From: Pseudomonadota bacterium
Lineage (GTDB): Bacteria; Pseudomonadota; Gammaproteobacteria; Acidiferrobacterales; Acidiferrobacteraceae
Assembly (NCBI GenBank): GCA_021777335.1
Contig: JAJYDT010000020.1
Location: 1 to 36,823 of the forward strand
Reading direction: 5' to 3'
Length of the DNA: 36,823 nucleotides
In this document: positions 1-36,823 of the stretch, in pieces
How the letters are laid out: the number at the start of each line of letters is the position of its first letter
Position numbering within the stretch: position 1 is the stretch's first letter
Notes under the pieces: model-generated
Told to the model about the DNA's origin: nothing
The model's database searches: none
What the model saw: only the letters and a program-made list of their open reading frames with translations
Position numbers and translations under genes: made by a program

Positions 1-1491
1 GAGTGGCGCGAATCGGAGCACTATTTTTTCAAGCTCGCCGACTTCTCGGACATGCTGAAACAATGGACCCGAAGCGGCTCGCTCCAAGAAGAAGCGGTAA
101 ACAAACTGGATGAGTGGCTGCAAATTGGTCTGCTTCCCTGGGATATCTCGCGCGATGCACCATATTTCGGATTTGAGATCCCGGACGCTCCTGGGAAATA
201 TTTCTACGTATGGCTCGATGCCCCGCTCGGATATCTTGCAAGCTTCTGGGCCGATCGGAATAGCCGCGCGAAACGTGCGCTTAGCATTGCCGAACTGCAG
301 CACGAGTGGAATTCCTGCGACGTACATCATTTCATTGGCAAGGACATCCTGTATTTCCACGCCCTGTTCTGGCCAGCCATGCTCGAAGGCGCGGGCTTCC
401 GGAAACCGAAGGAGGTCAATACCCACGGATTCCTGACCGTAAATGGCCAAAAGATGTCGAAATCGCGCGGCACCTTTATCATGGCACGTACCTACCTGAA
501 CTATCTCGATCCAGAGCAGCTGCGCTATTACTTCGCGGCAAAGCTGAACGCGCATGCAGAAGACATTGACCTTAATTTCGAGGATTTCGCCGCCCGCGTG
601 AACGCGGATCTGGTTGGAAAAATCATCAACATCGGCAGTCGCTGCGCGGGGCTTCTTGAACGATACCTCAATAACGTGCTGGCCGACGAACTCCCAGACG
701 TGGCTCTGTACCAGCGGTTCCAGCAGACCGGTGACGTCATCAGCAGCCACTACGAGGCACGGGAGTTCTCCCGCGCCATTCGCGAGATCACCGCGCTTGC
801 GGATGTGGCGAATCAGTATATCGACCGGCACAAACCGTGGGACCTGGCACGTCTGCCGGAGAAACAGGCGCAGTTGCAGGCAGTTTGCACGCAGGGACTC
901 AATCTGTTCCATGTACTGATTACCTATCTGAAACCGGTTCTGCCCCGTGTTGCCGAGCAGACCGAGGAATTTCTCAGGATCCCGCCACTCACATGGGAGT
1001 CATGCCTGACGCCCCTGGTCAGCCATCAGATCGGAAACTACCAGCACCTTATGACCCGGGTTTCCCCGGACATGGTCACAGCAATGAGCAACGAGGCACG
1101 GATGCCTGAAGCCACAGTGGCGACAACTGGGCCCGTGATGACAAGTGATGATCCGGCAGCGATAACACCGCTGACCCTGGAGGAATTCACAAAAGTGGAT
1201 CTTAAGGTCGCACGGATAATTGATGCGAGCTATGTCGAAGGGGCAGACAAGCTCCTGCGACTCACGCTTGATCTTGGTCAGGAGACCCGCGAGGTATTTG
1301 CCGGGCTGCGTCAGGCCTACGAACCCGCGGCTCTGAAAGGGCGATTAACGGTGATGGTCGCGAATCTTGCGCCCCGGAAGATGCGTTTCGGCATATCTGA
1401 AGGTATGGTGCTTGCGGCCGGTGCCGGTGGAAAAGAGCTGTTCCTGCTATCGCCGGATACAGGGGCAAAACCAGGGATGAAGATAAAATAA
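1..1491 (+). CDS. metG: methionyl-tRNA synthetase, 3' part (5' end outside window)
   Basis: Charges tRNA-Met with methionine in the cytoplasm. The reading frame is open from base 1 and carries typical class I MetRS sequence, so the gene is cut by the window edge and the first in-frame ATG at 52 is not a true start. The KMSKS ATP-binding loop is intact (GQKMSKSRG, about nt 448-474). It is followed by the anticodon-binding helical domain and, after a short variable linker (about nt 1080-1150), by the C-terminal EMAP/Trbp111-type tRNA-binding domain (EFTKVDLKVARI to the end), so this is the long dimeric form of MetRS. The stop is TAA at 1489-1491. MetRS next to an RnfB-like ferredoxin and nth is a familiar gammaproteobacterial order; here a decayed gene and a QueC homologue intervene. 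Confidence 0.97.
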   Translation, partial: EWRESEHYFFKLADFSDMLKQWTRSGSLQEEAVNKLDEWLQIGLLPWDISRDAPYFGFEIPDAPGKYFYVWLDAPLGYLASFWADRNSRAKRALSIAELQHEWNSCDVHHFIGKDILYFHALFWPAMLEGAGFRKPKEVNTHGFLTVNGQKMSKSRGTFIMARTYLNYLDPEQLRYYFAAKLNAHAEDIDLNFEDFAARVNADLVGKIINIGSRCAGLLERYLNNVLADELPDVALYQRFQQTGDVISSHYEAREFSRAIREITALADVANQYIDRHKPWDLARLPEKQAQLQAVCTQGLNLFHVLITYLKPVLPRVAEQTEEFLRIPPLTWESCLTPLVSHQIGNYQHLMTRVSPDMVTAMSNEARMPEATVATTGPVMTSDDPAAITPLTLEEFTKVDLKVARIIDASYVEGADKLLRLTLDLGQETREVFAGLRQAYEPAALKGRLTVMVANLAPRKMRFGISEGMVLAAGAGGKELFLLSPDTGAKPGMKIK

Positions 1492-1512
1492 GTTTAAGGT
1501 CAATTGTAATAC

Positions 1513-1525
1513 TGACAGCCTGTCA
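1513..1525. repeat. short inverted repeat TGACAG-C-CTGTCA
   Basis: A perfect 6-bp inverted repeat around a single central base lies 22 bases after the metG stop. It has no T-tract, so it does not look like an intrinsic terminator. It could be a regulator half-site pair or chance. Low weight. Confidence 0.25.
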
Positions 1526-1734
1526 CAAACGGGCGTAGACTTATCCCGATCACTTATGTCCCCATCCTGGCTCATGGCGCGCTGCTTGCGTCGATTGCCA
1601 ACGGACAAAACCGAATCTGCAGGAATCGTCACTGGCGCACGGCCCGCTGACCGTAACTGATGGTCCGTCTGCACGCCGGGGCCGGGTGTTTGCGGTTTCG
1701 GTCGCGGACACACTGATCCTCACCACCTGTGTCG

Positions 1735-2165
1735 CGCTACCGTTCGCCAACCGGGCGCTGCCACACTGGCCGTCGCTAACATCGAGTTCCGGCGCGCATG
1801 GAACCAATGGATCCGATATCAGCACCTGTTCCCTCTGATGGCGATCGACCTTGAGCTCTTCAAGGGCGCGATGATCGCTTCGGGCATGCGATCGGTGACA
1901 AGGGGCTCCAGAGCGTCAAACAGTTCCTCAGAGCCAGTCTTCGGACGAGCGATGCAATCATTCGCTACGGTGGCGATGAACTCCTTGTGGTTTTCCCGGA
2001 AACGGGAGGGAAGGCACCACCGCGGTCACCCGACAGCTGGAGAACGTACCGGAATGGAGTCGATACTGTCGGATCAGGATCTCCGGCGATGACCTGTTCA
2101 GAAGCACCGATGCCACTTGCTAGGCGGTCAAACACAATGGCTGCAGGCGCATATCTGTCCCTTGG
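1735..2165 (+). pseudogene. decayed GGDEF (diguanylate cyclase) domain
   Basis: A GGDEF domain can be followed through this stretch only by changing frame. An ANRAL segment resembling the domain start (TGLxNRRAL) lies near nt 1750-1768. EFRRAWNQWIRYQHL then MAIDLELFK (to about 1864) matches the first strand with the D-x-x-x-FK motif. A frame change at about 1862-1872 leads to DDRFGHAIGDKGLQ, then IRYGGDELLVVFPETG (the GGDEF loop as GGDEL, about 1957-2007). A further change leads to DDLFRSTDATC, an in-frame TAG, then AVKHNG (2088-2150), the eroded form of the terminal ADxALYxAKxxGRN helix. Known for the family: synthesis of cyclic di-GMP. The shifts and the stop mean no functional enzyme is made unless there are sequencing errors. 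No sensor domain could be traced upstream; 1526-1735 holds nothing else I recognise. Confidence 0.75.
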
Positions 2166-2287
2166 CGGGCAGAGCCACACCCAACCCGCTTTGACGACCG
2201 CCGGTCCCCGGGGATATGGTCGTTGGTGGGATCACGCCGGCAAAAACTGAGTTCCCCGGCCGTACAGAGATGATAATATAGCTGCTG

Positions 2288-2944
2288 GTGAGCCAGTCCC
2301 AATCCCAGATGTCCCGTGAGCACACCTGCAGCCTGACTACCGGTATCCTGCTTCTGAGCGGCGGCATAGAGAGCACAACGCTCCTGCACGACCGGCATGG
2401 CCCTACCCTCGCGGCGATCTTCATCGATTATAGCCAGCGCGCGGTGCGCCATGAGGCTTTGGCGGCACGGAGGCACTGCGACCTTCTCGGGATCCCGATG
2501 ACGGTCCTTGATGCGCACGCGATCGGCCGCGACATCAATGCCCGTCGTCCCGCGCGGTTCCATGTCCCACTGCCTGGGCGCAACCTGTTCATCCTCGGCA
2601 CAGGGGTAAACTGGGCGTTGGCCGCACGTGCAACCCACCTCTACCTCGGCGTGAATGCCGAAGACGGGGAGCGGGATCCTTCAGCATCGCCCGGATCGCT
2701 CGCACGGCTCGCGGCCGTGATCAACGAGGTCACAGGTATCCATATCGAGGCGCCTTATCTCTCGTTTTCAAAATCAGAGATCGTGCGGCTTGGTATCGGA
2801 CTTGGAGTAGACTACGCACGTACCTATAGCTGTCTCCGGGGTCGCAAACGCCACTGTGGGCGGTGCCCGCAATGCTTGGCACGCCGCGCCGCAATGAGCA
2901 GGGCCGGAATCGATGAACGCAACGATTTTTATGAATCCCGATAA
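2288..2944 (+). CDS. queC: 7-cyano-7-deazaguanine synthase QueC-like protein
   Basis: QueC converts 7-carboxy-7-deazaguanine to preQ0 using ATP and ammonia in queuosine biosynthesis. The 218-residue frame has an N-terminal PP-loop (SGGIEST, residues 24-30), the FHVPLPGRNLFIL segment typical of QueC (FVPGRN), and a C-terminal zinc site C182-x7-C190-x2-C193-x2-C196. The usual PP-loop is SGGxDS; here the aspartate is glutamate, a conservative but notable change. The protein is slightly shorter than E. coli QueC (about 230). The start is uncertain: GTG at 2288 or ATG at 2309, neither with a strong ribosome binding site. It overlaps the next gene by 32 bases, suggesting co-transcription. No other queuosine gene is in the window, so a related PP-loop role cannot be excluded. 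Confidence 0.8.
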   Translation: MSQSQSQMSREHTCSLTTGILLLSGGIESTTLLHDRHGPTLAAIFIDYSQRAVRHEALAARRHCDLLGIPMTVLDAHAIGRDINARRPARFHVPLPGRNLFILGTGVNWALAARATHLYLGVNAEDGERDPSASPGSLARLAAVINEVTGIHIEAPYLSFSKSEIVRLGIGLGVDYARTYSCLRGRKRHCGRCPQCLARRAAMSRAGIDERNDFYESR

Positions 2945-3548
2945 TCGGACCACGACAACCGTAAGGCAAAGGCCGACGGTCGCACAGGTCGCCGAGGTGC
3001 TCCCTCAGCTTCAGTGCCGCAAATGCGGCTACGTCGACTGCGTTGCCTATGCCCGCGCCTTGGTCGAAGACACAGCCCTCCCGAACCGCTGCACCCCGGG
3101 GGGCGAATGGACCATCATGGAGCTTGTGAGACTCCTCAACCACCCCTGGCAAGCGCTTGATCCATCGTGCACCGAGCACCGGCCCGGACGTGTTGTAATC
3201 GCAGAGGCCGATTGTATCGGCTGTGCCCGGTGTCTGCCGGCCTGCCCTGTCCAAGCGATCGTCGGCATGGCCCGGCAACTGCATGTGGTTCTCGCGGAAG
3301 ACTGTACGGGTTGTGAGCTCTGCATTTCGATCTGCCCGGTGGACTGCATCAGCTGGCTACCCTCCTCGGATGCCACCGCCCAACCCTGGCCCGGCTGGGA
3401 CCGACAGAGAGCCGACCGCGCGGCGGAGCGATATGCCAAGCGCACGCAAAGGCAATCCGCCAGGTACGCAGAAACCGGCCGCGCGCAGCGACGCCGCGAG
3501 ATCCGCGAAGCTGTTGAGCGGGTACGCAGGCGGCGGACGGATCCGTAG
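2913..3548 (+). CDS. rnfB: RnfB/RsxB-like ferredoxin without membrane anchor
   Basis: A multi-cluster iron-sulfur protein. The N-terminal part has the RnfB-type Fe-S domain (QCRKCGYVDC, then a fourth Cys in PNRCTPGG). Two ferredoxin motifs follow, CIGCARCLPACP and CTGCELCISICP, each for one 4Fe-4S cluster, and then a basic Arg-rich tail of about 60 residues. Canonical RnfB/RsxB begins with a membrane helix; this protein does not, starting almost directly at the Fe-S domain. No other rnf gene is nearby. Such stand-alone forms beside metG and nth occur in other proteobacteria, so a role supplying electrons to a soluble partner is plausible (inference). ATG 2913, preceded by GGAATC, is preferred over ATG 2931, which has no ribosome binding site. 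Confidence 0.85.
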   Translation: MNATIFMNPDNRTTTTVRQRPTVAQVAEVLPQLQCRKCGYVDCVAYARALVEDTALPNRCTPGGEWTIMELVRLLNHPWQALDPSCTEHRPGRVVIAEADCIGCARCLPACPVQAIVGMARQLHVVLAEDCTGCELCISICPVDCISWLPSSDATAQPWPGWDRQRADRAAERYAKRTQRQSARYAETGRAQRRREIREAVERVRRRRTDP

Positions 3549-3584
3549 CCCATTCGCCGTCCGCACCCCCTCGCACCGGCAGAT

Positions 3585-3617
3585 CCCCGATATGACGGCT
3601 CCCCTTGGGGATCGGGG
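3585..3617 (+). repeat. nested inverted repeats after the RnfB-like gene
   Basis: CCCCGAT (3585-3591) pairs with ATCGGGG (3611-3617), and an inner TCCCC-TT-GGGGA sits directly inside the right arm. The structure follows the ferredoxin stop by about 40 bases but is not followed by a run of T, so it is at best a weak or factor-dependent terminator. A TAAAAT box at 3637-3642 could be the -10 of a promoter for the next gene; I find no good -35. Confidence 0.35.
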
Positions 3618-3682
3618 TACTTTCGCCGCAATCTGCTAAAATAAGGCTCTGACTTTTCATACAAGAGAGCGGGGGTTTCAGC

Positions 3683-4099
3683 ATGTCAGGTCATTATCCG
3701 TTTAGCGGAAAAACCAATCGCCTCGCGGTGTTTGCGTTCTTCGAGAAAAACCAGATGAGCCTTGCGCTACAGGAGCGGTATTACCGGTGGTGGCATGAAT
3801 GGGCCAAGGCGTTCGTGATTAACGACCCGGACCTTAGAGCCAGCAAGGCTGTGGAGTTCGCGCATTTCCCGTACGGCCAGCATGCGCACGGAAGTTTTCA
3901 CCTGCACGACTACCAGTGGTCGACGCCCCTCGTGGATCTGGGTGTGTTTGTCGAGACGACAATCCTGCCGAAGCTAAGCAACAAGGCACAGCACGAACTT
4001 GAAGAGGCGCACGCCAAGATGCTCGCCACCCTGCTTTCTGAACGTGATCAGGAACCGCGACCGGAGCCGCCCGAAGTGGGACGCTACCGTCACGTCTGA
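3683..4099 (+). CDS. orphan hypothetical protein, 138 aa, Trp/His-rich
   Basis: I do not recognise a family. The frame has a good ribosome binding site (GAGAGCGGGGG before ATG 3683) and codon use like its neighbours, and it ends 7 bases before nth, so it is very likely a real gene. It encodes a soluble-looking protein with an aromatic patch (YYRWWHEWAKAF, about residues 33-44), a His-rich stretch (FAHFPYGQHAHGSFHLHDYQW within residues 57-78) and a C-terminal charged helix with ELEEAHAKM. There is no signal peptide or membrane segment. The clustered histidines could bind a metal, but no known ligand pattern is evident. A long reading frame on the opposite strand (3834-4922) is its shadow and that of nth. 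Confidence 0.7.
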   Translation: MSGHYPFSGKTNRLAVFAFFEKNQMSLALQERYYRWWHEWAKAFVINDPDLRASKAVEFAHFPYGQHAHGSFHLHDYQWSTPLVDLGVFVETTILPKLSNKAQHELEEAHAKMLATLLSERDQEPRPEPPEVGRYRHV

Positions 4100-4106
4100 G
4101 CATCTG

Positions 4107-4772
4107 ATGAATGCGGATCGGCGCAAGAAGATCTTTAAGCGGCTGCAGCGCGCCAACCCGACGCCCGTCACCGAGCTGCGGTACGAGACACCGTTTCAGT
4201 TGCTCGTCGCAGTGATCCTGTCCGCGCAAGCGACCGACCGTAGCGTGAACGAGGCGACCAGGACACTGTTCGAGGTTGCGCCGGATCCGTCGCGCATAGC
4301 CGCCCTTGGCCTCGAGGGCATCAAGGCGCACATCCGGCACATCGGTCTTTTCAACACTAAAGCACGGAATGTGCTGGAAACGTCGCGACAGCTCCTTGCC
4401 CTCCATAGCGGGCAGGTTCCCGGCAGCCGCGCAGCGCTCGAGGCCCTGCCAGGCGTTGGACGCAAGACCGCGAACGTGGTACTCAATACGGCCTTCGGCG
4501 AACCGACCATCGCGGTCGACACCCATATTTTCCGGGTCGCGAACCGCACCGGACTGGCCGCCGGAAACACAGTATCCGCCGTTGAACGGAAACTGATCAA
4601 GGTCGTTCCGGTCGAATACCGCAAGAACGCCCATCACTGGCTGATCCTGCACGGACGCTATGTCTGCACGGCACGCAGACCAAAGTGTGGACAGTGCATA
4701 CTGGTCGACCTTTGTGAGTATCGAGGAAAGGTGTGGCATCCATGCCAAGCAGAATCGCTGCAACCGGACTGA
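4107..4772 (+). CDS. nth: endonuclease III (DNA glycosylase/AP lyase)
   Basis: Removes oxidised pyrimidines in base-excision repair and cleaves the abasic site. The 221-residue protein has the helix-hairpin-helix LPGVGRKTANVVL with the catalytic lysine (GRK) and the catalytic aspartate in AVDTHIFRVANR. The C-terminal 4Fe-4S site has the exact family spacing, C-x6-C-x2-C-x5-C (CTARRPKCGQCILVDLC). The upstream frame is open back to 3999, but that part overlaps the preceding gene; ATG 4107 matches the normal family start (MNADRRKKIFKRL) and lies 7 bases after the previous stop. Its 3' end overlaps the FIST gene by about 30 bases, so the two are probably co-transcribed. Confidence 0.96.
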   Translation: MNADRRKKIFKRLQRANPTPVTELRYETPFQLLVAVILSAQATDRSVNEATRTLFEVAPDPSRIAALGLEGIKAHIRHIGLFNTKARNVLETSRQLLALHSGQVPGSRAALEALPGVGRKTANVVLNTAFGEPTIAVDTHIFRVANRTGLAAGNTVSAVERKLIKVVPVEYRKNAHHWLILHGRYVCTARRPKCGQCILVDLCEYRGKVWHPCQAESLQPD

Positions 4773-5848
4773 GCCATGGCGCGCGCCCGCATGCGGATCA
4801 TGCGGCCAGGGCGGTTGAGCGCGCGCTCGCTGCAGCCGGTCTCTCCGTGGCCCGCGCTGTCCTGCTGTTCCTGACACCCCATTATGCCCGGCATCCGGAA
4901 GCGGCGCTTCGGGCAGCGGCACGAGCGGCAGGCTGCCTTCAGGTCATCGGTGCAACCGGCGCCGGCATACTGAACGAAGAGGAGTGGCTGCTCGATGCCC
5001 CGGGAGCCGCAGCGATGGTCTTTGATGCCCCGATCGCCCTCACTCCACCCATGGCCACCTTTGGGGATGATGACGTGGTGCTGAGCCTGTGCGTCCCGAC
5101 GGGGCTGTCTGCCGCGTGGCTCGACGTACCGGCAATCCGCATTGGCGCGGTCTCGGGTGACCTCTTCGGGCAGGGGCCGTTTACCGTCTGGAGTGGATCG
5201 AGGATTGCTGAAAACGGCCGCGCAGAAGCCCGCATCGATGGTGCGCGCGGCTCCATTCAGGCCTCTCAAGGCGTTCGCGCCCTGACCTCGCCAATCGAGG
5301 TCGCGGAGGTGCACGGTTTCGATCTGCTGAGGCTTGGCAACTATCCCGCCCTCAATGTGCTCGTAAAGTCCCTCCCCATTGGGGTTCGGGAGATGGACCG
5401 CATCCCGCTGCATCTGATCATGGGGGGGGTCACCTTTGGCGACCCGGCGACAGCGATCAAGGAAGGCCGCTACCGGCTCAACCATATCGTGGCCGCAAAC
5501 CTCAATAACCAGTCTATCACCCTGTCCCGACCACTAAATCGCGGGGAACGCCTGTTCTGGGCGATGCGCGACACGTTGGCGGCCGAGCGTGACATGCGTG
5601 TCAGCATCGAGCAGGCACACGACCGGTTGGGTGCGGAACCCGATTTCGCGTTGCTCTTCCCTTGCATGGGCCGCGGGCCCCATTTCTACGGCAACACCGA
5701 TCGCGACCTCGAGCTCCTGAAGGCCCGGTTTTCCGGGCTCCCCGTGCTCGGCATGTACGGTAATGGGGAGATCGGACCCTTGGACGGCGGCAACCATCTG
5801 TACCAGTATTCCACCGTGTTCGGGCTTTTCGCGACAGGATCAGCGTGA
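4742..5848 (+). CDS. FIST N/C domain sensory protein
   Basis: FIST domains (FIST_N plus FIST_C) are predicted small-ligand sensor modules found alone or in signalling proteins. The N-terminal half (about residues 10-190) has the alternating strand/helix pattern with LLFLTPHYARHP and the GATGAGIL turn. The C-terminal half contains the characteristic FPCMGRG, LPVLGMYGNGEIGP and NHLYQYSTVFGLF segments. Length (368 residues) is normal for a stand-alone FIST protein. No membrane helix or signal peptide is present. The start could also be GTG 4733, which has a well-spaced GAGG; ATG 4742 is used here. The gene overlaps nth upstream and the DUF1841 gene downstream by one base (TGATG). The ligand and output are unknown. 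Confidence 0.85.
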   Translation: MPSRIAATGLSHGARPHADHAARAVERALAAAGLSVARAVLLFLTPHYARHPEAALRAAARAAGCLQVIGATGAGILNEEEWLLDAPGAAAMVFDAPIALTPPMATFGDDDVVLSLCVPTGLSAAWLDVPAIRIGAVSGDLFGQGPFTVWSGSRIAENGRAEARIDGARGSIQASQGVRALTSPIEVAEVHGFDLLRLGNYPALNVLVKSLPIGVREMDRIPLHLIMGGVTFGDPATAIKEGRYRLNHIVAANLNNQSITLSRPLNRGERLFWAMRDTLAAERDMRVSIEQAHDRLGAEPDFALLFPCMGRGPHFYGNTDRDLELLKARFSGLPVLGMYGNGEIGPLDGGNHLYQYSTVFGLFATGSA

Positions 5849-6279
5849 TGCTGGCCGATCGGGCGGAGCTTCGGTCAGTGTTCTTCCACGCATGGGAGCG
5901 GTTTAAACAGCAGCTACCCTTGGAAGGGGCCGAATCCCTGGTGGTACAGGTGGCGTTGCGCCACCCCGAATACCAGGAGATCCTTGAGCATCCCGAGGCC
6001 TACCGGGAACATGACTATTTGCCCGATGCGGGAGCGGTCAACCCGTTCCTGCATCTCGGCCTGCACATCGCTCTAGAAGAACAGATCGAATTGGATCGGC
6101 CTTTGGGCATTCGGGCGCAATACCAGCGGCTGTGCCTCGCAACAGGGGACAATCATCAGGCGCAACACCGTCTTATCGACTGTCTGGCAGAAACCCTCTG
6201 GCAAGCGGGGCGCACGGGGATGACCCCCGACGAAAGCGGCTATCTGCAATGTATCGAGCAGCTGTGCGCAAGGGGATGA
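5848..6279 (+). CDS. DUF1841 family protein
   Basis: A 143-residue cytoplasmic protein of the proteobacterial DUF1841 family. Family-type segments are HPEYQEILEHPEAY near residue 40 and the NPFLHLGLHIALEEQIELDRP block near residue 70, followed by a helical C terminus with the family spacing. No catalytic motif is visible and the biochemical role is unknown. Translation is probably coupled to the FIST gene: its ATG shares a base with the FIST stop, and a GTG three bases earlier is an alternative start. It is the last gene of the rnfB-nth-FIST run; two strong intrinsic terminators lie 130-190 bases downstream. Confidence 0.85.
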   Translation: MLADRAELRSVFFHAWERFKQQLPLEGAESLVVQVALRHPEYQEILEHPEAYREHDYLPDAGAVNPFLHLGLHIALEEQIELDRPLGIRAQYQRLCLATGDNHQAQHRLIDCLAETLWQAGRTGMTPDESGYLQCIEQLCARG

Positions 6280-6292
6280 CCAAGGGTACCGG

Positions 6293-6320
6293 TGGACAAG
6301 ACATCAAAACTGTCTATATT
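6293..6320 (+). promoter_or_regulatory. candidate sigma70 promoter of a small RNA
   Basis: TGGACA (6293-6298) and TATATT (6315-6320), separated by 16 bases, resemble TTGACA/TATAAT with one mismatch in each hexamer. Transcription would start near 6327. No gene of normal size follows before the terminators, so the expected product is a short RNA. Confidence 0.45.
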
Positions 6321-6326
6321 GGCAGT

Positions 6327-6442
6327 AACCGGAAACACTTGCATTTGGCGTCAGGCAAGGGTAAATAGACAACCACATGCTGCGCAGGCGAACTTGTCAC
6401 ATCCGCGGGGCCGTGATCCTGAGATCACGGCCTCTTTTGTTT
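6327..6442 (+). ncRNA. candidate intergenic small RNA, about 115 nt
   Basis: The stretch runs from the predicted start of the promoter at 6293-6320 to the U-tract of a strong intrinsic terminator. It contains no convincing reading frame and I recognise no known RNA family or riboswitch. It could instead be the 3' end of the DUF1841 transcript or a leader. Evidence is only promoter, terminator and size. Confidence 0.4.
6409..6442 (+). terminator. intrinsic terminator 1
   Basis: A perfect 10-bp stem GGCCGTGATC / GATCACGGCC (6409-6418 and 6423-6432) with a CTGA tetraloop is followed by TCTTTTGTTT. This is a strong Rho-independent terminator for rightward transcription. Confidence 0.9.
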
Positions 6443-6448
6443 GCATCA

Positions 6449-6471
6449 CGGGGCCCCTCGCCCCGTTTTTT
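6449..6471 (+). terminator. intrinsic terminator 2
   Basis: CGGGGC (6449-6454) pairs with GCCCCG (6460-6465) across a five-base loop and is followed by six T. It stands only 6 bases after the U-tract of the first terminator, giving a tandem pair that insulates the downstream cassette. Confidence 0.85.
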
Positions 6472-6512
6472 ATTTGTATCAATCAGCCCATTTTCAAACT
6501 GGAGTCCAAATC

Positions 6513-6596
6513 ATGCGTGAAAACAACGATAACGAACCTCCCGAACGTCGGGTGCCATGCACGGCCCGGTCATATGGGGATCGTACATCATGCTAA
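6513..6596 (+). CDS. 27-residue small ORF preceding the DUF2156 gene
   Basis: This is the first ATG after the terminator pair. It has a good ribosome binding site (CTGGAG, 8 bases upstream) and its stop overlaps the next start as ATGCTAA. The peptide is hydrophilic, starts MRENNDNEPPERR, contains Cys16 and ends ...GDRTSC with a C-terminal cysteine. It has no membrane segment. It could be a leader peptide coupling translation to the DUF2156 gene, or a substrate peptide for the two acyl/aminoacyl-transferase-like enzymes that follow; both are inference. I know of no homologue. Confidence 0.45.
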   Translation: MRENNDNEPPERRVPCTARSYGDRTSC

Positions 6597-7672
6597 AGGT
6601 AGTCAGTACCGCCATGGATACCCATTTTCTGACCCCGGTCGGTCCTGCCCCCCTGCCGACCCGGTCAAATGGCCGCTTCCGCTCTGAGTCCGCTCAACGC
6701 TACCTCGTCTCCGGAAAATACAAGCTCTTCCCTTTCGATCAAAACGCGCGATCCTATTTTGACGAGGCGGTCGCAAAGCTCGGAGTGACTCTGTCGGACT
6801 ACAGTTTCACAAACAACGTGATCTGGCTGTGCCAAGCCAGCGGTTTTTACCAGATTATCGAGGACTGCTTCTGCCTCTTTGGCCTCTCTGGAAACGGACT
6901 GACCATGCTCCTTCCACCGCTCGGCGAGCCGGAACGGCAGGCGCGGGCGCTTCGGACCTGCGTCAGGATCATGGATCAGTACAATCCCTCCCCTTATCAG
7001 GCAAGGGTGGACTTCGTGTACAAGGACTTTGTCCGGATCCTCGATCACGATCAGGATGGCTCGACGCCGACGGTCGCCGGGGAACGCTGGCATGTCGAAG
7101 TGACGAATCCCGATTATATCTATCGCACACAGGATCTGATCGAACTTAGAGGCAACGCCTTTAAAACAAAGCGAAATGAGATCAACCAGTTCCGTCGCGC
7201 ACATCCGGGTCACACGCTCCTGCCGTTTTGTGCCGAACACCGGGAGGCGGCGCGCGCGCTCGTCAATACGTGGACCGAGAATCGTATCCGTGCGCTGCCC
7301 CCGGACGGATCCGTCGAGGATTTCCTCTACAATCTGGAGATGGAACGCAAGGCCATCAACCGTACCATCGCGCTCTACGATGAGCTCGGGCTACAGGGCC
7401 TCAGTCTCTTCATTGATGGGAACCTTGAAGGATTTACGTTCGGAGAACGGCTGAGCCATGATGTCGCTAATGTATTGATTGAGAAGACGAACTTTAATAT
7501 ACAAGGTGCTGCTCAATACCTCTTCCGGGAATTCAGCAAGGTATTCGCCGACTGTACCTACATCAATGTCGGCGATGATCTTGGTTTTGAGAATCTGCGC
7601 CGGGTAAAAATGAGCTATCGCCCGGCGATGTTCGGTGAAAAAATCGTATTGCGTCGCGAACTTGCTACATGA
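6590..7672 (+). CDS. DUF2156 protein (phosphatidylglycerol lysyltransferase C-terminal-like)
   Basis: DUF2156 is the double-GNAT-fold domain that in MprF moves an aminoacyl group from tRNA to lipid; stand-alone copies have unknown substrates. After an N-terminal extension of about 40 residues, the first half carries LFPFDQNARSYFDE, SDYSFTNNVIWL and LLPPLGEPE. The second half has ELRGNAFKTKRNEINQFRR, a hallmark (lrGkkl..KRn.in.F), and ends with the family signature YINVGDDLGFENLRRVKMSYRP (split here: INVGDDLGFENLR, then RVKMSYRP). No membrane helix is present, unlike full MprF, so it is cytoplasmic. ATG 6590, preceded by GGGG and overlapping the small ORF stop, is preferred; ATG 6614 is possible. 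It overlaps the next gene by ATGA, so the two are translated together. Confidence 0.85.
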   Translation: MLKVVSTAMDTHFLTPVGPAPLPTRSNGRFRSESAQRYLVSGKYKLFPFDQNARSYFDEAVAKLGVTLSDYSFTNNVIWLCQASGFYQIIEDCFCLFGLSGNGLTMLLPPLGEPERQARALRTCVRIMDQYNPSPYQARVDFVYKDFVRILDHDQDGSTPTVAGERWHVEVTNPDYIYRTQDLIELRGNAFKTKRNEINQFRRAHPGHTLLPFCAEHREAARALVNTWTENRIRALPPDGSVEDFLYNLEMERKAINRTIALYDELGLQGLSLFIDGNLEGFTFGERLSHDVANVLIEKTNFNIQGAAQYLFREFSKVFADCTYINVGDDLGFENLRRVKMSYRPAMFGEKIVLRRELAT

Positions 7673-8118
7673 CGGAGGTCCGCCGGGCCGGTCCGCCCGA
7701 TCTCGACACCATTGTTGCGATCGAACGGGCCTGCTTCGGCGAGACGAACGGTGGATTCTCTAGACGCCAGATCAGGCGACTGCTGGCAAACCCGCTGGCG
7801 TACTGGCGCATGATCGACGACAAGGCTGTGGCCTGCTGGTTAAGGGCCACCAACGGCCGAACAACATGGGCACGTCTCTACTCGCTCGCCGTCGACCCGA
7901 AAGTGCGCGGCCGAGGTCTCGCCACCAAGTTGCTTGACGACGGATTCCAGTGGATAACATCCGAAAAACTGACACGCTGCTTCGCCGAGGTTGCGGCTGC
8001 GAATCAGGGCGCGCTGAACCTCTATCATCGGCATGGGTTCAAGGAACGGGCCCTGCTACCGAACTACTACGGTCTAGGCCGGGATGGCATAAGTCTCGTA
8101 AAGATACTGCCCGACTAA
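7669..8118 (+). CDS. GNAT family (RimI-like) N-acetyltransferase
   Basis: A 149-residue single-domain GNAT enzyme that should transfer acetyl from acetyl-CoA to an amine, possibly a protein N terminus. The acetyl-CoA loop is VDPKVRGRGLATKLL (R/Q-x-x-G-x-A type), preceded by strand ARLYSLAV. The C-terminal half has the RimI-like segment EVAAANQGALNLYHRHGF, where NxxAxxLYxxxGF is the motif of ribosomal and peptide acetyltransferases. It overlaps the DUF2156 gene by four bases (ATGA), so a shared pathway with that enzyme is likely. It converges with proS, ending 20 bases from its stop, with no clear terminator between them. Confidence 0.9.
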   Translation: MTEVRRAGPPDLDTIVAIERACFGETNGGFSRRQIRRLLANPLAYWRMIDDKAVACWLRATNGRTTWARLYSLAVDPKVRGRGLATKLLDDGFQWITSEKLTRCFAEVAAANQGALNLYHRHGFKERALLPNYYGLGRDGISLVKILPD

Positions 8119-8138
8119 CGGGCACAAACCTGCGCACG

Positions 8139-9749
8139 TCAGTACGCCTTCGCGAACACCGCCCAGCGGTTGGTTGGCCTACCGGTAAAAAAACAGGTCC
8201 CCGCACGCGGCTCCTGATCCAGTGGTAGGCAGCGCACGCTCACGTTGAGCGGGGCTAGCGCATCCATGATTGCCACATCATCGACAAAGGGGCTCACCAC
8301 AAAGCCGCGATGGATCCGGTTCTCCTCGTTATTACCCGACCCGAACCATGCCTCAAAGTCCTTGCGCGTGGTGATCTCGCGGGTGTTGGCGTCGCGAAAC
8401 GCGCGCGCCCGCTCGAAAAGACCGCGCTGCATGTCCTGAAGGATCTCCGCCACCCGGGCCACAAGTTCCGCGCGCGCCACCGGCTCACGCGTGCCCGCCG
8501 GGCGATCCCGTCGCGCGACCGGAATGAGGCCGGAATCAATATCACGTGGACCGATCTCAAGACGCAACGGGGTTCCTCGCTTCACATGGTGCCACGCCTT
8601 GCCACCGCCACGGATATCCCGGTCATCGATCTCTACCGACACCCGCCCGTCCCCGTAGTGCTGGGCACGTAGCTCGGATGCCAGGCCTTGGCAATATTCG
8701 AGCACGCGTGTGCGATCCTGATCACCGCGGTAGACGGGAAGAATCACCACGTGGCGTGGCGCCAGCCGCGGCGGAAGCACGAAGCCATCGTCGTCGCTAT
8801 GGGTCATGATCAATGCTCCGATCAATCGCGTTGACACACCCCATGAGGTGGTCCACGCATATTCCTCCCCCCCTTCTTTCCTCTGGAATCTGATATCGGA
8901 GGTGCGCGCGAAATTCTGCCCGAGAAAATGCGAAGTGCCGGCCTGCAACGCCTTGCGGTCCTGCATCATTGCTTCGATCGAGTAGGTATTGACGGCTCCA
9001 GGAAACCGCTCCCAGGAGCATTTCTCCCCTTTAATGACCGGCATAGCCATGTATTCATGCGCAAATCGCTCATAGGTATCAAGCATGCGCATCGTCTCTT
9101 CCCGTGCTTCCAGATCAGTCGCATGCGCCGTATGACCCTCCTGCCATAGAAACTCGCTCGTGCGCAAAAACAGGCGCGTGCGCATCTCCCAGCGCACCAC
9201 GTTGGCCCACTGGTTGATCAGCACCGGGAGATCCCGGTAGCTCTGTATCCACTTGGCGAACATCGCACCGATAATCGTCTCGCTCGTCGGCCGGACAATC
9301 ATCGGTTCCTCAAGCTCTCCTGCCGGACGCAAGGCACCATCTTCACCGACCTCGAGACGACGGTGCGTGACAACCGCGCATTCCTTGGCGAAACCTGCGA
9401 CGTGCCGGGCCTCTTTTTCGAAGAACGACAGCGGTATGAATAAAGGGAAATAGGCGTTCTCATGCCCGGTTTCCTTGAACATCCGGTCCAGGGCCTGCTG
9501 GATGTTCTCCCACAGCCCGTACCCCCAGGGCTTGATAACCATACAACCGCGAACAGGAGAAGTCTCAGCGAGATCCGCCTCTTTGATCACCTGCTGATAC
9601 CATTCGGCATAATCTTCCTGTCGCGTGGGTGAAATGGCGTGCGTGCGCCCTGAAGATTTCCCCCCCTTCTTGCCTGTCTCCACGGAAAGCGGCCCTTTGC
9701 CCGGGATTACGCCGGGCTCCTGACTATTATTGATATTGATATGAGGCAT
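8139..9749 (-). CDS. proS: prolyl-tRNA synthetase, archaeal/eukaryotic type
   Basis: Charges tRNA-Pro with proline. At 536 residues it lacks the editing insertion of the ordinary gammaproteobacterial ProRS and instead follows the archaeal/eukaryotic form (type 3). An N-terminal helix contains EDYAEWYQQVIKEADL. Class II motifs include IVRPTSETIIG, the motif 2 loop FLWQEGHTAHAT, and the C-terminal ATP motif GVSTRLIGALIM. The anticodon-binding domain is followed by a C-terminal domain ending in FAKAY, whose final tyrosine is a hallmark of this type. The start at 9749 gives MPHININNSQEP; it is preceded by a long hydrophilic leader of about 45 residues. Whether a second, bacterial-type proS exists cannot be seen here. 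Confidence 0.95.
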   Translation of the reverse strand: MPHININNSQEPGVIPGKGPLSVETGKKGGKSSGRTHAISPTRQEDYAEWYQQVIKEADLAETSPVRGCMVIKPWGYGLWENIQQALDRMFKETGHENAYFPLFIPLSFFEKEARHVAGFAKECAVVTHRRLEVGEDGALRPAGELEEPMIVRPTSETIIGAMFAKWIQSYRDLPVLINQWANVVRWEMRTRLFLRTSEFLWQEGHTAHATDLEAREETMRMLDTYERFAHEYMAMPVIKGEKCSWERFPGAVNTYSIEAMMQDRKALQAGTSHFLGQNFARTSDIRFQRKEGGEEYAWTTSWGVSTRLIGALIMTHSDDDGFVLPPRLAPRHVVILPVYRGDQDRTRVLEYCQGLASELRAQHYGDGRVSVEIDDRDIRGGGKAWHHVKRGTPLRLEIGPRDIDSGLIPVARRDRPAGTREPVARAELVARVAEILQDMQRGLFERARAFRDANTREITTRKDFEAWFGSGNNEENRIHRGFVVSPFVDDVAIMDALAPLNVSVRCLPLDQEPRAGTCFFTGRPTNRWAVFAKAY

Positions 9750-9762
9750 TGTCGCGGCATGC

Positions 9763-9802
9763 GCTATGGGAGTTTATCGGGAATGCGCGCATTCTGCATA
9801 GC
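9763..9802 (-). promoter_or_regulatory. nested inverted repeats in the proS leader
   Basis: GAATGCGCGCATTC (9781-9794) is a perfect 14-base palindrome. It is flanked by GCTATG (9763-9768) and CATAGC (9797-9802), which also pair. The block lies 13-52 bases upstream of the proS start and could be a repressor site or an mRNA structure near the ribosome binding site. I see no T-box features. Confidence 0.4.
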
Positions 9803-10066
9803 TTAAACAGTACCCGTTATTAAATATGAATTAACCGTGTGATTTAGTTAGAGGCTCACCTGCTGTAGCGGATCGAGGGTGTCCCGACTATGACGTGTCC
9901 CGCCCATTCAAATCACCCGGGGCCGACGGTAGAGGACATTGGCACCTGGCTGGGGCCACGGCAACGATTCTGGGCCGGGTGCAAAAATACCGGGCCAAGA
10001 TCCATTGGCCCACGACACGGTCGGACCCGACGCAAAATGCGCGCGATGACCTTGTACCGATAGACC
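9803..10066. other. intergenic region between phosphoesterase 3' end and proS
   Basis: The part next to proS (about 9800-9845) is markedly AT-rich for this window (TTAAACAG, ATTAAATATGAATTAA) and is the natural place for the leftward proS promoter, though no clean -35/-10 pair stands out. The rest is GC-rich with no convincing gene; a rightward frame at 9895-10155 has low-complexity composition and no ribosome binding site. Confidence 0.4.
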
Positions 10067-11608
10067 CTACAGCACGGCCCTGCGTGGCCGCTGCGCGAAG
10101 TCGAAGCCGCCGAGTAGGTTATAAGAACGCCGGTCCCGCTCCTGCAACGGCTTGAGCCCGAAACGGGACTCTATCAGAGCGAGTATCGATCCCGTGTCAG
10201 CGGCATTATGATCCACAAAACCCCGGCGTGACCACGGGCTTACAATAAGCGCTGGGATACGTGTCCCGCAGCCGTAGGCGTCGCGACGGGGTGGAGCCAC
10301 GTGGTCCCAGAAACCACCGCCCTCATCATAGGTCACGATAATGAGCGAGCGTGGCCACAGGGGGCTCTCTGCCACGGCACGTATCTGTTTCATCACCCAA
10401 TGCATCCCCCAGGCCGGCGCCGAATCCATTGGATGCTCATCATGGCTCCCGGCAGCCTTGAGAAACGATACGTACGGTAAACGACCAGTCCGGGCGTCAG
10501 CGAGAAAATCCTCCGTATCCCGCATGTGCCCACCGCGCACATAATCGAACCATCGAGGGAAATACTGAAACGGATTGTGGTGGGCAACATAAATGTAGCT
10601 TGAATCGATGACTGCCGATCCATCGCCTGGACCTCCCACATGTTTCATGGCCCATGGTTTCACGGCATTCCAGCCCTCGTTATACCATGCCCATGAGACG
10701 TGTGCCGCGCTCATTCGATCACCAATATTGGCAAAGGTCTGAGCCTCGGGAGGTGGCGACCTGCGCAGGGCAGCGGGGTTCGCATCTGTCGGCCCTAGCA
10801 ACGGCGGTACATCGTTAATCAGGATACGGTGACGGTCATATGGCAGGTCGAACAGCGGCGCGTCACCGCGTGCGACCAGCACCGGCGGCGCTCCCGGCCA
10901 GACAGCTGAGCGAGCTGCCGCAAGATAGAGCGCGTTTCCAGTCGAACCTCCGCTCATGGCCTGAAAGAAATGGTCACACAGGATGTACTCATCAGCGAGC
11001 CTGTGATACGCCTCAAGATCCTGCCGTTCGTAGTATCCGAGCACTGCTCCGTTCGGGCGAGACGAGGCAAACAGAGCCCGCTGTGGGTCAATATGACGCG
11101 CGTTACGGGTGTTGAATGGGGCATGGGGCTTGTGACGCGCCAGCGCCACGAACCGGTCCATGCGTCCCCGGTCCATCTGTGCATACATCCGGAAAAACCG
11201 GTGTTCCGGATCCCATGGCGTGTTTTTGTCGGCCGGCAGATACGGCCGCAGAGGGAAAGGCCGGTTTTTGAGGAGTGCGCCCTCAAACGCGGGCAGATCA
11301 TCGGGAACTGGCAACACGTCGTAGGGGATACCGGCCGGATTCACCTGCAACCGGTCGAAGCGTGCATTCAGTTTTCCTCCCTGGTCGAGAAGGTTGGCAA
11401 TGGGCAGTCCGCGAGGATGGCGGTAGGTGCCAAAATAGTGATCGAAACTGCGGTTCTCCTGGTAGATCACGATGATATGATCGATATGTTGGCGCAGACC
11501 GGAAACCGCGGAACGCGACCGCGCCCACAAAGGCGGAGACCAGGCAGCGGCGAGGGTGTAGGCCGCGGAATGGGTGAGAAATTCACGTCGGCTGAAACGC
11601 TGCTTCAT
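10067..11608 (-). CDS. Tat-exported phosphoesterase (phospholipase C / acid phosphatase AcpA family)
   Basis: A 513-residue secreted phosphoesterase of the alkaline-phosphatase superfamily. The N terminus is a twin-arginine signal (SRREFLTHSAAYTLAAAW, then cleavage near LWA). The metal/nucleophile motif ENRSFDHYFGTY is close to the mature start, and the C-terminal metal-binding motif TYDEGGGFWDHVAPP is intact, so the enzyme should be active on phosphodiesters or phosphomonoesters. Substrate specificity cannot be read. ATG 11608 has a very good ribosome binding site (AAGGAGGAG, 7 bases before) and sets the signal peptide correctly; the longer frame from 11632 does not. It is monocistronic, with its own upstream gap. 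Confidence 0.92.
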   Translation of the reverse strand: MKQRFSRREFLTHSAAYTLAAAWSPPLWARSRSAVSGLRQHIDHIIVIYQENRSFDHYFGTYRHPRGLPIANLLDQGGKLNARFDRLQVNPAGIPYDVLPVPDDLPAFEGALLKNRPFPLRPYLPADKNTPWDPEHRFFRMYAQMDRGRMDRFVALARHKPHAPFNTRNARHIDPQRALFASSRPNGAVLGYYERQDLEAYHRLADEYILCDHFFQAMSGGSTGNALYLAAARSAVWPGAPPVLVARGDAPLFDLPYDRHRILINDVPPLLGPTDANPAALRRSPPPEAQTFANIGDRMSAAHVSWAWYNEGWNAVKPWAMKHVGGPGDGSAVIDSSYIYVAHHNPFQYFPRWFDYVRGGHMRDTEDFLADARTGRLPYVSFLKAAGSHDEHPMDSAPAWGMHWVMKQIRAVAESPLWPRSLIIVTYDEGGGFWDHVAPPRRDAYGCGTRIPALIVSPWSRRGFVDHNAADTGSILALIESRFGLKPLQERDRRSYNLLGGFDFAQRPRRAVL

Positions 11609-11632
11609 CTTGTGCTCCTCCTTTTGCCACAC

Positions 11633-12029
11633 GCAGTGGTCCGGTTCACGGTGTCGCGCCGATCGCGCTACCCAATACCTGCGGTCATGGATCGTCCGGT
11701 CGGCGGCCCGGGGCCATCGGCCGCTACGAATGATACGTCACCGAATCGCCGCCCAAGCATCAAAACCCTATTTCCGCGCTTACAATGTACCGCCTAGGGC
11801 ATCCGGACTCCCGGAGTGGCTGGGCACCGGTAAACGTTGACGTCCTCTGTCTACTCCAACGTCTGCGCAGCACCGGTATTTGGCCTAGTGGCATGACGTC
11901 AGACATCTTGAGCCGTGTTTCAGTCCCGACGGAATGATCCGCGTACAAAGACCAGAGGCCAGCCCTCTTCCGGAGATGGCCAGCCCGCATCGACCCTGAA
12001 TTTCCCGTCGCGCGCCTGGTATCCGGAAA
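11633..12029. other. intergenic region between tonB 3' end and the phosphoesterase gene
   Basis: About 400 bases with no supported gene. Short leftward frames at 11760-11990 and 11920-12180 have no ribosome binding site and partly lie in tonB. On the minus strand a weak AGAGG/CCTCT hairpin occurs about 60-80 bases after the tonB stop (near 11955-11975) without a T-tract. The phosphoesterase promoter should lie in the right-hand-to-left reading of 11640-11800; no clear boxes were found. Confidence 0.35.
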
Positions 12030-12728
12030 CTAACGGCTGATCATATGTACCGCAACCGTGAATGTAAGCGGTCGCTTTGGCATGCGACTCGTGAATGGTG
12101 GATAGCTCAGAGCGTGGACCTCCGCGACACTCGCGATATCGATTGGCCGCACCCCACTGCTTCGTACGATGTGAGCCCACAATAACGAACCGTCCGGCGT
12201 GAGACGGAACGCCACAATAGCACGGCCGCGCAGATGCAGGGCGCGTACGATCGCGGGCAAATGCACATGCGCCTGGATGATTGCGCGCAAACGTGCGGCG
12301 TACCGATCAGTGGCGTGCGACCGCACCTCGGGTGCCACTGGCATCGGCGCCGTCACTGGCATCGGTGGCAGTGGTGAAGGCGGCGGCGCATGTACCGTTG
12401 GAGCATGTGCAGGCAGCGGCCTGTGTTGCAGTTTCCGGGGGCGCGGCGCTGGCCGGGGAAGTACCTGCCTCGGCATAGGATGAGGCTTCGGCTTCGGTTC
12501 CGGCCGGCGTGGTGGGGCCACGATGACCGGCGGCAACGAGACGATGCGCACCCTTATCGGTGCCGGCTGCGTGGACTCAGGAGGAGGCTGGTGGTACACA
12601 GAATGAAGGCTAAGCACGGCAACCAGACCCGCCGCTTCAAGTAGTGCGGCACAGATGAGCGCACGGCGGAACCGACGATTGTCATCTCGTCCTGGCAGAC
12701 CAGGCACCGTTATCTGCGATGCACTCAA
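12030..12728 (-). CDS. tonB: TonB energy-transducing protein
   Basis: TonB spans the periplasm and couples the ExbB/ExbD proton motor to outer-membrane receptors. The 232-residue protein has a cytoplasmic N terminus, one membrane helix (about residues 22-42, ALICAALLEAAGLVAVLSL), a long Pro-rich periplasmic spacer (about 50-140, with PEPKPKPHP and PPPSPLPPMP) and a C-terminal TonB fold (LRGRAIVAFRLTPDGSL, SSGVRPID, YPPF). The YP motif before the last strand is preserved. Its start overlaps the receptor stop by four bases, making it the last gene of the exbB-exbD-receptor-tonB unit, an order that suggests a TonB dedicated to this receptor. Confidence 0.93.
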   Translation of the reverse strand: MSASQITVPGLPGRDDNRRFRRALICAALLEAAGLVAVLSLHSVYHQPPPESTQPAPIRVRIVSLPPVIVAPPRRPEPKPKPHPMPRQVLPRPAPRPRKLQHRPLPAHAPTVHAPPPSPLPPMPVTAPMPVAPEVRSHATDRYAARLRAIIQAHVHLPAIVRALHLRGRAIVAFRLTPDGSLLWAHIVRSSGVRPIDIASVAEVHALSYPPFTSRMPKRPLTFTVAVHMISR

Positions 12729-15079
12729 AAACCGGCCTCGAGGGTTGCGTAGATCATGCGCGGCGCGCCCGGGTACGCCAGCACTGCACCGGCGGATGCG
12801 GGCGCCACGAAGTAACCGCCGCTCGAGATATACTCAAACTCATTGTACTGCTTGTTCAGCAGGTTAAGTGCTGTGATTTCCATCTTAATCTGTTTGATAT
12901 CCGTGAGCCCGTGCAGATGAAGCGTGGCGATGAATGAAGCATTAACGAGTCCATACCCGCCCATTTTCTGGTCTGTGGGTGCGCTCGTCAGATTGCTGAA
13001 CAGGTATTGACTGCCGACGTACTGGTACCACAGCCTTGGTTCGTATACGGTCCCGTGACGATACCAGTGGTAGTACGCGCCGACATTTAACGTTTGTTTC
13101 GGCACGTAGGAGACCGGCAAACCGTTATAGGACACCCCACCGACGACGTAGTTGGCAAAGCGAGCCCGTTCCAGACCGGCATTGGCAAAGACGTGCAGGT
13201 TGTACAGCGGATCGTCCTCGGCATACAGGTTGATTCCGCGGTAATCGGAACTGCCAAACGCGGACGTGAGATAATTGCCAGTCTGGCTCGACACGCCAAT
13301 AATCTGGTTCGAAAACCTGAGATCGTACCAGTTGGCGCCCATCTGGAGATGGTTGAGGCGGTGCCCCTGGTGGACGTACCACTTCAATCCCATTTGATAT
13401 TCTCGCCCCTGCTCGAGCTGCAGACTTGACGCAAGGATGCTCTGATAGGGACCGCCGCCGCCTCCATTGCTCGGCTGACGATACGCCTCCGCATAATTGG
13501 CATAGATGGCGAGACCAGGTGCCACCCGCCAGTTGATATCAATCGATGGCTCGGTCTTACTGAACGCGGTTGCGGCATTAGGCAGCTGTGCCTGGTTCGT
13601 GCCCGTAGCCCCCGGAAAATCAGCAGTCCCGTTGTTGTAATAGGACGTCTGGTAATTGATGAAACGGATCCCCGGCGTCACGTCGACGGTCGGCAACACC
13701 CGCACGTCGTCCTGCACAAACATCGCGAGATTCCGCTGATACCAGTAGTCGCTGCGGTAATTTGCGTTGGGGGCGGTAGCCGACCCCCCAAACGCGGGGT
13801 TGTAGAACGCATTACGCGAATTGTACTTGCTCGTCATGAAGAAACCGCCCACGTCCACGGTGTTATAGGGCAGCTTGGCTTCAAAATAGATCTTGTCGCC
13901 ATAAGCATACTGATACGGATTGTTGTACTCGTATAGGTTTGGCTGCCCCTGCTCATAGTTGTACTCATGGAAATGCAACCGAGACTCGGCCTGGTACCAG
14001 ATGAGATTATGCAGGCTTGTCACCTGATCGAGCGGCAATTTAAGGCGCATATAGCCGAGATCAGCTTTATTACTGTCCTGCTTGTTCCAAATGCCGTACG
14101 GCAGGGCGCTGTAGAAACCGGTGGTTTGCTGACTGTACTCTGGCCCCGGGATGCTGGCACCGCTCGCGGTAAATCCATTCGTCGTGACCCCCGGGATCGG
14201 ACCTACCGGGATCACATTGGGACGGTAACCCGTGCCCTTTGCGGTATATCCGCCGATGCTCAGGCTGCCGCCCCCCATCAGGGTCTTGCGCAGCTTGCCG
14301 AACCAAGCATAATCATGGTTCGGGCTTCTGAACCCATCGGGCGCATCTCGGAAACTGTTACCGGAACCGAAACCGCCGGCGATGATCGCCGAATAACCGT
14401 CATGGATGCCAGTACGCAGGTCGAAGTACGTGTCGCGGTTCTGGTCGCTGCCGTAAGTAGTGCCGATATCACCGCCGGCCTTGTCCGTTGGCTGCAGCGG
14501 TATGAAATTGACCTGCCCGCCGAGGTTGTCATACCAGCGGTCCTTCGGATCACCGGGACCGTACGTGGTAGTAACCGCTTGGATCATCGACATCTGGTTG
14601 ATCTCGGGGGACTGCCACAAACCGGTTGCCGGATCCACCATTGGCACGCCATCAAAGGTGACTGAGACGCTACCGTCGTCGATATTGCCCCCAGAAGGGC
14701 CTCCCCAACCTTGTTTGATGCCGTTAACACTCATCGAGTATTTGGTTGCGCCGTTACTGCCGTAGCCGCTCACACTCACACCTGGAGCATAACTCAGCAC
14801 CTGTGCCGCACCTGCATCTGGCCCAGCTGCCTCGATCTCGGCGTGCTTGATGACCTTGACCGTCTGGCCCGATTGCAGCACCTGCCCCGCAGTGGGCACA
14901 CTGCCACCGCCCGTCTTCCGGTGCGATTTCGCGTTTACCTCACCGACATTGACCGACGAAGACGAACCAGCGGCAACAGACGGTGCCAAGGTGGGCGCTG
15001 CTCGTACAACGGCGGGGAAACCGGCAACGCCCAAAACGCACAAGACAAGCGAACGCGCACACCTGACACACCTGATCAT
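12725..15079 (-). CDS. TonB-dependent outer-membrane receptor
   Basis: A 784-residue gated beta-barrel transporter for a large or scarce ligand, probably a ferric chelate or other metal complex (inference from family). It has an N-terminal signal peptide (LVLCVLGVAGFPAVVRAAP), a short region before the plug, and a plug domain with GQTVKVIKHAEIEAAGP, AAQVLSYAPGVSV and DGVPMVDPATG. The long barrel is rich in Tyr/Asn/Gly strands and ends in LEAGF with a terminal aromatic residue, as outer-membrane barrels do. A possible TonB box is SVNVGEVNA near residue 45. There is no N-terminal signalling domain, so it is not a FecA-type transducer. The start has a G-rich ribosome binding site (GGGGGAAGGG). 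It lies between exbD and tonB. Confidence 0.93.
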   Translation of the reverse strand: MIRCVRCARSLVLCVLGVAGFPAVVRAAPTLAPSVAAGSSSSVNVGEVNAKSHRKTGGGSVPTAGQVLQSGQTVKVIKHAEIEAAGPDAGAAQVLSYAPGVSVSGYGSNGATKYSMSVNGIKQGWGGPSGGNIDDGSVSVTFDGVPMVDPATGLWQSPEINQMSMIQAVTTTYGPGDPKDRWYDNLGGQVNFIPLQPTDKAGGDIGTTYGSDQNRDTYFDLRTGIHDGYSAIIAGGFGSGNSFRDAPDGFRSPNHDYAWFGKLRKTLMGGGSLSIGGYTAKGTGYRPNVIPVGPIPGVTTNGFTASGASIPGPEYSQQTTGFYSALPYGIWNKQDSNKADLGYMRLKLPLDQVTSLHNLIWYQAESRLHFHEYNYEQGQPNLYEYNNPYQYAYGDKIYFEAKLPYNTVDVGGFFMTSKYNSRNAFYNPAFGGSATAPNANYRSDYWYQRNLAMFVQDDVRVLPTVDVTPGIRFINYQTSYYNNGTADFPGATGTNQAQLPNAATAFSKTEPSIDINWRVAPGLAIYANYAEAYRQPSNGGGGGPYQSILASSLQLEQGREYQMGLKWYVHQGHRLNHLQMGANWYDLRFSNQIIGVSSQTGNYLTSAFGSSDYRGINLYAEDDPLYNLHVFANAGLERARFANYVVGGVSYNGLPVSYVPKQTLNVGAYYHWYRHGTVYEPRLWYQYVGSQYLFSNLTSAPTDQKMGGYGLVNASFIATLHLHGLTDIKQIKMEITALNLLNKQYNEFEYISSGGYFVAPASAGAVLAYPGAPRMIYATLEAGF

Positions 15080-15131
15080 GCCCTTCCCCCTATTTTTTGT
15101 TCGCCGATTTTTTTGCTAATTTTTAGTTCGG

Positions 15132-15530
15132 CTAATGTTCGGGTTGTGCCGCAATCCCTATTCCGGCGATGCCCGCACGCCGGCATGCATCCATGACCCG
15201 GATGAATACCTGAAACGGCACCGCTGCTGCGGCCGCGATAGTCACCTGTGGGTGCTGTGCCGCCCGCGCTACGAGCATCCCAGTCAAAGCCTCCGGCGTA
15301 AGAGGCTTGCCATTCACGCTCACGCTGCCGTTGGCAAGCACACTCACGAGAATCTGGGGTCGCGGCAACGGCCGCGTCGTGCTGGACTGAGGCAGGGCAA
15401 GCCCAAGACCCTTGTCCGGTATCATGTGTAACGTGACGATCAGAAAGAACACCAGCAGAAAAAACATCACGTCGATCATGGGGATCAGCTCGATGCGGCT
15501 GCGCCGGCGCTCGAAATAATTCATGCGCAT
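15132..15530 (-). CDS. exbD: ExbD-like biopolymer transport protein
   Basis: Proton-channel subunit that works with ExbB to energise TonB in the inner membrane. The 132-residue protein has the short cytoplasmic N terminus MRMNYFERRRSRIELIP, one membrane helix with the essential proton-carrying aspartate (MIDVMFFLLVFFLIVT, Asp at residue 20) and a periplasmic domain with the ExbD pattern VSVLANGSVSVNGKPLT and DACRRAGI. Length is normal for ExbD. The start could be ATG 15530 or ATG 15524. It is separated from the receptor start by 52 bases and from exbB by 64 bases, the latter almost fully occupied by a 19-codon frame. Confidence 0.93.
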   Translation of the reverse strand: MRMNYFERRRSRIELIPMIDVMFFLLVFFLIVTLHMIPDKGLGLALPQSSTTRPLPRPQILVSVLANGSVSVNGKPLTPEALTGMLVARAAQHPQVTIAAAAAVPFQVFIRVMDACRRAGIAGIGIAAQPEH

Positions 15531-15531
15531 A

Positions 15532-15591
15532 TCATCGGCCCCGGGTCACGATCAGAAACAACGCCACGAGCAATGCCATCGCGTCGAACAT
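15532..15591 (-). CDS. 19-residue ExbD-like membrane micropeptide
   Basis: The 64 bases between exbB and exbD contain a frame that begins 3 bases after the exbB stop (TGATCAATG) and ends one base before the exbD start (TGATATG). It encodes MFDAMALLVALFLIVTRGR, a single hydrophobic helix with a charged end. It aligns without gaps to the ExbD membrane helix: FDAMALLVALFLIVT against IDVMFFLLVFFLIVT, 8 identities in 15 including the aspartate. It may be a remnant of a second exbD or a functional channel subunit. Its ribosome binding site is weak; translation would rely on coupling. Frame differs from exbD by one base. Confidence 0.5.
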   Translation of the reverse strand: MFDAMALLVALFLIVTRGR

Positions 15592-15594
15592 TGA

Positions 15595-16278
15595 TCAGGC
15601 CCGGCTGTTGACGGCACGCGCGGTGTGCAGCGGGCCCTGGGTCGGTTGCGGTAGTACCGCATGGCCGCCCGTCAAACGGTTCAAAAGCATCGTCTTGACA
15701 AGATCCAGATGATGCAGGATCAGGCGGATCTCGTTATTCAGCGCATTGAACGCAAGAAGACCAATCATCGCAACAAACAGGCCACACGCTGTCGCCACCA
15801 AGGCATCGGCGACACCACCAGTCACGACCGTGGGCGTGTGTGCGCCATGACCAAGGATCGCGAAGGCATGAAACATGCCGATGATTGTGCCAAACAGCCC
15901 AAGCAGCGGCGCAAGTGTAACAATGGTATCTAATACCCACAGACGGCGGTCGAGATCGGGCGCGAGCAGTAGTACCGATTCTTCAATGCGCGTACCAAGC
16001 TGCTGCATGTCGGTGGGACCATGATGACGGAGCGCCGCCTGTAACAGCGCCGCCTCCGGCAATCCAACTGCCTTCTGCGCCAATGCCGCTAGCTGCGCGC
16101 GGCCAAGATCCTGGGACTCCGCAAGCTCATGCACAATGGCGCCCCCGCGGCGTATCGTGCGCAGCAGGTACCAGAAGCGGTCAACAATGACCGCAAGCGC
16201 CGCCAGAAGCAGCACCGCCATCACGTAAAGCACGCCATCCGAATAATTGACGAGATGAATCAGATATGCCCACGTCAT
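15595..16278 (-). CDS. exbB: ExbB-like proton channel protein (MotA/TolQ/ExbB family)
   Basis: Inner-membrane scaffold of the TonB motor. The 227-residue protein shows three membrane segments: residues about 15-37 (DGVLYVMAVLLLAALAVIV), about 117-140 within the conserved LDTIVTLAPLLGLFGTIIGMFHAF, and about 158-180 (ADALVATACGLFVAMIGLLAF). The LGLxGTIxGM and ALxxTAxGLxxAI patterns are diagnostic for the family, and the threonines lining the channel are present. The large cytoplasmic loop between the first two helices is typical. ATG 16278 has a strong ribosome binding site (AAGGAG, 7 bases). It heads the leftward unit exbB-micropeptide-exbD-receptor-tonB, with a palindromic region about 45-70 bases upstream. 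Confidence 0.93.
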   Translation of the reverse strand: MTWAYLIHLVNYSDGVLYVMAVLLLAALAVIVDRFWYLLRTIRRGGAIVHELAESQDLGRAQLAALAQKAVGLPEAALLQAALRHHGPTDMQQLGTRIEESVLLLAPDLDRRLWVLDTIVTLAPLLGLFGTIIGMFHAFAILGHGAHTPTVVTGGVADALVATACGLFVAMIGLLAFNALNNEIRLILHHLDLVKTMLLNRLTGGHAVLPQPTQGPLHTARAVNSRA

Positions 16279-16322
16279 ATGCCGCTCCTTGCTGATTGAC
16301 GTGCGCAGATTACGGGGGGTCT

Positions 16323-16349
16323 ATGACATGGTCATGACGTTTATATGAC
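16323..16349 (-). promoter_or_regulatory. candidate operator upstream of exbB
   Basis: ATGAC-ATG-GTCAT (16323-16335) is an inverted repeat. It overlaps GTCATGAC (16331-16338), and a further ATGAC lies at 16345-16349, giving four copies of one half-site within 27 bases. On the minus strand a CATATAAAC (-10-like) lies inside the same block. This is where a metal or ligand regulator of the TonB unit would bind; it does not closely match the E. coli Fur box. Inference only. Confidence 0.4.
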
Positions 16350-16798
16350 CATTGCATAAAACATCTTGGGTGACGTACCGGGGACGCGAATGATCCTCTT
16401 CCACGCCCCGGCATGTATTTATTTGCGTCATACGCGCCGTGTCTTGCACCGCAATGGGCGGCCCTCGGTGCCCGCTCGAACAATTCGATTTTATGACCAG
16501 GCGTTGGTCAGGTGAAAAACTCAATCCGAGCAGGCCTTAGGGGCATAAGGCCTTGGTCGAGCGGGAAACTGCTTGACGATCGGCACAGATGGGTAGCACA
16601 GAGCATCCGTTGTAACCAGTCTCTCGTTGCCCCGATCTCAGCCGGCACGATCCTGGTCGGTACGGCACTCTGGATCAGATACCTGCGTGCGGATGACCCA
16701 GCGCTGAAGTTATAGAGGATGCCCTGGTATCCATCCGCAACTGCATGCGACACATTCACGGGGTACACCAGGGCAACCCGCGATCACAAGAGAGCTGG
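16350..16798. other. intergenic region between argG 3' end and the TonB unit
   Basis: About 450 bases with no supported gene. Two opposing frames (16512-16715 and 16508-16768) mirror each other and have no ribosome binding site. The most obvious structure is the hairpin AGGCCTTA / TAAGGCCT at 16532-16539 and 16546-16553 with a GGGGCA loop and no T-tract. The region looks like decayed sequence, but I cannot assign an origin. Confidence 0.4.
16532..16553. repeat. 8-bp stem-loop
   Basis: AGGCCTTA and TAAGGCCT pair perfectly around a six-base loop. The following bases are TGGTCG, so it is not an intrinsic terminator in the rightward direction, and the other side is not T-rich on the minus strand either. 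Function unknown. Confidence 0.4.
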
Positions 16799-18016
16799 TT
16801 AGCGGGGTTCGCGGAGTTTGGCAGCAAGTCTCAGACGCAGGGCACTCAACTTGATAAACCCTTCAGCATCAGCCTGTCGGTAGGTCCCCTGATCATCCTC
16901 AAAGGTGGCAATCCTCGGCTCAAACAGCGAATCATGCTCTGACATCCGTCCGAGCACGGTCACGCCTCCTTTGTACAGTTTCAGACGCACGCGACCGTTC
17001 ACGCGTATCTGAGAGGCATCGATCAGCTGCTGCAACAGCTGCCGCTCAGGACTCCACCAATAGCCGTTGTAGATGAGGCTCGCGTAGCGCGGCATGATCT
17101 CATCCTTAAGATGAGCAACTTCCCGATCGAGCGTCAGCGATTCAATCGCCCGGTGTGCCTTCAGCAGGACAGTGCCGCCCGGGGTTTCATAGCAGCCGCG
17201 GGACTTCATGCCAACATAGCGATTCTCCACGAGATCGAGCCGGCCCACACCGTGGCGTGCGCCGATGTCATTCAGCGTTTCGAGCACGGTTGCTGGGGTC
17301 AAGCGATGCCCATCAATGGCCACCGGGTCACCCTGCTCATAGGAGATCTCGATGACGGCCGGCGCCCCTGGCGCCTGTTCCGGCGACACCGACCAGCGCC
17401 ACATCTCCTCTTCCGCCTCAGCCCACGGGTCTTCCAGAACCCCGCCCTCATAGGAAATATGGAGCAGATTTGCATCCATCGAATAGGGCGACTTCTTGCC
17501 ACGCTTCATCTCTACCGGGATCCCGTGGCGCTCGGCATAGGCAAGCAATGCCTCGCGCGAGGTGAGATCCCACTCGCGCCATGGGGCAATGACGTGGATA
17601 TCGGGGTTAAGCGCGTAGTAACCAAGCTCGAAGCGAACCTGGTCATTACCCTTTCCGGTGGCACCGTGAGCAACGGCATCCGCACCTGTCTCGCGCGCAA
17701 TCTCGACCTGCCGTTTCGCGATCAGGGGACGTGCAATCGAGGTCCCCAGCAGATACTCCCCCTCGTATACGGTGTTCGCGCGGAACATCGGGAACACAAA
17801 ATCACGGGCAAATTCCTCGCGTAGATCCTCGATGTAGCTCTCGCGCACACCCAGCGCCGCAGCCTTGGCCCGGGCACTCTCAAGCTCCTCGCGCTGACCA
17901 ATGTCAGCGGTGAACGTCACGACCTCGCAGCCGTACCGTTCCTGGAGCCATTTGAGAATTACGGATGTATCGAGCCCACCCGAATATGCCAGTACCACCT
18001 TCTTGATCTTCGACAT
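16799..18016 (-). CDS. argG: argininosuccinate synthase
   Basis: Joins citrulline and aspartate with ATP to form argininosuccinate, the penultimate step of arginine synthesis. The 405-residue protein has the N-type ATP-binding loop [15 protein letters not shown], the second nucleotide segment [11 protein letters not shown], and the signature [20 protein letters not shown] (citrulline and aspartate binding). [19 protein letters not shown] and [18 protein letters not shown] are typical of the type 1 enzyme. The upstream frame is open into the E2-E3 gene, but [14 protein letters not shown] from ATG 18016 is the normal family start. That ATG lies one base after the E2-E3 stop (TAG-C-ATG), so argG is the last gene of the pyruvate dehydrogenase operon, away from argD-argF. 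Confidence 0.97.
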
Positions 18017-18017
18017 G

Positions 18018-20714
18018 CTAATCCGCCGCCACTGCCTTCTTTGCAAGCCGGTGCAGACGCATCGCCAGTCTGCGCGCCATCTCTCCAAACATCTCGGTCT
18101 GCGTCGGATGAGGGTGGATCGCCTGCCCGACCTGATCCAGAGTGAGGCCGGCTGACACCATGAGCACAGCCTCACCGATCAGCGTATCGGCGTGGTCGGC
18201 GAGCAGATGAACACCGATAACCCTCCCGCTCGTCTTGTCGGCCACCATCTTGATGAATCCATCCCGCTCATTGACCATCATCGCCTTTGCATCGATGCTC
18301 ATCGGCAACTTGATCTCTACCGGCTCAAGCCCCCGTTCGCGAGCCTGGTCAGCAGAGAGCCCGACAAACGCCGCCTGTGGGCGCGTAAAGATTACGCCGC
18401 AATCGCGTGCCGGATCGTAGGCAGCGGGCACGCCAAGGATTGTCGCCGCTGCCACGCGCCCCTGGTGGGCCGCGGTGTGGGCGAGCATGAGACCACCAAC
18501 AACGTCACCGACCGCGAAAATATGCGGCACACTCGTCCGGCACTGCAGATCCACGCGGATCACGCCGCGATCCACGGAAACTCCCGCGCGTTCCAGCATT
18601 AGCGGGCCGACAACCGGCCGTTTCCCGGTCGCGATCAGGACATGATCACAGCCGAACGCAGCAGTCTTGCCATTTGCACGGTAGGCAATGCGCATGGCCC
18701 CAGGTTTCCCCGAGATCCGCTCGACTTCGGCCATGGTTACAAGTGTCAGAAGACGCTCCTTGCCAAGAAGTTCGGCCAGCGTGCGGGCCACCTCGCCCTC
18801 GACCTCGGCGAGTGGCCGGTCCTTGGCCTCGAGTACCATGACCTTTGTCCCAAAGTCGGCAAAGATCTGGGCCATCTCAAGCCCGATGGCGCCGGCACCG
18901 ATGATGCCAAGGCGCTTCGGCACGGTCTTGAGCCCCCAGATCGTGTCAGAGGTAAGGACTCCCGGAAGGTCGTGACCCGGGATGGGCGGCACGAACGGAG
19001 GCGCCCCTGTCGCAATCACGGCAGCGCCGAACGTGATTTTTGTGCCGAACCGCGCGCTCCTGACTGCGGGACGACCATAAGGATCGCGTGTGCCACTCAG
19101 CAGATGCAGTTCGAGGGCGTGTTCTGATGCGAATCGCGCGATCGCGGTACGCATGTCGATTCTGACGCCCTTGTCGGTCTTAAGGGCCATCTCCCCACGC
19201 GCCTCCTGCACTCCTCGCCGAGCCTTTTCGAGACGGGCCCAATTGAGCGATGCGCGCGTCGTGCTCATAACACCGAGGTGACTGTCATGCTGTCGATCGC
19301 GTATGCGGTCGGCGGCTGCGCGCCAGGCCTTGGACGGGATGCACCCACGCCACAGGCACTCGCCCCCTGGAAACGGCGTATCATTGATAAGCACGACCTT
19401 CCTGCCATGAGCTGCGAGTTCCCGAGCGCAGTCTTCGCCCCCGGGACCACCCCCGATGATCGCCACGTCGTAATCCCAAGAGCCTTTGCCCGTAACTAGT
19501 GCAGGGGTAACAGGGGCAGCGGAAACACGCTCGCCACCAATCCATGATGGCTCCTCAACAAATCCGCGGAACGTGTTCAGGAACTTGGCAGCATCCGCAC
19601 CATTGACGATGCGGTGATCCGCAGTCAAGGTCACTGGCATACCCTGAGGTCCAGTCGTTGCGATGGCAAATATTGCCGATGTTCCCGGGACCGGGATCGC
19701 ATCGAACGCAGACACACCCAGCATGCCCATGTTCGAGATCGTAAACGTTGGATGCGAATATTCGGCCGGCTTCAGGCGACGCGCGCGCGCGCGCGTCACC
19801 AGATCCTTCCAGTCGGCATTCAGGTCTGGAAGCGGACGATTCAGCACGTTGCGCAGTACCGGCACGACGAGGCCCATGCCTTCCGTCTCGACCGCGATTC
19901 CGATATCTATCTCCGGGCGCTCGATGATCCGGTCTTCGTGCTGGTACACCGCATTGATCTTTGGATGACGTTTGATCGCAAGCGCCGCCGCTTTGGCCAA
20001 CGCAACGGTCAGCGAAACACCCGCCTTCCTTGCGACTTCGCTCAACCGCTCGGGACGTACGGGTACGGTCACGCGGAAAAGCGGCATCGAGAGCGAGAAT
20101 TCCATGTTATGACTGACCGCTTTTTCCATGCTGTCCATGGGGCGGCCTTTACCAGGCACCTGGAATACTCTCTTTGCAGCCGCCGCCTGGCCTGAATCCG
20201 ATGCCGCGGACACGTCAGATGCGACGATCGCGCCCGTGGCGCCACTGCCCGTGAGGCTGTTGATATCAATGCCGTGCGCGCCCGCAAGCTGCCGCGCATA
20301 CGGCGTTGCCTGTCCAGAACGTGGTCTCGGTGCCGGGGAAGCCCCATGCGGCATGGCCGGTATACGGGTCTTCGGCGCAAGTACAGAACTTGAGACGGCC
20401 GCAGATACAGGTAGCAGGAGGTCCGCATGGGTCTCACGGGCCCGTCGCTCCTCGCGCATGACCTGCCCGGCCTCCGCGACCAGATAGGCAATCGCCTCCC
20501 CCACCGGCACAACGCTCCCGGCGGATATGAGCGGTCCCGACAGGTAACCCTCGTGGAACACCTCGACATCCATGATGGCCTTGTCGGTCTCCACCGTGGC
20601 CACCACAGTACCTCGACTGATGTGATCTCCGATCCTCTTCTCCCATGACACGAGGGTACCTTCGGTCATGGTATCGGAGAGCTGTGGCATCTTGATAAGA
20701 TAGGATTCCGGCAT
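18018..20714 (-). CDS. fused pyruvate dehydrogenase E2-E3 (dihydrolipoyl acetyltransferase / dihydrolipoyl dehydrogenase)
   Basis: One 898-residue polypeptide holds two subunits of the pyruvate dehydrogenase complex. Residues 1-82 are a lipoyl domain with the modified lysine K45 in [10 protein letters not shown]; about 135-168 is the E1/E3-binding domain ([15 protein letters not shown]). About 185-392 is the acetyltransferase domain with the active-site histidine H367 in [11 protein letters not shown], where the usual DHRxxDG aspartate is Asn371. From 412 a flavoprotein follows: FAD box [12 protein letters not shown], redox cysteines C453 and C458 ([13 protein letters not shown]), NAD box [13 protein letters not shown] and the catalytic histidine in HPHPTQTE (H869). 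The disulfide motif reads CLWRGC rather than the CLNVGC of ordinary E3. The gene follows pdhB by 31 bases and precedes argG by one. Confidence 0.95.
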
Positions 20715-20745
20715 GGCGTTCCCGTCCTTGCTCTAAAACGATCGC

Positions 20746-21726
20746 CTACAACCGTCCCAGTACATTGAGTGCGCCCCGATAGACATCCTCGACATCAGGG
20801 ATCGCCGCCCTTTCCAGGCTCCGGTTATAGGGAACCGGAACATCGGCCGCGTGTACGCGCATTGGCTGCGCATCCAGTGCGAAGAAGCACTCCTCAATGA
20901 CCACCGAGATAATCTCGGACCCGACACCAACTGCAGCCTCGTCCTCCTCGGCAACCAACATCCGGTGCGTCTTCTCCACCGAGCGCCGGATCGTCTCACG
21001 GTCAATCGGCTTGAGTGCGCGCAGGTCAATCACCTCCGCCGACACCCCATCCTTCGCGAGCCGCTCGGCAGCTGCAAGACAGAGATGCACGCTATAGTTG
21101 TATCCAACCAGCGTGATATCGTGGCCCTCGCGTACCACTTCGGCCCCTTCAAGCGGACGGAAGGTCTCTGTGTCAGGGACCTCACCCCGCATATTGTACA
21201 TGCTCTCATGTTCGATCATGATCACGGGATCATTGCAGCGAACCGCCGACTTCAACATCCCGTAGGCATCAAGCGGCCCGCGTGGCGTCACGACGCGCAA
21301 TCCAGACGTGCTCATGAACATGCGTGCAAGTCGCGCCGAATGCTGCGCTGCCAGCTGATGGGCGGTGCCGCCTGGAGTGCGCATAACGATTGGGCAGGAC
21401 ACGCGGCCGCCGGACATATAACGGATCTTCGCGGCCGCGTTGATAAGTGTGTCGAGCGCAAGCAGTGCGAAATTGATCGACATGATCTCGATGATGGGTC
21501 GCAGACCGGCCATCGATGCACCAATGCCAATGCCAACATAGGAATTCTCCGAGATGGGCGTATCGATGATGCGCTTATCGCCATATTTCTGGTACAACCC
21601 GGAAGTGGCCTTGTAGGTGCCGCCCGCAATACCGATATCCTCACCCATCACGATAACCTTCGTGTCGTTTGCGAGTTCCTCGTCATGTGCGCGGCGGATA
21701 GCCTCCCAATACGCCATTTCACTCAT
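20746..21726 (-). CDS. pdhB: pyruvate dehydrogenase E1 component, beta subunit
   Basis: Forms the alpha2-beta2 E1 enzyme that decarboxylates pyruvate with thiamine diphosphate and loads the lipoyl group of E2. The 326-residue protein starts MSEMAYWEAIRRAHDEEL and carries the beta-subunit landmarks VIVMGEDIGIAGGTYKAT, the thiamine-contact segment IIDTPISENSYVGIGIGASMAG (broken here: IIDTPISENS, then YVGIGIGASMAG), VMRTPGG and a C-terminal transketolase domain with VIDLRALKPID. ATG 21726 is chosen over an upstream in-frame ATG 21777, because it fits family alignments and overlaps the pdhA stop by only eight bases. Confidence 0.95.
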   Translation of the reverse strand: MSEMAYWEAIRRAHDEELANDTKVIVMGEDIGIAGGTYKATSGLYQKYGDKRIIDTPISENSYVGIGIGASMAGLRPIIEIMSINFALLALDTLINAAAKIRYMSGGRVSCPIVMRTPGGTAHQLAAQHSARLARMFMSTSGLRVVTPRGPLDAYGMLKSAVRCNDPVIMIEHESMYNMRGEVPDTETFRPLEGAEVVREGHDITLVGYNYSVHLCLAAAERLAKDGVSAEVIDLRALKPIDRETIRRSVEKTHRMLVAEEDEAAVGVGSEIISVVIEECFFALDAQPMRVHAADVPVPYNRSLERAAIPDVEDVYRGALNVLGRL

Positions 21727-22729
21727 GGCGCGCCCCCTGTTGCAGCGGTCCGACCCAGCGGGGATCGCGCTCCTCAAGACAGTACCTGGTCAGATCTTCC
21801 ACGCGCGGCTCTGGACTTTCCTCCGCGAACTTCACGACGTCACTCTCGATTTCCTCCTGCACCGAGCGTTCTATGTCCCGGATGCCCTCCTCGGTCAATA
21901 TCTTTTTCTGTTTAAGCCGCTTTGAGTAAATAAGGATCGGATCACGCGCGGCCCACTGCTGCTCCTCCTCCTTGCTGCGGTACGCATTGGAATCGGACAT
22001 GGAATGACCGCGGGTACGATACGTGAGGAACTCGATGAAATAAGGTCCTTTGCCCGCACGCACGTGGTCCACGGCATTCCGGGCCGCTTCCATGACAACC
22101 TCGATATCCTGCCCATCATGCTGGCTGGACGGAACGTTGTATCCGCATGTACGTTTGTATTGATCCACAACCGCCGTGGAACGGTCGATCCGAGTGCCGA
22201 TCGCATACAGGTTGTTTTCGCATACAAAAAGCACCGGCAGTTTCCAGAGCGAGGCCATGTTCATGGTTTCGTGGAACGTGCCCTGGTTGTTTGCGCCATC
22301 CCCAAGAAAACAGATAGCAATCTGATCCGTACCCTGGTATTGACTCGCGAGCGCGAGCCCCGCTGCAAGCGGAAACGGCTGCCCGACCAGCGCGTACCCA
22401 CCCATGAACCGGACGGTCGGATCGAAGATATGCATTGATCCACCCCGGCCGCGGGACGAGCCGGTCTCCTTGCCGTAGAGTTCCGCCATGACCTCGCGGG
22501 CCGGCGCCCCTGCCTTGATCGCGTGGATATGATCGCGGTAACCGGAAATGACGTAATCGTGCCCGGGACGGGCCACCTCGAGAACACCGGTGGCAATCGC
22601 CTCCTGCCCGGAATAGAGGTGCAGAAAACCCCCGATCTTGCGTTCCATGTAGGCTTCAAAACAGCGCTCTTCAAAGCGCCGGTAAAAGATCATCTCGCGC
22701 AATAACCGTTTCTGATCCGCGGCGTTCAT
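21719..22729 (-). CDS. pdhA: pyruvate dehydrogenase E1 component, alpha subunit
   Basis: Thiamine-diphosphate-binding subunit of the heterotetrameric E1, the type found in Gram-positives and many autotrophic or acidophilic proteobacteria rather than the single-chain AceE of E. coli. The 336-residue protein begins with the helix KRLLREMIFYRRFEERC, has GSSRGRGGSMH, the ThDP motif GDG (143-145) to NN (172-173) with the expected 26-residue spacing, and the regulatory-loop-like YRTRGHSMSDSNAYR. It is the first gene of the pdhA-pdhB-E2E3-argG unit and is divergent from the aminopeptidase gene 153 bases away. On the minus strand TTGACC with GATCAT 17 bases later (about 22846-22874) could be its promoter. 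Confidence 0.95.
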   Translation of the reverse strand: MNAADQKRLLREMIFYRRFEERCFEAYMERKIGGFLHLYSGQEAIATGVLEVARPGHDYVISGYRDHIHAIKAGAPAREVMAELYGKETGSSRGRGGSMHIFDPTVRFMGGYALVGQPFPLAAGLALASQYQGTDQIAICFLGDGANNQGTFHETMNMASLWKLPVLFVCENNLYAIGTRIDRSTAVVDQYKRTCGYNVPSSQHDGQDIEVVMEAARNAVDHVRAGKGPYFIEFLTYRTRGHSMSDSNAYRSKEEEQQWAARDPILIYSKRLKQKKILTEEGIRDIERSVQEEIESDVVKFAEESPEPRVEDLTRYCLEERDPRWVGPLQQGARHE

Positions 22730-22792
22730 CAGTCTCTCAATCTTTTATGGAATGGTCCCGGCGACCCGCAACGTCGTGGTGGGGGTTGAACG

Positions 22793-22807
22793 GCCAGCTA
22801 CGCTGGC
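22793..22807. repeat. stem-loop in the pdhA/pepA divergent region
   Basis: GCCAGC-TAC-GCTGGC is a perfect 6-bp stem located 64-78 bases upstream of pdhA. It lies between the two divergent starts and may be an operator or an mRNA hairpin in the pdhA leader. No T-tract follows on either strand. Confidence 0.35.
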
Positions 22808-22882
22808 TGGTTCTAGCCGGCAACGCAGGCGCGGGGTATGATCGTTTTTTTACCGATACAGGTCAAGGCATAAGAAGAACGG

Positions 22883-24397
22883 ATGAAGGTCCCCTATACC
22901 GCGCTCAAGCTGCCCAAACTGCTATGGGAGCGGCACCCGCTGTCGGAAGAGCGCTTGGCAGTCGAGACAAATGCGATTTTCCTGGTTGGGAACGGGCAAC
23001 CCGTGCGTGGTCTGCCCTATGGCGCGGTCCTACACGAGCGGATGCGGCGACATCGCTATTCCGGGGACTCGGCGGATCCGTTCCTGATCGATCTCCCGAA
23101 TGATGTCGGCACCCGCCTTGCGCTCAGTTACGTCGACGAAAGCGAGACACCATTTGCAGCGCTGACGCGCGCCCGCAAGCTGCTTGGCATGCATCTGGGG
23201 GCGGCACGGCTCTGTGTCGGCTGCTTCGGCATCTCCAGAGCCGTGGCGAGCCGAGCGCTGAAGGCCGTCATCGCTGCCACACTCTCGGGGCGGGCGACCA
23301 TGCCGGATTTCCGTAGAAACAAGGGGCAGGCGGAACCGCGCCTTGCCGTGATCCGCGTGGCTGGCCCGAACATCACACCGGAATTGCCAAGGCTACTCGC
23401 AGAGGCACGTGGTAATCACTTGGCGCGCTATCTCACGACCCTGCCCGCAGATCGTCTCACACCCGGAATCTACCGTGCGGAGGCGACCAGGATCGCGCGC
23501 TCCTACAACTGGCATCATGAGTTCCTCGACGAGAAAAAACTGGCGGCGCGAAAAGCAGGCGCATTTCTCGCCGTCACCCGTGGCTCTCCTGATCGTGACG
23601 CCGGGATCCTGAAACTCAGCTACCGTCCGCGCGGAGAATCGGCAGCAGCGCTTGCGCTTGTGGGTAAAGGGATATGCTTCGACACGGGTGGTGTGAATCT
23701 CAAGGGTGCACGGCACATGTATGGCATGCACGAGGACATGGAGGGCAGCGCCGTGGCGCTCGGAACACTCGCTGCACTTACCGAACTGAAAGTGCCGTTT
23801 GGCGTCGACGCCTGGCTAGCCCTTGCGCGCAATGATATCGGGCCAAGCGCCTACCGACCAAACGAGGTCGTGACCGCACTGAACGGGACGACGATTGAGA
23901 TAGTCCACACCGACGCCGAAGGCCGAATGGTTCTGGCCGACACATTGTCGCTCGCCTCAAGCACACAGCCGCAACTCATCATCGATTATGCGACTCTGAC
24001 GGGCGCCTGCGTCTATGCGCTTGGCACACGCTACAGCGGTGCCATGACCAACAGACCGGCCCTTGTCGAACCGATCATCCAGTCCGGCCGGGACTCAGGC
24101 GAACGGGTGTGGCCATTCCCCATAGACGACGATTACGGTGAGGCGCTAAAAAGCGATATTGCCGATGTGAAACAGTGCGTACTGGAAGGCGAAGCTGACC
24201 ACATTATGGCAGCACTGTTTCTCCGGCGTTTTCTTGTTGGCGATCCGGACTGGATCCATCTTGACCTGTCGGCTGGCCGTCACAAGGGCGGGCTCGCGCA
24301 TATTGCCAGTGATGTCACCGGCTTCGGTGTCTACTTCACACTGAACCTTCTGCTCGACCATAATCTGCTGCCGGCCGCGCCCGCACGGAAACGATAG
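22883..24397 (+). CDS. M17 family leucyl aminopeptidase
   Basis: Cytosolic two-metal aminopeptidase removing N-terminal residues from peptides. The 504-residue protein has the M17 metal-binding core: VGKGICFDTGGVNLK (lysine and aspartate ligands), MHEDMEGSAV, the signature VHTDAEGRMVLADTL (the usual NTDAEGR has His instead of Asn), and the C-terminal LSAGRHKGGLAHIASDVTGFGV. The N-terminal domain is diverged from E. coli PepA, which also binds DNA, so a regulatory role should not be assumed and no symbol is given. A ribosome binding site AAGAAGAACGG precedes ATG 22883. A TATGAT box at about 22838 may belong to its promoter. The PNPOx-like gene follows after 6 bases. Confidence 0.92.
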   Translation: MKVPYTALKLPKLLWERHPLSEERLAVETNAIFLVGNGQPVRGLPYGAVLHERMRRHRYSGDSADPFLIDLPNDVGTRLALSYVDESETPFAALTRARKLLGMHLGAARLCVGCFGISRAVASRALKAVIAATLSGRATMPDFRRNKGQAEPRLAVIRVAGPNITPELPRLLAEARGNHLARYLTTLPADRLTPGIYRAEATRIARSYNWHHEFLDEKKLAARKAGAFLAVTRGSPDRDAGILKLSYRPRGESAAALALVGKGICFDTGGVNLKGARHMYGMHEDMEGSAVALGTLAALTELKVPFGVDAWLALARNDIGPSAYRPNEVVTALNGTTIEIVHTDAEGRMVLADTLSLASSTQPQLIIDYATLTGACVYALGTRYSGAMTNRPALVEPIIQSGRDSGERVWPFPIDDDYGEALKSDIADVKQCVLEGEADHIMAALFLRRFLVGDPDWIHLDLSAGRHKGGLAHIASDVTGFGVYFTLNLLLDHNLLPAAPARKR

Positions 24398-24403
24398 CAG
24401 ATT

Positions 24404-24982
24404 ATGGCTAAACTCTATGAGACCCTGACGCCGGAACTACGCTCGTTCATCGCCGCGCAACGGATCTTCTTTACTGGAAGCACCGCGGGCAGCGGCCGAA
24501 TCAATGTATCGCCGAAGGGCGCGGATACCTTGCGGATCCTGGACAACCATCGCTGTGCCTACGTCGACCTAACGGGCAGCGGCGCCGAAACGGGGGCCCA
24601 TGCACGGGCCGACGGCCGGCTCACCCTGATGTTCTGCAGCTTTGACGAGAAACCGCTCATCCTGCGCCTGTACGGAAAGGCCTCTGTCATAGCGCGCTCG
24701 ACGCGTGATTGGGACAGCATGCGGATACTGTTTCCCACGCACCCGGGTGCACGACAGATCATTCTTATGGAGATCGAATCCATCCAGACCTCATGCGGTT
24801 ATGTGGTCCCGCTGTTCATGTATCAGGGAGAGCGGGATACCTACCCCCGCTGGGCCGAAAAAAAGGGCGCGGCCGGGCTCGCCAAATATCAGCGGGAAAA
24901 GAATCAAAAAACCATCGACGGGCTGTCCACGGGCCTCGTCGTACCGGACACCGAAGACGATGCTCCCTTGCATTCCGGATGA
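24404..24982 (+). CDS. pyridoxamine 5'-phosphate oxidase-like flavin-binding protein
   Basis: A 192-residue split-barrel protein of the PNPOx-like family that probably binds FMN or a related cofactor. The N-terminal half shows FIAAQRIFFTGST, GRINVSPKGADTLRIL and YVDLTGSGAETGAHARADGRLTLMFCSF (given in parts: YVDLTGSGAET, HARADGRLTLMFCSF), the usual cofactor-binding face. The C-terminal half has YGKASVI and a Gln/Lys-rich tail (KYQREKNQKTIDGL). This subgroup (KRINVSPKG type) is distinct from PdxH, so I do not assign pyridoxine metabolism. It starts 6 bases after the aminopeptidase stop, implying one transcript. Confidence 0.88.
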   Translation: MAKLYETLTPELRSFIAAQRIFFTGSTAGSGRINVSPKGADTLRILDNHRCAYVDLTGSGAETGAHARADGRLTLMFCSFDEKPLILRLYGKASVIARSTRDWDSMRILFPTHPGARQIILMEIESIQTSCGYVVPLFMYQGERDTYPRWAEKKGAAGLAKYQREKNQKTIDGLSTGLVVPDTEDDAPLHSG

Positions 24983-25026
24983 GGCTGTCTTAGGCTACGA
25001 GCGCTCCACCAATCACTAGGAGGCGT

Positions 25027-25125
25027 ATGAAAAACCCTTTGGATTCCATTGTTGGAACAATCATTTCCGGCTTGATATTAAGCGCAATCCTGTATGTCTT
25101 TGCGATCCATTTTCTGACTCACTAA
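25027..25125 (+). CDS. 32-residue single-span membrane peptide
   Basis: A short frame with an excellent ribosome binding site (AGGAGG, 3-4 bases before ATG) encodes MKNPLDSIVGTIISGLIL followed by SAILYVFAIHFLTH. Residues about 8-28 form one hydrophobic helix and the peptide ends in a His/Thr/His tail. It sits 43 bases before the PuuD-like membrane protein, on the same strand, so the two may form a small membrane complex (inference). Its AT-richer codons and strong translation signal argue that it is real. Confidence 0.6.
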   Translation: MKNPLDSIVGTIISGLILSAILYVFAIHFLTH

Positions 25126-25167
25126 GCGACTTGCAGATATCATAATAACTCTCTGCGGAGGCCATAC

Positions 25168-25662
25168 ATGAGTTTCCAACTGTTCATCGACCGCTGGCTG
25201 CATATCCTAGCGGGCATCACCTGGATCGGGCTCCTTTACTACTTCAATTTCGTGCAGGCACAAGGGCTTGCTGCAGCGCGTGCCGATAACACGGCGAGCG
25301 GGATCACGAAACATATCGCACCGCGCGCGCTTGCCTGGTTTCGCTGGGCGGCAGTTGTCACCTGGCTGAGCGGCGCCTATTTCCTCACCCAATTCCCCGG
25401 ATACAGCCTGCTTGACGCATTCACACTGCACGGCGCGAGCGCCCTTATTGGCGTCGGCGCATGGCTTGGAACAATCATGCTGTTCAATGTCTGGGTACTG
25501 ATCTGGCCGAACCAAAAGAAGGTGCTAGGAATCGTCAAGGTGGATGACGCTCAGAAGGCACGTGCGGCGCGCATCGCATTCCTGGCGTCCCGCACCAACG
25601 TGATGCTGTCCATCCCGATGGTATTCTTCATGATGGCAGGCGCGGTCGGGCTCCCACACTGA
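25168..25662 (+). CDS. four-helix membrane protein, urate hydroxylase PuuD N-terminal-like
   Basis: A 164-residue integral membrane protein with four predicted helices (about residues 8-30, 53-75, 83-110, 143-162). The opening FIDRWLHILAGITWIGLLYY, then FNFVQ, is the hallmark of the PuuD membrane domain; related stand-alone proteins have sometimes been mislabelled as NusG. Histidines lie in or near the helices (LHILAGITWIG, KHIAPRALAWFRW, LHGASALIG) and in PuuD-type proteins such residues bind heme. The C-terminal cytochrome c domain of full PuuD is absent and there are no purine genes nearby, so urate oxidation is not supported. GCGGAGG precedes ATG 25168. Confidence 0.75.
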   Translation: MSFQLFIDRWLHILAGITWIGLLYYFNFVQAQGLAAARADNTASGITKHIAPRALAWFRWAAVVTWLSGAYFLTQFPGYSLLDAFTLHGASALIGVGAWLGTIMLFNVWVLIWPNQKKVLGIVKVDDAQKARAARIAFLASRTNVMLSIPMVFFMMAGAVGLPH

Positions 25663-25669
25663 TGACCAT

Positions 25670-25685
25670 GGCCCCTCCGGGGGCC
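25670..25685 (+). repeat. short GC hairpin after the PuuD-like gene
   Basis: GGCCCC (25670-25675) and GGGGCC (25680-25685) pair around TCCG eight bases after the stop. No T-run follows, so it could at most be a weak terminator or RNA end-stabilising structure. Confidence 0.4.
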
Positions 25686-25707
25686 GCTCCTGCCGGCCCG
25701 CGCGTTC

Positions 25708-25737
25708 TTGCAGCATCGCTTGGCTTGAGACTAGAAT
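25708..25737 (+). promoter_or_regulatory. candidate argD promoter
   Basis: TTGCAG (25708-25713) and TAGAAT (25732-25737) with an 18-base spacer resemble a sigma70 promoter. The predicted start near 25744 would place the hairpin at 25749-25770 at the very 5' end of the argD mRNA. Confidence 0.4.
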
Positions 25738-25748
25738 ACGCGTTTTTC

Positions 25749-25782
25749 GGCGCCCTGCGTGCAGGGCGCCTTTTACTTTTTA
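25749..25782 (+). terminator. intrinsic terminator or leader hairpin abutting argD
   Basis: GGCGCCCTG (25749-25757) and CAGGGCGCC (25762-25770) form a perfect 9-bp stem with a CGTG loop and are followed by TTTTACTTTTT. This is a textbook intrinsic terminator, but the T-tract ends only 5 bases before the first in-frame argD ATG (25787). It either ends the PuuD-like transcript with argD read from a leaderless or internal start, or acts as an attenuator in the argD leader. Confidence 0.85.
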
Positions 25783-25786
25783 GGCA

Positions 25787-26986
25787 ATGAAAAGGATGGC
25801 CGACGGAACCGACATCGGATATCTGATGGGGACGTATTCCCGGTTGCCGGTCGCGTTCGCCCGGGGTGAAGGCGCGTGGCTCTGGGACGAACGCGGCACG
25901 CGCTATCTTGACGCCCTGGCCGGTGTTGCTGTCTGCGGACTAGGTCATTCACATCCGGCAGTGCGCCAAGCGATCTGTGACCAGGCAGAGTGTTTGATAC
26001 ACACCTCGAACTGGTACCAAATCCCGCTCCAGGAACAACTTGGGCAGGCGCTGTGCGCGGTGAGCGGTATGGAACGGGCATTTTTCTGCAATTCTGGCGC
26101 CGAGGCCAACGAAGCGGCTATCAAGCTTGCGCGCCTCCATGGGCATGAGCGGAAGATCCAGAACCCTTCCATCATCGTCATGGAGGGCAGTTTCCATGGA
26201 CGCACCCTGGCAACCCTGTCGGCGACCGGTAACCGTCGGGTTCAAGCCGGCTTCGAGCCGCTCGTCAGCGGTTTTAACCGAGTGCCCTATAATGACTTGG
26301 ACTCGGTGCGCCAGGTCGGTGAGCACGATAACAAGGTAGTGGCTGTGCTGGTGGAGCCGATCCAGGGGGAGGGAGGCATTGTGATCCCGGATACCGGTTA
26401 TCTCGAAGGCCTGCGCCATCTGTGCGATGAACGCGGGTGGCTGCTCATGCTTGATGAAATCCAGACCGGCATGTGCCGCACCGGAAAGTGGTTCGCATGG
26501 CAACATGAACACCTCTCACCGGATATCGTCACCGTGGCCAAGTCTCTCGGAAATGGTGTGCCGATCGGCGCCTGCCTTGCGCGTGGCGCAGCGGCATCGC
26601 TGTTCCACGCGGGCAGCCACGGCAGCACCTTCGGCGGAAATCCGCTCGCGGCCCGCGCTGCACTCGCCGTGATCGCGACATTGAAGCAGCAGAAACTCGA
26701 TCAACGGGCTGCGATCCTCGGCGATCGCATCATTGCCCGGCTCAAGGAAGGATTTCAGTCACGGACAGAGGTAAGATCCGTGCGTGGTCGTGGGCTCATG
26801 ATCGGGATTGATCTGGACCGGCCCTGCAGGGTCCTGATGGAGATCGCGCTTGGGCATGGTCTTCTGATCAATGTGACTGCGGAGCGCACCGTCCGCCTGT
26901 TGCCACCGCTCATCCTGACCAATAAGGAGGCGGACGAGATTGTCGAACGCCTGCTTGTCTCAGTCGCGGATTTCCTGAAGACATGA
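25787..26986 (+). CDS. argD: acetylornithine aminotransferase
   Basis: PLP enzyme making N-acetylornithine from the semialdehyde in arginine synthesis; ArgD can also serve in lysine synthesis. The 399-residue class III aminotransferase has GEGAWLWDERGTRYLDALAG at its start, CNSGAEANEAAIKLAR (phosphate-binding), the SFHGRT segment, the cofactor aspartate in LLMLDEIQTG and the Schiff-base lysine in VTVAKSLGNGVPIGA. The terminal domain with HGSTFGGNPLA is intact. The start is open: ATG 25787 has no ribosome binding site because a terminator hairpin ends just upstream, and ATG 25796 has AAAAGG immediately adjacent. It overlaps argF by four bases (ATGA). Confidence 0.95.
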   Translation: MKRMADGTDIGYLMGTYSRLPVAFARGEGAWLWDERGTRYLDALAGVAVCGLGHSHPAVRQAICDQAECLIHTSNWYQIPLQEQLGQALCAVSGMERAFFCNSGAEANEAAIKLARLHGHERKIQNPSIIVMEGSFHGRTLATLSATGNRRVQAGFEPLVSGFNRVPYNDLDSVRQVGEHDNKVVAVLVEPIQGEGGIVIPDTGYLEGLRHLCDERGWLLMLDEIQTGMCRTGKWFAWQHEHLSPDIVTVAKSLGNGVPIGACLARGAAASLFHAGSHGSTFGGNPLAARAALAVIATLKQQKLDQRAAILGDRIIARLKEGFQSRTEVRSVRGRGLMIGIDLDRPCRVLMEIALGHGLLINVTAERTVRLLPPLILTNKEADEIVERLLVSVADFLKT

Positions 26987-27897
26987 CGCGGCACTTTCTA
27001 ACGCTGCGTGACTGCTCAGGTGACGAGCTTGAACGAATTATCGCCCGCGCAATCGCGCTCAAGAAGCTACGGGCCGAGGGCAGGCAGTATGCCCCACTTC
27101 AACACCGCACTCTTGCGCTCATATTCGACAAGTCATCGACGCGGACACGGGTGTCCTTTGAGGCCGGGATGACCCAGCTTGGCGGAGTGGCAATGTTCCT
27201 GTCGCCAAACGACCTCCAGCTTGGTCGCGGCGAACCGATCGAGGATACGGCGCGGGTCATCTCGCGCATGGTGGACGTGGTCGCGATCCGCACGCACGAG
27301 CATTCGAAGGTGGAACGCTTTGCCACGCACTCCACGGTGCCAGTCATCAATGCGCTGACTGACCGGCATCACCCATGCCAATTGTTGGCAGATATACAGA
27401 CCTATGTCGAGCGGCGCGGCTCAATCAGAGGTCGTGTCGCCGCGTGGGTGGGGGATGGAAACAATGTCTGCCATTCGTGGATCGACGCCGCTGCGCTATT
27501 CGGGTTCACATTGCGCATTGCAACACCGGACGGCTATGCGCCGGACCAGAATATTGTCGAGCGCGCTGCCGGACACGTTGAGCGCGCAGCCTCATTCGAC
27601 GAGGCGATTACCGGCGCAGATATCGTGATCACGGATACTTGGGCGAGCATGGGGCAGGAACAAGAGAAGAACCAGCGGATCAGGGTCTTCGAGCCGTTCC
27701 GTGTTGACAGCCGCGCCATGCGCCTCGCGACACCTGGTGCACTGTTCATGCACTGTCTCCCCGCTTACCGGGGCATGGAGGTGACGACTGATGTGATCGA
27801 CGGCCCCCAGAGCGTGGTCTGGGACGAGGCCGAGAACCGCCTGCACGCGCAAAAGGCGTTACTCGAGTTTCTGCTGGCCCCAACACTGAACGGCTGA
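26983..27897 (+). CDS. argF: ornithine carbamoyltransferase
   Basis: Makes citrulline from ornithine and carbamoyl phosphate, supplying ArgG. The 304-residue protein has the carbamoyl-phosphate loop FDKSSTRTRVSFEAG, the RTHEH segment, HHPCQLLAD (the HPCQ motif), the ornithine-contact segment GDGNNVCHSW and TDTWASMGQE, and the catalytic-cysteine loop FMHCLPAYRG (commonly HCLPAHRG). All active-site motifs are present, so it should be functional. It overlaps argD by ATGA and is translationally coupled with it. No arginine-repressor site was identified. It converges with the next gene with only 29 bases between stops and no clear terminator. Confidence 0.97.
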   Translation: MTRHFLTLRDCSGDELERIIARAIALKKLRAEGRQYAPLQHRTLALIFDKSSTRTRVSFEAGMTQLGGVAMFLSPNDLQLGRGEPIEDTARVISRMVDVVAIRTHEHSKVERFATHSTVPVINALTDRHHPCQLLADIQTYVERRGSIRGRVAAWVGDGNNVCHSWIDAAALFGFTLRIATPDGYAPDQNIVERAAGHVERAASFDEAITGADIVITDTWASMGQEQEKNQRIRVFEPFRVDSRAMRLATPGALFMHCLPAYRGMEVTTDVIDGPQSVVWDEAENRLHAQKALLEFLLAPTLNG

Positions 27898-27926
27898 TAC
27901 CAGCCCAGCCAGATCTGTCAGTGATA

Positions 27927-28703
27927 TTAACGCGGATAATAGTAACCGGCACAGCGGCGGCAGTATCGCTGTACGTCTTGGATGAACCCCATAGTCTCGT
28001 TCCAGGCCAACCGCTTGGCAGTGTTTCCGGGGCTCGCGCTCGCGAAATCCGTAAGCGTCACCTGTCCTGGGTAGAAATGTACATAGAGTGGTTTTCCAGC
28101 CTTGCGCATGGCCGTCTCAAATGACCTCAGGGCCGCAGTATCCTGGGGCTTGCTGAAAAAGATCGCAAGGATGGCGCCCCTCAAGCGAACGAGGCTGTGC
28201 GGATCGAGGACCGGATCCTGCGAGTCATGGTATATGATAGTAGCGCTTACCAGAGCTGGGTCGGCTAGCGCCATCATCAATGCCTCGTGGCCACCAAAAT
28301 GCCCCCAGCCGACGGTGATCAGTTTGCGCCCAGGCGCTTTGAGCAGTTTCAGCACCACTCTTGACTCGGCCTGGCGGACCGTGTGGTCGAACCTCTTGGC
28401 CGCCCTGCGGGCGCGCCGTCTGGACTCGAACACCCTGCCGTCATATGGATCGATCACGGCAACGCGATAGCCATCGTCCGCCAGTCGGTTGACCCAACGG
28501 TGGATGGCAGGCGTAAAGCCGCGGCGGCTCGGAGAGAGCAAAATGCCGGTAGCGGCCGATGCGGGCCCGGCCCGGTAGATCGTGAAGGGCGGCGAATGTG
28601 CCGACTTCAGACTGACCATCTGGCCTTCGGTAGCGGCAAGCACCTTGCCGGGTAACGAGAGAGACACGAGAGTGATCAAACAGAGAAACACTTTCCTGAC
28701 CAT
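27927..28703 (-). CDS. secreted dienelactone-hydrolase-like protein, catalytic residues apparently lost
   Basis: A 258-residue alpha/beta-hydrolase-fold protein with an N-terminal signal peptide (VFLCLITLVSLSLPGKVLA). It follows the dienelactone hydrolase pattern: ILLSPSRRGFTPAIHRWVNRLADDGY, given in part as GFTPAIHRWV and RLADDGYRVAVIDPYDG, then the nucleophile-elbow region ITVGWGHFGGHEA, the acid region AIFFSKPQDT and the C-terminal FYPGQVTLTDF. In active enzymes the elbow is G-x-C-x-G-G and the last segment contains HGF. Here the nucleophile position is histidine (H135) and the catalytic histidine is missing, while an aspartate is kept. ATG 28703 has AGGA 9 bases upstream and sets the signal peptide; a GTG at 28730 is less likely. 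Confidence 0.8.
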   Translation of the reverse strand: MVRKVFLCLITLVSLSLPGKVLAATEGQMVSLKSAHSPPFTIYRAGPASAATGILLSPSRRGFTPAIHRWVNRLADDGYRVAVIDPYDGRVFESRRRARRAAKRFDHTVRQAESRVVLKLLKAPGRKLITVGWGHFGGHEALMMALADPALVSATIIYHDSQDPVLDPHSLVRLRGAILAIFFSKPQDTAALRSFETAMRKAGKPLYVHFYPGQVTLTDFASASPGNTAKRLAWNETMGFIQDVQRYCRRCAGYYYPR

Positions 28704-28797
28704 GGGGGTGGATCCTGATACCGGTAGCACGTAACGACGTGGATTTTTTATATTATGAACCAGCGCTCTGATCGATCAAGTACCATCGGAGGTCCTC

Positions 28798-30720
28798 ATG
28801 GATAAAACCCTGCTGCATCTGCTCATTATCGGCGAAGCGGCTGAGGATGGCGAGGCCCAGACCCGGATGTTCCGCCAATCCCGCTATTTGCTGAAAGCAC
28901 AGCGAGTGGCGGACAAGTCTGGGCTTCAGAGCGCGCTTGCCAAGGGTTCCTGGGATGTTCTCGTGGCACGAAACAATCTGCCACATCTCGGCGTGGACAT
29001 GGCGCTCGAGGTCCTCAGGAAAACGGGTCACGACATCCCCTTCATCGTCTTCGCTGACCACATGGACGGCAATGAAGCTGTCCGCCTGCTGAATCTCGGC
29101 GTACACGACGTGGTCCCCACGGCCGAACCAGCCAGGTTGCTTGCCGTCGTCTCACGTGAGCTCGCGGCTGCAGAGATGAGACGCGCCGCACAGGCAAACG
29201 AACGCGGCCGCAACGAGCTCGAACTGAAACTCAAGATCCTGTCGGACAGCGTGGCCGACGCCATCTGCTACAGCCAGGACGGGATGCATATCGAGACCAA
29301 TAGTTCCTACCTCAGGCTGTTCGGATACGGCGCGCTGGAAGAACTCGAAGGTATCCCGGTGCTCAACCTCGTTGCTGCAGCCGACCAGGCCCGGATCAAG
29401 GAATGCTTTCGTCGGGCCTCGCGTGGCGAGGACGCGCCGCAGACCTTCACCGGTGTGCGCAAAGACGGATCGACGTTCCTAGCAGAGATGCGAATCAGGA
29501 CCATACAGGTTCGCGGCGAACCGTGTCAGCAGATCGCTGTCTACGATCACCCTGCCCAGCCCGTGACAGAACCCATGGTTGTGCAGGACCGGGACCCGCT
29601 GACGAATCTCCTGACCCGGGAAGGGTTCCTTGCAGCGGCTGCGAAAGCTGACAAAGGTGCTTCTCTCCTTTACCTTAACGTACGTGACCTCCGCAGTCTC
29701 AACCAGCGCTCCGGCAGCGCCGCTGGCGACGAGGTCTTGAGACGTATCGCCCGAATCCTGTCAAAACCAGAGTCTGCCGTCGCTGCACGTGTCGGGGGCG
29801 GCGAGTTTGCCCTCGTTCTGAACGATGGCGAGGTGAAAAAACTGCTCAAGGCAGTGCAGGCAGAGGCAGGAGTTCCGCTTGATGGCATGGCGCTGACCCG
29901 CGAACCCGATGAAACACCCGACCAGTGGCTTGGCCGAGCTGAATGTCGGCGCACCCTGGATGTACCCCCGGATGCGCGCAAGACCGCGACGACGACACCA
30001 ATGATCGATGCGGAGCGCGTCAGGATCCTGTACCAGCCCATTGTGCCGCTACATGGGGATCCCCTGGACCAGTATGACGTCGTACTGAAGGTCGACGATG
30101 TGGTGGTCGAGGACGCCGCACGAATCCCTGCCGCGGTGGACCAGCGGGTGCTCGCCACAGTCATGAAGGCCATTTTGGCAGTAGGCCACGATGGGCGGAA
30201 GACACGATTTTTCGTGCGACCAGGCGTCGAGCTCATGTCCAACCAGGAAACGGTCGCACGCTTGCGTCAAACGCTTGGGTGCGATCCCAAAGTGGTTGTG
30301 TTTGAGATTTCCGAATCGATCCTCGCCCGGTTTCCCGAAGAAACATCAGCATTTATTCGGACCCTCAGGCGTCAGGAATTCTCGGTCGCCATCGACGGAT
30401 TCGGAAACAGCGTGGGCAACATCAAGATGCTTTCACAGCAAGGGGTGGATTTCGCAAAGACAGACCCAACGCTCGTACACAATATAACCCCAGACAGCCT
30501 AAATCATATGATCCTGGGTCAGATAATCGCCGTGGCGAAAAAGCTGAACAAACAGACTATCGTGACTGGCGTCGAGGGGGCTGATGCCCTGTCGCTCCTT
30601 TGGCAGAGCGAGGTCGACTATGTGCAGGGGTTCTTTCAGGAGCCCCAGGACGAGCCGAATTACGACTTTGGCGGTGAGGTCGTGTCGACCGACGTCTCGC
30701 ACAGCTGGCGCCCCGCCTAA
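28798..30720 (+). CDS. FimX-like REC/PAS/degenerate GGDEF/degenerate EAL protein
   Basis: A 640-residue cytoplasmic protein with the domain order of FimX, the cyclic di-GMP effector of type IV pili. Residues 1-125 are a receiver-like domain whose phospho-acceptor position is Arg58 (VLVARNNLP where LLDxxLP is usual). About 140-255 is a PAS domain (TNSSYLRLFGYGALEELEG, FTGVRKDGSTFLAEM). About 266-395 is a GGDEF domain with GGGEF at 333-337 and shortened ends, so no synthesis is expected. About 408-630 is an EAL-type domain starting ILYQPIVPL, with VVLKV in place of EALLR and YVQGFFQEP at the end, so probable binding rather than hydrolysis of cyclic di-GMP. GGAGG precedes ATG 28798. No pilus genes are adjacent. 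Confidence 0.88.
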   Translation: MDKTLLHLLIIGEAAEDGEAQTRMFRQSRYLLKAQRVADKSGLQSALAKGSWDVLVARNNLPHLGVDMALEVLRKTGHDIPFIVFADHMDGNEAVRLLNLGVHDVVPTAEPARLLAVVSRELAAAEMRRAAQANERGRNELELKLKILSDSVADAICYSQDGMHIETNSSYLRLFGYGALEELEGIPVLNLVAAADQARIKECFRRASRGEDAPQTFTGVRKDGSTFLAEMRIRTIQVRGEPCQQIAVYDHPAQPVTEPMVVQDRDPLTNLLTREGFLAAAAKADKGASLLYLNVRDLRSLNQRSGSAAGDEVLRRIARILSKPESAVAARVGGGEFALVLNDGEVKKLLKAVQAEAGVPLDGMALTREPDETPDQWLGRAECRRTLDVPPDARKTATTTPMIDAERVRILYQPIVPLHGDPLDQYDVVLKVDDVVVEDAARIPAAVDQRVLATVMKAILAVGHDGRKTRFFVRPGVELMSNQETVARLRQTLGCDPKVVVFEISESILARFPEETSAFIRTLRRQEFSVAIDGFGNSVGNIKMLSQQGVDFAKTDPTLVHNITPDSLNHMILGQIIAVAKKLNKQTIVTGVEGADALSLLWQSEVDYVQGFFQEPQDEPNYDFGGEVVSTDVSHSWRPA

Positions 30721-30755
30721 GGCGTCTCCGTTAACACAAGACACAGGGTACGACC

Positions 30756-32429
30756 ATGTCCGCACAATTTATTTACACGATGCATCGGGTAAGCAAAACC
30801 GTGCCACCACAGCGCGAGATCCTGCGGGACATATCGCTGTCATTCTTCCCTGGCGCGAAGATCGGTGTCCTCGGGCTAAACGGATCAGGCAAATCGAGCC
30901 TGCTGCGGATCATGGCGGGGGTCGACCAGGACTACAACGGGGAGGCACGGGCCGCCCCGGGCATCCGGGTTGGCTATCTGCCGCAGGAACCACAGCTCAA
31001 TCAGTCCAAGGACGTGCGTGGTAATGTCGAAGAAGCCGTCCTTCCGGTGCGGCGGCTGCTCGATCGGTTCAATGAGATCGTGACCAGGTTCGGCGAACCC
31101 ATGAGCGATGAGGATATGAACCGACTCATTGAGGAACAGTCTGCTGTGCAGGAACAGATCGACGCGGTCGACGCCTGGAGTCTCGAGCGAAAACTTGAGA
31201 TCGCGGCAGATGCCCTGCGACTGCCCCCATGGGATGCCGACGTGTCAGTGCTTTCGGGAGGAGAGCGTCGCCGCGTGGCGCTGTGTCGCTTGTTGCTTGG
31301 GGATTACGACATGCTGCTTCTCGACGAGCCGACAAACCATCTCGATGCTGAGTCCGTAGCGTGGCTTGAGCGCTTCCTGAGAGACTACCGGGGAACCGTT
31401 GTAGCAGTGACGCACGATCGGTATTTTCTGGACAACGTGGCTGGATGGATTCTAGAGCTCGACCGCGGGCATGGGATCCCGTGGCAAGGAAATTATTCGT
31501 CATGGCTCGAACAGAAGGAGCGCCGCCTGGCAGTTGAGGAGAAACAGGAGACGGCGAGACAGCGCGCAATGAAGGCAGAGCTCGAATGGGTACGGTCCTC
31601 ACCCAAGGGCCGACATGCCAAGAGCAAGGCGCGTCTCGCGGCCTACGAGGAACTCGCGTCTCAGGAAACACAGGAGCGCAACGAAACCCGGGAGATCTTC
31701 ATCCCTGCGGGACCACGACTCGGAGATCTCGTGGTCGAGGCACAAAATGTCGTCAAGGGATTCGGGGACCGCGTTCTGATCGACGGGCTAAACTTCAATC
31801 TGCCAAGGGGCGGGATCGTAGGGGTTATCGGACCAAATGGGGCCGGGAAAACGACCCTCTTTCGCATGATCGCCGGCCTTGATGAGCCGACTTCGGGAAC
31901 GGTCCGGCGCGGAGAGACCGTGGAGATTGCCTATGTCGATCAGTCGCGCGACCAGCTCGACGGCAGCAAAACCGTATGGCAGGAGATCTCGGGCGGACAG
32001 GACAACATCATGCTTGGCAAACGTGAGGTGCCATCGCGCGCCTACGCAAGCAGGTTCAATTTCAGAGGTGCGGATCAGCAGAAATTTGTGAAGGATCTAT
32101 CCGGTGGTGAACGTAATCGGATCCACCTCGCCAGGGTTCTCAAACATGGTGCGAACGTGCTATTGCTGGATGAACCGACAAACGACCTCGATGTGGATAC
32201 CCTGAGAGCGCTCGAGGATGCATTGCTGGGATTCGCGGGATGCGCGGTCATCATCTCCCATGACCGTTGGTTCCTCGACCGCATCGCGACCCATATCATG
32301 GCGTTCGAAGGTGAAGGGCGGGTAGTCTTCTTTGAGGGCAATTATGCGGACTACGAGGTGGACCGGCGTCGGCGCATGGGTACCGATGCCGACCAGCCTA
32401 CCCGCATAAAATACAAGAAACTCGCCTGA
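30756..32429 (+). CDS. ettA: energy-dependent translational throttle protein EttA (ABC-F)
   Basis: ABC-F ATPase that binds the ribosomal E site and gates entry into elongation according to ATP level. The 557-residue protein has two ATPase domains: Walker [10 protein letters not shown] with [16 protein letters not shown] and [11 protein letters not shown]; and GPNGAGKTT with [16 protein letters not shown] and [11 protein letters not shown]. The linker between them carries the P-site-interacting arm ([25 protein letters not shown], here cited as [19 protein letters not shown]). The C terminus, with FEGNYADYE and RIKYKKLA, is specific for EttA rather than Uup or other ABC-F proteins. It follows the FimX-like gene by 35 bases and has an AGGG ribosome binding site. 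Confidence 0.96.
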
Positions 32430-32575
32430 CCATGGCGTCGTTATGGCACACCAAGCCTGGTGCTTGGAACCGGCCAAGGACGACGCAAGGGTGCGACGGT
32501 GGTGCTTTTCTGTAGCTTCCCGGCCATGCCATCTATTGCCTCCGGGGCCTCTGCCCGTTCTGATAAACTCTGACC

Positions 32576-34384
32576 ATGCGCCCCTTGCTACCCTCTCTTG
32601 AGGAACGAAAACATGGCAGACTGGCTGCGATCAAGCCCATCTGGCCGTATCTCATCGAATTTCGCGGCCGCATCGCGATCGCGTTTACGTCTCTGATCCT
32701 AGCCAAGCTCGCGAACGTCAGTATCCCCCTGATCCTCCGCCAGATCGTTAACTCGCTCACAGGTGGCTCGAAGGTCCTGGCGCTTCCTCTCACGCTACTC
32801 ATCGCCTATGGCGCCCTTCGTCTGCTCAACTCCGTATTCTCCGAACTCCGGGATGCCGTGTTCGCGAAGGTGAGCCAGCATGCGGTCCGAAGGGCGGCAC
32901 TCGAAGTCTTCGCGCACCTTCACAAGTTGTCTCTGCGTTTCCATCTTGAGCGCCAGACGGGAGGCGTCTCCCGGGACATAGAACGCGGCAGCCGCGGTAT
33001 CAGCTTTCTGCTTAACTTCATGCTATTCAATATACTTCCGACGTTGGTCGAGATCATCCTCGTCGCCGTAATTCTGTTACTGAGGTACAGCATCTGGTTC
33101 GCGGTCGTTACATTCACCACACTGGCCGCGTATATCCTGTTCACCCTGGTGCTCACGGAATGGCGTATGATTTTTCGCCGAACGATGAACGACCACGATT
33201 CCAAGGCAAATACGCGTGCGGTCGATAGCCTCATAAATTACGAGACAGTCAAATATTTCGGCAACGAACATCAGGAGATCACCCAGTACGACCATCACCT
33301 GCAAGAGTGGGAGCAGGCCTCGGTACGAAACCAGGTGTCACTTGCACTACTGAATGTGGGACAGGGAACGATCATTGCGGTAGGCGTGACCATACTGATG
33401 GTGATGGCGGCCGATGGCGTCGTACGCGGCACCATGACGATCGGCGATCTGGTTCTGGTCAACGCCTATCTCATACAGCTTTACTCGCCTCTGCACTTCC
33501 TCGGATTCGTATACCGCGAGATCAGGAATTCCCTGACTGACATGGAACGCATGTTCCGGCTTCTGGACAGCGCGCCTGAGATTCATGATCGCCCAGGGGC
33601 AAAACCCATTGCCATTTCCGGGGGGGCACTCCGCTTCGAACATGTCGATTTTCACTATCAGACAGACCGCCAGATCCTCTTTGATCTGGACTTTTCAGTG
33701 GCGCCTGGCGCAAAGGTGGCGATCGTCGGTCGGAGTGGCTCCGGAAAGTCGACCGTAGGTCGACTGCTTTTCCGGTTCTATGACGTGACCGCGGGCCGGA
33801 TCCTGATTGACGGGCAGGATGTGCGCGACGTCACGCAGCGCAGCCTGCGCTCGGCCATAGGCATCGTTCCTCAGGACACGGTCCTTTTCAATGACACGGT
33901 GTATCACAATATCGCGTACGGGCGGTCGGACGCATCCCGGGACGAGGTGGTGGCCGCGGCCAAACACGCGCATATCCACGATTTCCTCTCTTCCCTGCCG
34001 CTTGGCTACGATACGCTCGTCGGCGAGCGTGGGCTCAAACTTTCCGGTGGGGAAAAACAGCGCGTCGCGATTGCGCGGACCCTGCTCAAGCGCCCGCACA
34101 TACTGGTTTTTGATGAGGCGACCTCCGCCCTCGATTCCGAATCCGAAAAATCGATACAGGACGCACTGCGGGAGATCGCGCTGAACCATACGACCCTGGT
34201 CATTGCGCACCGGCTGTCAACTATCGTTGATGCAGACCTGATTCTCGTGATGGATTTCGGGAGAATCGTCGAGCGCGGATCGCATCTGGAATTGCTGGCG
34301 CGCGACGGCATATACGCCCGGCTCTGGGCGATGCAGCAGCGTGAGCAGGATTCCGGGCGCTTTTCAGAGGCGCTAGCACTCTAG
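32576..34384 (+). CDS. Atm1/ABCB7-type ABC exporter (fused membrane and ATPase domains)
   Basis: A 602-residue half-transporter that would work as a homodimer in the inner membrane. Six membrane helices span about residues 28-320. The motif SLINYETVKYFGNE and the later LLNVGQGTIIAVGVT are characteristic of the Atm1/HMT1 group, which exports glutathione-linked metal or persulfide species. The ATPase domain has Walker A GRSGSGKST, Q-loop IVPQDTVLFNDT, signature LSGGEKQRVAIARTLL, Walker B ILVFDEATSALD and H-loop IAHRLST, all intact. The substrate is inferred from family only. The 146-base gap to ettA contains a weak CCAAGC/GCTTGG hairpin at 32451-32467 without a T-tract, and no clear promoter. 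Confidence 0.93.
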   Translation: MRPLLPSLEERKHGRLAAIKPIWPYLIEFRGRIAIAFTSLILAKLANVSIPLILRQIVNSLTGGSKVLALPLTLLIAYGALRLLNSVFSELRDAVFAKVSQHAVRRAALEVFAHLHKLSLRFHLERQTGGVSRDIERGSRGISFLLNFMLFNILPTLVEIILVAVILLLRYSIWFAVVTFTTLAAYILFTLVLTEWRMIFRRTMNDHDSKANTRAVDSLINYETVKYFGNEHQEITQYDHHLQEWEQASVRNQVSLALLNVGQGTIIAVGVTILMVMAADGVVRGTMTIGDLVLVNAYLIQLYSPLHFLGFVYREIRNSLTDMERMFRLLDSAPEIHDRPGAKPIAISGGALRFEHVDFHYQTDRQILFDLDFSVAPGAKVAIVGRSGSGKSTVGRLLFRFYDVTAGRILIDGQDVRDVTQRSLRSAIGIVPQDTVLFNDTVYHNIAYGRSDASRDEVVAAAKHAHIHDFLSSLPLGYDTLVGERGLKLSGGEKQRVAIARTLLKRPHILVFDEATSALDSESEKSIQDALREIALNHTTLVIAHRLSTIVDADLILVMDFGRIVERGSHLELLARDGIYARLWAMQQREQDSGRFSEALAL

Positions 34385-34716
34385 ACTGAAATTCACGGAC
34401 CTGCGGAGCGGATTTCATCAGCGATTCAATCGGATGGATTGAATATGCAGTTCCGCTGCCGGCCTACACGGGCCGGGGTCTCGATCAGTTCGAGGGTCCG
34501 CCTTTGGGGTAAGCGACAGCGCAAAGCGGTGCGCGGGAAATTATGTCTGTCCGGGTGTCCGCCAGGCCGCCACCGCGCGTCTTGATAGACACACGAGCGG
34601 GGCAAGACGGCAAGCACACCGAGCGCGCGCTCCGCTCTTTTGGCCCCATCGCGCACGGCCTTGTGCCTCGGCCGTCATCCTGAAAGGCCCGTAGCAGCAT
34701 GCGCGACACCGGCACC
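34385..34716. other. intergenic region between the ABC exporter and MFS genes
   Basis: About 330 bases between two convergent genes. The clearest feature is the inverted repeat ATTCAATC-GGATG-GATTGAAT (34424-34444). A self-complementary GAGCGCGCGCTC near 34620 is too tight to form a good hairpin but lies before a CTCTTTT run. A leftward frame at 34426-34656 has no ribosome binding site and Arg-rich low-complexity content; I do not support it as a gene. Confidence 0.4.
34424..34444. repeat. 8-bp inverted repeat with 5-base spacer
   Basis: ATTCAATC and GATTGAAT are perfect complements around GGATG, 40 bases after the ABC exporter stop. There is no T-tract on either side. It may help end transcription or may be a protein site. 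Confidence 0.4.
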
Positions 34717-36087
34717 CTAGGTTGGGTTTCTGGGGCGTGGGAGTTTTTCTCTAGGTGAGGACCCGACGGGTTCCGGGTGGATACTGTGACGCGTCAGGGC
34801 CGGTAGCCATGCCAGACCGATACCGATGACTCCCAAGCCTAATACTGCTGCATAGCCCAGAGTGGCAGCCAAGGGGCCACCTGCCAGTGTCCCGGAAATC
34901 GTGGCGATGGCCGTGGACGCATTAAACAAACCAATAGCCTCTCCTTCACTCAACGGGCTCAGACGCCCAGCCAAAGCGGTGCCACTGACACTCAGAGCCG
35001 GCCACGCTAACACGATGCATGCAAAACCGAAGAGGGCAATCGCGGTTTTTCCTGGAAGTGGCAAGAAATACAGGACAAACAGTGTCACAAAACCCGCCCA
35101 ACGTAACACCAGGTTCCAGCGATACACCCGGTCCGAGCCCCAGCGCGAACACCAGCGACTGGCCTGGACGTACAGAACAATGCCCACACCTGCGGCGATC
35201 GCGTAGGTCAATGCCGTAAGGCTCGCCGGCAGGCCATAACTTTGTTGCAGCAAAATGGGGAAGTAGGCGAAGAATGCCGCAACTCCAAATGACAAGGAAA
35301 ACCAGGAAACAAGGAAGCGTCCAAACGCCGTCGGTAAGAGGCGTGGCAACTGTCGCAGGCCGGCTAAGTTAAGGTGATGGGAGTGATGCAGAAACCCTCT
35401 ACCAAGAAATTCGGTGTAGCCAAAGGCCGCCAAAGACCGAAAATCAAGATCCTGAAGCGTCTCGCGCAACTGAAAAGGATGGGTGGTACGTTTCACCGGT
35501 AAGCCAATGCCGCCGACAAAAAGAGCCGCAAACATCAGGCCACCGGCGACCCACAGTCCCATGGTGAGGGCACCAGTCAACGCCCCGGCAATCAGAAGAC
35601 CCACTACGAGCCCAAAACCGTTGAAGCTTTGCAACCAGCCAATACGGGGTTCCCATTCCTCGCGAGGTGCAAAATCAAATATGAACAGGCTGGCAACCGT
35701 ACTGGCCGCTGCGGTACCCAGTCCGGTAAGAAATGCCAGCAGGCACCAGACACTGATACCGGACGCCATGGGTAAAACAACAATACTGCACGCCGCCACG
35801 AAAAACCCGCCAAGGAATATAAAACGATAGTCTCTGCGTCGCTCTGTAAGTTTGCCCCATATGGGAGAAGTCAGGAGCCCGAGATTATAAGCACCAAATA
35901 CATAAGCGATGAGACTGGGACGATGAGAAACCGCTACGATCATAAGCGGGACAAGGAGAGAGAAAATTCCAGCGGTAGCGGCCCCAAGAAGGAGGTAAGC
36001 GATATACCAGGGTGCTATGTAGCGCTTAGGCATCCGCCATGCGCGATGGAGTAGCGCCAAACGCAGGGGAGTATGAGATTCAGGCAT
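34717..36087 (-). CDS. MFS transporter
   Basis: A 456-residue integral membrane protein with about twelve predicted helices in two bundles (about residues 25-190 and 255-435), separated by a cytoplasmic loop near 200-245 (KRTTHPFQLRETLQDLDFRSL). The loop between helices 2 and 3 has the MFS-type GLLTSPIWGKLTERR pattern (G-x-x-x-D-x-x-G-R/K-R/K equivalent, with the Asp replaced by Ile/Trp region). The family is not specific enough to assign substrate. ATG 36087 has a strong ribosome binding site (AAGGAGG, 7 bases) and is preferred to the TTG at 36105. Third-position use looks less GC-biased than in surrounding genes, which might hint at recent acquisition. Confidence 0.88.
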   Translation of the reverse strand: MPESHTPLRLALLHRAWRMPKRYIAPWYIAYLLLGAATAGIFSLLVPLMIVAVSHRPSLIAYVFGAYNLGLLTSPIWGKLTERRRDYRFIFLGGFFVAACSIVVLPMASGISVWCLLAFLTGLGTAAASTVASLFIFDFAPREEWEPRIGWLQSFNGFGLVVGLLIAGALTGALTMGLWVAGGLMFAALFVGGIGLPVKRTTHPFQLRETLQDLDFRSLAAFGYTEFLGRGFLHHSHHLNLAGLRQLPRLLPTAFGRFLVSWFSLSFGVAAFFAYFPILLQQSYGLPASLTALTYAIAAGVGIVLYVQASRWCSRWGSDRVYRWNLVLRWAGFVTLFVLYFLPLPGKTAIALFGFACIVLAWPALSVSGTALAGRLSPLSEGEAIGLFNASTAIATISGTLAGGPLAATLGYAAVLGLGVIGIGLAWLPALTRHSIHPEPVGSSPREKLPRPRNPT

Positions 36088-36105
36088 GAAATGTCCTCCT
36101 TGCAA

Positions 36106-36534
36106 GCGTGCCCGCCCCTCGCGGTGCGCGACTGGACACCCCGGTCGTGCTCACACACTCAGTCGGTGCAACCTTCCCGGGTCTCACTCCGATCGCCCGC
36201 ACCATCTCCGCATGCTACGCGCTAATGCCTCGCCCTCTCTAGTCGGCAGCGCTTTTTATGTAATTTTTTCTTTCTGACTCAGCGCGATAGGATTTGTTCC
36301 TCGCAGATCACGGGTGCTAGTGCCGGGAGACACCCGCCGAGCGCCGTGCGCTCCAAGGTCGGGGACCGTCAGATCCTATGCTTGTCACAAAAATCGAGAC
36401 CTCATGATCGCGCTTGATGAGGGGCGCCTAGCGACCTCGACCAATAGTGTTACCGCCCGCCGTTCTACACAGACAATGGTGGCAGGTCCGCTGTGGGTCT
36501 ATAGCTTTGCGCCCCAGCGACTGGTCACTGATCT
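36106..36534. other. intergenic region upstream of the MFS gene
   Basis: About 430 bases without a supported gene. An AT-rich patch (GCTTTTTATGTAATTTTTTCTTTC, cited in part as GCTTTTTATGTAATTTTTTC, about 36250-36270) contains -10-like sequences on the minus strand and is the likely promoter zone for the MFS gene. A rightward frame at 36314-36538 has no ribosome binding site and reads as shadow sequence. Confidence 0.35.
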
Positions 36535-36714
36535 CTAAAAAGGATCACCGGTCGTGAGAGGAAAATTCGTCGGGCAGACGTTGTTTCGGGGCAGGCGCTT
36601 ATCGTGGTAACGGATCTCGCCGAAATAGCAGTCACGGCAAGTATACCCGTTACTCAACACCCATATCGCGACCAAACACAACCACCAGAAAGAGGCTATT
36701 GGGTTTTCGGACAT
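36535..36714 (-). CDS. 59-residue single-span membrane protein with cysteine pair
   Basis: A short leftward frame encodes MSENPIASFWWLCLVAIWVL followed by SNGYTCRDCYFGEIRYHDKR and a tail PRNNVCPTNFPLTTGDPF. Residues about 7-22 form one membrane helix, then come a CxxC-type pair (TCRDC) and a third cysteine. The topology would place the cysteines outside or just under the membrane. AAGAG lies about 7 bases upstream of the ATG. I do not recognise the family. The consistent amino-acid character and absence of an overlapping gene support it as real, but the evidence is limited to one sequence. Confidence 0.5.
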   Translation of the reverse strand: MSENPIASFWWLCLVAIWVLSNGYTCRDCYFGEIRYHDKRLPRNNVCPTNFPLTTGDPF

Positions 36715-36816
36715 CCCGTGCTCTTACTGTCAGCCTATATGATAGATCAGGTTGAGTGTGGTGAAGGTTGTAGTCTTGGCATAATGGACCAAGGCGGTCG
36801 AAGGGAGGCTCGTATA

Positions 36817-36823
36817 ATGGATC
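36817..36823 (+). CDS. possible start of a gene truncated by the window end
   Basis: The last bases read GGGAGG (36803-36808), an 8-base spacer and ATGGATC. The spacing is ideal for a ribosome binding site and start codon. Only two codons (Met-Asp) are visible, so nothing can be said about the product. Confidence 0.35.

Follow-up and report, generated by a model that had tools for sequence, protein, structure and literature searches.

Three described systems come closest to the locus reported here. The ExbD/TolR family (PF02472) comprises proteins with an N-terminal cytoplasmic segment, a membrane helix carrying an essential aspartate and a periplasmic domain. In some bacteria two complete exbD genes follow in exbB-exbD1-exbD2 clusters, and the names exbD1 and exbD2 are in use in the literature. 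The third system is termination–reinitiation coupling between closely spaced genes, a subject of PMC10666635 and PMC6728339. According to PMC10666635, coupled translation in E. coli and Haloferax falls steeply with spacing and has nearly vanished once the genes are about 20 to 38 nt apart, with coupled starts lying about -8 to +10 nt from the upstream stop; a 2-nt spacing already lowers reinitiation by 5–70% in the published pairs, and reinitiation requires just the last 15 nt of the upstream frame. For the motor itself, the structure described in PMC6778125 has two ExbD helices packed closely inside the ExbB pore, their Asp25 residues near pore threonines.

The window, by which we mean the whole stretch of 36,823 nt that was analysed, comes from an assembly of 164 contigs and 2.57 Mb that is the sole genome of its genus among the genomes examined. 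The features that concern us are the following.

15595..16278, minus strand: exbB, 227 aa, MotA/TolQ/ExbB proton channel family (Pfam PF01618, E 3.7e-26)
15531..15594, minus strand: exbB-exbD gap, 64 nt, occupied by the putative relic
15544..15591, minus strand: relic core, 48 nt, of which 36 bases equal exbD nt 52-99 (15479-15432)
15530..15598, minus strand: possible full copied block, 69 nt, with end matches of 6-mers only and thus suggestive only
15532..15591, minus strand: 19-codon open reading frame encoding MFDAMALLVALFLIVTRGR, a possible translational relay
15132..15530, minus strand: exbD, intact, 132 aa (Pfam PF02472, E 3.1e-30), the probable source of the copy
12725..15079, minus strand, as exbB and exbD: TonB-dependent receptor (PF00593/PF07715; Shine-Dalgarno energy -9.3)
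12030..12728, minus strand: tonB (PF13103/PF03544), TTG start as listed

The order on the minus strand is therefore exbB, gap, exbD, TonB-dependent receptor and tonB, all four genes having Pfam matches. Read along that strand, the gap follows the exbB TGA (15597-15595) with TCA, the ATG at 15591, 19 codons, a TGA (15534-15532), a single T and the exbD ATG (15530). The frame is in phase with exbB, begins 3 nt past its stop and ends 1 nt ahead of the exbD start. The earlier note had described a 64-base gap holding a 19-codon frame with 3 bases before it and 1 after; these coordinates are correct, and the strand, which it left unstated, is minus. The frame product is MFDAMALLVALFLIVTRGR and the corresponding helix of the genome's own exbD is MIDVMFFLLVFFLIVT.

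Further along the cluster tonB, if read from its listed TTG, begins inside the end of the receptor gene, the two having 4 nt (TTGA) in common, and coupling may therefore operate elsewhere in this TonB cluster. Past tonB, on the same strand, there is a PF04185 phosphoesterase (10067-11632, minus). On the far side of exbB, an 898-aa frame (18018-20714, minus) has lipoyl, E3-binding and E2 acyltransferase domains joined to a complete dihydrolipoamide dehydrogenase and is, on these predicted domains, an E2–E3 fusion of a 2-oxo acid dehydrogenase; the two frames upstream of it on the same strand (20746-21777 and 21719-22729) are E1 subunit-like by eye.

Aligned without gaps, the relic core and the genome's own exbD helix share 36 of 48 bases and nine of 16 residues; without the start Met this is eight of 15, aspartate included, as had been counted before. 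The likeness was set against 7,313 16-codon segments with a mean hydropathy of at least 1.8, drawn from stop-to-stop frames, each 200 codons or longer, at loci collected for the analysis. These matched the core at 17.7 bases on average (sd 3.2), which leaves 36/48 5.7 sd higher, and a match of 33/48 or more was reached by eight of the 7,313, all eight being ExbD helices. As only ExbD helices reach this value, common descent of the relic core and the ExbD helix is well supported. Within the window, none of 14,471 64-nt segments outside the exbD region equalled the local score of the gap against exbD (25; best 19), and in a blastn search of the junction against its own genome the best non-self match was the exbD helix (47 nt, 77%, E 0.0037), about 110 nt away on the same strand. 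The 19-residue peptide matched no Pfam family at E 0.001, a weak test at such a length.

Two further candidates were tried and rejected. The other two ExbD-type genes of this genome would be poor sources, matching the core at 21/48 (L032) and 24/48 (L033) versus 36 for the neighbouring exbD. The local alignment also ran on into the 3' end of exbB; codon-shuffled sequences scored at or above it in 1,318 of 2,000 cases, and likeness in the exbB tail was therefore rejected.

A DNA profile built from the exbD genes of 92 relatives only did find the gap in the exbD-masked window (E 0.002), with 60 positions aligned that reached the end of the gap, but a segment of an unrelated membrane gene (25596-25635) scored slightly better (E 0.0007). 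The case for descent rests for this reason on the comparison with the genome's own exbD: general ExbD likeness is insufficient, and it is the ungapped likeness to the neighbouring gene that carries the claim. Searching the DNA of 57 genomes of the order with the 141-nt junction returned some match at E up to 1 in 53 of them, and the E values of three of these non-self matches (7e-5 to 0.0035) were below that of the own exbD. Two of these lie over the exbB tail; the third (L119, genome G026) lies over the relic, is gapped and falls inside a 635-codon membrane-protein-like frame that is not an ExbD. Given these positions, the gaps and the nature of that frame, all three were taken as chance. Among the best non-self matches examined (L118-L121), that of L121 spans 28 nt of the junction.

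Relative loci were gathered from a contig scan (the best 80 of 120 confirmed loci), from 96 searched genomes (30 loci, one being that of the window) and from the window's own genome, which gave 111 loci with an ExbB-type gene besides that of the window, two of them the paralogous pairs of the same genome. Fourteen of the 111 lacked a recognisable helix motif or its 48 nt and were left out: three at contig ends, two without a nearby exbD and the rest distant TolQ-type pairs, including the two own paralogues. The measured set of 97 loci holds 93 distinct sequences, with some genomes contributing more than one locus. The distance from the exbB stop to the exbD helix is 46–71 nt in 97/97 of these, compared with 115 nt here, and an insertion or frame of this kind was found in none of the 97. 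Spacing is likewise short in the paralogues of the same genome (47 and 53 nt), in second ExbB copies of the same family (L147-L154; 54–63 nt, without insertion, some on contigs already counted) and in L155, from another family, and L156 (50 nt each). The earlier note had proposed a comparison of the junction in related genomes; in the relatives measured, the frame is missing from 97/97 loci.

Measured from the exbB stop, the position equivalent to the exbD start falls at -5 to +10 nt in 85 of the 93 distinct junctions and at +11 to +20 nt in the other eight. In L003, L016 and L036 the exbD ATG is exactly 3 nt past the exbB stop and in the same frame, the very position that the relic ATG occupies here; L003 and L035 have an identical exbB-exbD junction. 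Two of 169 plasmid records with ExbB relatives were examined: the A. caldus record has the end of exbB at 2501 and the annotated exbD start at 2517, and the incomplete gene table of pACRY05 lists no exbD past exbB.

An ExbD match was present within 1,300 nt past exbB in 108 of the 111 loci (the full 1,300 nt being available in 100 of 111), and two exbD genes in tandem occurred in none of these 108 relative and paralogue loci. On an Acidithiobacillus ferrivorans contig (L058, about 4690-5100) a single exbD is matched as two halves that abut but differ in frame (query 1-52 and 50-131), which looks like a frameshift. At two Acidiphilium loci (L069 and L073) an ExbB relative is present, and the 1,300 nt downstream of it contain no match to ExbD.

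We think it probable, with a good deal of confidence, that part of exbD was duplicated in this lineage and that the frame is what survives of the copy, a judgement that covers the relic and not any role as a relay. The sequence appears to derive from the neighbouring gene, as a relic of this type should. It resembles ExbD/TolR proteins in that its DNA comes from the ExbD helix and has the Asp at the same place; it differs from them in lacking the N-terminal cytoplasmic segment, the PMID proline and the periplasmic domain, the 19 codons beginning at the helix and ending past it, and in a helix that has drifted and has no Pfam match. About 48 nt, perhaps 69 nt, of helix-coding DNA are present twice, the extra copy being the one between exbB and exbD. 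A short template switch could have produced it, or else a tandem duplication from which the first 51 nt were later lost. CTGATC (15598-15593) and ATGATA (15535-15530) recur in exbD at 15488-15483 and 15425-15420, spanning 69 nt in both places, although these terminal 6-mer matches are not significant on their own; TGAT micro-repeats at both ends of the block would be the likely break points. The timing is suggested by helix position 13, where the relic and the own exbD have Leu and 0/97 relatives do; when the comparison is widened to 104 helices, a single distant TolR-type protein has it. As the relic shares this residue with its neighbour, the copy was probably made in this lineage.

If ribosomes ending exbB were to reinitiate first at the relic ATG and next at that of exbD, the relic would act as a relay keeping the exbB and exbD subunits translationally coupled, with the peptide as a by-product. 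The idea draws on the position of the relic ATG, which is where some relatives start exbD, and on its stop, which is 1 nt from the exbD start. The spacings are +3 from exbB to the frame and +1 from the frame to exbD, both within the distances for coupled pairs; with the frame disregarded the spacing is +64. By the published distance rules a silent gap of 64 nt would break coupling and an open relic with +3/+1 spacings would bridge it, although in the published pairs a spacing as short as 2 nt already has its price. The spacing in relatives, tight in 93/93 distinct junctions (-5 to +20 nt), suggests that coupling matters and that a silent 64-nt gap would be costly, and it is a better argument for a relay than the Shine-Dalgarno energies. 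Like known termination–reinitiation pairs, this junction has short stop–start spacings at the ends of the frame and neighbours that encode subunits of one complex; unlike them, it would be coupled through a putative 19-codon relic instead of directly. The distance rules favour such a relay, and we hold it to be a real possibility that falls somewhat short of an even chance.

An inert relic, one that serves neither translation nor as a peptide while exbD uses its own weak site, is a sub-case of the same duplication, and we regard the relay and plain inertness as about equally likely. The same tight spacing that argues for a relay counts against inertness, as it held in each of the distinct relative junctions. 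Other observations favour an inert relic. The Shine-Dalgarno energy ahead of exbD is a weak -5.0 kcal/mol (background mean -2.9, sd 2.5), compared with -2.5 for the relic, -8.1 for exbB and -9.3 for the receptor, and many other genes of the window have weak sites too. The values for exbD in relatives are -1.5 to -7.1 at 16 of 17 loci, all but two between -1.5 and -4.1. Starts outside tight pairs in the window are equally weak (proS 0.4, argD -2.4), so that weak exbD sites in relatives say little for a relay; with uncoupled genes weaker still than its own weak site, exbD might start unaided. A bridging frame arose by chance in 8.4% of 20,000 shuffled gaps and in 4.1% of 20,000 random minus-strand 64-mers of the window, and tight packing on its own is not remarkable. 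In a neutral simulation of 8–12 random substitutions, with indels outside the model, the core stayed free of stops with a probability of 0.92–0.96. A junction RNA element was also sought and rejected: nothing in the window reached the gathering score of an Rfam family, and the fold of the junction is ordinary (z -0.44).

The frame could instead be what is left of a second exbD that was formerly whole (exbB-exbD1-exbD2) and from which two deletions removed the N-terminal and periplasmic parts, which we consider unlikely. Such clusters do occur in other bacteria, and the TGA-T-ATG spacing resembles an ordinary gene junction. The likeness extends to the presence of more than one exbD-derived sequence behind one exbB; there, however, both exbD genes are complete, whereas here the helix part alone is doubled. 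The gap holds no trace of periplasmic-domain sequence, its likeness to exbD stopping at ATGATA right past the helix; more events would be required; and tandem exbD genes are missing from the 108 loci with a downstream ExbD match. The suggestion that the frame is the remains of a second exbD is supported in so far as its DNA was copied from the exbD helix region and has since diverged, Leu 13 still being shared, but the shape of the copy suggests a partial duplication more than a whole second gene.

A functional micropeptide, a truncated ExbD helix that would enter the ExbB pore or the membrane and tune the motor, is in our view very improbable. It has in its favour that the frame is open from ATG to stop with Asp retained, and that the seven changed residues are all still hydrophobic, the mean hydropathy being 2.42 compared with 2.74 for the exbD helix. 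Open frame, ATG, Asp and hydropathy were jointly retained in the neutral simulation with a probability of 0.016–0.078, these criteria having been picked post hoc. Retention of Asp taken singly had a probability of 0.48–0.63 under the 8–12 substitutions, about even odds. The core has diverged from the own exbD by 25%, and the relic has the base that is rare among relatives (0–3%) at 10 of the 12 differing positions, the other two being undecided. Eight of the 16 core residues are seen in 0/97 relatives. Those changed on the relic side are F2, A4, A6, L7, V9, A10 and L11, each in 0/97 relatives; helix positions 2, 7, 9 and 11 are invariant in the 97, and at positions 4, 6 and 10 two other residues alternate. 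This drift from the ExbD pattern would fit a relaxed constraint on the relic, and the neutral figures together with the drifted residues give, for this one genome, no good sign of selection for a peptide.

The peptide would also make a poor ExbD-like helix. It begins two residues ahead of the Asp and ends in RGR, and despite keeping the Asp it has just 13 hydrophobic residues in succession, fewer than a membrane span would usually need. Basic residues set the orientation of membrane helices (the positive-inside rule), and with the basic cytoplasmic segment gone the C-terminal RGR would favour the reverse orientation. The ExbB pore is moreover already occupied by two tightly packed ExbD helices in the structure described (PMC6778125). 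That a translated relic peptide with its Asp binds ExbB and competes with or tunes ExbD, in a bacterium with close acidophile relatives that face a very steep proton gradient, is a shade less probable again. The proposal of a minimal extra helix in the ExbB pentamer, and with it that of a new kind of TonB-motor component, is thus unsupported, given the absence of the frame from all 97 loci, the drift at seven residues (four at invariant positions), the short run, the lost basic segment, RGR at the opposite end and an Asp retained at about even odds under neutral substitution. In the open-licence literature that was searched, neither an ExbD-helix peptide nor a relic of exbD at the exbB-exbD junction was reported.

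A chance likeness, with DNA of some other source inserted in the gap and by accident encoding a hydrophobic peptide, is all but refuted by the comparison with 7,313 segments, where no non-ExbD segment reached 33 matches. The nearness of the relic to its match on the same strand also speaks against it, even though T-rich second positions are common to membrane-helix DNA, an unrelated segment of the window equals the gap against the relatives' profile and the frame in G026 has a smaller E than the own exbD.

The 19-codon frame is a true and unusual detail of this cluster, a probable relic of partial duplication that is possibly useful as a translational relay. A peptide that acted on the motor would add a new kind of component to the Ton system, and the evidence points the other way. 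As a relic only, the frame would be a small and neat case of a partial duplication within an operon that persists as an open frame between two genes whose products are required together; if the relay works, it would mean that coupling lost to an insertion can be restored by a short open frame.
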